DNA of 64,000 nucleotides from assembly GCF_026626335.1 (NCBI RefSeq), contig NZ_JAPNTZ010000028.1:1-64000 (forward strand), given 5' to 3'. Below are positions 1-64,000 of the stretch, one piece after another; within the stretch, counting starts at the first letter, position 1, and each line of letters starts with the position of its first letter. The translations under genes and the position numbers were made by a program. A model generated the notes under the pieces. That model did no database searches. It worked only from the letters and a program-made list of their open reading frames with translations, and was not told the DNA's origin. Origin of the DNA: Paractinoplanes pyxinae. GTDB taxonomy: Bacteria; Actinomycetota; Actinomycetes; Mycobacteriales; Micromonosporaceae.

Positions 1-283
1 GGCCAAGGCGGTCGATTCCGGCTCCCGGCAGTTCGACGACGCCACCAGCTCGTTCCGCCGCATCGCCGGGCTCGTCTCGACCACCAGCGACGCCACCCGC
101 GAGATCGAGCTGTCGACCAAGCAGCAGACCACCGCGGTCGAGCAGGTCAACATCGCCGCCTCGGACACGGCCCGGGTCACCCGCGAGACCGAGGCCAGCG
201 CCGTGCAGACGAAGCAGACCGCGGCCCACCTCACCACCCTCTCCGGCGAGCTGCTGGACCTGGTCGGCACCGGACGCCACTGA
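1..283 (+). CDS. Methyl-accepting chemotaxis protein, C-terminal part (partial)
   Basis: The gene enters from the left edge; the reading frame begins at base 2 and ends at a TGA at 281-283. The 93 visible residues form an alpha-helical, Ala/Thr/Gln-rich stretch with repeated Thr-Thr-Glu and Lys-Gln pairs, typical of the cytoplasmic adaptation helix at the end of a chemoreceptor signalling domain. Such helices carry Glu/Gln sites modified by CheR and CheB. The stop overlaps the CheA start (TGATG), so the receptor and kinase are translationally coupled. Sensor and membrane parts are outside the window, so the ligand cannot be inferred. Confidence 0.8.
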   Translation, partial: AKAVDSGSRQFDDATSSFRRIAGLVSTTSDATREIELSTKQQTTAVEQVNIAASDTARVTRETEASAVQTKQTAAHLTTLSGELLDLVGTGRH

Positions 284-2436
284 TGGCGGAAAGGGATCCA
301 CTCCGCTACTTCCGAATAGAGGCCAAGGAGCTGGTCGACCAGATCAGCGCCGGCGTCCTCGATCTGGACCAGCAGCCCGAGGCCGACGTGGTGGCCCGGC
401 TGCTGCGGTTCGCGCACACCCTCAAGGGCGCGGCCCGGGTCGTGAAGCAGCAGGAGATCGCCGACCGGGCCCACGAGTTCGAGGAGGTGCTGGTCCCGCA
501 CCGGGATGAGGCCACGCCGGCGCTGGCGGCCGACCAGATGCGCGAGCTGCTGCGCCTCAACGACGAGATCTGCGGGTACGTGGACTCGCTGTCCGCCCCC
601 GCCCCGGCGCCCGAGCCGGCCGCGCCCGCCGAACCGGCCGTGCCTGCTGAACCGGGTATGCCGGTGCGCACGGTCCCCCTGAACGCGCCCGAGAACCAGG
701 CCGAGGTGGACGAGGCCCGGGAGGACGCCGAGCTGGCCCGGGGCGCCGCCGCGGCCGCCGACCGCCCCGAGCGGGCCGCCACCGCCGACCTCGACGAGCT
801 GCTCGACGCGATCAGCGAGGCCAGCGCCCGCATCGCCCCGCTGCGCGACGGCGGCCGGACGCTGGGCCGCCTGCACCGCAAGGTCGAGACGCTGGGCGAG
901 CGCATGCGGGTCGGCCGCACCACCGTCAGCGACGCCTCGGCCCGCACCTCGGTGCGCCGCCTCGCGGGCGAGCTGGGCGCGCTCGGCCGCCGCCTCACCG
1001 ACGCCGTCGACCAGGTCGAACGCGAGCTCGACGAGGTCCGCGGCCGGGCCGAGGGACTGCGCCTGGTGCCGGCCGGCTCGATCTTCACGGCGCTGCGCCG
1101 GGCCGTGCGCGACGCCGCCGACGCCGAGGGCAAGCGGGTGCGGTTCCAGGCCACCGGGGCCGACGTGCGGATGGGCCCCAACCTGCTCAACCTCATCAGC
1201 GGCGCGTTCCTGCACGTGGTGCGGAACGCGGTCGTGCACGGCATCGAGCCCGAGGACCAGCGGCTGGCCGCCGGCAAACCGGCCGAGGGCACGGTCGGCG
1301 TGCACGTCGAGCGCCGCGGCCGGTACGCCGAGTTCCGCTGCACCGACGACGGGCGCGGCTTCGACCTGGCCGCCCTGCGCCGCACGGCCGAGGAGCGCGG
1401 CCTGATCGGCCCCGGCGCCAACCCCGGCCCGCAGGGGCTGATCGACCTCGTGCTGCACGGCGGGATCAGCACCGCGCCCGGGGTCACCGAGGTGGCCGGC
1501 CGCGGCATCGGCATGGACGTCGCCCGGGACGTGGCCCTGCAGCTGGGCGGCGAGGTGTCCATCGCCAACCGGCCCGGGCAGGGCGCCACCGTCCGCTTAG
1601 TCGTGCCACTGACCCTGCTCAGCATGAACGGCCTGATCGTCGAGACCGGCGGCACCACCGCCACGATGCCGCTGGACGCCGTGCGCCGGTGCGTGCGTCT
1701 GGGGGCCGACGAGGTGGCCGCGGCCACCGCCACCGCCCGGCTCGCCCACGAGCGCGAGGTGCTGCCGTTCCTGCCGCTGGCCCAGGCCCTGCGGGTCGCG
1801 CCGGCCGAGGAGGAGCCGCGCTCCGGCGTCGCCGTGGTGCTGGCGGCCGACCGCGACACCGTGGCCATCGGCGTCGACCGGCTGGCCGGCATCTCCACGC
1901 TGGTCGCCCGCCCGCTGCCCGACCTCGCCCCGGCCGCCCCGGTGATCGGCAGCGTCTCGATCGACCTGGACGGCAACCCCCGGCTCGTGCTGGACGCGCA
2001 CGGGCTGGTGGCCGAGGCCCGCCAGGAGAGCGCGACCGCCCGCGGCGACGCCTCGGCCTCGGCCAAGCCCCGGATGCCGATCCTGGTCGTCGACGACTCG
2101 CTGACCACCCGCATGCTCGAGCGCAGCATCCTCGAGTCGGCCGGCTACGAGGTGGACCTGGCCGCCTCGGGCGAGGAGGGCCTGGAACGGGCCCGCAGCC
2201 GCGAGTACGGGCTGTACCTGTCGGACATCGACATGCCCGGCATCGACGGCTTCACGTTCGTGGCGCGCGCGAAGGCCGATCCGCAACTGGCCCACGTGCC
2301 GGCGATCCTGGTCAGCTCGCGGGCCAGCGCCGAGGACAAGCGCCGGGGCACCGAGGCGGGCGCGGCCGCGTACGTGATCAAGGGCGAGTTCAACCAGGAG
2401 GAACTGCTGGCGCACATCCGGAGGCTGATCCTCTGA
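283..2436 (+). CDS. cheA: Chemotaxis-type histidine kinase CheA with C-terminal receiver domain
   Basis: 717 residues. An N-terminal HPt domain carries the phosphorylatable His45 in A-H-T-L-K-G-A. An Ala/Pro-rich linker (about 105-130) follows, then a coiled dimerisation region. The ATP-binding domain has the N box H-V-V-R-N-A-V-V-H-G, the D-D-G-R-G-F motif and G-R-G-I-G-M. A CheW-like regulatory domain comes next, and a C-terminal receiver with V-V-D-D and phospho-Asp in L-S-D-I-D-M-P. No separate P2 domain is evident. The fused receiver suggests a phosphate sink or internal relay, as in Frz-like and other alternative chemosensory systems. The gene overlaps the receptor gene before it and cheB after it by TGATG junctions. 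No cheW, cheR or cheY is visible downstream. Confidence 0.93.
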   Translation: MAERDPLRYFRIEAKELVDQISAGVLDLDQQPEADVVARLLRFAHTLKGAARVVKQQEIADRAHEFEEVLVPHRDEATPALAADQMRELLRLNDEICGYVDSLSAPAPAPEPAAPAEPAVPAEPGMPVRTVPLNAPENQAEVDEAREDAELARGAAAAADRPERAATADLDELLDAISEASARIAPLRDGGRTLGRLHRKVETLGERMRVGRTTVSDASARTSVRRLAGELGALGRRLTDAVDQVERELDEVRGRAEGLRLVPAGSIFTALRRAVRDAADAEGKRVRFQATGADVRMGPNLLNLISGAFLHVVRNAVVHGIEPEDQRLAAGKPAEGTVGVHVERRGRYAEFRCTDDGRGFDLAALRRTAEERGLIGPGANPGPQGLIDLVLHGGISTAPGVTEVAGRGIGMDVARDVALQLGGEVSIANRPGQGATVRLVVPLTLLSMNGLIVETGGTTATMPLDAVRRCVRLGADEVAAATATARLAHEREVLPFLPLAQALRVAPAEEEPRSGVAVVLAADRDTVAIGVDRLAGISTLVARPLPDLAPAAPVIGSVSIDLDGNPRLVLDAHGLVAEARQESATARGDASASAKPRMPILVVDDSLTTRMLERSILESAGYEVDLAASGEEGLERARSREYGLYLSDIDMPGIDGFTFVARAKADPQLAHVPAILVSSRASAEDKRRGTEAGAAAYVIKGEFNQEELLAHIRRLIL

Positions 2437-3512
2437 TGATCCGTGTCCTGCTCGTGGAGGATTCCGCGACCATGCGCCACCACCTGCGCGAGTCGCTCGC
2501 AAGCGACCCGGAGCTGCAGGTGGTGGGCGAGGCCACCGACGGCGGCGACGCGGTCGAGATGGTCGCGCGCCTGCGCCCCGACGTGGTGACCATGGACATG
2601 ATGCTGCCGACGATGAGCGGCCTGGTCGCCACCGAGCACATCATGGCCGAGCACCCGACGCCCATCCTGGTCGTCTCGTCGGCCGACCGGCGCGAGCTCT
2701 TCAGCACGTACAACGCCCTGGCCGCGGGCGCGGTCGACGTGCTCGAGAAGCCCCGCGGCGACGCCACCGACGCCGACTGGGGGCGGCGGCTGTGCGCGGC
2801 CGTGCGCCTGGTCTCGCGCATTCGCGTGATCACTCATCCCCGGGCCCGGCTGGACGGGCGGGGCCGCTCGCGGGTCGAGCCGCCCGCTCCTCCGCCGCCC
2901 ACACCCGCGGCGCCGCCTTCGATCGACGCCGTGCGCGCCGTCGCGCTGGGCGCCTCGACCGGTGGACCGGGCGCGCTGACCGATCTGCTGCGCGCGCTGC
3001 CGGCCGGCTTCCTGCCGCCGGTGCTGTGCGTGCAGCACATCGCGGCCAGCGAGCCGTTCGCCGTCGCCTTCTCGGACTGGCTGGCCGGGCAGACCGGCCG
3101 CGACGTGAGCTACGCCCGCGACCGCACCCCCTTGGCCGCGCTGACCGGCCGGGTCGTGCTGGCCCCGCCCGACCGGCACCTGGTGGTGCGCGACGGCATG
3201 GTGCGGGTCACCGACGGGCCGCCCCGGCACTCGTGCCGGCCCTCGGTCGACGTGCTGTTCGAGTCGGTGGCCGCCGAGTACGGCCCGATGGCGGCCGGCT
3301 GCCTGCTCACCGGCATGGGCCGCGACGGCGCCGAGGGCCTGCTGACCATGCGCTCGCGGGGCGCGGTCACCTTCGCCCAGGACGAGGCGAGCTGCGTGGT
3401 GTACGGCATGCCGCGCGAGGCCGCCCTGCTCGGCGCGGCCGCCTACGTGCTGCCGCCGGCCCGGATCGCCGCCCGGCTGGCCGAGCTGCAGCCCGCGGGG
3501 AGCCGGCGATGA
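2436..3512 (+). CDS. cheB: Chemotaxis response regulator protein-glutamate methylesterase CheB
   Basis: 358 residues, starting at the ATG that overlaps the cheA stop. The receiver (1-120) has the acidic pair E9-D10 and phospho-Asp54 in T-M-D-M-M-L-P. A Pro-rich linker (about 140-162) joins the methylesterase domain. The catalytic triad is visible: Ser174 in G-A-S-T-G-G-P, His201 in V-Q-H-I and Asp297 in G-M-G-R-D-G. The enzyme removes methyl groups from (or deamidates) receptor glutamates when phosphorylated by CheA. It ends in an ATGA overlap with the following hybrid kinase, so the four genes form one translationally coupled unit. Confidence 0.94.
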   Translation: MIRVLLVEDSATMRHHLRESLASDPELQVVGEATDGGDAVEMVARLRPDVVTMDMMLPTMSGLVATEHIMAEHPTPILVVSSADRRELFSTYNALAAGAVDVLEKPRGDATDADWGRRLCAAVRLVSRIRVITHPRARLDGRGRSRVEPPAPPPPTPAAPPSIDAVRAVALGASTGGPGALTDLLRALPAGFLPPVLCVQHIAASEPFAVAFSDWLAGQTGRDVSYARDRTPLAALTGRVVLAPPDRHLVVRDGMVRVTDGPPRHSCRPSVDVLFESVAAEYGPMAAGCLLTGMGRDGAEGLLTMRSRGAVTFAQDEASCVVYGMPREAALLGAAAYVLPPARIAARLAELQPAGSRR

Positions 3513-5497
3513 CCCAGCGCGTGCTCATCGTGGACGACAGCCTCACCGTGCGCATGGACCTGCACGAGGCGTTCGAGGCCGACGGCTTCGGCACCATCCT
3601 GTGCGCGACCGGAACCGAGGCCCGGGCCGCCTTCGTGGGCGACGAGTTCGACGTGGCCGTGCTCGACGTGCTGCTGCCCGACGCCGACGGGCTGGAGCTG
3701 CTGACCGAGCTGCGCGGCCTGCCCAGCCGGGCCCGGGTGGTCACCGTGCTGCTCAGCACCGAGGACGAGGTGGCCGACCGGCTGGCCGGGCTGCGCATCG
3801 GCGCCGACGAGTACGTCGGAAAACCGTACGATGCAGGATACGTCGTGGCCCGGGTGCGCCAGCTGCTGCGGGACGGCCCGGCCCGCTCCGACGACCGCAC
3901 CACCGTGCTCATCGTGGACGACAGCATGACCTTCCGCGAGCAGCTGCGCGAGCTGCTCGAGGGCGAGGGGTACGCCGTGCTGACCGCCCCCAGCGGCGAG
4001 GACGGCCTGCGGGTGGCGGCCGACCGCCGGCCCCAGGCGGTCATCGTCGACGGCGTGATGCCCGGCATCGACGGCGCCACGGTGATCCGCCGCATCCGCC
4101 TCGACCCGGCCCTGCGCGACACCCCGTGCATTTTGATGACGGCGGCCGACGACTACGCCACCGAGCTGCAGATGCTCGACGCGGGGGCCGACGCGTTCGT
4201 CCGCAAGCAGCAGAACCTGGCCATCGTGCCGGCCAAGCTGAACGCGGTCCTGCGGCAGAGCACCGAGCAGCTGCCGATCGAGGTCGGCAGCCTGCACGGG
4301 CCGAGCAAGGTGCTGGCGCTGACCCCGGACCGGCAGCGGCTGACCGAGCTGGCGGCCGCGTTGCGCGACGAGGGCCACGACGTGATCCCGGTGGCGGCCA
4401 CCGAGGACGCGCTCGACCTGCTGGCCGAGCAGCCGGTCGACTGCATCGTGCTGGGCCTGGGCCTGGCCGGCGACCTGGGCCGGGAGGCCTGCCGGAGGAT
4501 CAAGGAAGTCCCGGTGATCGGCGAGACACCGGTGGTGATGACCGGGTCGACCGACGACGACATGCTGGCCTGCCTGGCCTCGGGGGCCGACGACTACGTA
4601 CGGGCCGACTCGGGGGCCGACGCGCTGCGGGCCCACGTCCGCACGCAGATCCGCCGCAAGCAGTCGCACGACGAGAGCCGGCGCATCCGCGAGGAGCTGA
4701 TGCGCCGCGAGCTGGACGCGGCCGAGGAACGGTCGGCCCGCCAGCTCGCCGAGACCCGGGCCGCCCTGGTCGAGGAGCTGGAGTGGCGCAACCGCGAGCT
4801 GGAGGCGTTCAGCGGCTCGGTCTCGCACGACCTGCGGGGGCCGCTGCAGGTGATCAGCAGCTTCGCCGAGCACATGCTGGACGACGAGGACGACCCGCTC
4901 AGCCCGGAGGCCCGGCGCCGGCTGAGCCGGATCCAGGCCGCCGCCCACCGGATGGCCGACCTGGTCGAGTCGCTGCTGATCCTGGCCCGGGCCAGCCGGG
5001 GCGACCTCCGCCGGGCCGAGTTCGACCTGACCACTACGACGTGGCAGGTGATCGCCGAGGTCGAGGCGCGCGACCCGGAGCACAAGGTCGCCTTCACCGT
5101 GACCGAGGGCATGGAAGCTGACGCCGACGAGGGCCTGGTCCGGGTCATCCTGGAGAACCTGATCAACAACGCCGTGAAGTTCACGCGCAAGGTCGAGCAC
5201 CCGGCGATCGAGGTGGGCCGGGCCGATCAGGGCTTCTACGTACGCGACAACGGCGCCGGCTTCCCCGCGGGCAAGGCGGGCGAGCTCTTCCGGCCGTTCG
5301 CCCGCCTGCACAGCGCCGAGGACTTCCCGGGCACCGGCATCGGCCTGACCACCGTGCACCGGGCGATCGAGCGGCACGGCGGCGAGATCTGGGCCGAGGG
5401 CGAGGACGGGCGCGGCGCGACCTTCTGGTTCACGCTGCCGCCCGCCCCCGACCCCGGCGGACCGGACCGGCGGGGTCAGGCCCGCCGGAACGGCTGA
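3509..5497 (+). CDS. Triple-receiver hybrid sensor histidine kinase
   Basis: 662 residues with no membrane segment. Receiver 1 (about 3-120) has phospho-Asp53, and receiver 2 (about 131-250) has Asp181. Receiver 3 (about 266-385) has Gly316 at the phospho-acceptor position and lacks the usual acidic pair and the Lys-Pro, so it is a pseudo-receiver. A coiled coil leads to a HisKA domain with His440 in S-V-S-H-D-L-R-G-P. The HATPase has an N box (I-L-E-N-L-I-N-N-A-V-K-F) and G boxes (D-N-G-A-G-F, G-T-G-I-G-L). It is likely an output or integration kinase that receives phosphate from the fused-receiver CheA. It is the last gene of the operon; its stop lies 3 bases from that of the convergent amidase gene. 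Confidence 0.9.
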   Translation: MTQRVLIVDDSLTVRMDLHEAFEADGFGTILCATGTEARAAFVGDEFDVAVLDVLLPDADGLELLTELRGLPSRARVVTVLLSTEDEVADRLAGLRIGADEYVGKPYDAGYVVARVRQLLRDGPARSDDRTTVLIVDDSMTFREQLRELLEGEGYAVLTAPSGEDGLRVAADRRPQAVIVDGVMPGIDGATVIRRIRLDPALRDTPCILMTAADDYATELQMLDAGADAFVRKQQNLAIVPAKLNAVLRQSTEQLPIEVGSLHGPSKVLALTPDRQRLTELAAALRDEGHDVIPVAATEDALDLLAEQPVDCIVLGLGLAGDLGREACRRIKEVPVIGETPVVMTGSTDDDMLACLASGADDYVRADSGADALRAHVRTQIRRKQSHDESRRIREELMRRELDAAEERSARQLAETRAALVEELEWRNRELEAFSGSVSHDLRGPLQVISSFAEHMLDDEDDPLSPEARRRLSRIQAAAHRMADLVESLLILARASRGDLRRAEFDLTTTTWQVIAEVEARDPEHKVAFTVTEGMEADADEGLVRVILENLINNAVKFTRKVEHPAIEVGRADQGFYVRDNGAGFPAGKAGELFRPFARLHSAEDFPGTGIGLTTVHRAIERHGGEIWAEGEDGRGATFWFTLPPAPDPGGPDRRGQARRNG

Positions 5498-5500
5498 GCT

Positions 5501-7726
5501 CTATTTGACGTACGTAAGCCCGTCCGAGATGACGGTCGGGCGGCCGCTGGTGCCGGCGACCACGACGGAGACGGTGTGCACCTTGGCCGTCAGCGCCTTG
5601 ACCCAGATCGTCTGGCGGTGGCTCGTGGCCGATGCCTTGGTGTCCACCGTGGCCACCTTCACGCCGTCCACCAAGATGTTCGCCTGGCCCGTGGACGGGG
5701 TGCGGGTGAAGGTCAGCGCGGCCGAGCGCCCGTTGAACGTGTAGGCCAGCTTGGCGTTCCTGGCCGACGCGGCCAGCGCCTTGCCGCCCAGGTAGGTCGT
5801 GGCGGCCGACCGGGTGCTCCAGGCGCCGGTGCGCTTGGCCGACGTCTCGGGCATCTGGACGATCGTCCGCGAGACGGTCGAGACGCCCTGGTTGTAGGCC
5901 ATGTCCTGGGCCCGTACGGAGTACGTCACGGCCACGTTCGGCTTGACTGTCGCGTTCCACACCGTTGACGTGCCGAGCATCGACACCTGGTTCGGCGACA
6001 GGGACTGCTGACGGGCGATCTTGCCGTTGTTGTCGGCCGACTTGAAGTTGACCGCCACCGGCACCGAGGTGGCCGAGTAGGTGCCGGTCTTCAGCGCCAC
6101 CGTCGGCGGGGTGGGGAAGGTCGGACTGGTCACGTCGCCGATGACCTTGGTGACCGGGGTGATGTCGGTGGCGCCGGTCTCGTGCACCACGCGGACGGCC
6201 ACGTTGTGCGAGCCGGGCGACACGGTGATCGGCGCCGAACTGGTGGTGGAGGTCGTTACCACCTTGCTGTCGACCAGCACGTCGAACCGGCTGATCCTCC
6301 CCGGGTCGCCGCCGACGGTCCAGTGCACCTGGCCCTTGTCGTGCAGGTAGTAGGGGCCGGTGGTCGGCTCGCCGCCGGTGACCGAAGTGATGGCCAGGCC
6401 GGGCAGCGCCGCGCGGCCGCGGATCTGGCCCAGCAGCGGGTAGAACAGGTCGCCCGGGCATTCCGTCTCGGCGCCGTCGCGGTGACCGGCGATGCGCGGG
6501 AAGGTCACCACCGTGCCCTTGGGCCACTTCATGCCGTCGATGCCGGCGACCAGCGTCGTGGTGCTCGTCGGGTCGTTGCCGTACGCGCCGAGGCGGGACG
6601 CCGCCAGCTTGGCGATCGAGGTGAGGGCGGCGTTGCTCGGCCGCACCTTGGTGTAGTCGCCGATCAGCGCGATGCCGGCCGTCCCGGTGTTGAACCCGGC
6701 CACGTGCGCGCCCACCACCGCCTTGCTGACACCGCCCTTGCGGCCCTCGTAGATCGTGCCGCAGTTGTCGACGAGGAAGTTGTAGCCGATGTCGTCGAAG
6801 CCCTCGGAGATGTCGGTGGCCATGATGGCCCGGACGAAGTCGGGGGCGTCGGCGCACGTCTTCGGGAACTCGGTGCCGGTGTGGTGCACCCAGACCAGCT
6901 TCACGCCCTCCTGGGCGATCGTGGGCGGCGCCTTGACCAGGCTCTCGTTGGCCTTCCAGCCGGCCCGGGAGACGTAGGCGGGCATCGGCGGCTTCGGCAC
7001 ACCCGGCGGCACGGTGGTCGGCGCCGCGGAGGTGGCCGTGGTGGTCGGCGGGGCCGCGGTCGTCGCCGGCGGCTTGGTGGAGGTCGTCGCCTCCGGGGTG
7101 GGTGTCCCGGTGACGATCGCGGGCGGCGGCGCCTTGGGAATCGTCGGAACGGTCGGCGTCGGAGCCGGCTCGCCGCCGCCGCGGCCGCCCTCCTGCGCGT
7201 TCGGGTCGATCAGCTTGAGCAGCAGACCGGCCGGCAGCGGCTTGGCGGCGGCGCCGACGAGCCGGGCCGCCACGCCGTCCGAAGGCCCGGTCCAGAGCGG
7301 GGCGGTGCGGCCGCGCACGCGGGACCGCTCGCCGGCCAGGTCGGCCGCGTCCTCGGCGATCGACAGCGATTTCCAGCCGGTCCACTGGCCGGTGCGGGCG
7401 CTGCGGGTGCGCACCTGCACGGTCCCGTCGGGCGCGTCCTTGGGGCTGTTCCAGCTGACGCTGACCATGCTGAACTTCTCGGTCGGCCGCTGCGGCAGCG
7501 AGAACTTGCGGCCCAGCTTCCCGAGGTCGACCTGGTCGATGCGGATGCCGGACGGCTTAGCGGCGGGCGCGGCGGCCGGGACCGCCACCGGCGGCAGCGC
7601 GGCCGCCGGTTCGTCCGACATGAACGTCGCCACCCCGCCCGCGGGCCAGGTCAGGACGGCCACTCCGCCGCCTGCCGCCAGCACCGCAGCCGCGCTCCCT
7701 ATGCCTATCGCCCATCGACGCCGCAC
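5501..7726 (-). CDS. Secreted peptidoglycan-recognition/N-acetylmuramoyl-L-alanine amidase
   Basis: 741 residues with an N-terminal Arg-rich, hydrophobic export signal (about 4-30). A non-catalytic region (about 60-175) and a Thr/Pro-rich linker (about 185-245) precede an Amidase_2/PGRP domain (about 250-435). Probable zinc ligands are His281 (H-H-T-G), His415 (A-G-H-R-D) and Cys423 (E-C-P-G); Tyr315 sits in I-G-Y-N-F. About 300 residues of Ig-like, beta-rich sequence follow. The enzyme should cleave the lactyl-amide bond of peptidoglycan outside the membrane. Actinomycetes carry many such large secreted PGRP amidases. The gene is monocistronic and convergent with the chemosensory operon. Confidence 0.88.
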   Translation of the reverse strand: MRRRWAIGIGSAAAVLAAGGGVAVLTWPAGGVATFMSDEPAAALPPVAVPAAAPAAKPSGIRIDQVDLGKLGRKFSLPQRPTEKFSMVSVSWNSPKDAPDGTVQVRTRSARTGQWTGWKSLSIAEDAADLAGERSRVRGRTAPLWTGPSDGVAARLVGAAAKPLPAGLLLKLIDPNAQEGGRGGGEPAPTPTVPTIPKAPPPAIVTGTPTPEATTSTKPPATTAAPPTTTATSAAPTTVPPGVPKPPMPAYVSRAGWKANESLVKAPPTIAQEGVKLVWVHHTGTEFPKTCADAPDFVRAIMATDISEGFDDIGYNFLVDNCGTIYEGRKGGVSKAVVGAHVAGFNTGTAGIALIGDYTKVRPSNAALTSIAKLAASRLGAYGNDPTSTTTLVAGIDGMKWPKGTVVTFPRIAGHRDGAETECPGDLFYPLLGQIRGRAALPGLAITSVTGGEPTTGPYYLHDKGQVHWTVGGDPGRISRFDVLVDSKVVTTSTTSSAPITVSPGSHNVAVRVVHETGATDITPVTKVIGDVTSPTFPTPPTVALKTGTYSATSVPVAVNFKSADNNGKIARQQSLSPNQVSMLGTSTVWNATVKPNVAVTYSVRAQDMAYNQGVSTVSRTIVQMPETSAKRTGAWSTRSAATTYLGGKALAASARNAKLAYTFNGRSAALTFTRTPSTGQANILVDGVKVATVDTKASATSHRQTIWVKALTAKVHTVSVVVAGTSGRPTVISDGLTYVK

Positions 7727-7782
7727 GTTGTCCCCCGTTTGATCAAGTCAAAAAGCCGGGCGTGAGGCTATCGAAAGAGTTC

Positions 7783-8433
7783 TCAGCCCGCCATCCCGAA
7801 CCAGGGCCGGCAGGGCGGGAAACCGGTCACAGTCACGTCGGCGCCGGGCCAGTGGCCGGCCGTGAGCCGGAAATGCCGGAGTTCGACCACGTCGCCGCCG
7901 GTGTCGACGATCGTGCTGACCCCGTTCTCGGCGTACCCGACCCGGCGCGAGACGCCCAGCGAGGCCGCGTTGGTGGTGGTGGCCGAGGTGATCGCGGCCG
8001 TCGCGCCGAGCTCGCCGAAGGCGAACTGCAGCATCGCCGTACGCATGGCGACCCCCACGCCGCGGCCGCGCACGTCGGGAACGAGCCACGACGCCGAGTC
8101 CACTGTGCGCAGAGCCGGGAAGTTGTCGCCCTCCAGCGTCTGCACCCCGACCAGCCGGCCCTGATGCGAGACCGCGAAGTGCAGCACCCACGACTCCGGC
8201 GACCAGGTGCCGAGCGCCCGCCAGTAGCCCTGGCAGAACAGCCGGCGCTCGTTCTCCTCGTAGGTCAGCGAGTCGTACATCGCCAGCCGCGGGTCGTGCC
8301 CCACGTCGCCCGGCAGCACCGAGGCCAGGTGGGGCAGGTCGGCCTCGGTCATCGGGCGCAGCAGCACGTCGCGGAAGGCCAGCCGGAGGCCGAACAGGGG
8401 CCAGAACTCGTCCATCCCTGCTGTATAGCCCAC
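7783..8433 (-). CDS. GNAT-family N-acetyltransferase
   Basis: 216 residues from a GTG at 8433; an ATG six codons in (8415, M-D-E-F-W) is an equally good start. The fold matches RimJ/RimL-type acetyltransferases: L-R-P-M-T-E-A-D-L near the start, and the acetyl-CoA loop in V-R-G-R-G-V-G-V-A-M, followed by the A-T-T-T-N-A-A-S strand-helix. The last 30 residues extend past the usual fold end. The substrate, an amino group of a protein or small molecule, cannot be read from sequence. The gene lies between the amidase and the ABC permease, in the same direction. Confidence 0.82.
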   Translation of the reverse strand: MGYTAGMDEFWPLFGLRLAFRDVLLRPMTEADLPHLASVLPGDVGHDPRLAMYDSLTYEENERRLFCQGYWRALGTWSPESWVLHFAVSHQGRLVGVQTLEGDNFPALRTVDSASWLVPDVRGRGVGVAMRTAMLQFAFGELGATAAITSATTTNAASLGVSRRVGYAENGVSTIVDTGGDVVELRHFRLTAGHWPGADVTVTGFPPCRPWFGMAG

Positions 8434-8455
8434 CGGCCGGCCTTCCGCCTGGCGG

Positions 8456-10972
8456 TTATTCGGCGCCCAGCGCGGCCACCGGGCTCACCTTCGCCGCGCG
8501 GCGGGCGGGCAGCACGCCGGCCAGCGCGGTCAGCCCGACGAGCACGGCGAAGACCGCCGCGAGCTGCAGGTACGGGACGGCCAGAGGAGCGTTGACACCG
8601 AGCGCCTTGACGGCCAGCCAGGCGTACGGAACCCCGAGGGCCAGCCCGATGGCGGCGCCGATGACGCCGTAGAGCGCCGACTCGGCCGTCAGCATCGTGC
8701 GCAGACCGCTCTTGGACAGGCCGACCGCGCGCAGCACGCCGGACTCGCGGACCCGCTCGACCACCGACAGCGCGGTCGTGGTGCCCACGCCGACCACCGC
8801 GATCACCACCGTGAGACCGATCAGGCCGACCGCGATCACCAGCAGCAGCGTGACGTTGTCGTTGATCTGGTCGCGCTGGTCGGCCAGCACGTCGACCCGC
8901 CACTTGCCACCCGCCGCGGCCTGCGCGTCCTGGATCGCCCGGTTGCCGTCGGTGCGCGCCTTCTCGCCGCTCGCCACGGCGTCGGCCAGCACTCCCGCGT
9001 ACGCGGTGGGAGCGCCCAGCTTCGTCAGGTCGGCCGGGTCGAGCACGGCCGAGGCGTGCAGCGGTGCATCGTCCGGCAGCACGGCCGCCACGGTCAGCTT
9101 GACCGTGCGCTTCCCGATCTGGAACGGCACCTGGTCGCCCACCCGAGCCCCGGTCACGTCGCCCGCGAACCCGGACAGCACGACCCTGCCCGGCCCGGTG
9201 TCGCCCAGCGACCCGCTCACCGCGTCCAGCTTCTTCAGCTGCGGCAGCCCGGACATTGCCAGGTCGGTCACCGGCAGCTCCAGCTGCCCGCCGATCTTGG
9301 CCAGTTGCCGCCGGTACGGGGTCACGTGGCTGACGTTGTCGTTCTTCCTCAGCTGCTCGACCAGGCCGGCCGGCACCGGGTCCTCGTTCACGCCGGTCAG
9401 CTCGTAGTCCGCCGGCGACGACGCGGCCGTCTCCCGGTCGACCAGCACCCGGAACGACGCCCCGCCGACCAGGGCGCCCGCGATCAGCGTGACGCCGAGC
9501 GCGACCACGACCGAGACCGCGGCGGCCCGGCGCGGGGCCGAGCCCACTCCCCCGGCGGCCAGCCGGCCGACCGGGCCCGAGCGGCGGATCGGCCAGCCCA
9601 GCAGGGCCAGCACCGGCCGCACCAGCACCGGGCCCAGCGCCACCAGCGCGAAGAAGGCGAACGCGCCCGAGGCGACGATGGCGAACAGCATCGGCTGCGC
9701 GTTGTAGTCCTCGGGGTCGCGGCCGGGCAGGTGGGTCACCACGTACCCGGCCAGCAGCACCGCCCCCGCGGTGAGCAGGATGCCGGCAGCCCAGCGCAGC
9801 TTGCCGATGTCACGCCGGGCGCCGGTCGTGCCGGAACCACGCAGCGCCTCCAGCGGCGAGACCCGCGAGGCCGAGGCGGCCGGGGCCAGCACGGCCAGCG
9901 TGGTGATCAGGACGGCCAGGGCGATCGTGCCCAGGGCGGCCGGAACCGGCACCCCGGGCGAGGCGATCTTCTTGTCGAACCAGCCCGCCGCGGCAGGGAT
10001 GAGGTGACCGACGCCGAGCGCGATCAGCACGCCCACCGTGCCGGTGACCAGGCCGGTCAGCGCGCCCTCGGCGGCCAGCGCGCCGGTGATCGAGCGGCGG
10101 CCGGCCCCGACCGCGCGCAGCAGGGCCAGCTGGCGCATCCGCTGGGCGAAGACGATCCGGAACGTCGAGGTGGCGACCAGGCCGGCCGCGACCACGGCGA
10201 TGGCCACGAACATGGCGATGACGGCGAAGATCGCGTTGACGTCCGAGGCCTTGGCCTTGGCCTCGTCGTGGCGGACGGTGGCGCCGTCGCTGACCTGCGG
10301 GCGCTCGTCGCCCGGCGGGAAGAGGGCGTCGATCTTTCCCTGTACGGCGGCCGCGTCGGCGCCGGGGGCGAGGCGCACGTCGATCTGGCTCAGGAACGGG
10401 GCTGCGGTCAGCTTCACCAGGGCGGCCGTGGGGGCGTACGCCTGGAAGCCGAAGTCGTCACGGGCCGAGACGATCCCGACGACCTTGATCTTGGTCTTGG
10501 GCAGGGGGTTGCCCTGCTCGTCGTAGCGCAGCTGCGCATCGGCCGTGGCGCCCAGCCTGAGGCCCATCCGCTCGACCGTGCGCGGGGTGACCGCGACCTC
10601 GCCCGGCGCCGTCGGGAACCGGCCCTGGGTGACCGTGGTCAGCGCGAGCGGCCCGGTGCCCGGGTCGGCCTGCAGCTGCAGGTACTCGCCGCCGACCTCG
10701 CCGCCGTAGTCGACCCGGCCGACCGCCTCCGCGACGCCGGCCGTCTTCGTGACCGCGGCCAGCTGCGCGGCCTTGATCGTGCCGTTGTGCACGACCACGT
10801 CGACCGCCTCGGGCGTGCCGCTGAGGCCGTTGAGCACGCTGCGCTCGGTGATCTGCTGGGCCAGCACGGTGGCGTACACGACGAACGAGACCACCAGCAC
10901 GGCCAGGCCGGTCAGCAGCAGGCGCGACGGGCGGCGGGCCACGCCCCGCAACTGGGTGCGCAGGACGCTCAT
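8456..10972 (-). CDS. ABC transporter permease, MacB/FtsX type
   Basis: 838 residues. The architecture is that of large actinobacterial FtsX-like permeases: a first membrane helix near 18-38, an extracytoplasmic domain, and a first FtsX block (about 240-370). A second single helix and periplasmic-type domain follow, with a second FtsX block near 715-830. The last block ends in R-A-A-K-V-S-P-V-A-A-L. Its ATG overlaps the stop of the ATPase gene by ATGA. These exporters usually move peptides, lipoproteins or antimicrobial compounds, and are often controlled by the adjacent two-component pair, here divergently encoded. Confidence 0.9.
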   Translation of the reverse strand: MSVLRTQLRGVARRPSRLLLTGLAVLVVSFVVYATVLAQQITERSVLNGLSGTPEAVDVVVHNGTIKAAQLAAVTKTAGVAEAVGRVDYGGEVGGEYLQLQADPGTGPLALTTVTQGRFPTAPGEVAVTPRTVERMGLRLGATADAQLRYDEQGNPLPKTKIKVVGIVSARDDFGFQAYAPTAALVKLTAAPFLSQIDVRLAPGADAAAVQGKIDALFPPGDERPQVSDGATVRHDEAKAKASDVNAIFAVIAMFVAIAVVAAGLVATSTFRIVFAQRMRQLALLRAVGAGRRSITGALAAEGALTGLVTGTVGVLIALGVGHLIPAAAGWFDKKIASPGVPVPAALGTIALAVLITTLAVLAPAASASRVSPLEALRGSGTTGARRDIGKLRWAAGILLTAGAVLLAGYVVTHLPGRDPEDYNAQPMLFAIVASGAFAFFALVALGPVLVRPVLALLGWPIRRSGPVGRLAAGGVGSAPRRAAAVSVVVALGVTLIAGALVGGASFRVLVDRETAASSPADYELTGVNEDPVPAGLVEQLRKNDNVSHVTPYRRQLAKIGGQLELPVTDLAMSGLPQLKKLDAVSGSLGDTGPGRVVLSGFAGDVTGARVGDQVPFQIGKRTVKLTVAAVLPDDAPLHASAVLDPADLTKLGAPTAYAGVLADAVASGEKARTDGNRAIQDAQAAAGGKWRVDVLADQRDQINDNVTLLLVIAVGLIGLTVVIAVVGVGTTTALSVVERVRESGVLRAVGLSKSGLRTMLTAESALYGVIGAAIGLALGVPYAWLAVKALGVNAPLAVPYLQLAAVFAVLVGLTALAGVLPARRAAKVSPVAALGAE

Positions 10973-11721
10973 CGCGCGACCGCCAGGCTCTGCAGGGCGT
11001 CCGAGACCGAGGTGATGTCGGGGCGGTCGAGCTCGCCGGCGACCCGGCCGTCGGCCAGCAGCACGACCCGGTCGGCGTAGGCGGCGGCGCCCGGGTCGTG
11101 GGTCACCATGACGATCGTCTGGCCCAGTTCACGTACGGAATTGCGCAGGAACAGCAGCACCTCGGCGCCCGACCGCGAGTCCAGGTTGCCGGTGGGCTCG
11201 TCGGCGAACACCACCTCGGGCCGCGACATGAGCGCGCGGGCGATCGCCACCCGCTGCTGCTGGCCGCCGGAGAGCTCACCGGGCCGGTGGTCGAGCCGGC
11301 CCACGATGCCCAGCGACTCGGTCAGATGGCTGTACAGGTGCGGGTCGGGCCGGCGGCCGGACAGCTCCAGCGGCAGCACGATGTTCTGCGCCGCGGTCAG
11401 CTGGGGCAGCAAGTTGAAGGCCTGGAAGACGAAGCCGATCCGTTCCCGGCGCACCTTGGTCAGCACCTTGTCGCTCTGCCGGGTCAGGTCGGTGCCCCCG
11501 AGCAGCGCCTGGCCCGACGTGGCGGTGTCCAGGCCGGCCAGGCAGTGCATCAGGGTGGACTTGCCGGAGCCGGACGGCCCCATGATGGCGGTGAACTGGG
11601 CCCGGGCGAAGCCGACGGTCACACCGTCCAGCGCCCGCACCGCCGTGTCCCCACTGCCGTAGACCTTGACCAGGTCGACGGCGGCGACCGCGGCCAACGT
11701 GTCCACGTTCTGCGTCTGCAT
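10969..11721 (-). CDS. ABC transporter ATP-binding protein (LolD/MacB type)
   Basis: 250 residues from the ATG at 11721, chosen because GGGGA lies just upstream; a longer in-frame start at 11766 lacks a ribosome site. Walker A is G-P-S-G-S-G-K-S-T, the Q-loop lies in F-V-F-Q-A-F-N, the signature is L-S-G-G-Q-Q-Q-R and Walker B is V-V-F-A-D-E-P-T-G. The H-loop His is in M-V-T-H-D. The gene overlaps the downstream permease gene, forming a two-gene export operon. The promoter must lie in the divergent gap shared with the sensor kinase. Confidence 0.93.
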
Positions 11722-11876
11722 GATTTCCCCACTAACTCGGTGGCGTTCTTCGACGCTGCGAATCATGTGGGGAGCCGATCGGCCGGCACATCAGCCGCAG
11801 GCCGGGCCCCGCGCGGGCGGCGGATCTGTCTTTCGGCCGATGGGAGCCCCCGCACCAGCGCATACGCTGGACGACG
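11722..11876. promoter_or_regulatory. Divergent promoter region between ABC exporter and two-component system
   Basis: This 155-base gap serves the ABC operon leftward and the sensor kinase gene rightward. For the rightward gene, TACGCT at 11863-11868 sits 8 bases before the ATG. That is the spacing expected of a nearly leaderless actinobacterial promoter. The leftward gene has the ribosome site GGGGA next to 11721. A shared intergenic region is consistent with the response regulator controlling the exporter, but I see no convincing direct-repeat operator. Confidence 0.45.
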
Positions 11877-13064
11877 ATGCAGACCAACCCGAACCGGATC
11901 ATCCTTCGCCGCCTGGCGCAGTTCCTCGCGCTCTTCGGGATGGCGATCCTCGGGCTGTTCGACGTCGCCCAGGGCCTGATGCGCCAGTCCGAGGTGCTGG
12001 GCCTGCTGCAGGTCGTCCTGGCGCTGGCCGCGGCCGCGGTCTGGCTGCCGGTGCACCGGCCCGGCTCGACCCGGCTGCCCAACGCCGCGATGGTGCTGGG
12101 CGCCGCCTCGCTGCTGGTGACGATCGGGGTGGCCGCGACCTCACCCGGCTCGTACGGGGTCAGCTGGGGCCTCGCCGAATCGGCCGCCCTGCTCGGTGTC
12201 TGCTACGTGGTGGCCCGCCACTCGCCGCCCGGCCGGGCCGCGACCGCGCTGCTCATCGTGGGCGCCGCGGTCAGCTTCGCGCCGCTGCGGGGCGGGCAGG
12301 ACTACCTCTACGTCATCTTCGGGCTGATCCAGGCGCTGGCCGCCGCGGCCGCCATCGGCCTCGGCATCTACCTGCGGATCATCGAGGGCTCGCGGCAGCG
12401 CGCGGTCGACGCCGTCCGGGCCGAGCAGCGCGCCGAGTTCGCCCGCGACCTGCACGACTTCATCGCCCACCACGTCACCGGCATCGTCGTGCAGGCCCAG
12501 GGGGCCAAGTTCATCGCCGAGCAGGACCCGCAGCGGGTGCTGACCGCGCTCGACCAGATCGAACAGGCCGGCGCCGAGACCATGGCGTCGATGCGCCGGA
12601 TGGTCGGCGTGCTGCGCGACCCCGACTCGAAGCCGGACGCCCCGCTGGCCCCCGTGGCCGGCCTGCACGACCTGGGCGCGCTGCTCGACCAGTTCAACTC
12701 GGCGGGCGGCGCCAAGGCCCGCATGCACCTGGACGGCGAACTGCACGGCCTTCCGGTCGAGATCTCCACCTCGGCCTACCGGGTGGTGATGGAGGCGCTG
12801 ACCAACGTGCGCCAGCACGCGCCCGAGGCGTCGGCGGCCGACATCTGGATCCGGCGCACACCCGAGTGGCTGCTGGTGCGGGTGGCCAACGACGGGGTGA
12901 TTCCGGCCCGTGCGGGAACGCCGCGCGAGCGTCCGGGGTACGGTCTCGTGGGCCTGACCGAACGGGTCCGCGCGGTCGGCGGCCGCATCACGGCCATGCC
13001 GGGCATCGAGGGCGGCTGGGTGGTCGACGCCGCGTTCCCGATCGACCCCCGGACGGAGCCATGA
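11877..13064 (+). CDS. Sensor histidine kinase, NarL/DesK family
   Basis: 395 residues. Several membrane helices occupy roughly residues 13-165. A HisKA_3 dimerisation/phosphoacceptor region follows with His193 in A-R-D-L-H-D-F-I-A-H-H-V. The C-terminal HATPase has N-V-R-Q-H-A and a G box around G-Y-G-L-V-G-L. There is no large extracellular sensor, so it is an intramembrane-sensing kinase of the type often paired with MacB-like or drug-export ABC systems. The stop overlaps the response-regulator start by ATGA. Confidence 0.92.
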   Translation: MQTNPNRIILRRLAQFLALFGMAILGLFDVAQGLMRQSEVLGLLQVVLALAAAAVWLPVHRPGSTRLPNAAMVLGAASLLVTIGVAATSPGSYGVSWGLAESAALLGVCYVVARHSPPGRAATALLIVGAAVSFAPLRGGQDYLYVIFGLIQALAAAAAIGLGIYLRIIEGSRQRAVDAVRAEQRAEFARDLHDFIAHHVTGIVVQAQGAKFIAEQDPQRVLTALDQIEQAGAETMASMRRMVGVLRDPDSKPDAPLAPVAGLHDLGALLDQFNSAGGAKARMHLDGELHGLPVEISTSAYRVVMEALTNVRQHAPEASAADIWIRRTPEWLLVRVANDGVIPARAGTPRERPGYGLVGLTERVRAVGGRITAMPGIEGGWVVDAAFPIDPRTEP

Positions 13065-13699
13065 TCCGCGTACTGATCGCCGACGACCAGGCCATGGTCC
13101 GCACCGGCTTCGGCATGATCATCGGCGCCCAGCCCGACATGGAGGTCGTGGGCGAGGCCGCCGACGGCGTCGAGGCGGTGGCGCTGGCCCGCAAGCTGAA
13201 GCCGGACGTGGCCCTGCTCGACATCCGCATGCCCAAGATGGACGGCCTGGAGGCGTTGCGGCTGCTCTCCGGCCCCGGTGTCACCGACCCGGTCAAGGTG
13301 GTCGTGGTGACCACGTTCGACCTCGACGAGTACGTGCACCAGGCGCTGCGCAACGGCGCGGCCGGCTTCCTGCTGAAGGACTCGGGCCCGGCCCTGCTGG
13401 TCGAGGCCGTAAGAGCGGCCGTCTCGGGCGACGCCCTGATCAGCCCGTCCATCACCGTACGGCTGCTCGAGCACCTGTCCCCGCCGGCGCCCTCGGGCGA
13501 CGACGGTGGCCTGTCGCCGCGCGAGCTGGACGTGGTGCGGCTGGCCGCCAAGGGCCTGACCAACGCCGAGATCGCGGCCCAGCTGTTCATCTCGATCGGC
13601 ACGGTCAAGACCCACGTCGGCAGCGTGATGACGAAGCTGAACGCCCGCAACCGCGTCGAGATCGCCGCCTGGGCCTGGGAACGGCGCCTGCTGGGCTAG
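13061..13699 (+). CDS. Response regulator, NarL/LuxR family
   Basis: 212 residues. The receiver has the acidic pair D8-D9, phospho-Asp54 in L-L-D-I-R-M-P and a conserved Lys in L-L-K-D. A LuxR-type helix-turn-helix (about 145-208) has S-P-R-E-L-D-V-V-R-L-A-A-K-G and T-V-K-T-H-V. It is the cognate partner of the upstream kinase. It probably controls the divergent ABC exporter. The stop codon lies in a CTAG shared with the convergent LAL gene, so the two genes end on overlapping TAG codons. Confidence 0.93.
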   Translation: MIRVLIADDQAMVRTGFGMIIGAQPDMEVVGEAADGVEAVALARKLKPDVALLDIRMPKMDGLEALRLLSGPGVTDPVKVVVVTTFDLDEYVHQALRNGAAGFLLKDSGPALLVEAVRAAVSGDALISPSITVRLLEHLSPPAPSGDDGGLSPRELDVVRLAAKGLTNAEIAAQLFISIGTVKTHVGSVMTKLNARNRVEIAAWAWERRLLG

Positions 13700-16419
13700 C
13701 TGCGGCGGCGGGCCAGCTCGGCCAGTTCGGCCCGCCCGGTCGTGCCCGTCTTGCGCAGCATGTTCGAGACGTGCACGCCCACGGTCTTCTCGCTCAGCAC
13801 CAGGGCACGAGCGATCTCGCTGTAGGTCCGCCCGGACACCAGATGGACGAGGACTTCACGCTCGCGCGGGGTCAGCCCGGGAATAGCGTCACCGGCCGAA
13901 TCCACGACCACGGCCTCGAACGTGATGTGAGCGTTGCGGGCCAGCAGGTCCACGTCGGCCAGCAGCGGCGCGGCCTGCAGGTCGGTGGCCAGTTCGTGAG
14001 CCCGGCGCAGCGCCGTTGTTCCTTGCCTGCGGCCGGCGCGGCCCCGCAGCGCGGCCTGCGCCTCCCGCCACCGGCAGTAGGCCTCGTCCCATGGCAGGAC
14101 GGCCTCGTCGCACGCCTCCGCCGCGGCATGCCAGCACGTGAGCTCGGCCGGGTCGCGCCGGGCCCGGGCCGTCTCGGCGTCGGCCCAGCACTGCATCGCC
14201 GCGAGCCACCGGGCGTTGAACTTGGACAGGTTCGGCTCCACGACGGCGACGCGGGGATACCGCTGCCGCAGGTCACGCATCCGTTCGAGCTCGGCCGAGG
14301 GGTCCTCGCCCTGGTCCCGATCGGCTTGGACCCGGTCGGCCAGCGCTCGCGCGGCGAGTGGCAGCAACCTCTCCGCGTCGAGCGGCGGCGGATGCAGGGC
14401 GAGGCCGTGGAAAGAACACGCCAGCGCCCGTTCGGTGTCGCCGCGGCTGACGGCCAGCTCCGCGTTCACCGCGTCGAACGGGAACGGCGAGAAGTCGGCC
14501 GCCCCCGCGATCAGTTCGCCGGCTCGTGCGGCGTGAGCTTCCGCCTCCGTGAACCGCCCCTGCCGGCAGGAAAGTATCGCGGCCGTGTTCCGTCCGCGCG
14601 CGTCGGCCAGGACACTGGGCCGGGCGCCGAGGGCCACTCGGAGCCGGTCGAGGCAGCCTCGCCAGTCGCCGACGACCAGCAGGTACTCGGCCTCGAGGGA
14701 ACAGATCTCCGACACGTGGCTGTGGACGGCGCCCGCCCGCTCCAGTTCCTGGCGGCAGGCGCGGGCATCGTCGACGAGAGCCTGCGCTGTAGCGCCTGCG
14801 CTGTTGTTGAGGACCCAGTAAGTTGCATCGACCGCCCACTCGAACTCGCCCAGGCGAAGAGCGAGTGCGAGCAACTCTCGTGCGGCCTCCGCCCCGCCCG
14901 CGAGGTCCCCCGCGCCACAGCGGGCCTGCGAGGTCGCGCTCAGCGCGAGCATGAGCGCGTCGGGCCAGCCGCCTGCCCGAGCCAGCCGCAGGGCCTCGGC
15001 CGCCTTGACCGGCCCGTCCGCCACCTCCCGCCACAAGCGGCTGAAAGCGACCGCCCCGACGGCCAGCGCATGTTCGCGGCTTCGCGGGTGCGCCGAGGAA
15101 AGGCGTTCCGCCTTGGCCGCGTCCTCGAGCGAAGTGTTTCCCTTCCCGGCCGAGAAGGCGAGTGGGATCCGACAAGCCAGAAGTTCCGCGGCCACCATGG
15201 GTTGAGCGTCCTGGTCGACGAGGGCGAGCAGATCGTCGATCGCCGCCACCTCGTCGGTGAGCCGGCCCGCGACATGGGCGGCCCGGCGAATGAGGTGCAG
15301 CAGGTCCTCGGCCGATTCCTCGGCGCCCTCCGGCCGCAGCCGCAGGGCCCGTCGCAGCAATCGGACGGTCTCGGCCGCACCTCGAGGACCGGTCACGGCC
15401 GTGGCCTTCAGCGCCCACCGGTAGGCCTCATCGTCCATCCCGGCCCGGTAGTAGTGATCGGCGCGCTCGATCGGGTCGTCGGCGCTTTCGGCCAGGGCCG
15501 CGTGCCGGGACCGCCGTTCCTCCGGCAGCAGGCCCTCGACCAGCACCTCGGCCAGCAGCGGATGGGCGAACCAGTACCGCCCGTAGTCGTCGACGGTCAG
15601 CACACCCGCGTCGAGCGCTTCCCGCAGCACCTCACCCGGCGCCGCGGCCGCCGTGGGCCGCCCGGCGACGGCGATCGCTGTCGTTACCTCGCGCGCCGGC
15701 GGCGACAGGCTGTGCCACGTACGAGACAGGGCCCCGCGCAGCTCGTCCGGCAGATGCGGCGGCAGGGACCGCGCATCGGGGTCGAGCCCGCGAACCAGCA
15801 GCTTGGTCAGATAAGGATTCCCGGCCGAGCGCGCGAACACGTCGTCCACGAGCGACTCGTGCGGCGGCCGCCCGAGCAGCCCGCCGATCTGCTCCCCCGT
15901 CGACACCCGATCGAGGCGGTCAAGAGCCATTTCCCGTACGCCCGGAAGCCGCCGCACATCGGCCAGCCACCGCCGCAACCGCCCGTCCTCCCCGGTCCGG
16001 ATGGTGACCAGCACCGCCAGCCGCCGATCCCGCCGCCCCGCGATCACGTACATGAGCACATCGAGCGAACTCTGATCGGCCCACTGCAGGTCATCGACGA
16101 CCAGCACGACGGGTTCGTCCCCGGCCGCCCGGTCGAGCCACGTGTCAAAGACGAGCAGCGCCTCAGAGCTGTCCAGCTCCGGCCGCACCGCGAGCCCCCG
16201 AACCGCCGTACGCAAGGGAAGAAGAGGCACCGACAAGGAGGTCAGCGGCAGACAGGGCGCCCACAACACCGCCCCGCCCGCGGCGTCGCACGCCAGCCGG
16301 ACCAGCGTCGTCTTGCCGACGCCGGCCTCCCCCGAGATCAGCAGCGTCCCCGACTCGCCACCGCCCGCGCCTTCGACCACCGCGAGCGCGGCGGCGGCCA
16401 CTTCCGCCCGGCTCCCCAC
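13696..16419 (-). CDS. LAL-type LuxR-family transcriptional regulator with AAA ATPase
   Basis: 907 residues from a GTG, with GAGGA upstream. The N-terminal AAA/STAND ATPase has Walker A at 30-37 (G-E-A-G-V-G-K-T) and Walker B near 104-110 (V-L-V-V-D-D-L-Q-W). A long alpha-helical TPR-like middle leads to a C-terminal LuxR helix-turn-helix (about 845-905, T-P-R-E-R-E-V-L). Such MalT-like regulators activate target genes after binding an inducer and ATP, and in actinomycetes often sit in metabolite clusters. No such cluster adjoins it here, so its target is unknown. The start is close to Walker A, so a slightly longer N terminus is possible. Confidence 0.88.
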   Translation of the reverse strand: MGSRAEVAAAALAVVEGAGGGESGTLLISGEAGVGKTTLVRLACDAAGGAVLWAPCLPLTSLSVPLLPLRTAVRGLAVRPELDSSEALLVFDTWLDRAAGDEPVVLVVDDLQWADQSSLDVLMYVIAGRRDRRLAVLVTIRTGEDGRLRRWLADVRRLPGVREMALDRLDRVSTGEQIGGLLGRPPHESLVDDVFARSAGNPYLTKLLVRGLDPDARSLPPHLPDELRGALSRTWHSLSPPAREVTTAIAVAGRPTAAAAPGEVLREALDAGVLTVDDYGRYWFAHPLLAEVLVEGLLPEERRSRHAALAESADDPIERADHYYRAGMDDEAYRWALKATAVTGPRGAAETVRLLRRALRLRPEGAEESAEDLLHLIRRAAHVAGRLTDEVAAIDDLLALVDQDAQPMVAAELLACRIPLAFSAGKGNTSLEDAAKAERLSSAHPRSREHALAVGAVAFSRLWREVADGPVKAAEALRLARAGGWPDALMLALSATSQARCGAGDLAGGAEAARELLALALRLGEFEWAVDATYWVLNNSAGATAQALVDDARACRQELERAGAVHSHVSEICSLEAEYLLVVGDWRGCLDRLRVALGARPSVLADARGRNTAAILSCRQGRFTEAEAHAARAGELIAGAADFSPFPFDAVNAELAVSRGDTERALACSFHGLALHPPPLDAERLLPLAARALADRVQADRDQGEDPSAELERMRDLRQRYPRVAVVEPNLSKFNARWLAAMQCWADAETARARRDPAELTCWHAAAEACDEAVLPWDEAYCRWREAQAALRGRAGRRQGTTALRRAHELATDLQAAPLLADVDLLARNAHITFEAVVVDSAGDAIPGLTPREREVLVHLVSGRTYSEIARALVLSEKTVGVHVSNMLRKTGTTGRAELAELARRRS

Positions 16420-16472
16420 AGCCCGAGTTTCCTCGCCGCCCCGACCCCCGGAATCCCCCGAACCGACGACCC

Positions 16473-16670
16473 TTAACGGTGCGGCATCGCATGCGCGGCG
16501 GACTTGTCCAGCTCACGCCCGACCCAGGCGTTGACGGCCAGGATGCCGGCGCCGCAGACGATCATTACGACCAGGATCAGGCCGATCACCCATGGCCAGC
16601 CCCGCCGCGTCGAATGGCTCGCCTCCGAGCTTTCGAACGGCCACTCGGAATCGTCGCCCGGATCGTCCAC
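16473..16670 (-). CDS. Small single-pass membrane protein of unknown function
   Basis: 65 residues from a GTG start; the ribosome site is weak. An acidic N terminus (M-D-D-P-G-D-D-S-E) and R-R-G-W-P-W lead into one hydrophobic helix (about 26-48), then a short charged tail. Codon third positions are strongly GC-biased, like neighbouring genes, which supports real coding. It lies between the LAL regulator and the beta-helix lipoprotein, all on the same strand. No family recognised. Confidence 0.5.
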   Translation of the reverse strand: MDDPGDDSEWPFESSEASHSTRRGWPWVIGLILVVMIVCGAGILAVNAWVGRELDKSAAHAMPHR

Positions 16671-16686
16671 AAGCAGATAGTAGTGG

Positions 16687-17850
16687 CTACTTCTTCAGGC
16701 TTGAGCGGGTGATCGATGGTTTGCCCCGACCGAGGTAGAAGACGCCGGGCAGGCCGGCCGTCTCGAAGCCGGCGCTCGGGTTGTCCCGCAGCGTCGAGTC
16801 GCGGATCTTCAGCGTGCCGGTGCGGTCGTTGCTGACGAAGAAGATGGCGCCGCCAGCCTCGGCCGCCTTGTTGTCGCGGATGACCGTGCCGTCCAGGGTG
16901 AGCGTGAACGTGTTGCCGTCCAGATAGATCGCGCCGCCGCTGCCGCCGCCCGGGGTGCCGCCGCGGGCCGGGTTGGCGCCGCGGCCGACCGCCGTATTGC
17001 CGGTGAAGAGGCTGTTCAGCACTGTCCACGAGACGCCGATGCTGCTCAGGGCCGACCCGTTCGAGCACACCCCGCCCGTGAAGGTGCTGTTCACGACGTA
17101 CACCGGCTTGTCCCCGCCCTGGTCGAGCGCGCGGATCGCGCCGCCACCGAGGTCCGGACCCGTACGTTCGCAGCGGTTGCCGGTGAAGCGCGAGTTGACC
17201 ACCTTCAGCCGCCCGCCGCGGGCGAAAATCGCCCCGCCCCCGTTCTGGTCGCCCGTGCTGTTGCCCTTCACGAGGCTCAGGTTCTGCACGGTCAGCCGGG
17301 GCGTGGCCTGGTCGTCGCAGTGCGACGTGGTCCACGTCTGCGCCTCGTCGCACGTGTTCATGTAGAGGATGCGGCGCTTGCCTCCGCCGCTGAGCGTGAC
17401 CTTCCCGCCCCCGTCGAGCACCACGCTGGAGCTGGTGTTCCGCACCTTGGCCGTGGCCGTCATCGTGATCGTCACCGGCTGCGAACCGCAGTCGAAGGCG
17501 ATGAAACCGCCGCGCGCGACCGCCTTGACCACGGCGTCCGACGTGCAGCTGCCGGCCGTCCCGTTTCCCACCGTACGGTCGGGCCGGCCCGTGACCGCCC
17601 GGCCCTCAGCCGGAACCGCCGCCCGCCCATCCGGATTGCCCGCTTCGGGCATGGCCTTCACGGGTTTCTTGGTGGCCGAAGGCTTCGGCTTGGCCGCTGC
17701 GGCCGGCGACTTCGACGGCGCAGGCGCGCGCGAGACCGGCGACGTCGTCACGGGCGCGGCGACCGGCGCCGGTGCCGGCGCGGGCGCTTCATCGGCGCAG
17801 CCACCGAGCATCAGGGCCGTCATCAGAATCGCCACTCGCCGCTTCAGCAC
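16687..17850 (-). CDS. Lipoprotein with right-handed parallel beta-helix domain
   Basis: 387 residues. The signal peptide ends in a lipobox (M-L-G-G-C), so Cys18 should be lipidated. A low-complexity Ala/Pro/Lys region (about 20-75) acts as a wall-spanning spacer. The rest carries repeated G-G-A-I, N-S-x-F-T-G-N and I-R-D-S-T-L patterns typical of a right-handed beta-helix, as in pectate-lyase-like and polymorphic surface proteins. Several Cys pairs may form disulfides. No catalytic residues can be assigned, so carbohydrate binding or cleavage is only a possibility. Confidence 0.75.
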   Translation of the reverse strand: MLKRRVAILMTALMLGGCADEAPAPAPAPVAAPVTTSPVSRAPAPSKSPAAAAKPKPSATKKPVKAMPEAGNPDGRAAVPAEGRAVTGRPDRTVGNGTAGSCTSDAVVKAVARGGFIAFDCGSQPVTITMTATAKVRNTSSSVVLDGGGKVTLSGGGKRRILYMNTCDEAQTWTTSHCDDQATPRLTVQNLSLVKGNSTGDQNGGGAIFARGGRLKVVNSRFTGNRCERTGPDLGGGAIRALDQGGDKPVYVVNSTFTGGVCSNGSALSSIGVSWTVLNSLFTGNTAVGRGANPARGGTPGGGSGGAIYLDGNTFTLTLDGTVIRDNKAAEAGGAIFFVSNDRTGTLKIRDSTLRDNPSAGFETAGLPGVFYLGRGKPSITRSSLKK

Positions 17851-17889
17851 CGGCCGACTCTAGAGCTCGCCGCCGCCGCGGGAAAGCCC

Positions 17890-20800
17890 TCAGCAGACGA
17901 AGTCGGGGCCGGCGATCCGGCAGGCGTGTGCCACCCACTCACCGGGACGAGCGTCCCACGTGTGCACGGCGCCGTCGGTGGAGACAATTGTGACGGTGTG
18001 GCCGTCGGCCCGGAACGCGGGATAGGTCCGCACCCCGGTCCGGGCCGGGGTGACCGCGCCGAGCGGCTCGCCGGTCCGCCCGTCCCAGACGCTGACCCGG
18101 CCGTCGGCCCCGCCCACGACGAACGTCCGCCCGTCGGCCGACCACGAGACCGGTCCGGCCGGCCCGTCGTGGGCCGGCACGGCCGGACGTACGGGTGATC
18201 CGGCCGCGTCGAGCAGCAGGACCTCGCCGTTGCGTCCGGCCACGGCCAGCCCGCGGCCGTCCGGCGCGAAGGCGGCAGCCGCGGCGGCCACCCCGATCGG
18301 CTGGTCGCGGGCCGTCGCCGCGCTCAGGTCGACGTAAGCGGCCGACCGGGCCGGCTCGGACGGGAACGCGACCACCGTGCGCCCGTCCGGGGCGATCACC
18401 GGCTGCCCGGCGGGCTCACCCGGCAGCCGCAGCAGATCGGCCACCGGCCGCAGGGTGGCCGCGTCGAGCTGGAGGACCCGGTCGTCGGTGACGATCAGCC
18501 GGGTCCCGTCGCGGGAGTAGGCCAGCCCGAGCACGGGCCGGTCGGACAGCTGCCGGGCGACCACGAGCCGGCCGGTGTCCGCGTCCCACACCCGCACGTG
18601 CCCCTCGTCGCCGGTCGTGGCCAGCCGCGCGCCGTCCGGCCGCCAGGCCACGCCGTGTCGCCGCCGATGTCCCGTCTCGATCACCACCGGCGGACGGCCG
18701 CCCCGCAGGTCGGCCACCGTCAACCGGTCGCGCGAGCCGAACGCGACGCGATCGCCGCCGGGGGCGATCACCGCCTCGGCGTCCGAGAGATCCGCCCCGA
18801 CCGGCAGCGCGCGCCTCGCCACCACCCGGCGGTCGCCGCGCAGGTCCCAGACCAGTGTCGTCCCGTCCCGGTCGCTGGTGTGCAGGGTCGCGCCGTCCGC
18901 GCCGTAGGCCAGGTCGACGACGGTGGTCGCGTGCCCGCGCAGCACCTCGGTCGTCTCGCGGGCCGGCACGTCCCACACCGTGACGGTGTTGTCGCCGGCC
19001 GATCCGGCCAGCAACCGGCTGTCCGGCGAGAACCGGAGTTGCTGCAGCGGGCCGGTGCCACCGCGGGCCAGCCGCACCATCTCTCGGCCCGAGGCGACGT
19101 CGGTCAGCACGACCTCGCCGCCGCGAGCCGTCGCCCGGGCCGCCCATCGCCCGTCCGGGCTCAGCTCGAGCAACGGGCCGGCCGCCGGCGACGACCGGAC
19201 CCGGCGGCCGGTGGCCACGTCGAAGACCGCCTCCCCGCCGGGCCCGGCGGTGTGCAGCAGCCCGCCGGGCCCGAACCGGACGACGTCGGTCAGCCACGGG
19301 ACGGCCACGGTGGACGGCGGCCGGTCCAGGGCGTTCACCGACCACACCCAGACCACTGACGTCTCGAACTCGCCCCGCTGGTAAACGACGGCCAGCCGGC
19401 GGCCGTCCGCGCTGTAGGTGGCGGCCACGGCAACCGAGTCGTAGGCCAGTCGCCCGGGCCGGACCGGCTGCACGGTGGCGCGCCGCGTGCCGACCACGCT
19501 GACGACCGGCGCGTCGACCGGCCCGGACACCACCGCGGCCTGCTCCCCGTCGGGCCGCAGGGCCACGGCCGTGGGCGCCGGCGGAACCACGGAGGGGTGC
19601 CAGGCGCCGGCGTACGTCCGGGTGTCGAACAGCCCGGCCCGGCCCCCGTTGAGCACGATCAGGGTCGTGCCGTCGGCGCTGACCGCGGCCCGGCTCGCCG
19701 CCCGCTCGGGCCCGTTGATCACGCGAATCAGCTGCGGGTTGCGGCCCAGCGCGGAGAGCAGGTCGGCCCGGTTGGCCGTCGTGTCGTCCAGGCGGACCGC
19801 CCCGGCCGCCAGCCACAACGACTGTCCGGCGTCGGCCGTGGTCCGGGCCAGGGCGCCGATCCGGCGGGCCTCGGCCGACCGCGCGGCGGCCCGCGCCCGC
19901 TCGGCCTGACGGCCGGCGTAGACACCGGCGGCGCCGGCCACGACCAGCAGCACCACGGCCGCGGCGAGCAGCGCGCGCAGCCGCCGGTTGATCCGGGCCG
20001 CCGCGGCCGTCTCGGCGTCGGCCAGCTCGCGCCCGGCGGCCAGGAACGCCTCCTCGGTGGGACTCAGCGCCGGACGGCTGTGGTCGTGCCATTCCACGGC
20101 CCGGGCCAGCCGGGCGCCCCGGTAGAGCTCGCTGCCCGGGCGGCCCATCGTCTCCCACGCGTCGGCGGCGACGCTGAGGTGCCGGCGCAGGCGCTGACCT
20201 TCCGCGTCCTCGTCCAGCCAGGACCGCATCCGCGGCCAGACCCGGGTCAGGGCCTCGTGGGCCAGGGCCACCGTGGACTCGCCGGAAGTGACCAACCGGG
20301 CCGCGACCAGCTCTTCGAGGATCCGGAGGCGGCCGGGGCCGGCGGCCAGCAGCCGGCGGGGAACGCGCCCGCGGTTGGCCAGGCTCAGCAGCAGCTCACG
20401 CAGCTCCGGTCGATCGGTGACCGGTGTCCGCTCGTACAGTTCCTCGGCGGTGTGGGCCACGGCGCCGCGAATGCCGCCGGTGGTCCGGTAGCCGGCGACG
20501 GTCAGGGTGCGGCCCTCGCGCCGGAGCCAGGTCTGGCGCAGCGCGTGCGACAACAGGGGCAGGGCGCCCGGCTCACCTTCGACGTCGCGGACCAGCAGGT
20601 CGACCAGCCCCGGCTCGAGCAGCAGGCCGGCTCGGCGGGCCGGGGCCTCGATCGCCGTGCGCAGCTGGGACTCGCGCATCGCACCGAGGACGTACAGCCC
20701 GCGCTCGGCCAGGCGGGCGAATCCCGGATGCTCGCAGACCTCACCCAGCCGGTCGGCCCGCAGCGCCACAATCAGCGGCGCCCGCTCGGCGTGGGCGACC

Positions 20801-21894
20801 AGGGCGGTCAGGAAGGCGGACCGCCGGCCGGGGTCGGTGCAGAGCGTGACCACCTCCTCGGCCTGGTCGACGACGACCGGCCCCGCTGCGGGCGGATCGG
20901 GTGCCGCGGGCCAGGGGCCGGGATGCAGGACAGTCACTGGTCCCCGCAGCTTGGCGGCCAATCCGGCCCGTACGAGCGAGGACTTGCCGCCGCCGGACGG
21001 GCCGACCACCACGAGCACGCCGGTGGCCGCGAGCCGGTCCAGGCAGGCCGCGGTGTCGTCCTCCCGCCCGAAGAAGGCCTCGGCATCGCCGACGTCGTAC
21101 GGGACCAGCCCCAGGTAGGGACAGACCGGGGACTGCCCGGCGGGTCGCCCGTCCGGGCTCAGCGACGGGTCCTGGCGCAGGATCGCGCGTTCCACGGCGA
21201 CCAGCTCCGGGCCCGGATCGAGACCCAGTTCGGCGTTGAGCACGTGCCTCGCCCGGCGCAGCCCGGCCAGCGCCTCGCCCTGCCGGCCGGACCGGTACTG
21301 CGCCTCGGCCAGCAACGCCCAGCGCCGCTCGCGCAGCGGTTCCGCGTCCACCTGGGCCCGGGCGTCGGCCAGCACCTCGGCCACCCGGCCCGCGCCCAGC
21401 GCCGCCTCGACCCGCAGCTCCTCGGCCTCGAGCCGCAGCTCGGCCAGCCGGCCGGCCTCGATGCGGCCGGGCTCCCACGCCTCCACCTCGGGCAGCGCCG
21501 GTCCGCGCCACAGGGCCAGCGCCGCGTCAGCGGCGAACAGAGCCTGGTCGGCCGCATCCAGCGCCAGCAGCTCGCGGGCCCGCTCGAGCAGGCGCTCGAA
21601 CCGGCGGGCGTCGATCTCGCCCGCGTCGACCGCGAGGCGGTAGCCCGGCGGCACGGTCTCGATCGCCGTCGCGCCGAGCATCCGGCGCAACCGGGCCACG
21701 CAGCCCTGCAGCACCTTGCGCCACGACGCGGGCGGGTGATCACCCCACAGCGCCTCGGCCAGCTGCTCCGGCCGCACGGCGTCGCCGCCCGCGGCCACGA
21801 GGGCGGCCAGCACGACCCGGTCGCGCGAGGAGGCCCGGGCCGGCCGATCGCCGTCCCCGCCGACGGTCAGTGGGCCCAGCACACCGATACCCAC
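17890..21894 (-). CDS. AfsR-like BTAD regulator with nSTAND1 ATPase and WD40 propeller
   Basis: 1334 residues from the GTG at 21894, placed directly before V-L-G-P-L-T-V, where this family starts; a GTG at 21909 is also possible, and longer starts are unlikely. Order of domains: OmpR-type winged helix (about 1-95), BTAD helical domain (about 100-245) and nSTAND1 ATPase with Walker A G-P-S-G-G-G-K-S-S. One membrane-like hydrophobic helix (A-A-A-V-V-L-L-V-V-A-G-A) comes next, then a long series of WD40 repeats with many S-P-D-G-R, A-P-D-G-R and V-W-D motifs. It looks like a membrane-tethered STAND switch with a beta-propeller sensor. Signal and targets are unknown. Confidence 0.88.
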   Translation of the reverse strand: MGIGVLGPLTVGGDGDRPARASSRDRVVLAALVAAGGDAVRPEQLAEALWGDHPPASWRKVLQGCVARLRRMLGATAIETVPPGYRLAVDAGEIDARRFERLLERARELLALDAADQALFAADAALALWRGPALPEVEAWEPGRIEAGRLAELRLEAEELRVEAALGAGRVAEVLADARAQVDAEPLRERRWALLAEAQYRSGRQGEALAGLRRARHVLNAELGLDPGPELVAVERAILRQDPSLSPDGRPAGQSPVCPYLGLVPYDVGDAEAFFGREDDTAACLDRLAATGVLVVVGPSGGGKSSLVRAGLAAKLRGPVTVLHPGPWPAAPDPPAAGPVVVDQAEEVVTLCTDPGRRSAFLTALVAHAERAPLIVALRADRLGEVCEHPGFARLAERGLYVLGAMRESQLRTAIEAPARRAGLLLEPGLVDLLVRDVEGEPGALPLLSHALRQTWLRREGRTLTVAGYRTTGGIRGAVAHTAEELYERTPVTDRPELRELLLSLANRGRVPRRLLAAGPGRLRILEELVAARLVTSGESTVALAHEALTRVWPRMRSWLDEDAEGQRLRRHLSVAADAWETMGRPGSELYRGARLARAVEWHDHSRPALSPTEEAFLAAGRELADAETAAAARINRRLRALLAAAVVLLVVAGAAGVYAGRQAERARAAARSAEARRIGALARTTADAGQSLWLAAGAVRLDDTTANRADLLSALGRNPQLIRVINGPERAASRAAVSADGTTLIVLNGGRAGLFDTRTYAGAWHPSVVPPAPTAVALRPDGEQAAVVSGPVDAPVVSVVGTRRATVQPVRPGRLAYDSVAVAATYSADGRRLAVVYQRGEFETSVVWVWSVNALDRPPSTVAVPWLTDVVRFGPGGLLHTAGPGGEAVFDVATGRRVRSSPAAGPLLELSPDGRWAARATARGGEVVLTDVASGREMVRLARGGTGPLQQLRFSPDSRLLAGSAGDNTVTVWDVPARETTEVLRGHATTVVDLAYGADGATLHTSDRDGTTLVWDLRGDRRVVARRALPVGADLSDAEAVIAPGGDRVAFGSRDRLTVADLRGGRPPVVIETGHRRRHGVAWRPDGARLATTGDEGHVRVWDADTGRLVVARQLSDRPVLGLAYSRDGTRLIVTDDRVLQLDAATLRPVADLLRLPGEPAGQPVIAPDGRTVVAFPSEPARSAAYVDLSAATARDQPIGVAAAAAAFAPDGRGLAVAGRNGEVLLLDAAGSPVRPAVPAHDGPAGPVSWSADGRTFVVGGADGRVSVWDGRTGEPLGAVTPARTGVRTYPAFRADGHTVTIVSTDGAVHTWDARPGEWVAHACRIAGPDFVC

Positions 21895-22027
21895 GTCAGG
21901 ACTGTCCACCCGGGCCGATGCGGCCGTCAACGGCGCCGATACCGCGGTGATACCGGCCCGGCGGCGAGCCGGCACCGCGGTCACCGACAAACGAGGGGTC
22001 AACACCGACGAGGACGAGGAGAACGTC

Positions 22028-22426
22028 ATGGCTACGACGGTCAAGCTCATGTCAGCGGTGCTCGCGGTCGGCGTGCTGGCCGGTGGGGCCGCGGCGCCGC
22101 GGTTCACCCAGCCGGTGGACGCGCCGCCGTGCACCCGGTTCGTGACGCCGGGCACGGCCAGCGCCGGGGAGTGGATCCCGGTGCTGGCCTACCGGCACCG
22201 GGATCGCCGGGGGCCGTTGGAGATCCGGTTCGACGGGCAGCCGGTCGCCTACCGGCTGCTGCGCTACGCCGCCTTCAGCACGCCGCAGACCGAACTGTTC
22301 CTGTCCGTCCATGTGCCCAGCGGCGCCCCGCGCGGCCTCCATGACCTGGAGTTGTACGAGCCGTCACCGACCCCCGGGCGGGCGCCGGAACGGCTGGCGG
22401 TCAGCGCCATCGTGCTCGGGCCCTGA
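22028..22426 (+). CDS. Small secreted protein of unknown function
   Basis: 132 residues. The ATG at 22028 is preceded by GAGGAG. A hydrophobic signal (about 6-25) ends near G-G-A-A-A-P. The mature part is about 105 residues, predicted beta-rich, with repeated charged strands (E-I-R-F-D-G-Q-P-V, H-V-P-S-G-A-P-R-G-L-H-D-L-E-L-Y). This is compatible with an Ig-like or carbohydrate-binding fold, but no family is recognised. It is divergent from the giant WD40 regulator and convergent with malate synthase, with a 13-base gap. Confidence 0.65.
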   Translation: MATTVKLMSAVLAVGVLAGGAAAPRFTQPVDAPPCTRFVTPGTASAGEWIPVLAYRHRDRRGPLEIRFDGQPVAYRLLRYAAFSTPQTELFLSVHVPSGAPRGLHDLELYEPSPTPGRAPERLAVSAIVLGP

Positions 22427-22439
22427 CCGCCGCGCCCGG

Positions 22440-24065
22440 TCAGACGGTGACGGCCGCCTCGGTCGGTTCGGTGGCGGCCGGGGCGCCGTTGGACAGGTGC
22501 CGCAGGTAGGCCGGCAGAGTCAGGAACTCGGGACACGTACGTTCGGTCAGCAGCACGGTCAGCAGGGTGCGAGCCTGGCCGAAGCGGCGGGCAGCGTCCT
22601 CGTCGAGGGCGCCGGTCTCGCTGAGCACGTCCAGTTCCTCGCGCAGCATCCGGCTGACCAGGGCGGCGCTCACCGGCACGCCGTAGTCGGTCGGGGTGCT
22701 CGAGTGGATCCACTGCCACAGCTGGGTGCGGCAGATCTCGGCGGTGGCCGCGTCCTCCATCAGGCCGCCCAGCGCCACCGCGCCCCGGCCGCCCAGCCAG
22801 GCCGCGATGTAGCGCAGCGCCACGCTGACGTTGTTGCGCAGCGCGACCTCGCTGACCTGCAACCCCGGAGCGCGCACGTCGAGCAGTTCCGTCGCGGTGA
22901 CCTGCACGTCCTCGCGCTTACGGACGATCTGGTGCGGCTCCTCGCCCAGCCACTGGTCGAAGACCTCGCGGCAGGTGTCGACCAGGCCGGGGTGGGCGAC
23001 CCAGCTGCCGTCGAAGCCGTCGCCGACCTCGCGCCGCTTGTCCTGCCGCACCTGGTTGAGCGCGCGCTTGGCGGCGACCGGGTCGCGGCTGGGGACGACC
23101 GCGGCCATCCCGCCGATCGCATGGGCGTTGCGCTTGTGACACGTACGCACCAGAAGTTCGGTGTAGGCCCGCATGAACGGGGCCGTCATCGTGACCTGGG
23201 AGCGCTCGGGCAGCACGACATCGGGACGGTTCTTGATCATGCTGAACAGGTAGTCCCAGCGGCCCGCGTTCAGGCCGGCCGAGTGCTCACGCAGCTCGTA
23301 CAGGATCTCGTCCATCTCGAAGGCGGCCGTGATCGTCTCGATCAGCACGGTGGCCCGGATGGTGCCCCGCTCGATCCCGAGCGCTTCCTGCGCGTACACG
23401 AAAACGTCGTTCCACAGCCGGGCCTCGAGATGCGACTCGAGCTTGGGCAGGTAGAAGTAGGGGCCGCTGCCGCGCTCGAGCTGACGCTGCGCGCAGTGGA
23501 ACATGTAGAGGCCGAAGTCGAACAGCGCCGCCGAGACCGGCCGCCCGCCGATGCGCAGGTGGCTCTCGGGCAGGTGCCAGCCCCGCGGCCGCACCATGAT
23601 GGTCGGGAGCCAGCCGTTGACCCGGTACTCCTTGCCCTCAGGGGTGGTGAAGTCGAGCTTGCCGTCCAGCGCGTCCCGCAGGTTGAGCTGGCCCAGCACC
23701 ACGTTCTCCCAGGTGGGCGACGTGGCGTCCTCGAAGTCGGCCATCCACACCTTGGCCCCGGAGTTGAGCGCATTGACGGTCATCTTGCGCTCGGGCGGGC
23801 CGGTGATCTCGACGCGCCGGTCGAGCAGGTCGGGCGCCGGCGCGGCCACGGTCCAGCCCCCCTCGCGGACGGCCAGGGTCGAGGGCAGAAAGTCCAATTC
23901 GTCGGTACGGGCGGTACGCCGCCGCCGGCGTCGGTCGAGCAGCTGGACGCGGCGGGCGCCGAACTCGCGGTCGAGCGCCACGACGAACGCGATCGCCTCG
24001 GGGGTCAGGATCTCGGCGTACCGGCCCCCGGTCGTGCCCGTGACAGTGATTTCCTCGGTGCCCAT
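22440..24065 (-). CDS. aceB: Malate synthase A
   Basis: 541 residues, the usual length for malate synthase A. It condenses glyoxylate and acetyl-CoA to malate, the second step of the glyoxylate shunt. Conserved blocks include M-A-D-F-E-D-A-T-S-P-T-W-E-N, the substrate loop R-P-R-G-W-H-L-P-E, L-P-K-L-E-S-H-L-E-A and L-I-E-T-I-T-A-A-F-E-M-D-E, and the late catalytic region L-M-E-D-A-A-T-A-E. The ATG overlaps the isocitrate lyase stop (TGATG), so the pair is translationally coupled. Expression is probably controlled by the adjacent RamB. Confidence 0.95.
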   Translation of the reverse strand: MGTEEITVTGTTGGRYAEILTPEAIAFVVALDREFGARRVQLLDRRRRRRTARTDELDFLPSTLAVREGGWTVAAPAPDLLDRRVEITGPPERKMTVNALNSGAKVWMADFEDATSPTWENVVLGQLNLRDALDGKLDFTTPEGKEYRVNGWLPTIMVRPRGWHLPESHLRIGGRPVSAALFDFGLYMFHCAQRQLERGSGPYFYLPKLESHLEARLWNDVFVYAQEALGIERGTIRATVLIETITAAFEMDEILYELREHSAGLNAGRWDYLFSMIKNRPDVVLPERSQVTMTAPFMRAYTELLVRTCHKRNAHAIGGMAAVVPSRDPVAAKRALNQVRQDKRREVGDGFDGSWVAHPGLVDTCREVFDQWLGEEPHQIVRKREDVQVTATELLDVRAPGLQVSEVALRNNVSVALRYIAAWLGGRGAVALGGLMEDAATAEICRTQLWQWIHSSTPTDYGVPVSAALVSRMLREELDVLSETGALDEDAARRFGQARTLLTVLLTERTCPEFLTLPAYLRHLSNGAPAATEPTEAAVTV

Positions 24066-25414
24066 CAGAACTGCTCCGTCTCGGTCGAGCCCTTGAGGGC
24101 GGTGGTGGAGCTCTCCGGGTTCAGCGCGGTCGAGACGGCGTCGAAGTAGCCGGTGCCGACCTCGGCCTGGTGCTTGGTCGCGGTGTAGCCGTCCTGCTCG
24201 GCCGCGAACTCGGCCTCCTGCAACTTCACGTACGCGGTCATGCCCGACTCGGCGTACCCGCGGGCCAGCTCGAACATCGAGTGGTTGAGCGCGTGGAAGC
24301 CGGCCAGCGTGACGAACTGGAACTTGTAGCCCATCGCGCCGAGCTCCTTCTGGAACCGCGCGATGTCGGCGTCGTCCAGGTTCTTCTTCCAGTTGAACGA
24401 GGGCGAGCAGTTGTAGGCGAGCATCTTGCCGGGGTGCTCCTTGTGCACGGCCTCGGCGAACGACTTGGCGAACTCCAGATCCGGCTTGCCGGTCTCGACC
24501 CACAGCAGGTCGGCGTAGTCGGCGTAGGCCACGCCGCGCGCGATGGCCGCCTCGGGGCCGCTGCGCACCCGGAAGAAGCCTTCCGCCGTACGCTCGCCGG
24601 TGATGAACGGCCGGTCGCGCTCGTCCACATCGGTGGTCAGCAGGTCGGCCGCCAGCGAGTCGGTGCGCGCGATGATCAGCGACGGGACGCCGAGCACGTC
24701 GGCGGCCAGGCGGGCCGCGTTCAGCGTGCGGATGTGCTGGGCCGTCGGGATGAGCACCTTGCCGCCGAGGTGGCCGCACTTCTTCTCGCTCGCGAGCTGG
24801 TCCTCCCAGTGCACGCCGGCCGCGCCCGCCGCAATCATGCCCTTCATCAGCTCGAACGCGTTGAGCGGGCCACCGAAGCCGGCTTCCGCGTCGGCCACGA
24901 TGGGAGCGAACCAGTCGCGTTCGTGCTTGTCGCCATTCTTTTTGCCTGGTTCTCCGCGCCGTCCGGAGGACCAGGCGTCGGTAGCATACGCAGCGGCCGT
25001 GTCGATCTGGTCGGCCCGCAGGAGCGCGTTGTTGATCCGTCGCACCACTGCCGGCACCGAGTTGGCCGGGTAGAGGGACTGGTCGGGGTAGGTAGCGCCG
25101 GCCAGGTTGGCGTCCGCGGCGACCTGCCAGCCGCTCAGGTAGATCGCCTTGAGCCCGGCCCGGACCATCTGCACGGCCTGGCCGCCGGTGAGCGCGCCCA
25201 GCGCGTTGATGTAGTCCTCGCTGTGCAGCAGCTGCCACAGCCGCTCGGCGCCGCGCTCGGCCAGGGTGTGTCGTTCCTGGACAGTGCCGCGCAGCTTGAC
25301 CACGTCGTGCGCCGTGTAGCTGCGCTTGATGCCCAGCCACCGGGGATCGCCGGCCCACGCCCGAGTGAGGTCCGCCGCGGTACCGCCCCGAACTTCGGTC
25401 AGCTGATCAGTCAT
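24065..25414 (-). CDS. aceA: Isocitrate lyase
   Basis: 449 residues. It splits isocitrate into glyoxylate and succinate. The catalytic motif K-K-C-G-H-L-G-G-K is present with Cys213. [21 protein letters not shown] and V-H-W-E-D-Q are all intact. A stretch of about 20 residues (about 145-167, [12 protein letters not shown]) makes it longer than well-studied enzymes of about 430 residues, and looks like a surface insertion. First gene of the aceA-aceB operon, divergent from ramB. Confidence 0.96.
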
Positions 25415-25543
25415 GTCTCTCCGTCCCTCCGCTTGCCTTGCTCGTCTTCGCTGGGAAGAACTTCACTTTCGCGGGTCCCACAAGCCCCTCTGAAGTCATT
25501 TGTGAGCAGAAGAAACGCGAAATTTCTGCTACCGTCAAAACCC
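25415..25543. promoter_or_regulatory. aceA-ramB divergent control region with inverted repeats
   Basis: This 129-base gap separates the glyoxylate operon from its likely regulator. It is less GC-rich than the surrounding genes. An inverted repeat AGCAGAA (25505-25511) and TTCTGCT (25524-25530) lies 13 bases before the ramB start codon. A second pair, TTTCGCG (25467-25473) and CGCGAAA (25516-25522), spans the middle. These are candidate RamB operators; corynebacterial RamB binds AT-richer half-sites around ACTTTGCAAA, to which AGAACTTCACTTTCGCG shows only loose resemblance. Confidence 0.5.
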
Positions 25544-26971
25544 ATGACCGATCTCGTCACCCTGGGCCAGCGTCTGCGCCATCAGCGCAAATCGAAGGGC
25601 ATGACGTTGGAGCAGCTCAGCGAGGCGGTCGGCCGGGCTCCGTCGCAGCTGTCGCTGATCGAGAACGGCAAGCGCGAGCCCCGGCTGTCGCTGCTCGAGG
25701 CGATCGCGGGCGCGCTCGGCGTCCCCTTGCAAGACTTGTTGCGTCCGGAGGCGCCCTCGCGCCGCGCCGGGCTCGAGATCGACCTCGCCCACTTCCAGCA
25801 GTCACCGGCGTACGCGGCCCTGGGTCTGCCCCCGGTCAAGGGCGGTCGCCGCCTGCCCGCGGACGCGCTCGAGTCGCTGGTCGGCCTGCACCGCGAGCTG
25901 AACCGGCTGCTGACCGAGCAGAGCGCGACGCCCGAGGTGGCCCGCCGGGCCAACGCGCAGCTGCGGATCGACATGCGCGAGCGCGACAACTACTTCGCCG
26001 AGATCGAGCAGGCGGCGGCCGAGGTGTCGCGCTCGGTGAAGCACACGACGGGCCCGCTGTCCCAGCGCGGGATCCTCGACATCGCAGCGCAACTGGGCTT
26101 CACGTTGCACTACGTGAGCGACCTGCCGGGCTCGACGCGCTCGGTGACCGACCTGGTGCACCGGAAGATCTATCTGCCCCAGGTGGCCAGCGGCAAGGGG
26201 CACGACCCGCGGGCCGTGGTGCTGCAGACGCTGGGCCACTTCGTGCTCGGGCACCCGGAGCCGGCCGACTACGGCGACTTCCTGCGGCAGCGGGTCGAGG
26301 CCAACTACTTCGCGGCGGCGCTGCTGATGCCCGAGGTGTTCGCGGTGGAATTCTTGCGCGAGGCCAAGGCCGACCGGGCGCTGGCCATCGACGACTTCCG
26401 GGACGCGTTTGGCGTCTCCTATGAGACGGCGGCGCACCGGTTCACCAACCTGGCCACGCACCACTTCGGCATCCCGGTGCACTTCACCCGGGTGCACGAG
26501 AACGGCATCGTCTACAAGGCGTACGAGAACGACGGGGTCCGCTTCCCGGCCGACGTCACCGGGGCCATCGAGGGGCAGCCGATCTGCCGCAAGTGGGCGT
26601 CCCGCACGATCTTCCAGGCGGACGACCCGTACTCGTCGTTCTACCAGTTCACCGACACGTCGTCCGGCACGTACTGGTGCACCGTCCACATCGAGTCGAC
26701 GCGCTCGGGCGAATTCTCGGTCACCGTGGGCACGCCGTTCGAGCACGCCCGCTGGTTCCGCGGCGGTGACACTTCCCGGCGTACGGTGTCCCGCTGCCCC
26801 GATCCGGCCTGCTGCCGCCGTCCGCCCGCCGGCCTGGTCGACCGCTGGGCCGGTCAGGCCTGGCCCAGCGCCCGCGTGCACTCGCACCTGCTGGCGGCGC
26901 TACCCCCGGGCACCTTCCCCGGCGTGGACGCCCAGGACGTCTACGAGTTCCTCGAACGCCGCGTCCAGTGA
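25544..26971 (+). CDS. ramB: RamB-type regulator of acetate/glyoxylate metabolism (short-chain fatty acyl regulator family)
   Basis: 475 residues from the ATG at 25544. An N-terminal XRE helix-turn-helix (about 5-65, S-Q-L-S-L-I-E-N-G-K-R-E-P) is followed by an IrrE/ImmA-like segment. There the protease-type helix reads L-G-H-F-V-L-G-H and lacks the Glu of HExxH. The C-terminal domain, with Cys-rich S-R-C-P-D-P-A-C-C-R-R, is the short-chain fatty acyl regulator domain. In mycobacteria and corynebacteria RamB represses or activates aceA/aceB and acetate genes; divergent placement here matches that role. The last 72 bases overlap the convergent EAL gene. Confidence 0.93.
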   Translation: MTDLVTLGQRLRHQRKSKGMTLEQLSEAVGRAPSQLSLIENGKREPRLSLLEAIAGALGVPLQDLLRPEAPSRRAGLEIDLAHFQQSPAYAALGLPPVKGGRRLPADALESLVGLHRELNRLLTEQSATPEVARRANAQLRIDMRERDNYFAEIEQAAAEVSRSVKHTTGPLSQRGILDIAAQLGFTLHYVSDLPGSTRSVTDLVHRKIYLPQVASGKGHDPRAVVLQTLGHFVLGHPEPADYGDFLRQRVEANYFAAALLMPEVFAVEFLREAKADRALAIDDFRDAFGVSYETAAHRFTNLATHHFGIPVHFTRVHENGIVYKAYENDGVRFPADVTGAIEGQPICRKWASRTIFQADDPYSSFYQFTDTSSGTYWCTVHIESTRSGEFSVTVGTPFEHARWFRGGDTSRRTVSRCPDPACCRRPPAGLVDRWAGQAWPSARVHSHLLAALPPGTFPGVDAQDVYEFLERRVQ

Positions 26972-28195
26972 CCGCAGCGGGGCGAGCCGGCCCAGCAGCG
27001 AGCGCGCCGCCTCGATGACCAGCGCCCGGTCGTGGGTGAGGGCGAAGTCGAAGCGCCGCTCGCTCTCGGCGCCGGTGTCGCCCAGGTCGCGGGCGACCAG
27101 CGCGGCCGCCCGGTGCGGGCCGACCACGATCACGTTCCACTCGCCGCGCAGGGCGTCCTCGTCGTCGAGGCAGGCTCCGCGGACGCCGGGAGCCGGCTCT
27201 TCCGTGAGCCCGGTGCCCAGCGCGGCCACCAGCGGGCTGTTGCCGGCCAGCCGCCCGAAGCGCCGCGCGGTGGCCGGGGTGAAATGCCGGGCGTCCTGGA
27301 AGCAGGCCAGCAGCACCGACGGCTCGCCCTCGTCGAAGGCCAGCGCCTCGAGGTGCCGGCTGATGGGCATGAGCTGCGCCTTGGTCGCCCGGGTGAGCGG
27401 GCGGCGGGCGCCCACGATGGTGTAGGGGGTGCGGTCGTCGGCGGTCGGCGGCGGGATGAACGGCAGCGTGGCGCCGGCGCTCGGCCCGTCCGGCAGCGCC
27501 GCCGGGCGGCCGAAGTGCCAGCCCTGCCCGACCGTGGCGCCCATCGTGCGGGCGATGGCCAGGTGCTCCTCGGTCTCGATCCCCTCGGCCAGCACGATGG
27601 CGCCGCTGGCCTCGGCGTAGGCGGCCACGGCGGCCACCACACGCGCGGTGTGCGGGTCGCCCGGCGCGCGGAGCATGCCCATGTCGAGCTTGACCACGTC
27701 CGGGTGCACGAACGGCATCAGCGCGAGCGACATCGGGTCGGCGCCCACGTCGTCGAGGGCCACTCCCCAATCGGCGGCCCGGGAGGCAGCCACGGCCAGC
27801 AGCAGGCCGGACGGGTCGCCGGCCAGCGCCCGCTCGGTCACCTCGGTGACGACCCGCAGGCGGTGGCGGGCGCACTCGATCAGGGGCAGAAGGTCGGGCG
27901 GGCACGGGGTGCCGGCGGCGGCCGGCTCCATGTTGACGAACAGGGTGAGCTCCGGGTCGTAGCCGGCGGCCAGCGCCCCCTCGTACGCGCGGGCCCGGCA
28001 GATCCAGTCGAGCTCGCTCTCGCGTCCGGCCACGCGGGCGGCGGCGAACAGGTCGTCCGGCCGTTCCCAGGGACTGCCGGCCGGTCCGCGGCTCAGCGCC
28101 TCGTAGCCCAGCACCCGGCCGGTGGAGATCTCGACCAGCGGCTGGAACAGCGGGGTCACGGCCCGGCGGTCGAGCACCTCATGGATATCGCGCAC
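26900..28195 (-). CDS. EAL-domain cyclic-di-GMP phosphodiesterase with C-terminal DICT domain
   Basis: 431 residues. The EAL domain (about 5-245) keeps the signature E-A-L-S-R, Asn in F-V-N-M-E-P, E-V-T-E, the Asp pair in L-D-D-V-G, Lys in V-K-L-D, Glu in L-A-E-G-I-E and Gln in G-Q-G-W. It is therefore likely an active c-di-GMP hydrolase. Residues about 255-410 match the DICT sensory domain (L-L-A-C-F-Q-D-A, F-A-L-T-H-D-R-A-L-V). No GGDEF or membrane segment is seen. The stop lies inside the ramB coding end, a 72-base convergent overlap. The promoter is shared with the divergent monooxygenase gene. Confidence 0.9.
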   Translation of the reverse strand: MRDIHEVLDRRAVTPLFQPLVEISTGRVLGYEALSRGPAGSPWERPDDLFAAARVAGRESELDWICRARAYEGALAAGYDPELTLFVNMEPAAAGTPCPPDLLPLIECARHRLRVVTEVTERALAGDPSGLLLAVAASRAADWGVALDDVGADPMSLALMPFVHPDVVKLDMGMLRAPGDPHTARVVAAVAAYAEASGAIVLAEGIETEEHLAIARTMGATVGQGWHFGRPAALPDGPSAGATLPFIPPPTADDRTPYTIVGARRPLTRATKAQLMPISRHLEALAFDEGEPSVLLACFQDARHFTPATARRFGRLAGNSPLVAALGTGLTEEPAPGVRGACLDDEDALRGEWNVIVVGPHRAAALVARDLGDTGAESERRFDFALTHDRALVIEAARSLLGRLAPLRSLDAAFEELVDVLGVHAGEGARG

Positions 28196-28330
28196 GGGCT
28201 GACCTATCGACCGGCCGCCGTCAGAGGTTAATAAAAGGACCCGGAGTCTTTACTGTTAACAAGCTTTAACTTATGTTTGTCGATACGCAGCCACCTCGTC
28301 ATCCCCCCATGAAGCCCGAGGAGTCCCTTC
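28196..28330. promoter_or_regulatory. AT-rich divergent promoter between EAL gene and polysaccharide monooxygenase
   Basis: This 135-base gap is clearly AT-richer than its surroundings. It holds an imperfect dyad (GTTAATAAAAG at 28227-28237 against CTTTACTGTTAAC at 28248-28260) and GTTAA-N6-TTAAC at 28255-28270. GAGGAG at 28319-28324 is the ribosome site for the rightward gene. The dyads are candidate operators; I do not recognise a known regulator's consensus. Confidence 0.45.
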
Positions 28331-29086
28331 ATGAGACGCAGGTTCACCCTTCCCGCACTGACCGTCGCCGCCACCGCGGCCGCCCTCACCGTCGGCGTCG
28401 CCCCCGCTTCCGCCCACGGTTACATCTCGTCCCCGCCCAGCCGCCAGGCCAACTGCGCCAGCGGCGCCGTGGCCAACTGCGGCGACATCGTCTACGAGCC
28501 GCAGAGCGTCGAGGCGCCCAAGGGTTCCAAGCAGTGCAACGGCGGTGGCAGCCGCTTCGCCGTCCTCAACGACAACGGCCGCAACTGGCCGGCCGCCTCG
28601 GTCGGGCAGAACGTGACGTTCAACTGGGTCCTCACGGCCCGCCACTCCACCAGCACGTGGGAGTACTTCATCGGCAACACGCTGCTCGCCTCGTTCAACG
28701 ACGGCGGCGCGCAGCCCGGCGCGACCAAGTCGCACTCGGTCAACATGAAGGGCTTCAGCGGCCGGCAGACCGTGCTGGCCCGCTGGAACGTGGCCGACAC
28801 GGCGATGGCCTTCTACGCCTGCGTCGACCTGAACATCGGCGGCGGCGGAACCACCCCGCCCCCGACCAACCCGCCCCCGACCACGCCCCCGCCGACCACC
28901 CCGCCCCCGACCAACCCGCCGCCCACCACCCCGCCGCCGGCCAGCGGCACGTGGCGCGCCGGCACGGCCTACTCCCCCGGCAACGTCGTCACCTACAACG
29001 GCCGCTCGTACACCTGCCGCCAGGCGCACACCGCGCTGGCCGGCTGGGAGCCGCCGAACGTCCCCGCCCTGTGGTCCGCGGTTTAA
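28331..29086 (+). CDS. Secreted AA10 lytic polysaccharide monooxygenase with CBM5/12
   Basis: 251 residues. A signal peptide ends A-S-A, leaving His29 as the mature N terminus (H-G-Y-I-S-S-P-P-S-R). His29 and His105 (T-A-R-H-S-T) form the copper histidine brace of AA10 enzymes. Conserved Cys pairs and the late Y-A-C-V-D-L strand are present. A Thr/Pro/Asn repeat linker (about 176-203) joins a CBM5/12 chitin-binding module (W-R-A-G-T-A-Y-S-P-G-N-V-V-T-Y). It should oxidatively cleave crystalline chitin, or possibly cellulose, outside the cell. GAGGAG precedes the ATG. Confidence 0.95.
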   Translation: MRRRFTLPALTVAATAAALTVGVAPASAHGYISSPPSRQANCASGAVANCGDIVYEPQSVEAPKGSKQCNGGGSRFAVLNDNGRNWPAASVGQNVTFNWVLTARHSTSTWEYFIGNTLLASFNDGGAQPGATKSHSVNMKGFSGRQTVLARWNVADTAMAFYACVDLNIGGGGTTPPPTNPPPTTPPPTTPPPTNPPPTTPPPASGTWRAGTAYSPGNVVTYNGRSYTCRQAHTALAGWEPPNVPALWSAV

Positions 29087-29604
29087 TCGCGGGCGCGCTG
29101 GCCGTCCTGCTGGTCGCCGGCTGCGGTTCGCAGCCGGCGACCGGTTTCAACGAGACGGACGTGATGTTCCTGCAGATGGGCCTGACCCAGATCGGCGAGG
29201 GCGACCAGGTGGCGGCGCTGGCCGAGCAACGGGCGGCCGACCCCCGCCTGCGCACGCTGGCCACCGAGCTGCGCGGCCAGTGGCGCGAGGAGTCGGGCGC
29301 GATGAAGAGCCGGCTGACCGAGTGGAAGCAGCCGCTCGAGGCCGACCCGTCGGCCGGGGCGCACGAGGGCCACGGCGACCTGCACAACCTGCGGCCGTCC
29401 GACATCGCCGAGCTGCGCGAGGCCGAGGATTTCGACCGTACGGCCGTGACCCTCCTGCTGGGCCATCTGGGCAACTGCGTCGAGACCGCCCGCATGGAGT
29501 CGTCCGGCGGCGAACACCCCGACGTCCGCGCCCTAGGGTCGAACGTCGCGAGCCGCCGCCAGGCCCAGATCCAGAGCCTGCTCAAGCTCGCGGCGGAACC
29601 GTGA
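29071..29604 (+). CDS. Lipoprotein resembling DUF305, metal-site histidines lost
   Basis: 177 residues from a GTG at 29071, overlapping the monooxygenase gene by 16 bases. The signal ends in a lipobox (L-V-A-G-C). The helical mature part resembles DUF305 ferritin-like proteins in layout: F-L-Q-M near the start, a middle L-R-P-S-D-I-A-E-L, then D-F-D-R and a final A-x-L-x-x-x-V-A-x-R-R-Q-A-Q-I. The His-His pairs normal in DUF305 are replaced (G-L-T-Q and L-G-H-L-G-N). A H-E-G-H-G-D-L-H cluster sits in the middle. Function unknown. Its last 72 bases overlap the convergent hydrolase. Confidence 0.7.
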   Translation: MVRGLIAGALAVLLVAGCGSQPATGFNETDVMFLQMGLTQIGEGDQVAALAEQRAADPRLRTLATELRGQWREESGAMKSRLTEWKQPLEADPSAGAHEGHGDLHNLRPSDIAELREAEDFDRTAVTLLLGHLGNCVETARMESSGGEHPDVRALGSNVASRRQAQIQSLLKLAAEP

Positions 29605-30360
29605 CGGCGCCTCCAGCCACGGCGAGTGTCCCGCCTCCTCGATGATGACGACCGGGCGGCCGAGGCGCTCGCCCAGCTGTCGCAGACCTTCGGCCGGCCG
29701 GCTGTCACCGCCACCGCCGATGATCACCGTCGCGGCCGGCAGGCGCATCTCGTCGAGGCGGGACACCAGCGGGTCGGCCCGGCCGGCCGCGTTGAGCTGC
29801 CGGTTCATCGCATAGTTGACCGGGCGCACCCGGCGGGCCGCATCGCTCGCCCACTCCCAGGCCCGTTCCTGGTCGGCGTGGTCGGTGACCCACGACAGCG
29901 TCAGATATTCGGTCTCCTCGGCCTCGGTGCGCCCGGCCAGGCTGTCGAGTTCGTCCAGCCGCGCCTGCTGATCGCCGGTGAGCCGCCTCAGCTGCACCGA
30001 CCGCCATTGACCCAGGAACGGCCCGGCGACCAGCACCAGCCCCGCGACACGCTCCGGGTGGGCCAGCACAAAGCGAAGAGCCAGTTCCGTCCCGTACGAA
30101 TGACCGACCACAACGGCCCGTCGGTGCCCCCACGCGTCGAGCAACCGGCCCAGGTCCGCCACATGCAGCCCGAACGTGTGCTCCCCGTCCCAGGCGGAAC
30201 CGCCCGTGCCCCGCTGGTCGTAGCGGTGAACCGTGCCGAGGTGCTCGACGAGCTCCGCCACCGGAGCCAGATAGTCCGGAAGTCCCGGCCCGCCGTTGAT
30301 CATGACGATCGGCGCCCCGCGGCCGCTGGTCCACGTACGCAACGGCACCGCGTCGTCCAT
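29533..30360 (-). CDS. Alpha/beta-fold hydrolase
   Basis: 275 residues. The oxyanion motif N-G-G-P-G is near residue 23, and D-Q-R-G-T-G-G-S near 49. The nucleophile elbow G-H-S-Y-G gives Ser93, and the catalytic His lies in E-A-G-H-S-P-W near the end. The G-G-P-G and D-Q-R-G-x-G-x-S pair is typical of prolyl-iminopeptidase-like hydrolases, but substrate prediction is not safe. The 3' end lies antisense within the DUF305-like gene. Confidence 0.85.
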   Translation of the reverse strand: MDDAVPLRTWTSGRGAPIVMINGGPGLPDYLAPVAELVEHLGTVHRYDQRGTGGSAWDGEHTFGLHVADLGRLLDAWGHRRAVVVGHSYGTELALRFVLAHPERVAGLVLVAGPFLGQWRSVQLRRLTGDQQARLDELDSLAGRTEAEETEYLTLSWVTDHADQERAWEWASDAARRVRPVNYAMNRQLNAAGRADPLVSRLDEMRLPAATVIIGGGGDSRPAEGLRQLGERLGRPVVIIEEAGHSPWLEAPSRFRRELEQALDLGLAAARDVRP

Positions 30361-30366
30361 GCGGGT

Positions 30367-30378
30367 TAGCGTGTCCCA
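30367..30378 (+). promoter_or_regulatory. Putative -10 box for a leaderless NUDIX mRNA
   Basis: TAGCGT at 30367-30372 ends 6 bases before the ATG of the NUDIX gene, so transcription should start at or next to the A of the start codon. No ribosome site precedes this ATG. The same TAnnnT-N6/7-ATG layout recurs at several genes in this window. Confidence 0.55.
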
Positions 30379-30873
30379 ATGTCTGACCCGCGTCTACGCC
30401 TTTCGGTCCGCGCGATCCTCCTCGACCCCGGCGACCGCATCCTGCTGGCCCGGCACGTGATCACCGAGCCGTCGCCGCTCGTGGTGTGGGCGGCGCCCGG
30501 CGGCGGCGTCGAGCCGGGCGAGACGCAGCTGGACGCGCTGCGGCGGGAACTGCTCGAGGAGACCGGCCTGGCGCTCACCACGGACCCGCCGCACGTCTGG
30601 CATCAGCAGGTCACCGGCCCCGATTACGCCCCCGGCCACGACGGCCTGGTCAACGACTATTTCCTCGTACGGGCCGACCCGTTCGAGCCGCGCGGAACGA
30701 TGACCGACGACGAATTGGCGGCCGAACAGATCAACGGGCTGCGGTGGTGGTCCCTGCGCGAGATCCAGCAGCACCCCGGCCCCGACCTCTTCTCGCCGCG
30801 CGACTTGGGACGGCTGCTGGCCGGGCTGCTGCAGGAAGGCGCACCGGCCGAACCGCGGCTGCTGAGTCTGTAG
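30379..30873 (+). CDS. NUDIX hydrolase
   Basis: 164 residues. The Nudix box is complete (G-G-G-V-E-P-G-E-T-Q, then R-R-E-L-L-E-E-T-G-L), which binds Mg2+ and hydrolyses a nucleoside diphosphate linked to another group. The W-W-S-L-R-E-I near residue 118 is the usual C-terminal strand motif of MutT/ADP-ribose-type enzymes. Divergent from the hydrolase, 18 bases apart. First of three small co-directional genes, each with its own -10-like box. Confidence 0.9.
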   Translation: MSDPRLRLSVRAILLDPGDRILLARHVITEPSPLVVWAAPGGGVEPGETQLDALRRELLEETGLALTTDPPHVWHQQVTGPDYAPGHDGLVNDYFLVRADPFEPRGTMTDDELAAEQINGLRWWSLREIQQHPGPDLFSPRDLGRLLAGLLQEGAPAEPRLLSL

Positions 30874-30882
30874 ATTCGGCTC
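30871..30882 (+). promoter_or_regulatory. Stop codon doubling as -10 box (NUDIX/GNAT junction)
   Basis: The NUDIX stop TAG (30871-30873) is the first half of TAGATT (30871-30876). Six bases later comes the ATG of the acetyltransferase. This fits a leaderless promoter. No ribosome site lies in the 9-base gap, and no strong -35 is visible. Confidence 0.45.
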
Positions 30883-31407
30883 ATGCCCGAATTGATCGCG
30901 CCCACCACCCGGCTGCACACGTCATGGGTGCAGGCACGCGACGAGTGGCCGGCCGGCGCCCACATGGACGGGCACAGCGTACGGCCCGGCGACGACGTCG
31001 ACTCGCCGCAAGGGTTCGCCACGTGGGTGGCCCGCCTGCAGGCAGAGGCGGACCCGGCCACCCCGCTCGACGAGGGCCTGGTGCATTGCACGTACCGCTG
31101 GATCGTCGAGGACGACGAATACCTGGGGGCAATCGCGCTGCGGCACACGCTGAACGATTTTCTGCTCAACGTGGGCGGTCACATCGGCTACGGCGTACGC
31201 CCGTCGGCCCGGCGCCGCGGTCTGGCCGGGTGGGCCCTGGGCCGCACGCTGGAAACGGCGCGCACGCTGGGCCTCGACCGCGTACTGGTCACCTGCGTCC
31301 CGTCCAATGTGGCGTCAGCTCGAACGATCGAGAAGAACGGTGGTGTGTACGAGGACACCCGAACCACCGGCGAAGACACGGTCCGCCGCTACTGGATCAC
31401 CCTGTAG
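30883..31407 (+). CDS. GNAT-family N-acetyltransferase
   Basis: 174 residues. The acetyl-CoA loop is in V-R-P-S-A-R-R-R-G-L-A-G-W-A-L, with the following strand V-L-V-T-C and helix N-V-A-S-A-R-T-I-E-K-N-G-G. This is the common layout of small-molecule acetyltransferases. N-terminal residues 15-40 are acidic and variable. The gene sits 9 bases after the NUDIX gene and may be co-expressed with it, though it has its own -10-like box. Confidence 0.85.
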   Translation: MPELIAPTTRLHTSWVQARDEWPAGAHMDGHSVRPGDDVDSPQGFATWVARLQAEADPATPLDEGLVHCTYRWIVEDDEYLGAIALRHTLNDFLLNVGGHIGYGVRPSARRRGLAGWALGRTLETARTLGLDRVLVTCVPSNVASARTIEKNGGVYEDTRTTGEDTVRRYWITL

Positions 31408-31417
31408 CGTCACCCGC
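31405..31417 (+). promoter_or_regulatory. Stop codon doubling as -10 box (GNAT/PPOX junction)
   Basis: The GNAT stop TAG (31405-31407) opens TAGCGT (31405-31410), 7 bases before the next ATG at 31418. Same arrangement as at 30871 and 57652. Confidence 0.45.
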
Positions 31418-31837
31418 ATGGGAGCCCTGCCGAAGGAACTAGTCGACCTGATCGCGTCCGGCCCGCTGGCCCATCTCTCCACAGTGAACGCCGACGGCAG
31501 CCCCCAGGTCTCCGTCATCTGGATAGCCGTCGACGGCGACGCCTTGGTCAGCGCCCACCTGCCCCGCAACGTGAAAATCCGCAACATGGAACGCGACCCA
31601 CGAGTAGTCCTCTCCTTCGAGGCCCCCAGAACCCCCGGCGTCTTCCTGGCCGAACACGCAGTGATCCGAGCCCGAGCCACCGTGGAACCCACCGACGAGG
31701 CCTGGCCCCTGCTCAACCGCCTGGCCAAGGTCTACGTGGCCCCCGACGCCGAGTTCCCCGCCCCGCGCGGCCCCGGCTTCATAGTCCGCTACCACCCCAC
31801 CCGCATCGGCGGCGTAGGCCCCTGGGCCTCCGCCTGA
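31418..31837 (+). CDS. PPOX-class F420-dependent oxidoreductase
   Basis: 139 residues, a split-barrel flavin/F420-binding protein. H-L-S-T-V-N-A-D-G-S-P-Q-V-S-V-I-W near the start and K-I-R-N-M-E-R-D-P-R-V-V-L-S in the middle are typical of the Rv1155-like F420 branch. Members reduce biliverdin or other small molecules using F420H2; the substrate here is unknown. No ribosome site precedes the ATG. The downstream 123 bases hold short direct repeats. Confidence 0.85.
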   Translation: MGALPKELVDLIASGPLAHLSTVNADGSPQVSVIWIAVDGDALVSAHLPRNVKIRNMERDPRVVLSFEAPRTPGVFLAEHAVIRARATVEPTDEAWPLLNRLAKVYVAPDAEFPAPRGPGFIVRYHPTRIGGVGPWASA

Positions 31838-31850
31838 CCTTTCGCCCCCG

Positions 31851-31975
31851 CTGCAGCTTCGCCTGACCGCTCACCGCTCCGGCTTGGGCCGCCCGCGTCT
31901 CTGCGGCTTCGCTCAATCGCTCGCCGCCCGAATCAGATTCGCCGCGGCTGTAGCGGCCGCCTAACCGCTCACCGC
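31851..31975. repeat. Three imperfect direct repeats (~50 bp) at the 3' end of the nitronate monooxygenase gene
   Basis: Copies begin at 31851 (CTGCAGCTTCGCC), 31901 (CTGCGGCTTCGC) and 31948 (CTGTAGCGGCCGCC), spaced 50 and 47 bases. Each is followed by a version of (C)GACCGCTCACCGC. The third copy contains the stop and last codons of the monooxygenase gene, so copies one and two look like duplicates of that gene's end. Confidence 0.65.
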
Positions 31976-32923
31976 GCGGGTCAAAGCCGCCTCTGCCTCG
32001 GCGGCGAGCGTCGTCACGAGTGTGGCTGCGGACGGCCGGTCGCGGATGAGGTCGACCGCCTCGCCGGCCCAGACCGGTTGTGGCGGTATGACGCCTCGGG
32101 CCAGGTCGTCGTCGTAGTCGGCGCGGGCCCGGGGATCGGTCGCGGCCTCGGACTCGCGCCCGCGCCAGCGGTCCAGATGGGGGTGGGCGAGAGTCCGGGC
32201 GGTGTACGCGGCCGGCCACCGCGAGCCGCGGACGACGTCCAGCAGGCTGCTGCGCTCGGTGTCCTCGGCCTGCCCGCCGACGATCGCGTCGACGATCGCC
32301 GGGTCGGCCAGCGATTCCGCCGCGGCCTGGAAGCGGGTGCCGATCAGAGCGCCGGCCGCCCCCAGCACCAACGCGGCGGCCACCCCACGCCCATCGGCAA
32401 TGCCACCGGCCGCCAGCACCGGCACGGACCCGGCCAGATCAACCACCACAGGCACGAACGGCAACGTGGACCGGCCCCGCCGCGCGCCGTGCCCACCGGC
32501 CTCGGTCCCCTGAGCCACGATCACATCGGCGCCCAGATCGACGGCCCGGCGCGCCTCCTCCAGATTCGTGACCTGCAAAATCACCGCCACCCCGGCCCGG
32601 CGGACAACTTCCACGTACAGACCCGGATCACCGAACGACAACATGACCGCCCGAGGCCGGTAGTCGAGCGCCCTCTCCACCGCGCTGCGGTCGACCGCCC
32701 ACGTCAGAAACCCGATCCCCCACGGCTCGTCGGTGCGAGCAGTCACGACAGCCACTTCACGGTCCAGCCATCCCGGATCGCCGTCCCCGGCCCCGAGCAA
32801 CCCAAGCCCACCACCGTTCGACACCGCCGCCGCCAGCGCACCCCCGGCGGTGCCACCCATCGGCGCCAGCACAATCGGATGCCGCACCCCGAACATCCGC
32901 GTGAACCCAGTGGACAGCGCCAT
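31961..32923 (-). CDS. Nitronate monooxygenase (2-nitropropane dioxygenase family)
   Basis: 320 residues, an FMN-dependent TIM barrel. H-P-I-V-L-A-P-M-G-G-T-A-G-G opens the barrel. I-V-A-Q-G-T-E-A-G-G-H-G and the phosphate-binding A-G-G-I-A-D-G-R-G, then G-T-R-F, are the class-I signatures. It oxidises alkyl nitronates such as propionate 3-nitronate to carbonyls and nitrite. Uniquely, both gene ends are copied in tandem arrays outside the gene: the first 21 codons in five degenerate units upstream, and the last codons in two units downstream. Confidence 0.9.
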   Translation of the reverse strand: MALSTGFTRMFGVRHPIVLAPMGGTAGGALAAAVSNGGGLGLLGAGDGDPGWLDREVAVVTARTDEPWGIGFLTWAVDRSAVERALDYRPRAVMLSFGDPGLYVEVVRRAGVAVILQVTNLEEARRAVDLGADVIVAQGTEAGGHGARRGRSTLPFVPVVVDLAGSVPVLAAGGIADGRGVAAALVLGAAGALIGTRFQAAAESLADPAIVDAIVGGQAEDTERSSLLDVVRGSRWPAAYTARTLAHPHLDRWRGRESEAATDPRARADYDDDLARGVIPPQPVWAGEAVDLIRDRPSAATLVTTLAAEAEAALTRAVSG

Positions 32924-33204
32924 GCCCCTTGTTTACCGCCCCCATCCTGAGCACACGTTGAGGAGCAGCCCAACCATCCACGGCAGTGCCACCACCGGCG
33001 CCAGCACAACCGGATGGCGCACCCCCAACATCCGCGAGAACCCAGTCGACAGCGCCACGCCCCCACCCTGAGCACACGTCGAGGAGCAGCCCGACCATCC
33101 ATGGCAGTGCCACCTCCGGCGCCAGCACAAACGGATACCGCACACCCCGAACAACTGCGTGAACCCGGTTAACAGCGCCACGCCCCCTGTCTACCGGCCC
33201 ACCC

Positions 33205-33315
33205 TCAGCACACGTTGAGAAGCAGCCCGACCATCCACGGCAGTGCCACCACCGGCGCCAGCACAAACGGATACCGCACCCCGAACAACTGCGTGAACCC
33301 GGTCAACAGCGCCAT
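33205..33315 (-). CDS. Repeat-encoded 36-residue hydrophobic mini-ORF, copy 1
   Basis: The ATG at 33315 follows AGGGGG directly, and the ORF ends in TGA 36 codons later. The product begins M-A-L-L-T-G-F-T-Q-L-F-G-V-R and ends with a hydrophobic P-W-M-V-G-L-L-L-N-V-C. The first 21 residues parallel the monooxygenase N terminus (13-14 identical positions); the rest does not. It could be translated as a leader peptide or be a by-product of repeat expansion. I cannot tell which. Confidence 0.3.
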   Translation of the reverse strand: MALLTGFTQLFGVRYPFVLAPVVALPWMVGLLLNVC

Positions 33316-33338
33316 GCCCCCTGTCTACCGGCCCACCC

Positions 33339-33449
33339 TCAGCACACGTTGAGAAGCAGCCCGACCATCCACGGCAGTGCCACCACCGGCGCCAGCACAA
33401 ACGGATACCGCACCCCGAACAACTGCGTGAACCCGGTCAACAGCGCCAC
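33339..33449 (-). CDS. Repeat-encoded 36-residue hydrophobic mini-ORF, copy 2
   Basis: This is the same 36-codon frame in the next unit, starting with GTG at 33449 after AGAAGG and ending in TGA. The protein matches copy 1 throughout apart from the start codon used, although flanking bases differ. That hints that the frame, not only the DNA, has been kept or recently copied. Confidence 0.28.
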   Translation of the reverse strand: MALLTGFTQLFGVRYPFVLAPVVALPWMVGLLLNVC

Positions 33450-33605
33450 GCCTTCTGTCTACCGCCCCCACCCTCAGCACACGGTGAGGAGCAGACCGAC
33501 CATCCACGGCAGTGCCACCACCGGCGCCAGCACAAACGGATACCGCACCCCGAACAACTGCGTGGACCTGGTCGACGGCGCGATGCGCCCTGTCCACCGC
33601 CTCTC

Positions 33606-34313
33606 ACCTGAGAACACGTTGCGAGGAGCCGTACATCTACCGCGTAGCGGGTCACCGAAGCTGAGCCGTGGCCGCCTCAATCAAGCCGCCCGCGTAGGAG
33701 GTGCCGGCGCACATCCACGGCGCCACGCCCTCGCCCGGTCAGTGCCATGGGCGGAGCCTGAGGCTCCCGAGCCCGCGGAATAGCGAGGTCAGGCTGACGT
33801 CGAACCAGCTCGGTCTACTTCGTCCAGGTTGCTGGTGCGGGACATCGTGAGGCGTTTGAGGTGTGTTCAGAGCTTGCCGTCAGCGTGGTCACATCGTCCG
33901 ACGCGTCCCTCGTTGGCCGCCCCGGCGGCTCCGCCTCGATGTTGGCCTGTCTCGCTGAGCTGTCGGCGAGGCGAACCCGTTCACGAACAACGTGACACTC
34001 ATGTTGATTGACTGGATGGCGTACATATTGACGTCAATATTGATTCAGTCAACACGAATCTGGGCCGACACTGCGGATCCGCTCGGCGCGGTCGTCGGCA
34101 CCTTCGTCGGTGCGGCAGTGGGCGCCACAGCCTTGCAGACTTGCCGGCTCGCGCACTCCGCGATCACCACGGTCCTGTGCCGCGGTCTTGGGCGCAACCA
34201 CTCACGCACGCCGCCGTGGTGGGGGGAGCGTTTTGGACGCGCCAGCGGCCAGCTCCCCCCGCCGCGGCCCTCGGCGGGAGCGACGGTCTGTAACCCACCA
34301 CCCCGCAACGACA
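33606..34313. other. Gene-poor region (~700 bp) with a perfect 16-bp palindrome
   Basis: No convincing gene is present. One open frame from a GTG at 33992 (start M-T-L-M-L-I-D-W-M-A-Y) runs on into antisense of the next gene and has no ribosome site or family. The segment 33980-34070 is markedly AT-rich for this genome. It centres on ATATTGACGTCAATAT (34025-34040), flanked by imperfect arms GTTGATTGACTG and CAGTCAAC. No integrase, tRNA or transposase accompanies it. Confidence 0.55.
34025..34040. repeat. Perfect 16-bp palindrome ATATTGACGTCAATAT
   Basis: The sequence equals its own reverse complement. Outer imperfect arms (GTTGATTGACTG at 34003-34014; CAGTCAAC at 34046-34053) extend the dyad with a 3-base bulge. 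It could be an operator for a dimeric regulator, a recombination site or a hairpin. No adjacent gene tells which. Confidence 0.6.
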
Positions 34314-35561
34314 TCAAGCATCTGATTTTCGGTGCATTTTGTAGTGCAGCACCAGGAACGGCATTCCATAGAGCGAGAACGCATGCTCGGCGCGCAATTC
34401 GCCGTCTTTTGTGTAGACGTCGAGTTGTTCGGAGAAGCCGTGCACGGCCAGCGTGGTCAGTTCGCGCGTTTCCGGATCGATGTAGGTCAAGTAATGGCCG
34501 GGATGCGGCAGATCGCTACGACTGGTCAGCACCAAACCGCCGCCGGGGCGAGGTTGCGGGATCAGCGTGGCGGTGAAACTGCCTTGCGGCACAGGAAATC
34601 CGACGCTCACATAGCCGCGGCTGTCGTGACGGTATGTCGTGTAGATGCCGACGTAAATCGGCTCGTCGGTGTCGGCGTAGGAGCGGATCCAGCCTCGCAC
34701 CCCGATCAGGTCGGTGCCGTCCGGGGTGATGGTGTCGATGCGACTTTGGACCCCACGTAATGTCTCGCGTTGATTCATCGGCACATTGGCCTGGCCCAGC
34801 GGGCGCGCCACAAAGGTGCGATAAAGCAGATAGCCGGGGCGCACCCACAGCCGCCATTCGGGTGTGATGTCGAGACCGAATCGGGTGGTGTGTTCGTAGA
34901 ATTCGCGGACCAGTGGATCGACCGCCGCGGGATCGAAATCGTCGCCGGCCAGGTCGTCCAGGGAGGCGACGATTCCCACGTCGGGGGTGTCGGCCAGATA
35001 TTTGCCGCCGATCACTTCGGCCAGTTCGCGCACATAGCCGGTTCCGACATATCCCGTACGGGCCTCGAGCGGAACGACGAACGGCAGGTCCTCAGCCGCC
35101 ACCCGCTCCGCCAGCAGGTCGACCTGCGGATCGCGGAACAGCGCCGCCGACACCGCCCGAAAACCGACCACCGCGCTCGCCGCCACCACGGCCGGGCGGG
35201 CATCGCGACGGAACGCCGCCCCGACGGCCGCCCCGACCACCGGGCCGAGCAGCACCTTCTGCGGACGCAGCCCGAGCGCGCCGGCCACGGCCCCGGCGGC
35301 CACACCGACCGTCAACGGACGGGCCCTCACCAGCCGGCCCCCGATCGCCGCCAGCGCCCCGCTCATCACGACCCGCGACCACCACGCCGGAATCTCGCCC
35401 GGTTTTTGCCCGGCCCGGGCGACCGCCTCGGTCACCGCGAGCGCCGCCGCCCCGACCGGAGCACCGCGGCGCCCGGCGATTGCGGCGCCGGCCAGCGCTC
35501 CCACCGCCGCGGCGAACCCGATGCCGCCGGCGCGCTTTCCCCACTCGTCCCGCCGCGTCAT
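34314..35561 (-). CDS. Conserved actinobacterial membrane-associated protein of unknown function
   Basis: 415 residues. The first 150 are Gly/Ala-rich with several short hydrophobic helices and glycine-zipper-like runs ([14 protein letters not shown]). The C-terminal 260 residues form a globular domain with conserved-looking motifs: [30 protein letters not shown] and [13 protein letters not shown]. Similar proteins of unknown role occur in mycobacteria and relatives, from memory. No enzyme motif is visible. Confidence 0.8.
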
Positions 35562-35822
35562 GAGCGCACGCTAACAAGCCCACCGCCTCGGCGTCGCGGT
35601 GCGTCCAGGTGTCCGGCGAGCGCGGTTCGGCGCACGGAAAACGGGCATGGAGTGAAGAAGGTCGGTCATCGGTGATCCGGTGTGGCGGGCTCCCCGCCGC
35701 ACTCCGTCGCGGCCGCGATGCCCGTGACGTGCACAAGATCCCTGAGCTCGGTCGCCGGTGACCCGGACCGACCAATGCGATGCTGTGGGTATCCCCGTTC
35801 CACTGCCGGGAGGAAGACCACC

Positions 35823-37304
35823 ATGCTGCCCCTCAACGCCGAGACCCTGTCCCAGCTGCCCGCCGGCCTGGCCGTGCCCTCGTACGATCGCGGGGCCCTG
35901 CGCACCGGCATCGTTCACTTCGGGGTCGGTGGTTTCCACCGGGCCCACCAGGCGATGTATCTGGACCGCCTGATGAACGACGGCAAGGCCCTCGACTGGG
36001 CCATCTGCGGGGTCGGGGTGATGCCGGCCGACCGGCGGATGCAGCAGGTGCTCGACGCCCAGAACGGCCTGTACACGCTGGTGGTGAAGGCGCCCGACGG
36101 GTCGCTGGACGCCCGGGTGATCGGCTCGATCAAGGAGTACCTGTTCGCGCCGGACGACCCGGACGCGGTGATCGAGAAGATGGCCTCGCCCGAGATCCGG
36201 ATCGTGTCGCTCACGGTCACCGAGGGCGGCTACAACTTCAACGCGGTCACCGGCGAGTTCATGGCCGACAACAAGGACGTGCAGCACGACCTGGCGTTGC
36301 CCAATGAACCCCGTACAACGTTCGGCCTGATCACCGCGGCCATCGAGCGCCGTCGCGACCGCGGCCTGCCCGCCTTCACGATCATGAGCTGCGACAACAT
36401 CCAGGGCAACGGCGACGCGGCCCGGCGCAGTTTCGTCGCGTTCGCCTCGCTGCGCGATCCGGCCCTGGCTGCGTACGTGGAAGAGAACGTGCGTTTTCCG
36501 AACAGCATGGTCGACCGGATAACCCCGGTGACCACCGACGACGATCGCGACGAGGTCCGCAAGCACTTCGGTGTCGACGACGGCTGGCCGGTGGTGTGCG
36601 AGCCGTTCACCCAGTGGGCGCTGGAGGACAGCTTCGGCGCCGGCCGCCCGGCCTGGGAAGAGGCCGGCGTGCAGGTGGTGCCGGACGTCGAACCGTACGA
36701 GCTGATGAAGTTGCGCCTGCTCAACGCCTCGCACCAGGCGCTGTGCTACTTCGGCTACCTGTCCGGCTACCGCCTTGTGCACGACGTGGCCCGCGACCCG
36801 GCATTCGCGCGGTTCCTGCTGGCGTACATGAAACGCGAAGCGGAACCGACGCTGGAGCCCGTCCCCGGCATCAACCTGGACGAGTACCAGCACCAGCTGA
36901 TCGAGCGCTTCTCGAACGACCAGGTCAAGGACACGGTGGCCCGGCTGTGCGCGGAGAGCTCCGACCGCATCCCGAAGTGGCTGCTCCCGGTGATCCGCAA
37001 GAACCTGGAGACCGGCGGCGAGATCCGACTGTCGACGGCCGTGGTCGCGTCGTGGGCCCGCTACGACGAGGGCACCGACGAGCAGGGCAACCCGATCGAG
37101 ATCGTCGACCGCCTCCGCGACGAGCTGAACGCCATCGCCTTGACCCAGCGCGAGAACTTGACGGCTTTCATCGAGAACCGCGAACTCTTCGGCGACCTGG
37201 CCACCGACGAGCGTTTCGTCAAGGCCTATACCGAGGTCCTGAACAGCCTCCACACCCGCGGAGCCAAGGCAACGCTCGAAGCCTTGGTGTCGGAAACCGT
37301 ATAA
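35823..37304 (+). CDS. Mannitol dehydrogenase family protein (long-chain polyol dehydrogenase)
   Basis: 493 residues. The ATG at 35823 follows GGGAGGAAG. The N-terminal NAD-binding motif is G-V-G-G-F-H-R-A-H, and the catalytic signature K-L-R-L-L-N-A-S-H-Q carries Lys, Asn and His at the expected spacing. It oxidises a polyol such as mannitol or arabitol, or the related uronate substrates, with NAD(P). It could feed hexoses to central metabolism, but no sugar transporter is adjacent. Confidence 0.92.
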   Translation: MLPLNAETLSQLPAGLAVPSYDRGALRTGIVHFGVGGFHRAHQAMYLDRLMNDGKALDWAICGVGVMPADRRMQQVLDAQNGLYTLVVKAPDGSLDARVIGSIKEYLFAPDDPDAVIEKMASPEIRIVSLTVTEGGYNFNAVTGEFMADNKDVQHDLALPNEPRTTFGLITAAIERRRDRGLPAFTIMSCDNIQGNGDAARRSFVAFASLRDPALAAYVEENVRFPNSMVDRITPVTTDDDRDEVRKHFGVDDGWPVVCEPFTQWALEDSFGAGRPAWEEAGVQVVPDVEPYELMKLRLLNASHQALCYFGYLSGYRLVHDVARDPAFARFLLAYMKREAEPTLEPVPGINLDEYQHQLIERFSNDQVKDTVARLCAESSDRIPKWLLPVIRKNLETGGEIRLSTAVVASWARYDEGTDEQGNPIEIVDRLRDELNAIALTQRENLTAFIENRELFGDLATDERFVKAYTEVLNSLHTRGAKATLEALVSETV

Positions 37305-37421
37305 CTGTTCCACCCGACGGAGGGGTTTCGCGGCGGACGAGGCGCTGCCACCATGGCGCGATTCGACCCGCCGCGTCCCTTCCACCCGGCCGGGGCGCCC
37401 GTCTGAACGGACGCGCACCGC

Positions 37422-38256
37422 ATGATCCCCTCCGTCGTCGCTCGCAAGGGCACCGCAACCAACGCTCAAGACCGGCGCTGGGTCATCCGCTGGGGAACGA
37501 TCCTGGCCATCGTCGCCTTCGGCTTGCCGGTGGTGTTGTGGACCTTCTTCAACGGAACGAAAGAGATCTTCGTTTACGCCGGCACGGTCTTGACCGTGCT
37601 GGTCGCGTTCATCGCTCACACTTTGACGCGCCAGTCGAACGAAGGCCTCAAACTTGACGCAGCCATGCGCGCCGGGGCTCTCTTCTCGACTAAAGAAAAC
37701 ACCACGGTCGATCCCGCCACGGCCGCATCGGGCTTGATGGCTCTGACCCGCCTCGGCCAGGCCGAACTGGCCGTCGCATTACTCGTCGACTTGTGGTCCG
37801 AGGGCAAGGACCGGGTATCCGACGAGACCGCCATCCTGGTCATTGACGCCGCCTTGCGACAGGAGGAGCAGCCGAACGCGCGCCTGGTGGCAGCCGAACT
37901 TCTGTGCCGCAACGCCCACCACCTCAACCCCTGCCAGTCGCTGCACTGGCCGAGTGTGCTCGACGGTCAATGGAATCCGAACTTCGGCCCGCGGCGACGG
38001 ATGCGTGGCCACCCTCCTCGCAGCGATCGTGCCCAGCCTGCAGAAGTTCGGGTACACCGACTTTATGCAAGGCGATCAGTAAGTGTTGCTGGCGCAGCTC
38101 GAGAAGGCGGCCGCCACCGCACACCGCAAGCAGGATCTGTTCCTGGCCAAGCTCGTCGACTGCGAGGCGGCTCATCTCAAGAACTGGGCCAGCTTGTGCA
38201 ACAAGATCCGCGACTTCCGCGGCTGCCTTGCGGCGGCCGTGCAGCAGTCCAACTGA
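37422..38256 (+). pseudogene. Broken two-helix membrane protein gene
   Basis: From the ATG at 37422 the frame encodes two membrane helices (about 21-45 and 50-68) and a helical cytosolic part (K-L-D-A-A-M-R-A-G-A-L-F, then V-A-A-E-L-L-C-R-N). Coding signal leaves this frame near 37980-38000. It resumes in the +1 frame as A-T-L-L-A-A-I-V-P-S-L-Q-K-F-G-Y, then hits TAA at 38080-38082. The same frame continues as credible protein (L-E-K-A-A-A-T-A-H-R-K-Q-D-L-F) to TGA at 38256. One frameshift and one nonsense codon, or assembly errors, explain this. Family unknown. Confidence 0.6.
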
Positions 38257-38265
38257 TCGCGGACT

Positions 38266-38967
38266 CTAGTGGGCCACTCGGCGGCCCAGGCCGGGGCGCA
38301 GGCGTTCGGGGACGGCCCACTGCACGGCTCGGTTCAGGACCTCGCGGGCCATGATGACCACGCACGTGATGCCGTTGAAGAACGAGGCGGTCACGTCGGT
38401 CGGGTGGTGCATGCCGCGGTACAGCCGGGCCGTGGCCACGCCGATCGGGATGAGGACCAGCAGCCAGATGAGGCGCTTCGCCCACGTGCGCTTCAAAAGG
38501 GTGAAGAACAGCACGGCCATGCCGACGTAGAGGGCGACCGCAGCCGAGGTGTGCCCCGACGGGAAGCTCGAGGTGGGCGGCGAGTCGTCCATGCGGTGCA
38601 CGGCCGGCCGGTCGCGGTTGATCACCAGGGTGGTGAAGAAGAAGACCAGCGCCTGGGCCATCACACCGAGGCAGAGGAACAGCGGCTCGCGCCAGCGGTG
38701 CAGCTTGAGGTACACGATGGCGGCGACCACGCCGGTCACCGCGATGATGACCGGGGTGCTGCCGATCAGGCTGACGATCTCGCTGATCACGTTGAGCGGC
38801 CCGTCGCGGTTGGCCTCGAACGAGCGGTTGACGTCGTCCTCGACGGTGAGCGGCCACGCATGGTCGACCACCCGGGTCACCAGCAGGCCGAGGCCGACCA
38901 TAACTCCGAAAAGCACGGTCACCGGAAGCAGCAGACGCTTGGCGATTTGCGCGATCAGCGGGGGCAT
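38266..38967 (-). CDS. PAP2-family membrane phosphatase
   Basis: 233 residues, about six membrane helices. The three phosphatase motifs are present: N-R-D-R-P, S-F-P-S-G-H-T-S-A and A-R-L-Y-R-G-M-H-H-P-T-D. Such enzymes dephosphorylate lipid phosphates such as phosphatidic acid or undecaprenyl pyrophosphate, with the active site facing outward. It lies 31 bases after a second PAP2 gene on the same strand; the two are probably co-transcribed but not close copies. Confidence 0.9.
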   Translation of the reverse strand: MPPLIAQIAKRLLLPVTVLFGVMVGLGLLVTRVVDHAWPLTVEDDVNRSFEANRDGPLNVISEIVSLIGSTPVIIAVTGVVAAIVYLKLHRWREPLFLCLGVMAQALVFFFTTLVINRDRPAVHRMDDSPPTSSFPSGHTSAAVALYVGMAVLFFTLLKRTWAKRLIWLLVLIPIGVATARLYRGMHHPTDVTASFFNGITCVVIMAREVLNRAVQWAVPERLRPGLGRRVAH

Positions 38968-38998
38968 GTCGGCGCTGTCTACCCAATCACGCCGATCG

Positions 38999-39697
38999 CT
39001 ATTCCTCCGTTGTGCGCGCTCCCACCAGATCGGGCTGCCGGCGCCGCCGCACGGCGAACGCGGCCATGGTCGCCGCCACCACGATCAGCCCGAGCAGCCA
39101 CCCGGCGAGCACATCGCTCAGCCAGTGCACACCCAGCCCGATCCGGAACAATCCCGTCACCGCCGGAACGATCAGACCACCGGCCATCAGCCATTTGCGC
39201 AGTCGAGGCCGCCGCCGATTCATCGGAAGCAGCACGGCCAGCACGACGGCCGCCCCGAGCGCATTGTTCAGCGCATGCCCCGACGGGAACGAATACCCGA
39301 CCGCCGTGGCCACCGGATCGAGAAACGACGGCCGATCCCTTTCAAAAACCAATTTCAGCAGTACGCCCAACAGGCCGCCAGCCGCCATCGTGATACCCAC
39401 CCACCAGGCCAACGACCGAGCCCCCTGCCGCGCCAGCCAGACAAGAAGCGCAAGGGCGGCCACCCGCCAGGTCCACGGGTCGAAAACCAGGCACCACGTA
39501 CGCATGAAGTCGACCAGCCCCGGCCGGCCCGACGAGAAGTCGTGCACCGCGACGCTGACGTCCTCATCCAGCCGGTGCAGCCAGTCCACTCCGCCCACGA
39601 CCATGGCCGTGATCACCGTGAATGGCACGAGCAGCACAACGGTCCCGGCGGCCGCGCCCGCCAGCCGCACCTCCAGCTCCCGCTCCTCGTCCCGCAT
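38999..39697 (-). CDS. PAP2-family membrane phosphatase
   Basis: 232 residues with about six helices. Phosphatase motifs are K-L-V-F-E-R-D-R-P, S-F-P-S-G-H-A-L-N and F-R-I-G-L-G-V-H-W-L-S-D. TATAGC lies 8 bases upstream of the ATG on the minus strand, suggesting a near-leaderless transcript. First gene of a two-PAP2 unit. The C terminus is Arg-rich and cytoplasmic. Confidence 0.9.
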   Translation of the reverse strand: MRDEERELEVRLAGAAAGTVVLLVPFTVITAMVVGGVDWLHRLDEDVSVAVHDFSSGRPGLVDFMRTWCLVFDPWTWRVAALALLVWLARQGARSLAWWVGITMAAGGLLGVLLKLVFERDRPSFLDPVATAVGYSFPSGHALNNALGAAVVLAVLLPMNRRRPRLRKWLMAGGLIVPAVTGLFRIGLGVHWLSDVLAGWLLGLIVVAATMAAFAVRRRRQPDLVGARTTEE

Positions 39698-39847
39698 GGC
39701 GACAAGCTATACCCGCTGGTTCACCTCTGATACATGTTCCGTTCACTCCGCTCCGCCCGGTCGGATCGAGGACGGAGGCAAGCTCCCGGCACCCCGGCCT
39801 GCTTCCCTGGCGGCAGCCCATCCCGGGCACCGACCACGGGGAGAATC

Positions 39848-40304
39848 ATGACGACCTCGCCGAGGCACTCTCGCCCGCACCCGCCGGCGGCCGCGCCGGC
39901 CATCAGTAGTTCACGATTCTCAACGGCTTCTCGCAGCGGGTCCTGACCGCCAACCCGTTCCTGACCGGCAACGGCAGCAATGTGGTGCTGAGACTGAACA
40001 ACTCCGTCCCGAGCGTTCGCTAAGCAACGGCTACAACTACCTGATCAACCAGAAGCCGGGACTCTGCCTTAACGCCGACAACAGCCGCGGAACCTATCCC
40101 GAGGGCGCTCCGGTGCAGCTGTGGACAGTGTCGCGGACAGCCGTCTCCACCATCGCGTGGAAGGGCTTGGGCGCGTTTCCTCGGATCCGGCTCTACACCC
40201 TCGCCAACCGGCGCATGTTCCTCGACGCCGACGCGCTCCACGGGCCGCCCGACGGCGCCGAGACTCGGATGATGGACTTCACCACCGCGACCAACCAGGA
40301 ATGA
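39848..40304 (+). pseudogene. Decayed secreted ricin-type (beta-trefoil) lectin gene
   Basis: Three pieces are recognisable. An N-terminal part reads through TAG (39907-39909) where Tyr is expected, before F-T-I-L-N-G-F-S-Q-R-V-L-T-A-N. That frame ends at TAA 40021-40023. The next frame continues with L-I-N-Q-K-P-G-L-C-L-N-A-D-N-S and G-A-P-V-Q-L-W-T, then L-A-N-R-R-M-F-L-D-A-D to TGA at 40304. The G-L-C-L and Q-L-W patterns are those of RICIN lectin repeats. One stop and one frameshift mean no full protein can be made. Confidence 0.6.
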
Positions 40305-40370
40305 AACTTCGACCCCGTTCCCGAGCCCTCCGCCATCTCAAGGCCCCGGCCGGCTCTGACCCGCAGTGGG

Positions 40371-41729
40371 TCAGCCCAGAGAGCTGAGGCCGGCCAGAAT
40401 CAAGGCAGGCTCGGGGTGGGCGGCGCCGTCGGGCCGTACGTCGGCGAAGCGGACCACGCCCGAGCGGTCAGCGATGACGACAGCCGGGAACGGCAGCACC
40501 GAGCGGCCCGCGCCCAGCAGCTTGTCGGCGCCCGGGGCGTGGAAGCCCAGGTTGAACGCGTTGATCAGCTGGTTGCGGGGGTCGGCGGCCACGAAGTAGC
40601 TCAGGTCATGGCGGCGCTTGATGTCGACCAGACGGGCCGGAATCTGCGGGCTGATCGCGACCAGGTGGGCGTCCGTCCCGGCCAGGGCGGGCGCCAGCCG
40701 GTGTTCGTAGCCGGCGAGGGCGGCGTTGGCAGGCTCGCTCGACGCGTACGGGAAGAAGACCAGCACAATCGGCCCGGTCTGCCGCAGGCGGTCGAGGTGG
40801 ATGGGGCCGAGGTCAGCCTCGATCAACGACACGGAGGGCAACCGAGCGCCCGGCTTGACCATGCGGTCCCAGACGTCGTCCCGATCGAGCGCGTTCAACG
40901 GAAGACCGCGCGATTCCACCAGCCGGGAACCCGAGCCACGACCTCGTCCATCCGAACGAGATCCCCCGACGGCGCGCTCGGCCCGAACCGCCCAGGCGGG
41001 CGCGCCGACCGCGGCCAGCGATCCGGCCGGCCCGGCCGAAGCACCCGAAGCACCCCGCGCAGCCACGGCAGGCGAACCACCCAGCCCAGTCGAAGCACCC
41101 CGCGCGGCCACGGCAGGCGAACCACCCAGCCCGGTCGAGGCACCCCGCGCGGCCACGGCAGGCGAACTGCCCGGCCCAGTCGAAGCAGCCGAAGCGGCCC
41201 GCCCAGCCACGGCCGGCAAACCGGCCGACTCCGTCGAAGCATCCGAATCCGTCCGCGCAGCCACGGCCGGCGAACCGGCCAGCCCGGTCGAAGCACCCCG
41301 CGCGGCCACGGCCGGCGAACTGCCCGGCCTGTTCGCAGCAGCCGAAGCGGCCCGCGCAGCCACGGCCGACGAACCAGCCGACCCCGTCGAAGCATCCGAA
41401 CCCGTCCGCGCAGCCACGGCAGGCGAACCGCCCAGCCCGATCGAAGCGCCCGAAACGGCCCGCGCAGCCACAGCCAGCGAACCGGCCGGTCCGGTCGAAA
41501 CACCCGAACCCGTCCGCGTGGTCACGGCCGACGAACCGACCCGTGCACCCGCAGCGGCCGATCCCCCGCGCGCGGCGGAAGAGCCCGGACGCGGGGCCGC
41601 ATCCGGTGAGTCGGGCCGCCCGGTTGCCGCACCTGAGCGGGTCCGTGCCGGCAGGGGGCAGGCGGCGGCGTCCTCCAGTGCGAGATGCCGGGTGCCGGTT
41701 GGGTTGGCGCTGTTCGCGGCTGTGGTCAT
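40371..41729 (-). CDS. Peroxiredoxin-like protein lacking catalytic cysteines, with expanded repeat N terminus
   Basis: 452 residues from the ATG at 41729, which follows AGGAGG by 8 bases. Residues about 60-245 are an Ala/Gly/Ser repeat region built from variants of P-A-V-A-A-R-G-A-S-T-G-L-G-G-S. The C-terminal 180 residues are a thioredoxin-fold redoxin: I-V-L-V-F-F-P-Y-A, L-V-A-I-S-P-Q-I-P, and F-V-A-A-D-P-R-N-Q-L. Where peroxiredoxins have W-C-P-Y-C this protein reads A-S-S-E-P-A-N, so it has no peroxidatic or resolving Cys. A peroxidase role is therefore doubtful; a scaffold or binding role is possible. Confidence 0.75.
   Translation of the reverse strand: MTTAANSANPTGTRHLALEDAAACPLPARTRSGAATGRPDSPDAAPRPGSSAARGGSAAAGARVGSSAVTTRTGSGVSTGPAGSLAVAARAVSGASIGLGGSPAVAARTGSDASTGSAGSSAVAARAASAAANRPGSSPAVAARGASTGLAGSPAVAARTDSDASTESAGLPAVAGRAASAASTGPGSSPAVAARGASTGLGGSPAVAARGASTGLGGSPAVAARGASGASAGPAGSLAAVGAPAWAVRAERAVGGSRSDGRGRGSGSRLVESRGLPLNALDRDDVWDRMVKPGARLPSVSLIEADLGPIHLDRLRQTGPIVLVFFPYASSEPANAALAGYEHRLAPALAGTDAHLVAISPQIPARLVDIKRRHDLSYFVAADPRNQLINAFNLGFHAPGADKLLGAGRSVLPFPAVVIADRSGVVRFADVRPDGAAHPEPALILAGLSSLG
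41000..41540. repeat. In-frame degenerate repeats in the redoxin gene
   Basis: Variants of GCAGCCACGGC(A/C)GGCGAACC recur about a dozen times, at intervals of about 45-60 bases. All spacings preserve the minus-strand frame, giving P-A-V-A-A-R repeats. The opposite strand also stays open, a by-product of the composition. Confidence 0.7.
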
Positions 41730-41831
41730 CGCTCCCACCTCCTCTAAAATCTATTTTGCCGGTAGGAGATGGAGCCTATCGCAGTTCGGCCCCGGCGAGG
41801 TCACACGGGGGTGAACAGGCAGCGACAATCG
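41730..41831. promoter_or_regulatory. Promoter region of the redoxin-like gene
   Basis: A short AT-rich island (AAAATCTATTTT at 41747-41758 on the plus strand) immediately precedes the AGGAGG ribosome site of the leftward redoxin gene. The remaining bases up to the MFS stop codon at 41832 show no further structure that I can see. Confidence 0.45.
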
Positions 41832-43394
41832 TCACTCTCGGCGACCGGATGGCGTTGTCAGTCGCTCGGACTCTTGGGCCGGCCTGGGCGACAAAACCGG
41901 CACGACCATATCGGACGGATCGGCGGCAATCGCATCGGCTCCTCGCAAGGTGGGCCACAGCACCCGGAATGCCAGCACCGCGGCCACGGCCACCAGCGCG
42001 GCGGCCACCAGCATCAGCAGGGCGAAGGCGAAACCGTACGCGTCATCGGCTCGCTGCGCCACGGCCGAGCCGGCCGCGGCCGCGTCCATCAGCGTGCCGT
42101 CCGCCGGCAGACCCGGCACTCCGGCCATGCCGTTGCGGTAGGCGGCCACGACCACTGAACCCAGGACCGCGATACCGATGGCCCCGCCCAGTTCGGCGCC
42201 CGTCTCGGTGACGGCCGCGGCCATGCCGGCGCGCGACGACCGTACGGAGGAAACCACCAGGTCGGTGGTGAGCGTGTAGACCGGCGCGAGGCCCAGCCCG
42301 CCGATGACCATGCCCGCCACCAGCGCGGGCAGACCACCTCCGTACGGTGTGAAAGCCATCAACCCATGACCCGCAGCCATCACGACCGCGCCGACGGCGA
42401 CCACGCGGCCGGCCGGGAACCAGCGCACGAGCATCGGCCCGACCAGCGACGCCAGCAGGAATGCGCCCACCGACGGCAGTGCCCAGAGCCCGCCCTGCAG
42501 TGGCGACAAGTCGAGCACGATCTGTAGGTACTGCACGATCGCCAGTTGCGTTCCGTACAGGACGAAGAATGACAGCGCATTGGCGACCAGCGCGACCCGC
42601 ACCCGGCCGTCGCGGAACATGGTGAGGTCGAGGAGCGGGTTGGCGATCGTCCGCTGGCGGCGCAGGAACAGCGCCAGGACGACTCCGGCCAGCACGACCG
42701 CCAGCAACGGCACGGCATCCCAGCCCTCGGCGGCGAGGCGCTTGATCCCGTACACAAGAATCAGTACCCCGGCCAGGCTGAGCACCGCCCCGCCGAGGTC
42801 GAAGCCGCGGGCCGAGCTGTCGCGGGCCTCGGGCAGCAGGGCCGGGCCGAGCACCACCAGCAGCAGGGTCGCGGGCACGGCCAGCAGAAAGACCGAGCCC
42901 CACCAGAAGTGTTCGAGCATGACGCCGCCGATCAGCGGCGCGGCCAGACCGCCCAGCGAGAACGACGCGCTCCAGACGCCGAGCGCGATCCCCCGCTGCC
43001 GCGCGTCGGCGAACATGGCCCGGATCAGCGCCAGCGTCGACGGCATCAACGACGCGCCGGCCAGACCCATCAGCACGCGAGCCGCGATCAGCAGTTCCGG
43101 GCTGGTGGCGAACGCCGCGAGTACGGATGACAGGGCGAAAGCGCCGGAGCCGGCGAGCAGCAGGCGGCGGCGTCCGATGCGGTCGCCGAGCACGCCCATC
43201 GCGATCAGGAAGCCGGCCACGACGAAGACGTAGCTGTCCATGATCCACAGAAGCTGCACCGCGCTGGGCTGCAGGTCGGCCGCCAGCTGGGGCGCGGCCA
43301 TGTTGAGCACCTCGGCGTCGAGCGACACCAGCAGACAGGGCAGCGCGAGCACCGCCAACCCGATCCATTCCCGTGCGCCGGCCGTCGCACGCAT
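41832..43394 (-). CDS. MFS drug-efflux transporter, DHA2 (14-helix) family
   Basis: 520 residues with about 14 membrane helices. Motif A is G-V-L-G-D-R-I-G-R-R-R, and the antiporter motif region G-V-W-S-A-S-F-S-L-G-G-L-A-A-P-L-I-G-G is typical of QacA/SmvA-type H+ antiporters. L-D-A-E-V-L-N-M-A in helix 1 matches cation-drug exporters. It is divergent from a CGNR regulator with shared CGTTACG operators, so it is probably induced by its substrate through that regulator. Confidence 0.92.
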   Translation of the reverse strand: MRATAGAREWIGLAVLALPCLLVSLDAEVLNMAAPQLAADLQPSAVQLLWIMDSYVFVVAGFLIAMGVLGDRIGRRRLLLAGSGAFALSSVLAAFATSPELLIAARVLMGLAGASLMPSTLALIRAMFADARQRGIALGVWSASFSLGGLAAPLIGGVMLEHFWWGSVFLLAVPATLLLVVLGPALLPEARDSSARGFDLGGAVLSLAGVLILVYGIKRLAAEGWDAVPLLAVVLAGVVLALFLRRQRTIANPLLDLTMFRDGRVRVALVANALSFFVLYGTQLAIVQYLQIVLDLSPLQGGLWALPSVGAFLLASLVGPMLVRWFPAGRVVAVGAVVMAAGHGLMAFTPYGGGLPALVAGMVIGGLGLAPVYTLTTDLVVSSVRSSRAGMAAAVTETGAELGGAIGIAVLGSVVVAAYRNGMAGVPGLPADGTLMDAAAAGSAVAQRADDAYGFAFALLMLVAAALVAVAAVLAFRVLWPTLRGADAIAADPSDMVVPVLSPRPAQESERLTTPSGRRE

Positions 43395-43414
43395 GACTCC
43401 ACACCCTCTCCAGA

Positions 43415-43494
43415 CGTAACGCGATGAAGACCCTCATGACGTTACGGTCGCGGCGGACCAAGCGCAACGCGAAAACCCGCCTCATTGCGTTACG
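43415..43494. promoter_or_regulatory. Operator cluster shared by MFS exporter and CGNR regulator
   Basis: Inverted CGTAACG (43415-43421) and CGTTACG (43440-43446), GCGCAACGC (43462-43470), and CGTTACG again (43488-43494) make four related half-sites. Longer arms CGTAACGCGATGAAG and CCTCATTGCGTTACG are near-complementary. The last half-site contains TACGCT (43491-43496), a -10 box lying 6 bases before the GTG start of the regulator gene. A regulator bound here would block both promoters. Confidence 0.65.
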
Positions 43495-43502
43495 CTGATC
43501 CC

Positions 43503-43964
43503 GTGCGGGTGGAACCGATGGACATCACCGATGTGGTCGTCCTGGTCAACGAGTGGGGCACCGAGCCGTGCCGGGTCGACGGCCGCGCCCCTCACCCCGG
43601 CGCCGAGCTGACCACGCTGGCCGACGAGCTGCACCCGATTTTCGCGACGCCCGACTCCGCCACCAGGGCAGAGTTGCTGAACGCTTTGTTGCAGGTCACA
43701 GGTGTACGCCCCGAACTGGCACCCGACTTGTCGGAGTCCTGGACGATTACCGACCCGGCCCAGGCGAAACGAGCCGCCGCCACTCTGGCCTTACGCCACC
43801 ACTTGGCCGCCCACCCCGGCCGCCTGGGCCTGTGCGCCGACGACCAGTGCGCCGACGTCTACGTGGACGCCTCCCCCGCCGGCAAGCGCCGCTTCTGCTG
43901 CCTGACCTGCCAGAACCGGGCCCGGGCAGCAGCCTTCCGCCGCCGCAAGGCCCAGCTCGGATAA
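43503..43964 (+). CDS. CGNR zinc-finger transcriptional regulator
   Basis: 153 residues from a GTG whose leaderless -10 box (TACGCT) ends 6 bases upstream; an ATG at 43518 is an alternative. The N-terminal ABATE-type stress/ligand region is followed by a C-terminal zinc finger with Cys in L-C-A-D-D-Q-C and F-C-C-L-T-C-Q-N-R, ending in R-R-R-K. The CGNR signature reads C-Q-N-R. Such proteins act as ligand-responsive regulators of neighbouring genes, here most likely the divergent MFS exporter and itself. Confidence 0.88.
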   Translation: MRVEPMDITDVVVLVNEWGTEPCRVDGRAPHPGAELTTLADELHPIFATPDSATRAELLNALLQVTGVRPELAPDLSESWTITDPAQAKRAAATLALRHHLAAHPGRLGLCADDQCADVYVDASPAGKRRFCCLTCQNRARAAAFRRRKAQLG

Positions 43965-43997
43965 CCCAGCTTCCGGCCGCGGGGCAGCTCGACAGCC

Positions 43998-44534
43998 TCA
44001 AGCCGGAGGTTGACCGCGGCGTCCGGGCGGAGGCAGATCATTCCGCGCGTGAGGTTGATCGGCGCTGGCCGGCCGCGTTTCGGGTCGCGGCGGAAAGTTC
44101 GAGCGGCGCCGCGGCGTGAACGGGTCGACCAGATCGGACGGTTCGTCCCGAGGCTGGGGCGGGCCGACTTCCGCCGGCCGCAAAGGAACCGCCGCCCCAC
44201 CGGCCGGCTTCGGCCGGTGGTCCGCCACAGGCCGCACCACCGCATCGGCGGAGGGCGGCTCTGGACGAACCGGGCGGACCTTCGGCATCCGCACGACCGC
44301 ATCGGCAGACGGAGGCACCGGACGAACCGGGCGGGCCTTCGGCATCCGCACCACCGCATCGGCAGACGGAGGCACCGGACGAACCGGGCGGGCCTTCGGC
44401 ATCCGCACCACCGCATCAGAAGACGGCGGCACCGGACTGGCCTTCGGCGCGCGCACCACCGCATCAGCGGACGCCGGCGCCGGCGGGGCCGGGCGAGCCT
44501 CGGAATCCCGCGATCGACGATCTTCGTGCCCCAT
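43998..44534 (-). CDS. Proline-rich protein with 19-residue tandem repeats, unknown function
   Basis: 178 residues from an ATG at 44534 without a clear ribosome site. About five units of P-P-S-A-D-A-V-V-R-M-P-K-A-R-P-V-R-P-V occupy residues 17-110. A Pro/Arg-rich tail includes D-E-P-S-D-L-V-D-P-F. There is no signal peptide or membrane helix, and no family. The consistent frame of the 57-base repeats and GC-biased third positions favour a real gene, but a non-coding repeat cannot be excluded. Confidence 0.45.
   Translation of the reverse strand: MGHEDRRSRDSEARPAPPAPASADAVVRAPKASPVPPSSDAVVRMPKARPVRPVPPSADAVVRMPKARPVRPVPPSADAVVRMPKVRPVRPEPPSADAVVRPVADHRPKPAGGAAVPLRPAEVGPPQPRDEPSDLVDPFTPRRRSNFPPRPETRPASADQPHARNDLPPPGRRGQPPA
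44228..44500. repeat. 57-bp tandem repeat, about 4-5 units
   Basis: The landmark (GCATC)CGCACCACCGCATC recurs at 44228, 44285, 44342 and 44399, exactly 57 bases apart, with a degenerate fifth unit after it. The units at 44285-44398 are almost identical. Fifty-seven bases is 19 codons, so the repeat preserves frame in the proline-rich gene. Confidence 0.8.
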
Positions 44535-44572
44535 GGAGACATGATGCCACCGCACGACCGCCACAAGCCTGT

Positions 44573-45934
44573 TCAGCTCAAGTAGCCCAGCTCCGGCAGC
44601 TTCTCTTGGTACGCGGCGATCAGGCGGCGGGCGACCGGCACCGAGTCGATCAGCGGGTGGGCCGCCATCGCCCGCACGGCGACGGCCCGGGAACCGGAAG
44701 AGGCTGCGGTCAGCACTCCGCGATCCGTGGCCTTGATCCGGCGCACCAGGTCGACGCCATGCGCCGGCAGGCCGGACGACGGCAGCGGCCGCGCGCCCGA
44801 GCCGTCGACCACGCACGGGACCTCGACCACCGCGTCGTCGTCGAGTTCGGGGAGGGTCCCTCGGTTGCGCACGTTCAGGATGAGCTCTTGCCGTTCGTCC
44901 CGGGCGATCGCCATCATCAGGGCCAGCGCGACGTCCTCGTAGCCGCCGCCCTCGGCGTCGTCGCGTTCGCCCAGGCCCTCCATCGCCATGTAGGTCGCGT
45001 CGCGCTGACGCCGCACCGCGTCCCACGCCTCGAACGCGTTTCCCTCGGTCGCGGTCAGCTCGGCGTAGCACGAGCGTTGCTGGCGCAGCAGGAACTCGCC
45101 TCGGGTCTCGTCGGCCGCGAGCGACGCCCGCACCAGCGCCTCGGTGTCGTAGTAATAGTGCAGGTATTCGTTCGGCACGGCGCCCAGCGAGCGCAGCAGT
45201 GGGGCCCCGAACCGGCGCCCCTCCTCGAAGGACTCGACGGTCGGCGACTCGAGCAGCCCGGGCAGCAGGTCCTGCTCCCCCACCCGCGCGGCGGTCAGCC
45301 AGCCCAGGTGGTTCAGCCCGGCGTACGAAATCGAAGCCTGCGGAACGCCCAGCGCCCGCACCACCCGCCGGGCCAGGGCCGACGGCGAGTCGCAGATGCC
45401 GATCACCCGGTCGCCCAGGAAGGCCGACATCGCCTCGGTCACCAGGCCGGCCGGGTTGGTGAAGTTGATGACCCAGGCGTCCGGCGCGACCAGGCTGATC
45501 CGGCGGGCGATGGCCCGGGCGACGGGCACGGTCCGCAGCCCGTACGCGATACCGCCCGCACCCACCGTCTCTTGCCCCAGCACGCCTTCGTCGAGGGCGA
45601 CCCGTTCGTCGATCACGCGCCCCTCGAGCCCGTGCACCCGGATGGCGCTGAACACGAAGTCCGCCCCGGTCAGCGCCTCGGTCAGGTCGGTCGTCGCCTC
45701 GATTCTCGGCGCGCGCGGAGAAGAACTCGACGCGCGCGACGAAGAACTCGGCGCGCGCGACGATAGGGAAGATTGAGCTTGCAGCACCCGCCCGATCGCG
45801 TGCAGCCGCCCCGCGTCGACGTCGTGCAGCACCACCTCGTCGATGACCGAGGAGCCGAGCAACGCGCCATAGACCAGCGGCACCCGGAAGCCACCCCCGC
45901 CGAGGATGACCAGTCGCTTATTCGGCATGAGCAT
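44573..45934 (-). CDS. GH4-family 6-phospho-glycosidase with serine-rich insertion
   Basis: 453 residues. The NAD-binding loop is V-I-L-G-G-G-G-F-R. The metal and catalytic ligands include Cys181 in I-C-D-S-P and His209 in G-L-N-H-L-G-W. GH4 enzymes use NAD+ and Mn2+ to cleave (phospho)glycosides by an oxidation-elimination route. Residues about 54-77 form a Ser/Arg insertion (repeats of S-S-S-R-A) between the dinucleotide strand and T-T-D-L-T-E-A-L. The first codons overlap the kinase gene by 17 bases (11 if the start is 45928). Terminal gene of the sugar operon. Confidence 0.88.
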   Translation of the reverse strand: MLMPNKRLVILGGGGFRVPLVYGALLGSSVIDEVVLHDVDAGRLHAIGRVLQAQSSLSSRAPSSSSRASSSSPRAPRIEATTDLTEALTGADFVFSAIRVHGLEGRVIDERVALDEGVLGQETVGAGGIAYGLRTVPVARAIARRISLVAPDAWVINFTNPAGLVTEAMSAFLGDRVIGICDSPSALARRVVRALGVPQASISYAGLNHLGWLTAARVGEQDLLPGLLESPTVESFEEGRRFGAPLLRSLGAVPNEYLHYYYDTEALVRASLAADETRGEFLLRQQRSCYAELTATEGNAFEAWDAVRRQRDATYMAMEGLGERDDAEGGGYEDVALALMMAIARDERQELILNVRNRGTLPELDDDAVVEVPCVVDGSGARPLPSSGLPAHGVDLVRRIKATDRGVLTAASSGSRAVAVRAMAAHPLIDSVPVARRLIAAYQEKLPELGYLS

Positions 45935-46943
45935 CCGACAGCCGGGCGATGGTGGCGGTCGCGCGGCGCACCGTGCGCTGCTCCCCGCCCGGAATCACGT
46001 CGTCCAAGAATCCGTACCGTTCTGCCAGGGGCGACGTTCGGGCCGAGCGCCACCAGTCCGCGATGTCGCCCCAGCCCGGGGCCGACAGCGACCCCCCGAA
46101 GTGCTGCACCGACAACGCCGCGATCAGGTTGGCGAAGGCCAGGCTCTGCGCGAGCGGCCATTCCCGCAGGCTGCCCAGGATGAACCCGGCCGTGAAGACG
46201 TCCCCCGCGCCGGTCGGGTCAAGGGCCGGCACCGGTACGGCGGGCACCTGCACGGTCTCGCCGGTGCGCGCGTCGTGGGCCAGCACCCCGTCGCCGCCGC
46301 AGGTCACCACCACGACCGGGGCCAGCCCGGCCAGCTTGGCCAGGGCGTCGGCCGGCGTGCTGGTCCGCGTGTACTGCATCGCCTCGACGGCGTTGGGCAC
46401 GAAGGCGTGGCAGTCCTCGAGCATGTCGAGCACTTCGGCCGGCCATTCCGCGCTCGCGTCCCAGCCCACGTCGGCGAACACCAGCGTGCCCGCCTCTTTG
46501 GCCCGGCGCACCCACGGCAGCCGGTCGCGAGTCAGCGAGACCGACGCCGCGCGGGCGGCCGGCAGCTCGCCGACCAGCCCGTCCGCGTTGAGCGGCAGCG
46601 GGTGCCCGTGCGTGATCATGCTGCGGTCCCGGTCGTAGGCGAGCGAGACCGTAACCGGCGAGTGCCCCTCGATCCGGCGGGACGCGTCCAGGTTGATGTT
46701 CTCCTGCCCGCAGAGGATGTCGGCGCAGAAATCGCCGTACGCGTCGGTGGCCAGCGCCGTGCCCAGCCCCGTCCGCAGGCCGAGCCGGGACGCGGCGACG
46801 GCGAGGTTGGCGATGCCGCCCGGGCACGAGCCCATGCCCGAGGCCCACACCTCGGTGCCGGGCTCGGGCACGCCCTCGAGCCCGGTGAAGACGATGTCGA
46901 GGAAGACGACACCCGGGACGAACAGGTCCAGTTCCGGGTTCAT
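45918..46943 (-). CDS. PfkB-family carbohydrate kinase
   Basis: 341 residues. The G-G-I-A-N-L-A-V-A-A-S-R-L-G motif near residue 42 binds the sugar, and the C-terminal D-P-T-G-A-G-D-V-F supplies the anion hole and catalytic Asp. Such kinases phosphorylate sugars or nucleosides with ATP. Placement between an alpha-xylosidase and a GH4 phospho-glycosidase suggests it phosphorylates an imported or released sugar of this operon, a substitute for PTS phosphorylation. Confidence 0.88.
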   Translation of the reverse strand: MNPELDLFVPGVVFLDIVFTGLEGVPEPGTEVWASGMGSCPGGIANLAVAASRLGLRTGLGTALATDAYGDFCADILCGQENINLDASRRIEGHSPVTVSLAYDRDRSMITHGHPLPLNADGLVGELPAARAASVSLTRDRLPWVRRAKEAGTLVFADVGWDASAEWPAEVLDMLEDCHAFVPNAVEAMQYTRTSTPADALAKLAGLAPVVVVTCGGDGVLAHDARTGETVQVPAVPVPALDPTGAGDVFTAGFILGSLREWPLAQSLAFANLIAALSVQHFGGSLSAPGWGDIADWWRSARTSPLAERYGFLDDVIPGGEQRTVRRATATIARLSDAHAE

Positions 46944-47011
46944 CTGAAGATCTTATGCCGCGAGACAAGGGTGGGGCCCGCTGACCAGGGTGGCGAGCCC
47001 CACTCCGCCGT

Positions 47012-49282
47012 CTAGCCGGCGACCCACGAAGCGTCGCCGGCGGCCAGGTCGGCCGTCGGGCCGCCAACGATCTCGACCCGCCACGGCAACGACGGACCGT
47101 CGCGGTCGACCCGGATCGCCGTGCCGTCGCGCGTCACCGTGAACGTGCTGTCGCCGACCCGCACCACCGTGCTGCCCTCGGCCGGCTCGAACACCCGCAG
47201 CGTGACCCCGTCGGCGTACTCGTAGTCGGGCCGGTCGGTCCGGCTGCCGACCGGGATCACCGCGCCCGGCCGCACCAGCAGCGGAACACTGCCGAAGTCG
47301 TGCGTCTCGTGCACCCAGCCCGGCCCCTCGACGACCGCACCCGTCACCAGGTGCGTCCACCGCCCGGCCGGCACGTAGTAGGTGACCTCGCCGCCCTCGC
47401 TGAACACCGGCGCCACCAGCAGATCCCCGCCGAGCAGGTACTGCCGGTCGACGTAGGTGACCGCCGGGTCGTCCGGGAAACCGAGGACCATCGGGCGCAT
47501 CACCGGCAGGCCCTGCTCATGGGCTTGCCGTGCGGCTTCCCACAGGTACGGCATGAGGCTGTACTTGAGGTGCGTGAACGACCGCAGCACCTCCACCGAC
47601 TCCTCGTCGAACAGCCACGGCACCCGGTACGAGTGGTTGCCGTGCAGGCGGCTGTGCGACGAGAGCAGCCCGAACGCCACCCACCGCTTGAACACGGCCG
47701 GGTCGGGCCGCCCCTCGAAGCCGCCGATGTCGTGGCTCCAGAACCCGAAGCCCGAGCTCATCAGCGACAGGCCGCCGCGCAGACTCTCGGCCATCGACTC
47801 GTAGGTGGCCGAGTTGTCGCCACCCCAGTGCACCGGGAACTGCTGCCCGCCGACCGTGGCCGAGCGCGCGAACAGAACCGCCTCGCCCTCCCCCTTGGCC
47901 TCGACGAGAACGTCATACACAACCTGGTTGTACAACTGCGTGTAGTAGTTGTGCATGCGCTCGGGGTCGGAGCCGTCGTGCCACACCACGTCGGTCGGCA
48001 CCCGCTCGCCGAAGTCCGACTTGAACGCGTCCACGCCCATCTCGACCAGCGCCGCGAGCTTGGCCGCGTACCACTCGCGCGCGGCCGGGTTGGTGAAGTC
48101 GACCAGCGCCATGCCGGCCTGCCACTTGTCCCACTGCCAGACGTCGCCGTTCGCCTTCCGCACCAGGAAGCCGTTGGCCAGGCCCTCGTCGAACATCGCC
48201 GACCGCTGCGCGATGTACGGGTTGATCCACAGGCAGGTGCGCAGGCCCCGGTCGTGGAGGCGCTTCAACATGCCCGGCGGGTCGGGGAAGATCGCCGGGT
48301 CCCACTCGAAGTCGCACCAGTGGAACTCGCGCATCCAGAACGTGTCGAAGTGGAAAACGCTCAGCGGCAGGTCCCGCTCCGCCATGCCGTCGACAAAAGA
48401 CGTGACGGTCTCTTCGTCGTACGGCGTAGTGAAGGAAGTTGTCAGCCAGAGCCCGAAGGACCAGGCCGGCGGCAGGGCCGGACGACCGGTCAGCGCCGTG
48501 TACTTGCGCAGGATGTCGGCCGGCGTCGGCCCGTAGATCACCAGGTACGACAGCGTCTGGCCGGCCACGCTGAACTGGGTGCGCGACACCATCTCGCTGG
48601 CCACCTCGAACGAGACCTTGCCCGGGTGGTCGACCAGGACGCCGTACCCGCGGTTGGTCAGATAGAACGGCACGTTCTTGTAGGCCAGCTCGCTGCTGGT
48701 GCCGCCGTCCTCGTTCCAGATGTCCACGCTCTGGCCGTTTTTCACGTACGGGCCGAAACGCTCGCCGAGCCCGTACACGGCCTCGCCGACACCCAGATCG
48801 AGCTGCTCGTGCACGAAGTGCTCACCGTCCGCGCTGTCGACGATGCCCATGCCACGCCAGCCCGTGCCGGTGAGCCGCTTACCCTCGGCGATGAAGTCGA
48901 GACCCCACTGCTCGCCCTCCCCCTTGCCCGGGTTTTGCGGCGAAGCCGCCTTGGAGGCTCGGAAGCGCGCGGTCAACCGGCCCGACGTCAGCTCCTCGGC
49001 CTCCACCTGAACCTCGTGGTCCTCCTCGGTGATCGCAAAATTCGGGCCCTTGGGCACGCCGCCCAGGAAGTGACCCAGCGTCACGCGGACGACGTCCGGC
49101 GCCGGCGCCGACAGCTTGATCGTGATCAGCGGGGTGTCGAGGGTGTCCGAGCGGCTGCGGACCGGCTTGGTCGTGGCCCACGCGGTCAGCGTCTTCTCGT
49201 CCGCCTGACTGTCCCGCAGCTGCGCCGGGTGCAGGACGGAGAAGCCCTTGCGCTTGAGCCAGTACCCGTCGGTGAACTTCAT
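47012..49282 (-). CDS. yicI: GH31 alpha-xylosidase (YicI type)
   Basis: 756 residues, the same size class as E. coli YicI. The nucleophile is Asp423 in K-S-D-F-G-E-R-V-P-T-D, and the acid/base is Asp489 in H-W-G-G-D-N. F-H-F-D-T-F-W-M and W-I-N-P-Y-I-A-Q match the xylosidase subgroup, not alpha-glucosidases. No signal peptide is present, so it works in the cytoplasm on imported alpha-xylosides such as isoprimeverose or xyloglucan fragments. It lies 9 bases after the permease gene in the ABC operon. Confidence 0.93.
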   Translation of the reverse strand: MKFTDGYWLKRKGFSVLHPAQLRDSQADEKTLTAWATTKPVRSRSDTLDTPLITIKLSAPAPDVVRVTLGHFLGGVPKGPNFAITEEDHEVQVEAEELTSGRLTARFRASKAASPQNPGKGEGEQWGLDFIAEGKRLTGTGWRGMGIVDSADGEHFVHEQLDLGVGEAVYGLGERFGPYVKNGQSVDIWNEDGGTSSELAYKNVPFYLTNRGYGVLVDHPGKVSFEVASEMVSRTQFSVAGQTLSYLVIYGPTPADILRKYTALTGRPALPPAWSFGLWLTTSFTTPYDEETVTSFVDGMAERDLPLSVFHFDTFWMREFHWCDFEWDPAIFPDPPGMLKRLHDRGLRTCLWINPYIAQRSAMFDEGLANGFLVRKANGDVWQWDKWQAGMALVDFTNPAAREWYAAKLAALVEMGVDAFKSDFGERVPTDVVWHDGSDPERMHNYYTQLYNQVVYDVLVEAKGEGEAVLFARSATVGGQQFPVHWGGDNSATYESMAESLRGGLSLMSSGFGFWSHDIGGFEGRPDPAVFKRWVAFGLLSSHSRLHGNHSYRVPWLFDEESVEVLRSFTHLKYSLMPYLWEAARQAHEQGLPVMRPMVLGFPDDPAVTYVDRQYLLGGDLLVAPVFSEGGEVTYYVPAGRWTHLVTGAVVEGPGWVHETHDFGSVPLLVRPGAVIPVGSRTDRPDYEYADGVTLRVFEPAEGSTVVRVGDSTFTVTRDGTAIRVDRDGPSLPWRVEIVGGPTADLAAGDASWVAG

Positions 49283-49291
49283 GGGGGTCCT

Positions 49292-50173
49292 TTACTTGAT
49301 GGCGCCGGCGGTGATGCCGCGGGTGAGCGTGCGCTGGAAGATCAGGAAGAACAGCAGGGCCGGCAGGATGCCGATCAGGCCGGACGAGCTGGTCATCGTC
49401 ACGTCCATCAGGCGGTCGCCCTGCAGCACGCCCAGGGCCACCGGCACGGTCTGATTCTCGTTCGAGACCAGGAAGACCAGCGGCAGGAAGAACTCGTTCC
49501 ACGTCCAGATGAAGAAGAACGTGAACAGCACGCCCAGGGTGGGGCGGCTGACCGGCACGACGACGTTCCACAGGGTGCGCAGCTTGCCGGCGCCGTCCAC
49601 GTCGGCGGCGTCCAGCAGCTCGGTCGGGAACTCCTGATAGACCGAGGTCAGCAGGTACGTACCGAAAGCGGCCTGAATGACCGTGAAGATGATGACGATC
49701 GAGATCAGACTGTCGTAGAGGCCGACTTCCTTGGACAGGAAGTACAGCGGATAGACCAGCACCTCTTGTGGCAGCAGGTTGGCGACCAGGAAGAAGACCA
49801 GGAACCAGAGCCGGCCCTTGACCTTTCCGATTCCCAGCGCGTACGCGTTGAGGACCGACAGCAGAACGCCGAGAACAGCCACGGTGAAGCTCGTGATGAA
49901 GCTGTTCCACAGTTTCTCGCCGAAGCTCACCCGGTTCCAGAAGTCGACGATGCCGTCCCAGTACAGGTGCGGCGGCAGCGACAGCGGGCCGCCGCTGGCG
50001 TAGTCGGCCGGGCTCTTGACCGCATTGATGGTGATGATCAGCAGTGGCGCGATCACGATGAGAAGCAGGGCCAGCAGGGCCGCGAGGATCACGAACCGTA
50101 CGGGATTTGTCCGCTTCACTGCCTTTGCGGGCGCGTCTTTCGTGGCTGATGGACGATTCGCCGTGAGAGTCAT
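49292..50173 (-). CDS. Carbohydrate ABC transporter permease (MalG/CUT1 type)
   Basis: 293 residues with six predicted helices, the first at about 27-48. The EAA loop lies in L-L-D-A-A-D-V-D-G-A-G, which contacts the ATPase. The C terminus ends T-R-G-I-T-A-G-A-I-K, typical of MalG-type subunits. The start overlaps the stop of the partner permease by ATGA. No ATPase gene is present in the operon. Confidence 0.93.
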   Translation of the reverse strand: MTLTANRPSATKDAPAKAVKRTNPVRFVILAALLALLLIVIAPLLIITINAVKSPADYASGGPLSLPPHLYWDGIVDFWNRVSFGEKLWNSFITSFTVAVLGVLLSVLNAYALGIGKVKGRLWFLVFFLVANLLPQEVLVYPLYFLSKEVGLYDSLISIVIIFTVIQAAFGTYLLTSVYQEFPTELLDAADVDGAGKLRTLWNVVVPVSRPTLGVLFTFFFIWTWNEFFLPLVFLVSNENQTVPVALGVLQGDRLMDVTMTSSSGLIGILPALLFFLIFQRTLTRGITAGAIK

Positions 50174-51054
50174 GCTTTACGCTCCGCGCGGTTCTGCAGC
50201 CGCAGGAACACGATCGACAACGCGATGATCAGCACCGTGAGCACCGTGGAGATCGCCGACCCGTACCCGACCTGGGCCTTCTCGAAGAAGTTCTTGTACG
50301 CGAAATAGCTCGGCACGAGCGTGGCGTTGCTCGGCCCGCCGCCGGTCAGCACGAAGATCGGCCCGAAGATCTTCAGCGCCGCGATCGTGGTCGTCACCAG
50401 CACCACGTAGAACTCGGGCCGGATCAGGTACACCGTGATCTTGCGGAAGCGCTGCCACCAGGTCGCGCCGTCCAGGTCGGCCGCCTCGTACAGCTCGGGA
50501 TCGACCCGCTGCAGGCCGGCCATGAACATGACGATCGGATAGCCCAGCTGGACCCAGATCATGATGCCCATGACGCTGTACAGCGCCGAACCCGGCTCGC
50601 CGAGCCAGTTGTGGGCCAGCGACCCCAGCCCGATCGACTCCAGGATCTGGTTGAGCGCCCCGTACTCGGGGTGCAGGATCCAGCCCCAGACGATGCCGGT
50701 CACCGCGACCGGGATGATCTGCGGCAGATAGAAACCGGACCGTAAAAGCGACGCCCAGCGGTTGCTGAATTTCTTGGCCACGTAGTCGAACAGCACCGCG
50801 GCCAGGAACAGCCCGAGCAGCGTCGGCACCACGGCCATGGCCAGGATGAGCAGCAGGATGTTGGTGAACGAGCCCCAGAACAGCGAGTCCTCGAACAGCC
50901 GGGTGTAGTTGTCGAAACCGATCCAGCGCTGCTCGCCCACGCCGTTCCACTTGGTGAAGCTCGTGTAGACGGTCATCACCAGCGGCACGACGATCACCAG
51001 GACGCTGGCCAGGACACCCGGGATCAGGAACGGCCAGTACCCCTTGCGCCTCAT
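50170..51054 (-). CDS. Carbohydrate ABC transporter permease (MalF/CUT1 type)
   Basis: 294 residues, six helices. The EAA loop is Y-E-A-A-D-L-D-G-A. The N-terminal R-R-K-G-Y-W-P-F-L-I-P-G is typical of short MalF-like permeases. It pairs with the downstream MalG-type subunit and with the lipoprotein 54 bases upstream. Energy probably comes from a shared MsiK-like ATPase encoded elsewhere, as is common in actinomycetes. Confidence 0.93.
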   Translation of the reverse strand: MRRKGYWPFLIPGVLASVLVIVVPLVMTVYTSFTKWNGVGEQRWIGFDNYTRLFEDSLFWGSFTNILLLILAMAVVPTLLGLFLAAVLFDYVAKKFSNRWASLLRSGFYLPQIIPVAVTGIVWGWILHPEYGALNQILESIGLGSLAHNWLGEPGSALYSVMGIMIWVQLGYPIVMFMAGLQRVDPELYEAADLDGATWWQRFRKITVYLIRPEFYVVLVTTTIAALKIFGPIFVLTGGGPSNATLVPSYFAYKNFFEKAQVGYGSAISTVLTVLIIALSIVFLRLQNRAERKA

Positions 51055-51108
51055 GTTTGCCCCTTTCGGTGTGCCGGCGGAGGCTGCGCGCCCCCGCCGG
51101 CATCCGGG

Positions 51109-52425
51109 TCACTTGCCGAGGTCGGCCAGGTTCTCGTCGTACGGCTTCTGGATCTCGCTGAGCACCGCGTCGGGCGTCTTCGAGCCGTTGATCAGGCCCT
51201 GCACGCCGGCCACGAGCACGTCGTAGTAGCCGGGGGCCGGCCAGTCCGGGTAGAACGCGAGACCGTCCTCGCCGGACACCTTGTTGAAGTTCTCGATCAG
51301 TTCCTTGTTCTTCGGGTCCGTGATCGACGCGGTGTCGGCGGCCACCGGCACACCGCCGTTGTTGCCGAGCAGAGCCTGGATCTCCGGCTTCATGGTGATG
51401 TCGATGAAGTCGTACGCCAGGGCCTTGGCCTTGCTCTTCTCCGGTACGACCCACAGGTTGCCGCTGGAGCCGGGGTGCAGCTTGTTGCCCGGGAACAGGA
51501 ACGTGCCCCACTCGAAGTTCTTGATCTCGTTGACGAAGCGGCCGTACCACCACGAGCCCGAGATCATGATCGGGAACTTGCCCTGCGAGAACGAGACGCC
51601 CATGTCCTCGGCCTTGATGCCGGCCGAGTTCTTGGCGATGTAGCCCTTGTCGACCCACTCCTTGAAGGTCTGGGCGCCATAGGTGAGCTGCGGGCCCTTG
51701 AAGTCGACCTTGTTCTTGTAGAGCTGGTAGTCGTCGACCCAGGCCCGGTCGGCCTTGCTCAGGGCGAGCGTGTAGAGGATCTGCTGGGCCGGGTACTCGG
51801 CGCCGCCGACCGCGAGCGGGGTGACCTTGTTCTGCACGAACGTGTCCATCACCTTGGTGAACTCGTCGAGCGTGGTCGGCACCTGCAGGTTGTACTTCTT
51901 GAACAGGTCTTTGTTGTAGTAGACCTCGACGTACTCGGCGTAGTTCGGGACGCCGTACGTCTTGCCCGAGCCCATGATGCCGTCGTCGTCGTACTTGGTG
52001 GTGGTCTGCAGGCTCGAGTTGAGCGCCTTGTCCCAGCCGCGCTTGCCCGACTCCTCGGTGAGGTCGGTGAGCAGCCCCTGCTTCGACAGCAGGCCGGCGG
52101 TGGCGTTGCCCTTGTTGTACTCCATGATGTCCGGCGCGCTGTCGGAGTTCAGGATCATCTGGGCGTTCTGCTGGATCTGCTCGAAGCCCTTCTCCTCGAA
52201 CTTGACCTCGACGCCCGGGTGGGCCGTCTTGAACTCCTCGATGGCCTTGTTCCAGGCGATGCCCATGGCGCTGTTCGGGCCCTCGTAGTGCCAGAGGGTC
52301 AGCGTCTTGGCATCGGCCCCCTCAGTCGAGGAGCTGTCATCGCTGCCGCCGCCGCAGGCAGCGAGGCCGAGGGAGGTGGCAAGCAAGAGGGCACCGGCCG
52401 AAAGACCAGCTCGGAAAAGAATCAT
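51109..52425 (-). CDS. Sugar ABC transporter substrate-binding lipoprotein
   Basis: 438 residues. The signal ends L-G-L-A-A-C, giving a lipidated Cys, then a Gly/Ser/Asp spacer. The mature protein is a two-lobed CUT1 binding protein (T-L-T-L-W-H-Y-E-G at strand 1; D-I-M-E-Y-N-K-G-N; I-M-I-S-G-S-W-W-Y). It should capture an oligosaccharide for the two permeases. First gene of the operon, directly behind two LacI-type operators. Confidence 0.93.
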   Translation of the reverse strand: MILFRAGLSAGALLLATSLGLAACGGGSDDSSSTEGADAKTLTLWHYEGPNSAMGIAWNKAIEEFKTAHPGVEVKFEEKGFEQIQQNAQMILNSDSAPDIMEYNKGNATAGLLSKQGLLTDLTEESGKRGWDKALNSSLQTTTKYDDDGIMGSGKTYGVPNYAEYVEVYYNKDLFKKYNLQVPTTLDEFTKVMDTFVQNKVTPLAVGGAEYPAQQILYTLALSKADRAWVDDYQLYKNKVDFKGPQLTYGAQTFKEWVDKGYIAKNSAGIKAEDMGVSFSQGKFPIMISGSWWYGRFVNEIKNFEWGTFLFPGNKLHPGSSGNLWVVPEKSKAKALAYDFIDITMKPEIQALLGNNGGVPVAADTASITDPKNKELIENFNKVSGEDGLAFYPDWPAPGYYDVLVAGVQGLINGSKTPDAVLSEIQKPYDENLADLGK

Positions 52426-52452
52426 GTCAGTTTCGTCCTCCGGGAGGGGTCC

Positions 52453-52468
52453 GTCGAAGCCCTTCGAC
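52453..52468. promoter_or_regulatory. LacI-type operator O2 of sugar operon
   Basis: GTCGAAGCCCTTCGAC is a palindrome with one central mismatch. Its centre is 25 bases from that of the perfect copy at 52478-52493. It lies in the untranslated leader between the promoter and the binding-protein gene. Confidence 0.75.
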
Positions 52469-52477
52469 CAAAAGCCT

Positions 52478-52493
52478 GTCGAAGCGCTTCGAC
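52478..52493. promoter_or_regulatory. LacI-type operator O1 of sugar operon (perfect palindrome)
   Basis: GTCGAAGCGCTTCGAC is a perfect 16-base palindrome with the central CG typical of LacI/GalR operators. It lies about 10-25 bases downstream of the predicted transcription start on the minus strand, where a bound repressor would block elongation or initiation. The element recurs upstream of the lacI-type gene at 59113-59128 with one change. Confidence 0.82.
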
Positions 52494-52509
52494 GCGGGAC
52501 TTTGACAGG

Positions 52510-52539
52510 ACGCTAGGCTCCGCCCCGCACACATGTCAA
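52510..52539 (-). promoter_or_regulatory. Sigma-70-like promoter of the sugar operon
   Basis: On the minus strand TTGACA (52539-52534) and TAGCGT (52515-52510) are separated by 18 bases. The -35 is a perfect consensus. Transcription should start near 52503, giving a leader of about 78 bases that contains both operators. Confidence 0.7.
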
Positions 52540-52684
52540 CGGTGTGACGAAGACATTTCCAAGACCGAGATCAACCCACCCGGAGCCGCCGCCCCGCCCG
52601 CGAGGCGAGAATCGGCGATCGAGGCAACCAGTCGCGCGAGCGGCACGTCCAACCACCCGACTCCACGATTCGGAAGGGTGAACC

Positions 52685-53239
52685 ATGAGCGCAGCGCGCA
52701 CGGTCAAGCGACCGTGGCCGGCCATGGCGATGCCGTTGTCGCTGACCATCGCACTCGCCGCTTGTGCCCAGGCCCCAGGCGCCGGACCGAACGAAGCCGG
52801 TCCCGCCACCGCGCCGATCACGTCCACCGCGCCGCCGGTCGACCCGCTGCTCAGCCCGCGTCCATCCGCGGCCGACCGCAGCGGCCCGAGCACCACGCTC
52901 AGCCCCGGCCAGGGCGTCCCGGCCCGGCTCGACTGCGGCACCTTCACGCTCGGCCAGGCCGACACCCTGCCCGGCAGCGCGGCCCGCTGCTTCATCGACG
53001 CCGCCTCAGCCGGCCACCCGGCCCGGCTCAAGGTCACCAGCCCCACCGTCGAGGGCGACCCGATCCCGGTCACCTACACCGCCGGCGCCGACGGCCGCAC
53101 CGAGGTCATCACCGACACCCGCCAGGACGGCTTCGGCCCCCAGCAGATCACCCGGCAGACCTGCCAGGGCCCGTCCCCCGCCGCGAAAAGCCTCCTCTTC
53201 ACGAAGTGCACCGCCCCGGCGCCGATCATTAGCCGGTGA
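52685..53239 (+). CDS. Small putative lipoprotein
   Basis: 184 residues. GGAAGG precedes the ATG. After a 20-residue signal comes A-L-A-A-C, a probable lipobox. Residues about 28-75 are a Pro/Ala/Thr spacer. The remaining 105-residue domain has two or three Cys and the strand pattern P-I-P-V-T-Y-T-A-G-A-D-G-R-T-E-V-I-T-D-T. No family recognised. Divergent from the sugar operon, 259 bases away. Confidence 0.65.
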   Translation: MSAARTVKRPWPAMAMPLSLTIALAACAQAPGAGPNEAGPATAPITSTAPPVDPLLSPRPSAADRSGPSTTLSPGQGVPARLDCGTFTLGQADTLPGSAARCFIDAASAGHPARLKVTSPTVEGDPIPVTYTAGADGRTEVITDTRQDGFGPQQITRQTCQGPSPAAKSLLFTKCTAPAPIISR

Positions 53240-53253
53240 GCGTTCGTTTCCGA

Positions 53254-53613
53254 TCACTCCAGACAGAGGCAGAAGGGGTGACCGGCGGGATCCAGGAAGA
53301 CGCGGTAGGACGGGCCGGGCTGATCCGGATGTCGGGTCGCACCGAGATCAACAACTGCCGCCTCGGCGGCGTCGAGGTCGTCGACGAGCATGTCGATGTG
53401 CATCTGCTTGGGCGTTGCCGGATGCGGCCAGGTCGGCGCCACATAGTCGGCCACCCGGTGAAAGACGATGCACTGACCCTCCTCCGGGCAGACCGCGGCC
53501 CGGTCGGCGGAGACAATGTCGATCTTCCAGTCCAGCATCGCGCCGTAGAACCTGGCCAGCGCGGCCGGATCAGGACAGTCGACAGCGAACAGCGGCAAGC
53601 GAGCAATGGCCAT
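53254..53613 (-). CDS. VOC-family (glyoxalase/bleomycin-resistance-like) protein
   Basis: 119 residues from the ATG at 53613. Two beta-alpha-beta-beta-beta units are visible: F-A-V-D-C-P-D-P-A-A-L-A-R-F-Y, then M-H-I-D-M-L-V-D-D-L-D-A-A-E and F-L-D-P-A-G-H-P-F-C-L. This is the glyoxalase-like subgroup with C-terminal Cys. Substrate unknown. It lies 41 bases after an MmyB-like regulator gene on the same strand. Confidence 0.82.
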   Translation of the reverse strand: MAIARLPLFAVDCPDPAALARFYGAMLDWKIDIVSADRAAVCPEEGQCIVFHRVADYVAPTWPHPATPKQMHIDMLVDDLDAAEAAVVDLGATRHPDQPGPSYRVFLDPAGHPFCLCLE

Positions 53614-53654
53614 GCCGGCCAGGCTATCGACGACCACCGCCACCTCGACGGCGG

Positions 53655-54503
53655 TCAGGTTCGGCTCGGGGGCTTGAGTTCGGTGGCGGCCCACGTGGCC
53701 AGCAGGGCCAGTGCCTCGGCGGAGGGGGAAGCGGGCTCGGCGGCGAAGATCGTCATGCTGAGGCCGGGTTCGCTGCGCAGGTCCATGGTTTCGTAGGCCA
53801 GCTCCAGAGCGCCGACGGCGTGGTGGTGGTAGTGCTTGGTGCCGCCCGCGTGCGTGCGCACGTTGTGTGAACCCCACCGGCGCCGGAAGTCGTCGCTTCG
53901 GGTGGACAGTTCGCCGACCAGGTCGTGCAGCGCCTTGTCGTGCGGGTCCTGGCCGGCCGCCGTCCGCAGGTTGGCCACCGTCACGTCGGCGGTGTGCTCC
54001 CAGTCGGGGAAGAGCCGGTGCGCCGCCGCGTCGAGGAAGCAGAACCGGGCCAGGTTGGGCCGGGCCGACGGGTCGGCGTACACGTCGTCGTACAGGGCCC
54101 GCCCGAGCAGGTTGGTGGCGAGCAGGTCGGACCGGTTGTTCCCCACGATGGCCGGCCGGGTGGTGACCGCGTCGAGCACCCACTGCACGCCGGGCCGCAC
54201 CACCGGCGAGGAGAACCGGGGCCGGTCCACGACCTTGGCCAGGTGGAACAGGTGCCGCCGCTCCGCGTCGTCGAGCTGCAACGCCCGGGCCAGCGCGTCC
54301 AGCACACCCGCCGACACCCCGCCCAGAACCCCGCGCTCGAGCCGGGCGTAGTACTCGACGCTGACCCCGGCCAGCGCCGCCACCTCGCTGCGCCGCAGCC
54401 CGGGCACCCGGCGCTGCCCGATCTGCGGCAGCCCGGCCCGCTCGGGCGTGATCCTGGCTCGCCGCGAGGTCAGGAACTCGCTGACTTCGGCGCGGTTGTC
54501 CAT
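53655..54503 (-). CDS. XRE-family regulator with MmyB-like ligand domain
   Basis: 282 residues. The N-terminal helix-turn-helix (about 10-75) contains L-R-R-S-E-V-A-A-L-A-G-V-S-V-E-Y-Y. The C-terminal MmyB-like PAS-type domain has N-L-L-G-R-A-L-Y, N-L-A-R-F-C-F-L-D, the D-F-R-R-R-W-G-S-H-N-V strand-loop and the late H-H-H-A-V-G-A-L-E-L-A. In this family that domain binds fatty-acid-like ligands. It may control the VOC gene behind it or the divergent cyclophilin-like gene. Confidence 0.92.
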   Translation of the reverse strand: MDNRAEVSEFLTSRRARITPERAGLPQIGQRRVPGLRRSEVAALAGVSVEYYARLERGVLGGVSAGVLDALARALQLDDAERRHLFHLAKVVDRPRFSSPVVRPGVQWVLDAVTTRPAIVGNNRSDLLATNLLGRALYDDVYADPSARPNLARFCFLDAAAHRLFPDWEHTADVTVANLRTAAGQDPHDKALHDLVGELSTRSDDFRRRWGSHNVRTHAGGTKHYHHHAVGALELAYETMDLRSEPGLSMTIFAAEPASPSAEALALLATWAATELKPPSRT

Positions 54504-54604
54504 GCCGCCACCGTACGGCCGCCGGCCCGCACTGAGGGATACCCCGTCATTACACCCAACGTCAGTGACTTTCTCCGGCCCGGCCCGCGGAGTCTGCTCG
54601 AACC

Positions 54605-55108
54605 ATGCCCGTCGCCACCACGCACCACAACGGGATCACCGCGATCCTGGCGGTTCTGCTGGCCGCCCTTCTCAGCCCGCCGGCCGAAAGACCGCCGGCC
54701 GACAGCCCGCCGGCCGACAGCCCGCCGGCCGACAAACGGCCGGAAGTGCGGATCGAAGCCCTCCTGGACAACTCCCCGTCCGCGCGCCAGTTCGCGGCCA
54801 TGCTCCCCCTGCGCCTGACCCTGCGCGACGGCATGGGCCAGGCCAAGATCGCCCGGCTGCCGGCCCCGATCGACGTCACCGGCGCCACCCTCGTCACCGA
54901 CCCCGAGATCGCCACGATCTACTACTGGCCGCCCAGCGGGTCCATCGGCATCTACTACGACGACATCGGTCAGTCCGTTCCCGCGCCCGGCATGGTCCGG
55001 CTCGGGACCGTCGAGTCCGGACTGGACGACCTGAGGACGACCAGCTGCTGCGTCGCTCGGGTCATCGCGACGTACCGGTCGACCGCCCCCTCGATGCCCG
55101 TGCCGTAG
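54605..55108 (+). CDS. Secreted cyclophilin-like fold protein
   Basis: 167 residues. An N-terminal hydrophobic segment (about 11-24) followed by three S-P-P-A-D repeats suggests export with a short spacer. The domain resembles the small cyclophilin-like family: L-L-D-N-S-P-S-A-R-Q-F-A-A-M-L-P-L-R-L-T, Y-Y-W-P-P-S-G-S-I-G-I-Y-Y and L-G-T-V-E-S-G-L-D-D-L. The last 46 residues are encoded opposite the end of the HelR-like gene (139-base overlap), so the true domain probably ends near residue 140. Confidence 0.7.
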   Translation: MPVATTHHNGITAILAVLLAALLSPPAERPPADSPPADSPPADKRPEVRIEALLDNSPSARQFAAMLPLRLTLRDGMGQAKIARLPAPIDVTGATLVTDPEIATIYYWPPSGSIGIYYDDIGQSVPAPGMVRLGTVESGLDDLRTTSCCVARVIATYRSTAPSMPVP

Positions 55109-57120
55109 CGTTCCGGATCGACCAGCACGACCAGGTCGAATTCCAGACCCTTGGCCAGTACGGGGGTCAGCGACCGCACTCGCGCGGAGCCCGCGAACGA
55201 CGGATCGCCGATGACACAAGCGATTCCCTCGGCGTGCTCGGCCAGCCATCCGTCCACGATCGACGTCAGTTCCGCGGTGTAGCCGTAGCGCACCGGCACT
55301 CCCCCGGTGCGGATGGAGACAGGCACGTTGGCGTCCGGCAGCTCGGCCCGGATCACCGGCGCCGCCGCGTCCATCACCTCGACCGGCGTACGGTAATTGA
55401 TCGTCAGCGACGTCTGGGTGACCCGCTCGATCCCCACCCGGGCCAGGCGCGCCGCCCACGACTCGGTGAAGCCGTGCCGGGCCTGCGCCCTGTCGCCCAC
55501 GATCGTGAAGCTGCGGGACGGGCAGCGCAGCAGCAGCATCTGCCACTCGGCGTCGGTCAGTTCCTGGGCCTCGTCCACCACGATGTGCGCGAACGGCCCG
55601 GCCAGCCGATCCGGGTCGGCCGCCGGCACGGCCGCGTCGTCGACCAGCACGTCCTTCAGGTCCTGCTGCACCAGCATCCACATCAGGCCCTCGCCGTCGT
55701 CGTACTCGCGCGAGGCCACCAGGTCGTCGAGCACCCGGGACATGCCGGCCTTCTGAGCGGCCACGGCCGATTCCTGCTGCCGGCGCAGCCGCGACGTCCC
55801 GGGGTCGCCGACGCGCTGCCGGGCCGCGTCCAGCAAGGGGAGGTCCGACACGGTCCATGCGCGGGGATCCGTACGCCGCAATGTTTTGATTTCGTCGGCG
55901 CTCAGCCAGGGCGCGCACTTGCGGAGGTACGCCGGCACCGACCACAGATCGGCGACTACGTCGAGCGGGTCGAGCACCGGCCACGCGCGGTTGAAGGCGG
56001 TGGCCAGCTCACGGTTGCGCCGCAACGCGCGCACCAGATCCGACGGCTCGTCCCCGTCGTACTTGACCTGCAGGATCGTCAGCAGCTCTTCCCACGCCTC
56101 CTCGCGGCCCTCGTTGTGCGGCGTGCCCGGCCCAGGCGCCTCGAACGCCTCGGCCCAGTCGCCCGCGGTCAGCCGGATCTCGTCGTCATCGGTCTCGACG
56201 AGCATCCCCTTGGCCGGCGGCTCCTCGTAGAACTCGACCGCAGCCTCGATCATCTTCACTGCGGCCACTGTGGACTTCAGCCGCGCCGCTTCTGGATCGT
56301 CCTGCGCCGCAACGGAAACGGGCACGAGATCGCGCAGCGTGCACGTCTGCACCTCGTCCTCGCCCAGGCTGGGCAGCACGTCCGACACGTACGCCAGATA
56401 GGGTTCGTGCGGCCCGACGAAGAGCACGTGCCTCGGGTTGGAATAGAGCAGATACGCCGTACGGTGTAATGCCACCACGGTCTTGCCGGTGCCCGGCCCA
56501 CCATCCACCACGAGCGCGCCGTCCGACCCGGCCCGGATGATCGCGTCCTGATCGGCCTGGATGGTGCCCAGCACGTCCCGCATCCGCGCCGAGCGATTGC
56601 TGCCCAGGCTGGCGATGAAGGCCGACTGGTCGTCCAGCGCGGCGTGTCCCTCGAGCGCGTCCGGCGTGAACACCTCGTCCCAGTAGTCGGTGATCCGCCC
56701 GCCGGTCCAGCGGTAGCGCCGCCGGCTGTCCAGTCCCATCGGGTTGGCGTGGGTCGCCCCGAAGAACGGCTCGGCCGCCGGCGACCGCCAGTCGACCAGC
56801 AGGCGCCCGCCGTCGCTGTCGGTCAGCCCGAACCGGCCGATGTAGACCGGGCCGTCCGCGGTCACCATCCGGCCCAGGCAGATGTCGAGGCTGTAGCGCC
56901 GCAGCGCCCGCAGCCGGCTGGTCAGCCGCCGCACCGCGTCGTCGCGGTCGACGGCCTGGCGCCCCTTGCCCGCGGGCGCGCGGCGCTCGACCTCCAGCCG
57001 CTCGTTCAGCTCGGCGATGGTCCGTTCCAGACTGGCCGCGATCGCCGCGAAATGCTTCTCGTCGTCGGCGATCAGGGCCGGGTCGGACTTGACTTCGGGT
57101 ACGTCGAAAGCGCTGGTCAC
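54970..57120 (-). CDS. helR: HelR-type RNA polymerase-recycling ATPase (UvrD/HelD-like)
   Basis: 716 residues from the GTG at 57120; a GTG at 57141 would add seven residues but nearly abuts the promoter palindrome. An N-terminal coiled coil (about 18-50) precedes the split SF1 ATPase: Walker A G-G-P-G-T-G-K-T, Walker B H-I-V-V-D-E-A-Q, G-D-R-A-Q-A-R-H-G and the late V-A-M-T-R-A-T-Q-Q. HelR of Streptomyces displaces rifamycins and removes stalled RNA polymerase, giving rifamycin tolerance. The palindrome upstream supports induction by rifamycins. The C terminus overlaps the cyclophilin-like gene. Confidence 0.87.
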   Translation of the reverse strand: MTSAFDVPEVKSDPALIADDEKHFAAIAASLERTIAELNERLEVERRAPAGKGRQAVDRDDAVRRLTSRLRALRRYSLDICLGRMVTADGPVYIGRFGLTDSDGGRLLVDWRSPAAEPFFGATHANPMGLDSRRRYRWTGGRITDYWDEVFTPDALEGHAALDDQSAFIASLGSNRSARMRDVLGTIQADQDAIIRAGSDGALVVDGGPGTGKTVVALHRTAYLLYSNPRHVLFVGPHEPYLAYVSDVLPSLGEDEVQTCTLRDLVPVSVAAQDDPEAARLKSTVAAVKMIEAAVEFYEEPPAKGMLVETDDDEIRLTAGDWAEAFEAPGPGTPHNEGREEAWEELLTILQVKYDGDEPSDLVRALRRNRELATAFNRAWPVLDPLDVVADLWSVPAYLRKCAPWLSADEIKTLRRTDPRAWTVSDLPLLDAARQRVGDPGTSRLRRQQESAVAAQKAGMSRVLDDLVASREYDDGEGLMWMLVQQDLKDVLVDDAAVPAADPDRLAGPFAHIVVDEAQELTDAEWQMLLLRCPSRSFTIVGDRAQARHGFTESWAARLARVGIERVTQTSLTINYRTPVEVMDAAAPVIRAELPDANVPVSIRTGGVPVRYGYTAELTSIVDGWLAEHAEGIACVIGDPSFAGSARVRSLTPVLAKGLEFDLVVLVDPERYGTGIEGAVDRYVAMTRATQQLVVLRSSSPDSTVPSRTMPGAGTD

Positions 57121-57144
57121 GCGGCGATTCTGCGCCGTCACCCG

Positions 57145-57161
57145 GGTCTTGCGGCAAGACC
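57145..57161. promoter_or_regulatory. Rifamycin-associated-element-like palindrome between helR and AraC-family gene
   Basis: GGTCTTGCGGCAAGACC has 8-base arms around one central G. Its core CTTGC-G-GCAAG is the hallmark, as I recall it, of the rifamycin-associated element found before rifamycin-inducible genes. Each strand carries a -35-like box in the core: TTGCGG (57149-57154) rightward and TTGCCG (57157-57152) leftward. Confidence 0.75.
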
Positions 57162-57177
57162 GGTGCTGTGTTATACG
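57149..57177 (+). promoter_or_regulatory. Leaderless promoter of the AraC-family gene
   Basis: TTGCGG at 57149-57154 and TATACG at 57172-57177 are spaced 17 bases. The ATG follows 6 bases after the -10 box, so the mRNA should begin at the start codon. The -35 lies inside the palindrome. On the other strand TTGCCG and CAGAAT (57132-57127) sit in similar positions before the helR GTG at 57120. Confidence 0.6.
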
Positions 57178-57183
57178 TTAGAC

Positions 57184-57654
57184 ATGGCGAGAGGTGCGGA
57201 TTCCCCTCCGTCGTTCGAGAAGCAGCAGCAAAGACTCAAAGATCTGCGGCTGCTGCGTCGCGTCCGCGACCGGATCGACCGTGACTACGCGCAACCCCTG
57301 GACGTCGAGGCGCTGGCCCGCGGCGTCAACGTGTCGGCCGGCCACCTGAGCCGTGAGTTCCGGGCCGCGTTCGGCGAGTCGCCGTACAGCTATCTGATGA
57401 CCCGCCGCATCGAGCGCGCCATGGCCCTGCTGCGCCGGGGCGACCTGTCTGTCACCGATGTCTGCTTCGAGGTCGGCTGCTCGTCGCTGGGCACGTTCAG
57501 CACCCGGTTCTCCGAGCTGGTGGGCATGTCGCCCAGCGCGTACCGCAAGCTGACCGCCGAGCAGGCGCAGGCCGAGGGGCTGCCCGGGTGCGTCGTCAAA
57601 CAGGTGACCAGACCGATCAGGAATCGAGAAGCGACGCCCGCGCGCGGCAAATAG
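57184..57654 (+). CDS. AraC-family helix-turn-helix transcriptional regulator
   Basis: 156 residues from a probably leaderless ATG. The whole protein is little more than the DNA-binding unit (about 22-120): two helix-turn-helix motifs, L-A-R-G-V-N-V-S-A-G-H-L-S-R-E-F and V-T-D-V-C-F-E-V-G-C-S-S-L-G-T-F-S-T-R-F. The G-M-S-P-S-A-Y-R signature follows. There is no ligand domain. Its stop codon forms the -10 box of the VOC gene after it, so it may regulate that gene and itself. Confidence 0.9.
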   Translation: MARGADSPPSFEKQQQRLKDLRLLRRVRDRIDRDYAQPLDVEALARGVNVSAGHLSREFRAAFGESPYSYLMTRRIERAMALLRRGDLSVTDVCFEVGCSSLGTFSTRFSELVGMSPSAYRKLTAEQAQAEGLPGCVVKQVTRPIRNREATPARGK

Positions 57655-57664
57655 CGTGGTCGGC
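57652..57664 (+). promoter_or_regulatory. Stop codon doubling as -10 box (AraC-type/VOC junction)
   Basis: The stop TAG (57652-57654) opens TAGCGT (57652-57657), 7 bases before the VOC ATG. No ribosome site lies in the gap. Confidence 0.45.
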
Positions 57665-58075
57665 ATGAACCTCACCATTCACAACACGTTCCTTCCGGCC
57701 GACAACCCCGAGGCCTCGCTGGCGTTCTGGCGCGACACGATGGGCTTCGAAGTGCGCCTGGACGTCGGCTACGGCGACATGCGCTGGATCACCGTGGGCC
57801 CGCCCGGGCAGCCGCAGACCTCGATCGTGCTGCACCCGCCGGCGGTCGACCCGGGCCTGACCGACGACGAGAAGCGCACCATCGCCGAGCTGATGGCCAA
57901 GGGCAGCTACGCCAGCATCGTGCTGAGCACGCCCAACGTCGACGAGACGTTCGAGCAGGTGCAGAAGAACGGCGCCGACGTCGTGCAGGAGCCGATCGAC
58001 CAGCCGTACGGGCTGCGCGACTGCGCCTTCCGCGACCCGGCCGGCAACATGGTCCGGATCAACCAGCAGGCCTAG
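57665..58075 (+). CDS. VOC-family protein
   Basis: 136 residues from the ATG at 57665. Typical glyoxalase-fold motifs: N-T-F-L-P-A-D-N-P-E-A-S-L-A-F-W-R-D, G-F-E-V-R, V-D-E-T-F-E-Q-V-Q-K-N-G-A-D-V and F-R-D-P-A-G-N-M-V-R-I. A small AraC-type regulator followed by a VOC gene is a recurrent actinobacterial pair, from memory. Antibiotic binding or dioxygenase activity is possible but not shown. Its last 17 bases overlap the convergent lacI-type gene. Confidence 0.86.
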   Translation: MNLTIHNTFLPADNPEASLAFWRDTMGFEVRLDVGYGDMRWITVGPPGQPQTSIVLHPPAVDPGLTDDEKRTIAELMAKGSYASIVLSTPNVDETFEQVQKNGADVVQEPIDQPYGLRDCAFRDPAGNMVRINQQA

Positions 58076-59066
58076 CCGTACTCTCGCGTTCCACCAGGGT
58101 GGGCGGCAGCAGCCGCACGGGCTCGATGGGCCGCCCGTCCAGCAGTCGCATCGCCGTCTCGACGGCCAGCCCGCCGACGTCGTGGGCCGGAATGTCGACC
58201 GAGGTCAGCGGCAGAGGCATGTTGAGGGCGACGTCCCGCGGGCAGATGGCCACCACCGAGATGTCCGCGGGGACCCGCCGCCCGCCGGCCTGCACCTCTT
58301 CGAGCACCATGCGCAGCGCCTCTTCGTTGTGCACGACCAGCGCGGTCACGCCGGGCAGCTGGGCGTCGATGTCGGCCAGGCAGGCCCGCACGCCCTCCCG
58401 GTCGGGTTCGCACGGGTGGGTCATCGTCTCGAGGTCCAGCGCGGCCGAGGCGTCGGTGAACCCGGTCAAGAACCTTTCCGCGTACGTCGTACCCCGCTTG
58501 TAGACGGCGGGCGACGGCCCCACCAGCGCGATCTTGCGGTGCCCGTGCCAGGCCAGGTGCCGCAACGCCTGGGCGGCGGCGGCCTCGAAGTCGAGGTCGA
58601 CGCAGGCGATGCCGGCCGGATCCTCGGGCAGCCCGATCAGCACTGAGGGCTGCTTCAGCTTGCGCAAGGCTTGCAGGCGTACGTCGTCCCGCTCGACATC
58701 CATGACGATGAGCGCGTCGACCATGGTGCTGTGGGCGACCCGCTCGAGGCCGGCCGTGCCCTCGTCCTTGGTCAGCAGCAGCACGTCGTGGTTGTGGGTG
58801 CGCGAGGCGGTGACCACGGCCGTCGCGAACTGCATGATGACCGGCACGTTGACGTCGGTGCGCAGCGGCACGACCAGGGCCAGCACGTTCGTGCGGCTGC
58901 TGGCCAGCGCGCGGGCCCCGGCATGCGGGTGGAAGCCGAGCTCGGCGATCGCGGCCTGCACCCGCTCGCGCGTCTGGGCCGAGATCGGGCGGCGGCCGCT
59001 CAGCACGTACGAGACCGTGCTCGGTGACACGCCGGCCGCCCGGGCCACGTCGTTGATCGTCGCCAT
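58059..59066 (-). CDS. LacI-family transcriptional regulator, likely controlling the sugar operon
   Basis: 335 residues. GGGAGGG precedes the ATG. The helix-turn-helix starts A-T-I-N-D-V-A-R-A-A-G-V-S-P-S-T-V-S-Y-V with the hinge helix R-A-L-A-S-S-R-T. The periplasmic-binding-like effector domain follows, with P-V-I-M-Q-F-A and D-L-D-F-E-A-A-A. The operator-like TCGTCGAA-TCGC-TTCGACGA lies 45 bases upstream of its start and matches the two operators of the alpha-xyloside operon 6.5 kb away. The inducer is probably a xyloside or glucoside. Confidence 0.93.
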   Translation of the reverse strand: MATINDVARAAGVSPSTVSYVLSGRRPISAQTRERVQAAIAELGFHPHAGARALASSRTNVLALVVPLRTDVNVPVIMQFATAVVTASRTHNHDVLLLTKDEGTAGLERVAHSTMVDALIVMDVERDDVRLQALRKLKQPSVLIGLPEDPAGIACVDLDFEAAAAQALRHLAWHGHRKIALVGPSPAVYKRGTTYAERFLTGFTDASAALDLETMTHPCEPDREGVRACLADIDAQLPGVTALVVHNEEALRMVLEEVQAGGRRVPADISVVAICPRDVALNMPLPLTSVDIPAHDVGGLAVETAMRLLDGRPIEPVRLLPPTLVERESTARPAG

Positions 59067-59110
59067 CCACCCTCCCCATTCGCACGCTCACACTACTCAC
59101 CGTGCCCGAA

Positions 59111-59130
59111 TCGTCGAATCGCTTCGACGA
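59111..59130. promoter_or_regulatory. LacI-type operator upstream of the lacI-family gene
   Basis: TCGTCGAATCGCTTCGACGA has 8-base complementary arms. Its core GTCGAATCGCTTCGAC (59113-59128) differs from the sugar-operon operator in one base. This supports autoregulation and a common regulon. Confidence 0.8.
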
Positions 59131-59172
59131 CTCCATCGTCCACCATAGATCCGCATGAATCCCATGTCCACC

Positions 59173-59366
59173 GCCGCCTCGGCCGGCGCCGCCCGCGAAT
59201 CCCCGGCCCGCTGCACTCGGCACTCGGGGTTACCGCCGCCGCCCCGGCCGACGCCCGCCCGCGAATCCCGGCCCGCCGAACTCGGCACTCGGGGTCAACG
59301 CCGCCGCCTCGGCCGACGCCCGCCCGCGAATCCTCGGCCCGCCCAACTCGGCACTCGGGGTTACCG
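59173..59366. repeat. Three ~65-bp direct repeats in the leader of the emfourin-like gene
   Basis: The landmark GCCCGCGAAT recurs at 59191, 59257 and 59322 (periods 66 and 65), each followed by CTCGGCACTCGGGGT about 21 bases later. Each copy can fold, since CTCGGCACTCGGGG includes short complementary G/C runs. The repeats end 20 bases before the ribosome site GGGAGG of the next gene. Confidence 0.75.
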
Positions 59367-59385
59367 TCGGGGGCGGGAGGCCGTC

Positions 59386-59688
59386 ATGTCCGAACACGTA
59401 CGAGCCGAACTCCACCGCACCGGCGGCTTCATCGGCCGTCCGGTCAGCGCCGTCGCCGACTCGCGCACCCTGCCGCCGCCCGACGCGGCCCGCCTACGCG
59501 CCCTGATGTCTGCCCTCGACTTCGCCTCGCTCCGCAGCACCCGCCACCCCACCGGCGGCGCCGACCTCTTCCGGTACGACCTGACCCTGACCCGCGGCGA
59601 CGACCACTGGCGAGGCACCGTCTCGCAGGCGTCCGTCCCGGCCGCCCTGCGCGACCTGCTGCCGTTCCTGGTCGGCCTGGCCCGCTGA
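59386..59688 (+). CDS. Emfourin-like small protease-inhibitor family protein
   Basis: 100 residues from the ATG at 59386 preceded by GGGAGG. The sequence E-L-H-R-T-G-G-F-I-G near the start and the pattern L-P-P-P-D-A-A-R-L-R-A-L-M-S-A-L-D-F resemble emfourin, an inhibitor of protealysin-like M4 metalloproteases. F-R-Y-D-L-T-L-T-R-G-D-D-H-W and the final L-L-P-F-L-V also fit. In its usual context emfourin sits beside an M4 protease gene; none is in this window. No signal peptide. Confidence 0.65.
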   Translation: MSEHVRAELHRTGGFIGRPVSAVADSRTLPPPDAARLRALMSALDFASLRSTRHPTGGADLFRYDLTLTRGDDHWRGTVSQASVPAALRDLLPFLVGLAR

Positions 59689-59701
59689 TATCTTGCGCGG
59701 C
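59689..59701 (+). promoter_or_regulatory. -10-like box before the DUF6891-like gene
   Basis: TATCTT (59689-59694) begins right after the TGA of the emfourin-like gene and lies 7 bases before the ATG at 59702. No ribosome site is present, so a leaderless transcript is likely. Confidence 0.45.
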
Positions 59702-60613
59702 ATGTCAGACGATGATCTTCGGCAGGAAGCCACGGAGCTGATCCGGAGCGGCGTGGCCCGGGGCCGGTTCACGTACGAGCAGATCGTGGCCGACGCCGTC
59801 GAGTACCTGGCCGACGAGCACGACGAGGAAGGACTGTCCGAGCTCGCCGAACAGATCGCCCGGCAGGAGTTCGCGGCGCATCTGGCCGAGCAGGCCACGT
59901 GGCCCGCGCGCACCGACAGCGACCGGCTGACCGACGCGTTCCGGGCGCTCGACCGGGCCGGCATCGTGGCCCGGCAGGACTTCGCCTGTTGCCAGAACTG
60001 CGGCGTGAGCGAGATCGGCGACGAGGTGCTGCCGAAGCTCCCCGCCCGCGGCTACGTCTTCTATCACCAGCAGGACGCGGAACGTGCCGTCGAGGGTGGC
60101 GGCGTCTACCTGCGTTACGGGTCTTTCGAGGGCGCGGCCGCGGAGACGATCGGCGCGGAGGTCGCCGATGCTTTGCGGGCGGAGGGGCTGAGCGTCAACT
60201 GGAGCGGGTCGGCCGGGCAGCGGATCCACGTGCCGCTGCGGTGGGCCCGGCGTCGCTTCGGGCGTCTGGCCGCGTACGGGGAAAACGGCGACGTGACCAC
60301 GGCGCCGGACCTCGTCGACGTGGCCCTCAAGCACGCCTCGGCCCGGCCCATGGAGCCGGCCGAGATGATCGACGTGCTGCGGCAGGTGCCGACCCGGACC
60401 GACGCGTGGCTGTCCGCGGTCAACGACGCCGGCTGTGTGCAGGTCGCCTGGGAGGACGGGCAGCTGTGGCTGGAGACGCCGGATCCTTCGGCGGGGGCTT
60501 CGATCGGCAAGTACGCGACTCTGGCCGAGGCCGAGCAGGTGCTGACCGTCCTGGCCACCGAGCGCCGCGTCGCAGTCACCGACCTCGATGGGGTGATCAC
60601 CAAGCGCTGGTAG
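59702..60613 (+). CDS. DUF6891-like protein of unknown function
   Basis: 303 residues from the ATG at 59702. The N-terminal 80 residues are helical and acidic. A domain with C-C-Q-N-C-G, G-Y-V-F-Y-H-Q-Q-D-A-E and G-G-G-V-Y-L-R-Y-G-S-F matches the DUF6891 family as I recall it. The C-terminal 90 residues (A-W-L-S-A-V-N-D-A-G-C-V-Q-V-A-W-E-D-G) look like an immunity- or phosphoribosyl-type accessory fold, but this is uncertain. The Cys cluster could bind metal. Function unknown. Confidence 0.7.
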   Translation: MSDDDLRQEATELIRSGVARGRFTYEQIVADAVEYLADEHDEEGLSELAEQIARQEFAAHLAEQATWPARTDSDRLTDAFRALDRAGIVARQDFACCQNCGVSEIGDEVLPKLPARGYVFYHQQDAERAVEGGGVYLRYGSFEGAAAETIGAEVADALRAEGLSVNWSGSAGQRIHVPLRWARRRFGRLAAYGENGDVTTAPDLVDVALKHASARPMEPAEMIDVLRQVPTRTDAWLSAVNDAGCVQVAWEDGQLWLETPDPSAGASIGKYATLAEAEQVLTVLATERRVAVTDLDGVITKRW

Positions 60614-60692
60614 CCGACAACCGCTGAGCTGGCGAGGGCCGATGATCCGGTCGTAGGCTGCGAGCAGCGGCATCACGGGAGGGCGACCCGGC

Positions 60693-62288
60693 ATGACGAC
60701 GAACGGCAGACCCGCGCGGCTTCTGCGGGGGTACGGCTGGTGGATCATCCTGGTGACCGTTCTGCTCACCGCCGGGGCTTATGCGCTGAGCCGGTTCGAG
60801 CCGGTCGACCACCGCTCCACGGCGACCGTCGTGGCCGGGCCCCGGCAACGCGCCGGCTTCGTGCCCGTGCCCGCCGACGCGGGAACCGAGCGCGAGATCG
60901 CCCGGTCCGGCACGGTGCTGCGGGGCGCCGCGCGCGAGCTCCGGATGGCCGAGGCCGATCTGGCCGAGGGCTTGGACGTGCGGCCTGCCGAGCAGGGCGC
61001 GGCGGTCACCATCGCGTACACCGACGGCGATCCGGCCACGGCGCAGAGCCGGGCGCAGGCCGTCGCCGAGGAGTACGTGCGTTACCGCAACACCACCACC
61101 GCGCAGTCCGGCATCGCGGCCACGCTGGTCTCGCCGGCCGGCCCGGCTCAGGAGCAGCGGCTGCCGCTCTGGCTCTACCTCGCCGCGGGCGCGCTGGCCG
61201 GCCTGCTGCTGGGCCTGCTTTCCGCGTACGGGCTGGCCCGCCGGGGCGACCGGCTGCGCGGGCGCGCCGACTACGAGCGGCAGACGGGTCTGCCGGTGCT
61301 GGCCACCATTCCGCGGGCGCGCCGCTCGCGGGGGCCGGGGGCGCCGCTGCCGGTAATGCTGCGCTCCCCCGACTCGTCCGACGCCGAGGCCTACCGCTAC
61401 CTGCGCGCCCGGCTCGACAACCGGCTCGAGCGCCCGGCCGTGGTGCTGGTCGCGGGCGGCCACGAGGGCGAGGGCCGCAGCACGACGGCGGCCAACCTGG
61501 CCGTGGCGCTGGCCCAGTCGGGGCGCCGGGTCGTACTGGTCGACACCGACGTACGCAATCCGGCCCTGCACCTGATGTTCGACCTCTCCCGCGACCGTGG
61601 GCTCACCAATGTGCTGGCCGGGCGGCATTCCCTGGCCGAGACGCTGGCCGCCGGGGCCATCGTCGACCTGCGCGTGCTGGCCGTCGGGGACGAGCGCGAC
61701 AACGGCTCCGACCTGCTGGCCGGGGGCGGCCTGCACGACCTGGTGGACGACCTGAAGGAGCAGTGCGACGTCGTGGTGCTCGACTCGCCGGCGCTGTTGG
61801 GCGTGGCCGACGGCCTCGGGCTGGCCGCCCACGCCGATCAGATCCTGCTGGTCACCGACTATCGGCGGGCCACCCGGGCCGGAGTGGCGCGGGTCGCGGC
61901 CGAGCTGGACGAGGTCGCCCCGGGCCGGGTGGCGGCCGTGCTGATCGGGGTGCCCGAGCGCGACGGCGGCCTGGTTCCCCGCCCCCGGCCGGGACGTGCC
62001 TCGGCGGCACTCCCGCCGCCGGCGGCGGACCGGTTCGACGTACTGGAAGGACCGGCCGAGCCCGGGCCGCACGAACCGCCCCGGCCGCCGGCCGCGGACA
62101 AAGCGCCGCCTCCGCCGGCCGCGAAGGAAACCCCGGCGAAGGCGGACCCGGCGCCGGCCGAGGCGCCCCGGGCCCAACCGGGCCGACCGATCAGCGCCAA
62201 GGCAGCCATCCCCAAACCTCGCGTCTACAGTTCCGCCGCCGCGAAGGCCGAGGCCGAGGAAAAGGAGCCGGCCGAAGGCGACAAGTGA
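60693..62288 (+). CDS. Wzz/BY-kinase-like polysaccharide co-polymerase, unusual Walker A
   Basis: 531 residues. A first membrane helix lies at about 16-34, a short extracytoplasmic part carries repeats of polysaccharide chain-length regulators, and a second helix lies at about 157-180. The cytoplasmic ATPase has G-H-E-G-E-G-R-S-T-T where the Walker Lys is Arg, A-prime V-V-L-V-D-T-D-V-R, and Walker B V-V-V-L-D-S-P. The Pro/Ala-rich tail (about 430-531) has one Tyr and no Tyr cluster, so tail autophosphorylation typical of BY-kinases is unlikely. Exopolysaccharide export or assembly is the probable role. Confidence 0.83.
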   Translation: MTTNGRPARLLRGYGWWIILVTVLLTAGAYALSRFEPVDHRSTATVVAGPRQRAGFVPVPADAGTEREIARSGTVLRGAARELRMAEADLAEGLDVRPAEQGAAVTIAYTDGDPATAQSRAQAVAEEYVRYRNTTTAQSGIAATLVSPAGPAQEQRLPLWLYLAAGALAGLLLGLLSAYGLARRGDRLRGRADYERQTGLPVLATIPRARRSRGPGAPLPVMLRSPDSSDAEAYRYLRARLDNRLERPAVVLVAGGHEGEGRSTTAANLAVALAQSGRRVVLVDTDVRNPALHLMFDLSRDRGLTNVLAGRHSLAETLAAGAIVDLRVLAVGDERDNGSDLLAGGGLHDLVDDLKEQCDVVVLDSPALLGVADGLGLAAHADQILLVTDYRRATRAGVARVAAELDEVAPGRVAAVLIGVPERDGGLVPRPRPGRASAALPPPAADRFDVLEGPAEPGPHEPPRPPAADKAPPPPAAKETPAKADPAPAEAPRAQPGRPISAKAAIPKPRVYSSAAAKAEAEEKEPAEGDK

Positions 62289-62317
62289 CCCGGCTGGTGC
62301 GCTTCGGGACCAACAGG

Positions 62318-62336
62318 TTAGGTTAGGCATACCTTT
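62318..62336. promoter_or_regulatory. Iron box (IdeR/DmdR type)
   Basis: TTAGGTTAGGCATACCTTT matches the actinobacterial iron-box consensus TTAGGTTAGGCTAACCTAA at 15 of 19 positions. It lies 27 bases upstream of the GTG of the siderophore-interacting protein gene. Iron-loaded IdeR/DmdR bound here should repress it. Confidence 0.85.
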
Positions 62337-62363
62337 GGTTCAGAAGTTCCCCTGGAGGCCCCC

Positions 62364-63287
62364 GTGACCCAGACCGCTGACCCGGCCGTGCAGACGCTGC
62401 CGTGGCGGTTCTTCGCCACCGAGGTTCGCGAGGTGCGGCGGCTCAGCCCCCACTTCGTCCGGGTGACCTTCACCGGCGACGACCTCGACCACTTCGCCGA
62501 CAACGGCTTCGACCAGCGGATCAAGCTGATCCCGCCGCTGCCCGGACACGGCCTGGCCCACCTGCCGACCGGCGAGGACTGGTACACCGACTGGCGCGCC
62601 CTGCCCGAGGAGCACCGCAACCCGATCCGCACCTACACCGTGCGCGCCGTCCGCCCCCACCTGCGCGAGGTCGACGTCGACATGGTGCTGCACGGCGTCA
62701 ACGGCCCCGCCTCCCGGTTCGCCGCCGAGGCCGGGCCGGGCGCCCCGGCGTACCTGCTGGGCCCGAACGCCGATTTCGACGGCGTGCACGGCGGCATCGA
62801 CTTCCACCCGCCGGCCCACACCGACTGCATCCTGCTCGGTGGTGACGAGACGGCGGTGCCGGCCATCGCCGGGATCCTGGCCGGTCTGCCCGCCGACGCC
62901 CGGGGCGAGGCGCTGCTCGAGGTGCCCTCGGCCGACGACGCGCAGGAGCTGACCGCTCCCGAGGGCGTGCGGGTCACCTGGCTGGCCCGCGACGACGCCG
63001 CCTACGGGGCCAAGCTGATTCCCGCCGTACGCGCCGCCAGTCGCCGCATCCTCGGTGACGGCCAGGTCGGGACGCCCGTCGAGCTCGAGGACGTGGACGT
63101 CGACCACGACCTGCTGTGGGAGGTGCCCGAGGAGGTCACCGACGTCAGCCGGTTCTACGCGTGGCTGGCCGGCGAGGCCGCCATGATCAAGCTGCTGCGC
63201 CGCTACCTGGTCGCCGAGTGCGGGGTCGACCGGCGGCTGGTGGCCTTCATGGGCTACTGGCGGCTGGGACGCGCCGAAGGCAACTAA
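62364..63287 (+). CDS. Siderophore-interacting protein (FAD-dependent ferric reductase, ViuB type)
   Basis: 307 residues from a GTG with GGAGG upstream. The FAD-binding motif is R-T-Y-T-V-R, and the NAD(P)-binding part has G-G-D-E-T-A-V-P-A-I. A late F-Y-A-W-L-A-G-E and the terminal G-Y-W-R-L-G are characteristic of this family. It reduces Fe(III)-siderophores in the cytoplasm to release iron. An iron box upstream fits. No siderophore transporter or biosynthesis gene is adjacent. Confidence 0.93.
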   Translation: MTQTADPAVQTLPWRFFATEVREVRRLSPHFVRVTFTGDDLDHFADNGFDQRIKLIPPLPGHGLAHLPTGEDWYTDWRALPEEHRNPIRTYTVRAVRPHLREVDVDMVLHGVNGPASRFAAEAGPGAPAYLLGPNADFDGVHGGIDFHPPAHTDCILLGGDETAVPAIAGILAGLPADARGEALLEVPSADDAQELTAPEGVRVTWLARDDAAYGAKLIPAVRAASRRILGDGQVGTPVELEDVDVDHDLLWEVPEEVTDVSRFYAWLAGEAAMIKLLRRYLVAECGVDRRLVAFMGYWRLGRAEGN

Positions 63288-63396
63288 GACCCGTTTCCGC
63301 CGAATTCCTCCGGTGGGGTGGCTTCTTCGCCTAGCGTTTTTGGTGAGGCCACGCCCGCGTGCCGCCGTCAGGCGAGCCGAGCCCGAGGAGGTAGGC

Positions 63397-63813
63397 ATGT
63401 GGAATACCTCGGCGCCCCAGCAGGGCCCGGTCGTCCTGCTCGTGGAGGACGACGAGGATCTGCGGGACATGACGACGCAGATGCTCGAGCTGCGCGGCTT
63501 CCAGGTGCTGGTCGCGACGGACGCGGTCACCGCGATCACCAAGTGCAAGGTGCACGAGGGGAAGATCGACGTCCTGCTGACCGACCTCGGCCTGCCCGGC
63601 GTGTCCGGCGGTGAGCTGGCCCGCTCGGCCCACGCCGTGCGGCCGGGCATGGAGACGGTCTACATCTCCGGCATGCCGCAAGAGATCGCCATTCGCCGCG
63701 GCATCATCAAGCGCGGCGCCTCCTTCATCGCCAAGCCGTTCACCGCCGACCAGCTGGCCGGCACTCTGCGCTCGGTTCTGGCCCAGCACAACAGCAACGC
63801 TCCTGCACCCTGA
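63397..63813 (+). CDS. Stand-alone receiver-domain response regulator
   Basis: 138 residues from the ATG at 63397 after GAGGAGGT. A single receiver has acidic residues E-D-D near 18-20, phospho-Asp in L-L-T-D-L-G-L-P-G, T/S at Y-I-S-G and Lys in A-K-P-F-T. There is no output domain, so it acts as a CheY-like or phosphorelay protein. No kinase is adjacent; the chemosensory operon begins more than 60 kb to the left. Confidence 0.9.
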   Translation: MWNTSAPQQGPVVLLVEDDEDLRDMTTQMLELRGFQVLVATDAVTAITKCKVHEGKIDVLLTDLGLPGVSGGELARSAHAVRPGMETVYISGMPQEIAIRRGIIKRGASFIAKPFTADQLAGTLRSVLAQHNSNAPAP

Positions 63814-63899
63814 CCCGGCTCATGTCGGCGGCGGGGGTTCCGATTCATAGGGCACAGGCCGGAAACATCCGGTCGGCCAGATGATCCGGGGGGACCCAA

Positions 63900-64000
63900 A
63901 TGCTTGCTTTCCACTACGTCGCCGCTTACGTCCAGTCGCACCTGACCGCCGCTGGTGACCGCCTCGCCCGCAAGGGCGACGAGGGCGCGACCGCCGTCGA
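63900..64000 (+). CDS. Flp-family pilin, N-terminal part (partial)
   Basis: The frame opens at an ATG at 63900, after GGGGGGA, and runs off the right edge. The 33 complete codons give M-L-A-F-H-Y-V-A-A-Y-V then a charged K-G-D-E-G-A-T-A-V, the region before the prepilin cleavage and hydrophobic helix of actinobacterial Flp/Tad pilins (usually E-G-A-T-A-V-E-Y). The next codon begins GA, fitting Glu. It would be the first gene of a tad pilus locus outside the window. Confidence 0.6.
   Translation, partial: MLAFHYVAAYVQSHLTAAGDRLARKGDEGATAV

Follow-up and report, generated by a model that had tools for sequence, protein, structure and literature searches.

The nitronate monooxygenase (NMO) gene of Paractinoplanes pyxinae is preceded on the minus strand by a tandem array of six head-to-tail units of 121–139 bases each, running from about position 33640 down to 32840 of the window (the whole 64,000-nucleotide stretch that was analysed), and the innermost of the six forms the gene's real 5′ end. 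Each unit consists of a leader of about 52 bases followed by NMO codons 1 to about 26. The array is thereby built out of the 5′ end of this gene and its leader, as the initial annotation of this DNA had described. On the sequence data, the array is probably a lineage-specific, nearly neutral tandem duplication ahead of an intact gene, in which one duplicate would have been expanded by slippage or unequal exchange.

The gene downstream of the array (31961–32923, minus strand) encodes a protein of 320 aa, which belongs to the PF03060 family with a match of 153.4 bits (E 1.3e-44) against a curated cut-off of 28. Over the whole gene, the changes assigned to its own branch (G000) numbered 10/7/35 at codon positions 1/2/3 and were rich in third positions; the NMO gene itself is intact and constrained.

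All six units lie on the minus strand and were delimited by alignment. Unit 1 (32840–32975) holds the leader and the true 5′ end of the gene, whose ATG begins at 32923. Unit 2 (32976–33096) lacks about 14 bases at the junction of leader and start, which leaves a GTG, and unit 3 (33097–33232) begins with GTG and carries a 2-base insertion, after which its shifted frame continues through unit 2; the joint frame of units 3 and 2 spans 32933–33181 and stops 9 bases ahead of the NMO ATG. Unit 4 (33233–33366), with an ATG start, and unit 5 (33367–33501), with a GTG start, contain 36-residue frames at 33205–33315 and 33339–33449, respectively. Unit 6 (33502–33640), the outermost and most diverged, has ATC at the site of the start codon, and an ATG or GTG start is kept in four of the five copies. 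A G-rich stretch stands immediately 5′ of the ATG or GTG in most units.

The repeat structure was recovered in several ways. The landmark GGCGCCAGCAC was located in all six units, at 32862, 32997, 33118, 33254, 33388 and 33523; this 11-mer by itself is unspecific, with 65 exact occurrences genome-wide. Tandem Repeats Finder reported a period of 134 with 4.2 copies at 33058–33621 (score 905), and alignment of the six unit slices (136, 121, 136, 134, 135 and 139 bases), as had been suggested, gave a mean column identity of 87%. Together with the genome search below, these results show similar units arranged head to tail, as in a VNTR. The outer limit of 33605 given at first is too short, and the array extends to about 33630–33640. 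Between the array and a dispersed repeat lies a spacer (33621–34184, no strand assigned), which overlaps the edge of unit 6 and has no further detectable unit; a search for decayed extra units in 33621–34180 found none above shuffled sequence, with 1787/2000 and 363/2000 shuffles reaching the score.

The outer units do carry NMO codons, as was first reported, but the homology continues to codon ~26 rather than ending at codon 21. Past codon ~26 the sequence of a unit runs directly into the leader of the next unit, which is open in frame and supplies the hydrophobic tail of the 36-residue frames. The tail is therefore not a separate element, as it had been taken to be, but the in-frame reading of the following leader.

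The array was restricted to a single locus in every search made. When one unit was used as query against the 10.18-Mb genome, six matches were obtained (E 2.5e-31 to 1.9e-64), all at the NMO locus, among the 40 of 64 first-look candidates that were scored; the strength of these matches is well outside chance. Dispersal of the unit across the genome, named initially as the finding that would overturn the idea, was accordingly not seen. A dispersed mobile repeat of the MIRU, REP or MITE kind was rejected on this result, within the same 40 of 64 candidates. In the genus, no such array appeared in 66 other genomes when eight candidates per genome were scored; 10 of the 67 genomes (own included) matched the array among the candidates scored, and outside the own genome each had one matching stretch of 24 to 89 bases, corresponding to the gene start or shorter. 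No such array appeared in the 299 other genomes of the family sample when two candidates per genome were scored, and 20 of 300 genomes (own included) matched, with a single match in each of the other 19 among the candidates scored. The first description of the unit as no dispersed repeat family therefore holds for the genome, genus and family among the candidates scored. Both the genus and family searches overlooked the NMO starts of at least two relatives, G041 and G052, which a unit profile detects, and an array elsewhere with equally diverged units could have escaped them.

The assembly is a draft of 45 contigs, and false duplication during assembly would produce a spurious array. Such a duplication would give identical copies, whereas any two units show 4 to 28 differences in alignment, and the array sits within a 73-kb contig; we regard an artefact as extremely improbable. 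The exact number of units could still be wrong, since units 3–5 are 93–97% alike.

The divergence among units tends to follow their order. Pairwise differences ranged from 3 to 21%, with identities of 97.0% for units 3 and 4, 94.8% for units 4 and 5, 90.1% for units 1 and 2 and 79.1% for units 1 and 6. Distance between units grew with their separation (r 0.66), a value reached by 10 of the 720 possible unit orders. There were exceptions to this rule: unit 6 is nearest to unit 4 (87.2%) rather than unit 5 (82.8%), and unit 2 is nearer to units 4 and 5 than to unit 3. Unit 6, which has only one neighbour for exchange, is the most diverged, at 79–87% identity to the others. Units 3 and 4 have the same leader sequence, and a single difference in 83 sites separates the coding parts of units 4 and 5, which indicates that the latest duplication copied the stretch from the unit-5 coding part through the unit-4 leader.

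Similarity that depends on order, together with a diverged outermost unit, is what local expansion through unequal exchange or slippage is expected to leave. According to the mechanism that we propose, a segment of about 134 bases, comprising the leader and NMO codons 1 to ~26, would have been duplicated once by recombination between sites sharing little sequence, and unequal exchange or slippage in replication among the copies would then have raised the number of units to six. The first junction joins codon ~26 to the leader and is too diverged for microhomology to be read exactly. The copies upstream of the intact gene would be essentially neutral debris, and the number of units would be expected to vary between strains.

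Each unit might instead be a small gene kept by selection and encoding a hydrophobic peptide, forming a tandem array of small proteins or leader peptides. The two 36-residue frames of units 4 and 5, the only copies that encode the complete peptide, are the same except for the start codon, as such selection would have it; recent duplication of these two units, however, explains the identity of their frames. The units do not all keep start and frame intact, as those of a functional small-ORF array would: unit 6 has lost its start codon and unit 3 is frameshifted. Across codons 1–21 of the six units, variable sites numbered 6/4/5 at codon positions 1/2/3, without the third-position excess seen on the whole-gene branch of NMO (Fisher p 0.034). 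In a like-for-like control, codons 1–21 of six orthologous gene starts gave 10/5/16 variable sites, and the contrast of the units with these starts did not reach significance (p 0.35, and 0.09 to 0.71 for single pairs), a result that leaves some room for peptide selection. The pN value exceeded pS in 11 of the 15 unit pairs, tied in one and was lower in three, these pairs not being independent of one another; the three lower pairs all involve close or adjacent units. That some copies have lost the start or the frame makes relaxed coding constraint likely, while the counts give no proof of it; taken together, the evidence suggests that the copies are free of coding constraint. Selection for a peptide in each unit is thus highly unlikely, and a reading of every outer unit as a maintained mini-gene is not supported, given the lost starts and frames and the even spread of variable sites.

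The array could also tune NMO expression, with the number of units setting output through the promoter or ribosome-binding site of the leaders or through mini-ORFs whose translation ends just ahead of the NMO start and re-initiates there. The G-rich stretch ahead of the start codons, the intact gene downstream and the short distance from the stop of the unit 3 and 2 frame to the NMO ATG, close enough for coupling to be possible, are compatible with such a role, and expression raised by tandem duplication is described for other bacteria (PMC11111574, PMC4432121). A scan of the array for sigma-70-like promoters, however, returned no site, in a test that is weak here since the scan is ill-suited to GC-rich actinobacteria. 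Nor were the leaders consistently better conserved than the coding part (identity higher in six of 15 pairs and lower in nine), and unit 2 is without ~14 of its leader bases. We consider tuning of expression unlikely. A more specific version, in which gain or loss of units acts as a slipping copy-number dial that alters the arrival of ribosomes or polymerase at the NMO start via mini-ORFs ending a few bases short of it, and in which such arrays recur at this locus in the clade, seems very unlikely. If unit number did affect NMO output, the gene would have a contingency-like dial formed out of its own start; nothing found requires it.

An array of structured RNA leaders was considered as a separate candidate and is unsupported. 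None of the six units folded more stably than its own shuffles (z 0.03 to 1.38), and at a threshold of E 1 the array matched no Rfam family; the one Rfam match listed (34211–34270) lies outside the array and far below its gathering score.

The locus was compared in 11 relatives around the 415-aa gene upstream of the array (34314–35561, minus strand), which has no Pfam match, is found in 25 of the 67 genus genomes (own included) and served as the synteny anchor. Among these relatives, NMO adjoins the 415-aa gene in G041 and G011, and it is broken in both. In G041 (locus L075), the gene is interrupted by a 16-base deletion near codon 34 and the flanking genes are kept. Changes on the branch of this broken gene numbered 16/9/29 at positions 1/2/3, and because they remain third-position-rich the break is probably recent. 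In G011 (locus L076), the protein match to NMO spans codons 1–67 and the DNA match stops near codon 93; neither the remainder of NMO nor the gene after it is present, and the flanking genes are otherwise kept. A third relative, G002, has neither NMO nor that next gene, and its 415-aa gene directly adjoins an acetyltransferase gene. Judged by the deletion, the truncation and the absence in these three genomes, NMO is unstable at this locus.

The proposal to count units in related genomes yielded no array in the relatives inspected: the gene start is single, or, in G011, accompanied by one decayed copy. That copy of the G011 gene start lies 77 bases upstream of the gene. The unit profile recovered it with E 6.1e-4 in one search and 2.9e-4 in another, and in alignments against plain shuffles its score was reached by 0 of 2000 shuffles for the consensus, unit 1 and the G011 gene start, and by 2 of 2000 for unit 4. 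The duplication may therefore be old and have been present already in the common ancestor with G011, a reading that concerns origin and is not exclusive with the others. It draws on recovery of the copy by both profile and alignment and on a TAT codon common to the copy and units 3–6. In contrast, the leader boundary and spacing of the copy differ from those of the array, a tree of 70 columns did not place it with the array units (support 32/19), and the unit profile found no clear upstream copy in G041, where the best extra match had E 8.4. An ancestral duplication is on balance rather doubtful, and copying of the gene start at this locus may have happened twice.

The lineage-specific duplication that we favour was also set against the background of this genome. 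In an 800-kb sample, made up of 400 kb from each of contigs 1 and 2, Tandem Repeats Finder at a period of at least 60 detected 11 tandem-array regions, eight outside and three inside frames passing a crude coding filter, so intergenic tandem arrays are ordinary in this genome. A survey of gene starts covered 1,468 of the 1,471 frames predicted in 2.06 Mb that included the window, and compared the opening 100 bases of each with 1.2 kb of upstream sequence; for both surveys, ORFs were called with a crude GC-by-position filter. NMO ranked first with a score of 62 and was the sole clear multiplied gene start in the 1,468 frames. The second (C12:127507–128016, score 51) holds a 54-base in-frame repeat, which may lie within a gene whose start is wrongly called, and the third scored 29; mismatched-pair controls reached at most 25 save one at 47. 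The initial claim that the array is neither a normal promoter nor a normal repeat family thus overstated how special it is as an intergenic array, yet the multiplication of a gene start does stand out. Such multiplication is rare in this sample, yet it fits a known process.

Two minor observations concern other tandem repeats. An 84-base repeat in two copies of 93% identity (L111; G000 contig 1, 115179–115353) ends at the start of a 429-aa frame and is possibly a smaller case of leader duplication. Within the window, Tandem Repeats Finder also reported arrays at 41012–41573 (periods 18–153), 44232–44487 (48–57) and 59171–59366 (65).

A literature search, judging by search summaries, found no description of a gene-start array. 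The NMO array resembles intergenic bacterial VNTRs and minisatellites in its head-to-tail units, tens to about 130 bases long, partly open in frame and situated beside a gene start. Mycobacterial MIRUs are dispersed across many loci, whereas the searches placed the NMO unit at a single locus, and its sequence derives from the start of the neighbouring gene itself. Partial (5′) gene duplications and pseudogene fragments likewise hold only the first codons of a gene, some with lost start or frame, but here five tandem copies are present, not one. Tandem duplication at little or short homology, followed by amplification between the copies, is the process described in PMC4432121 and PMC11111574. 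The array would share both steps with those cases, which differ from it in that whole genes were copied under selection for expression; here only the gene start is copied. With the intact gene innermost, the array offers a clean snapshot of a short tandem array growing out of single-copy sequence.

Two further repeated elements lie upstream of the array. A GC-rich structured repeat of about 123 bases (34185–34310, minus strand) is dispersed in at least 35 copies in the genome, among 40 of 150 candidates scored, and was matched in 59 of the 67 genus genomes; in G041, 13 bases separate the end of one copy from the NMO start. No Rfam family scored above its gathering score at this repeat. An alignment of 22 copies gave 35 predicted pairs, four of them with compensatory changes, and the covariation term was small (-0.42). 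Of 26 copies inspected, 18 had a frame, called with the same crude filter, at most 150 bases away and one was flagged inside a frame, and some copies are arranged as inverted pairs. The repeat can be described as REP- or MITE-like. At 33990–34055 on the minus strand stands a palindromic stretch of the TTGACTGAATCAATATTGACGTCAATATG type, which occurs in at least nine places in the genome, own included (nine of 152 candidates scored). A copy lies directly 5′ of one ORF in G011 and G041, which by eye we take to resemble citrate synthase, and the stretch is perhaps a regulator's operator and promoter.
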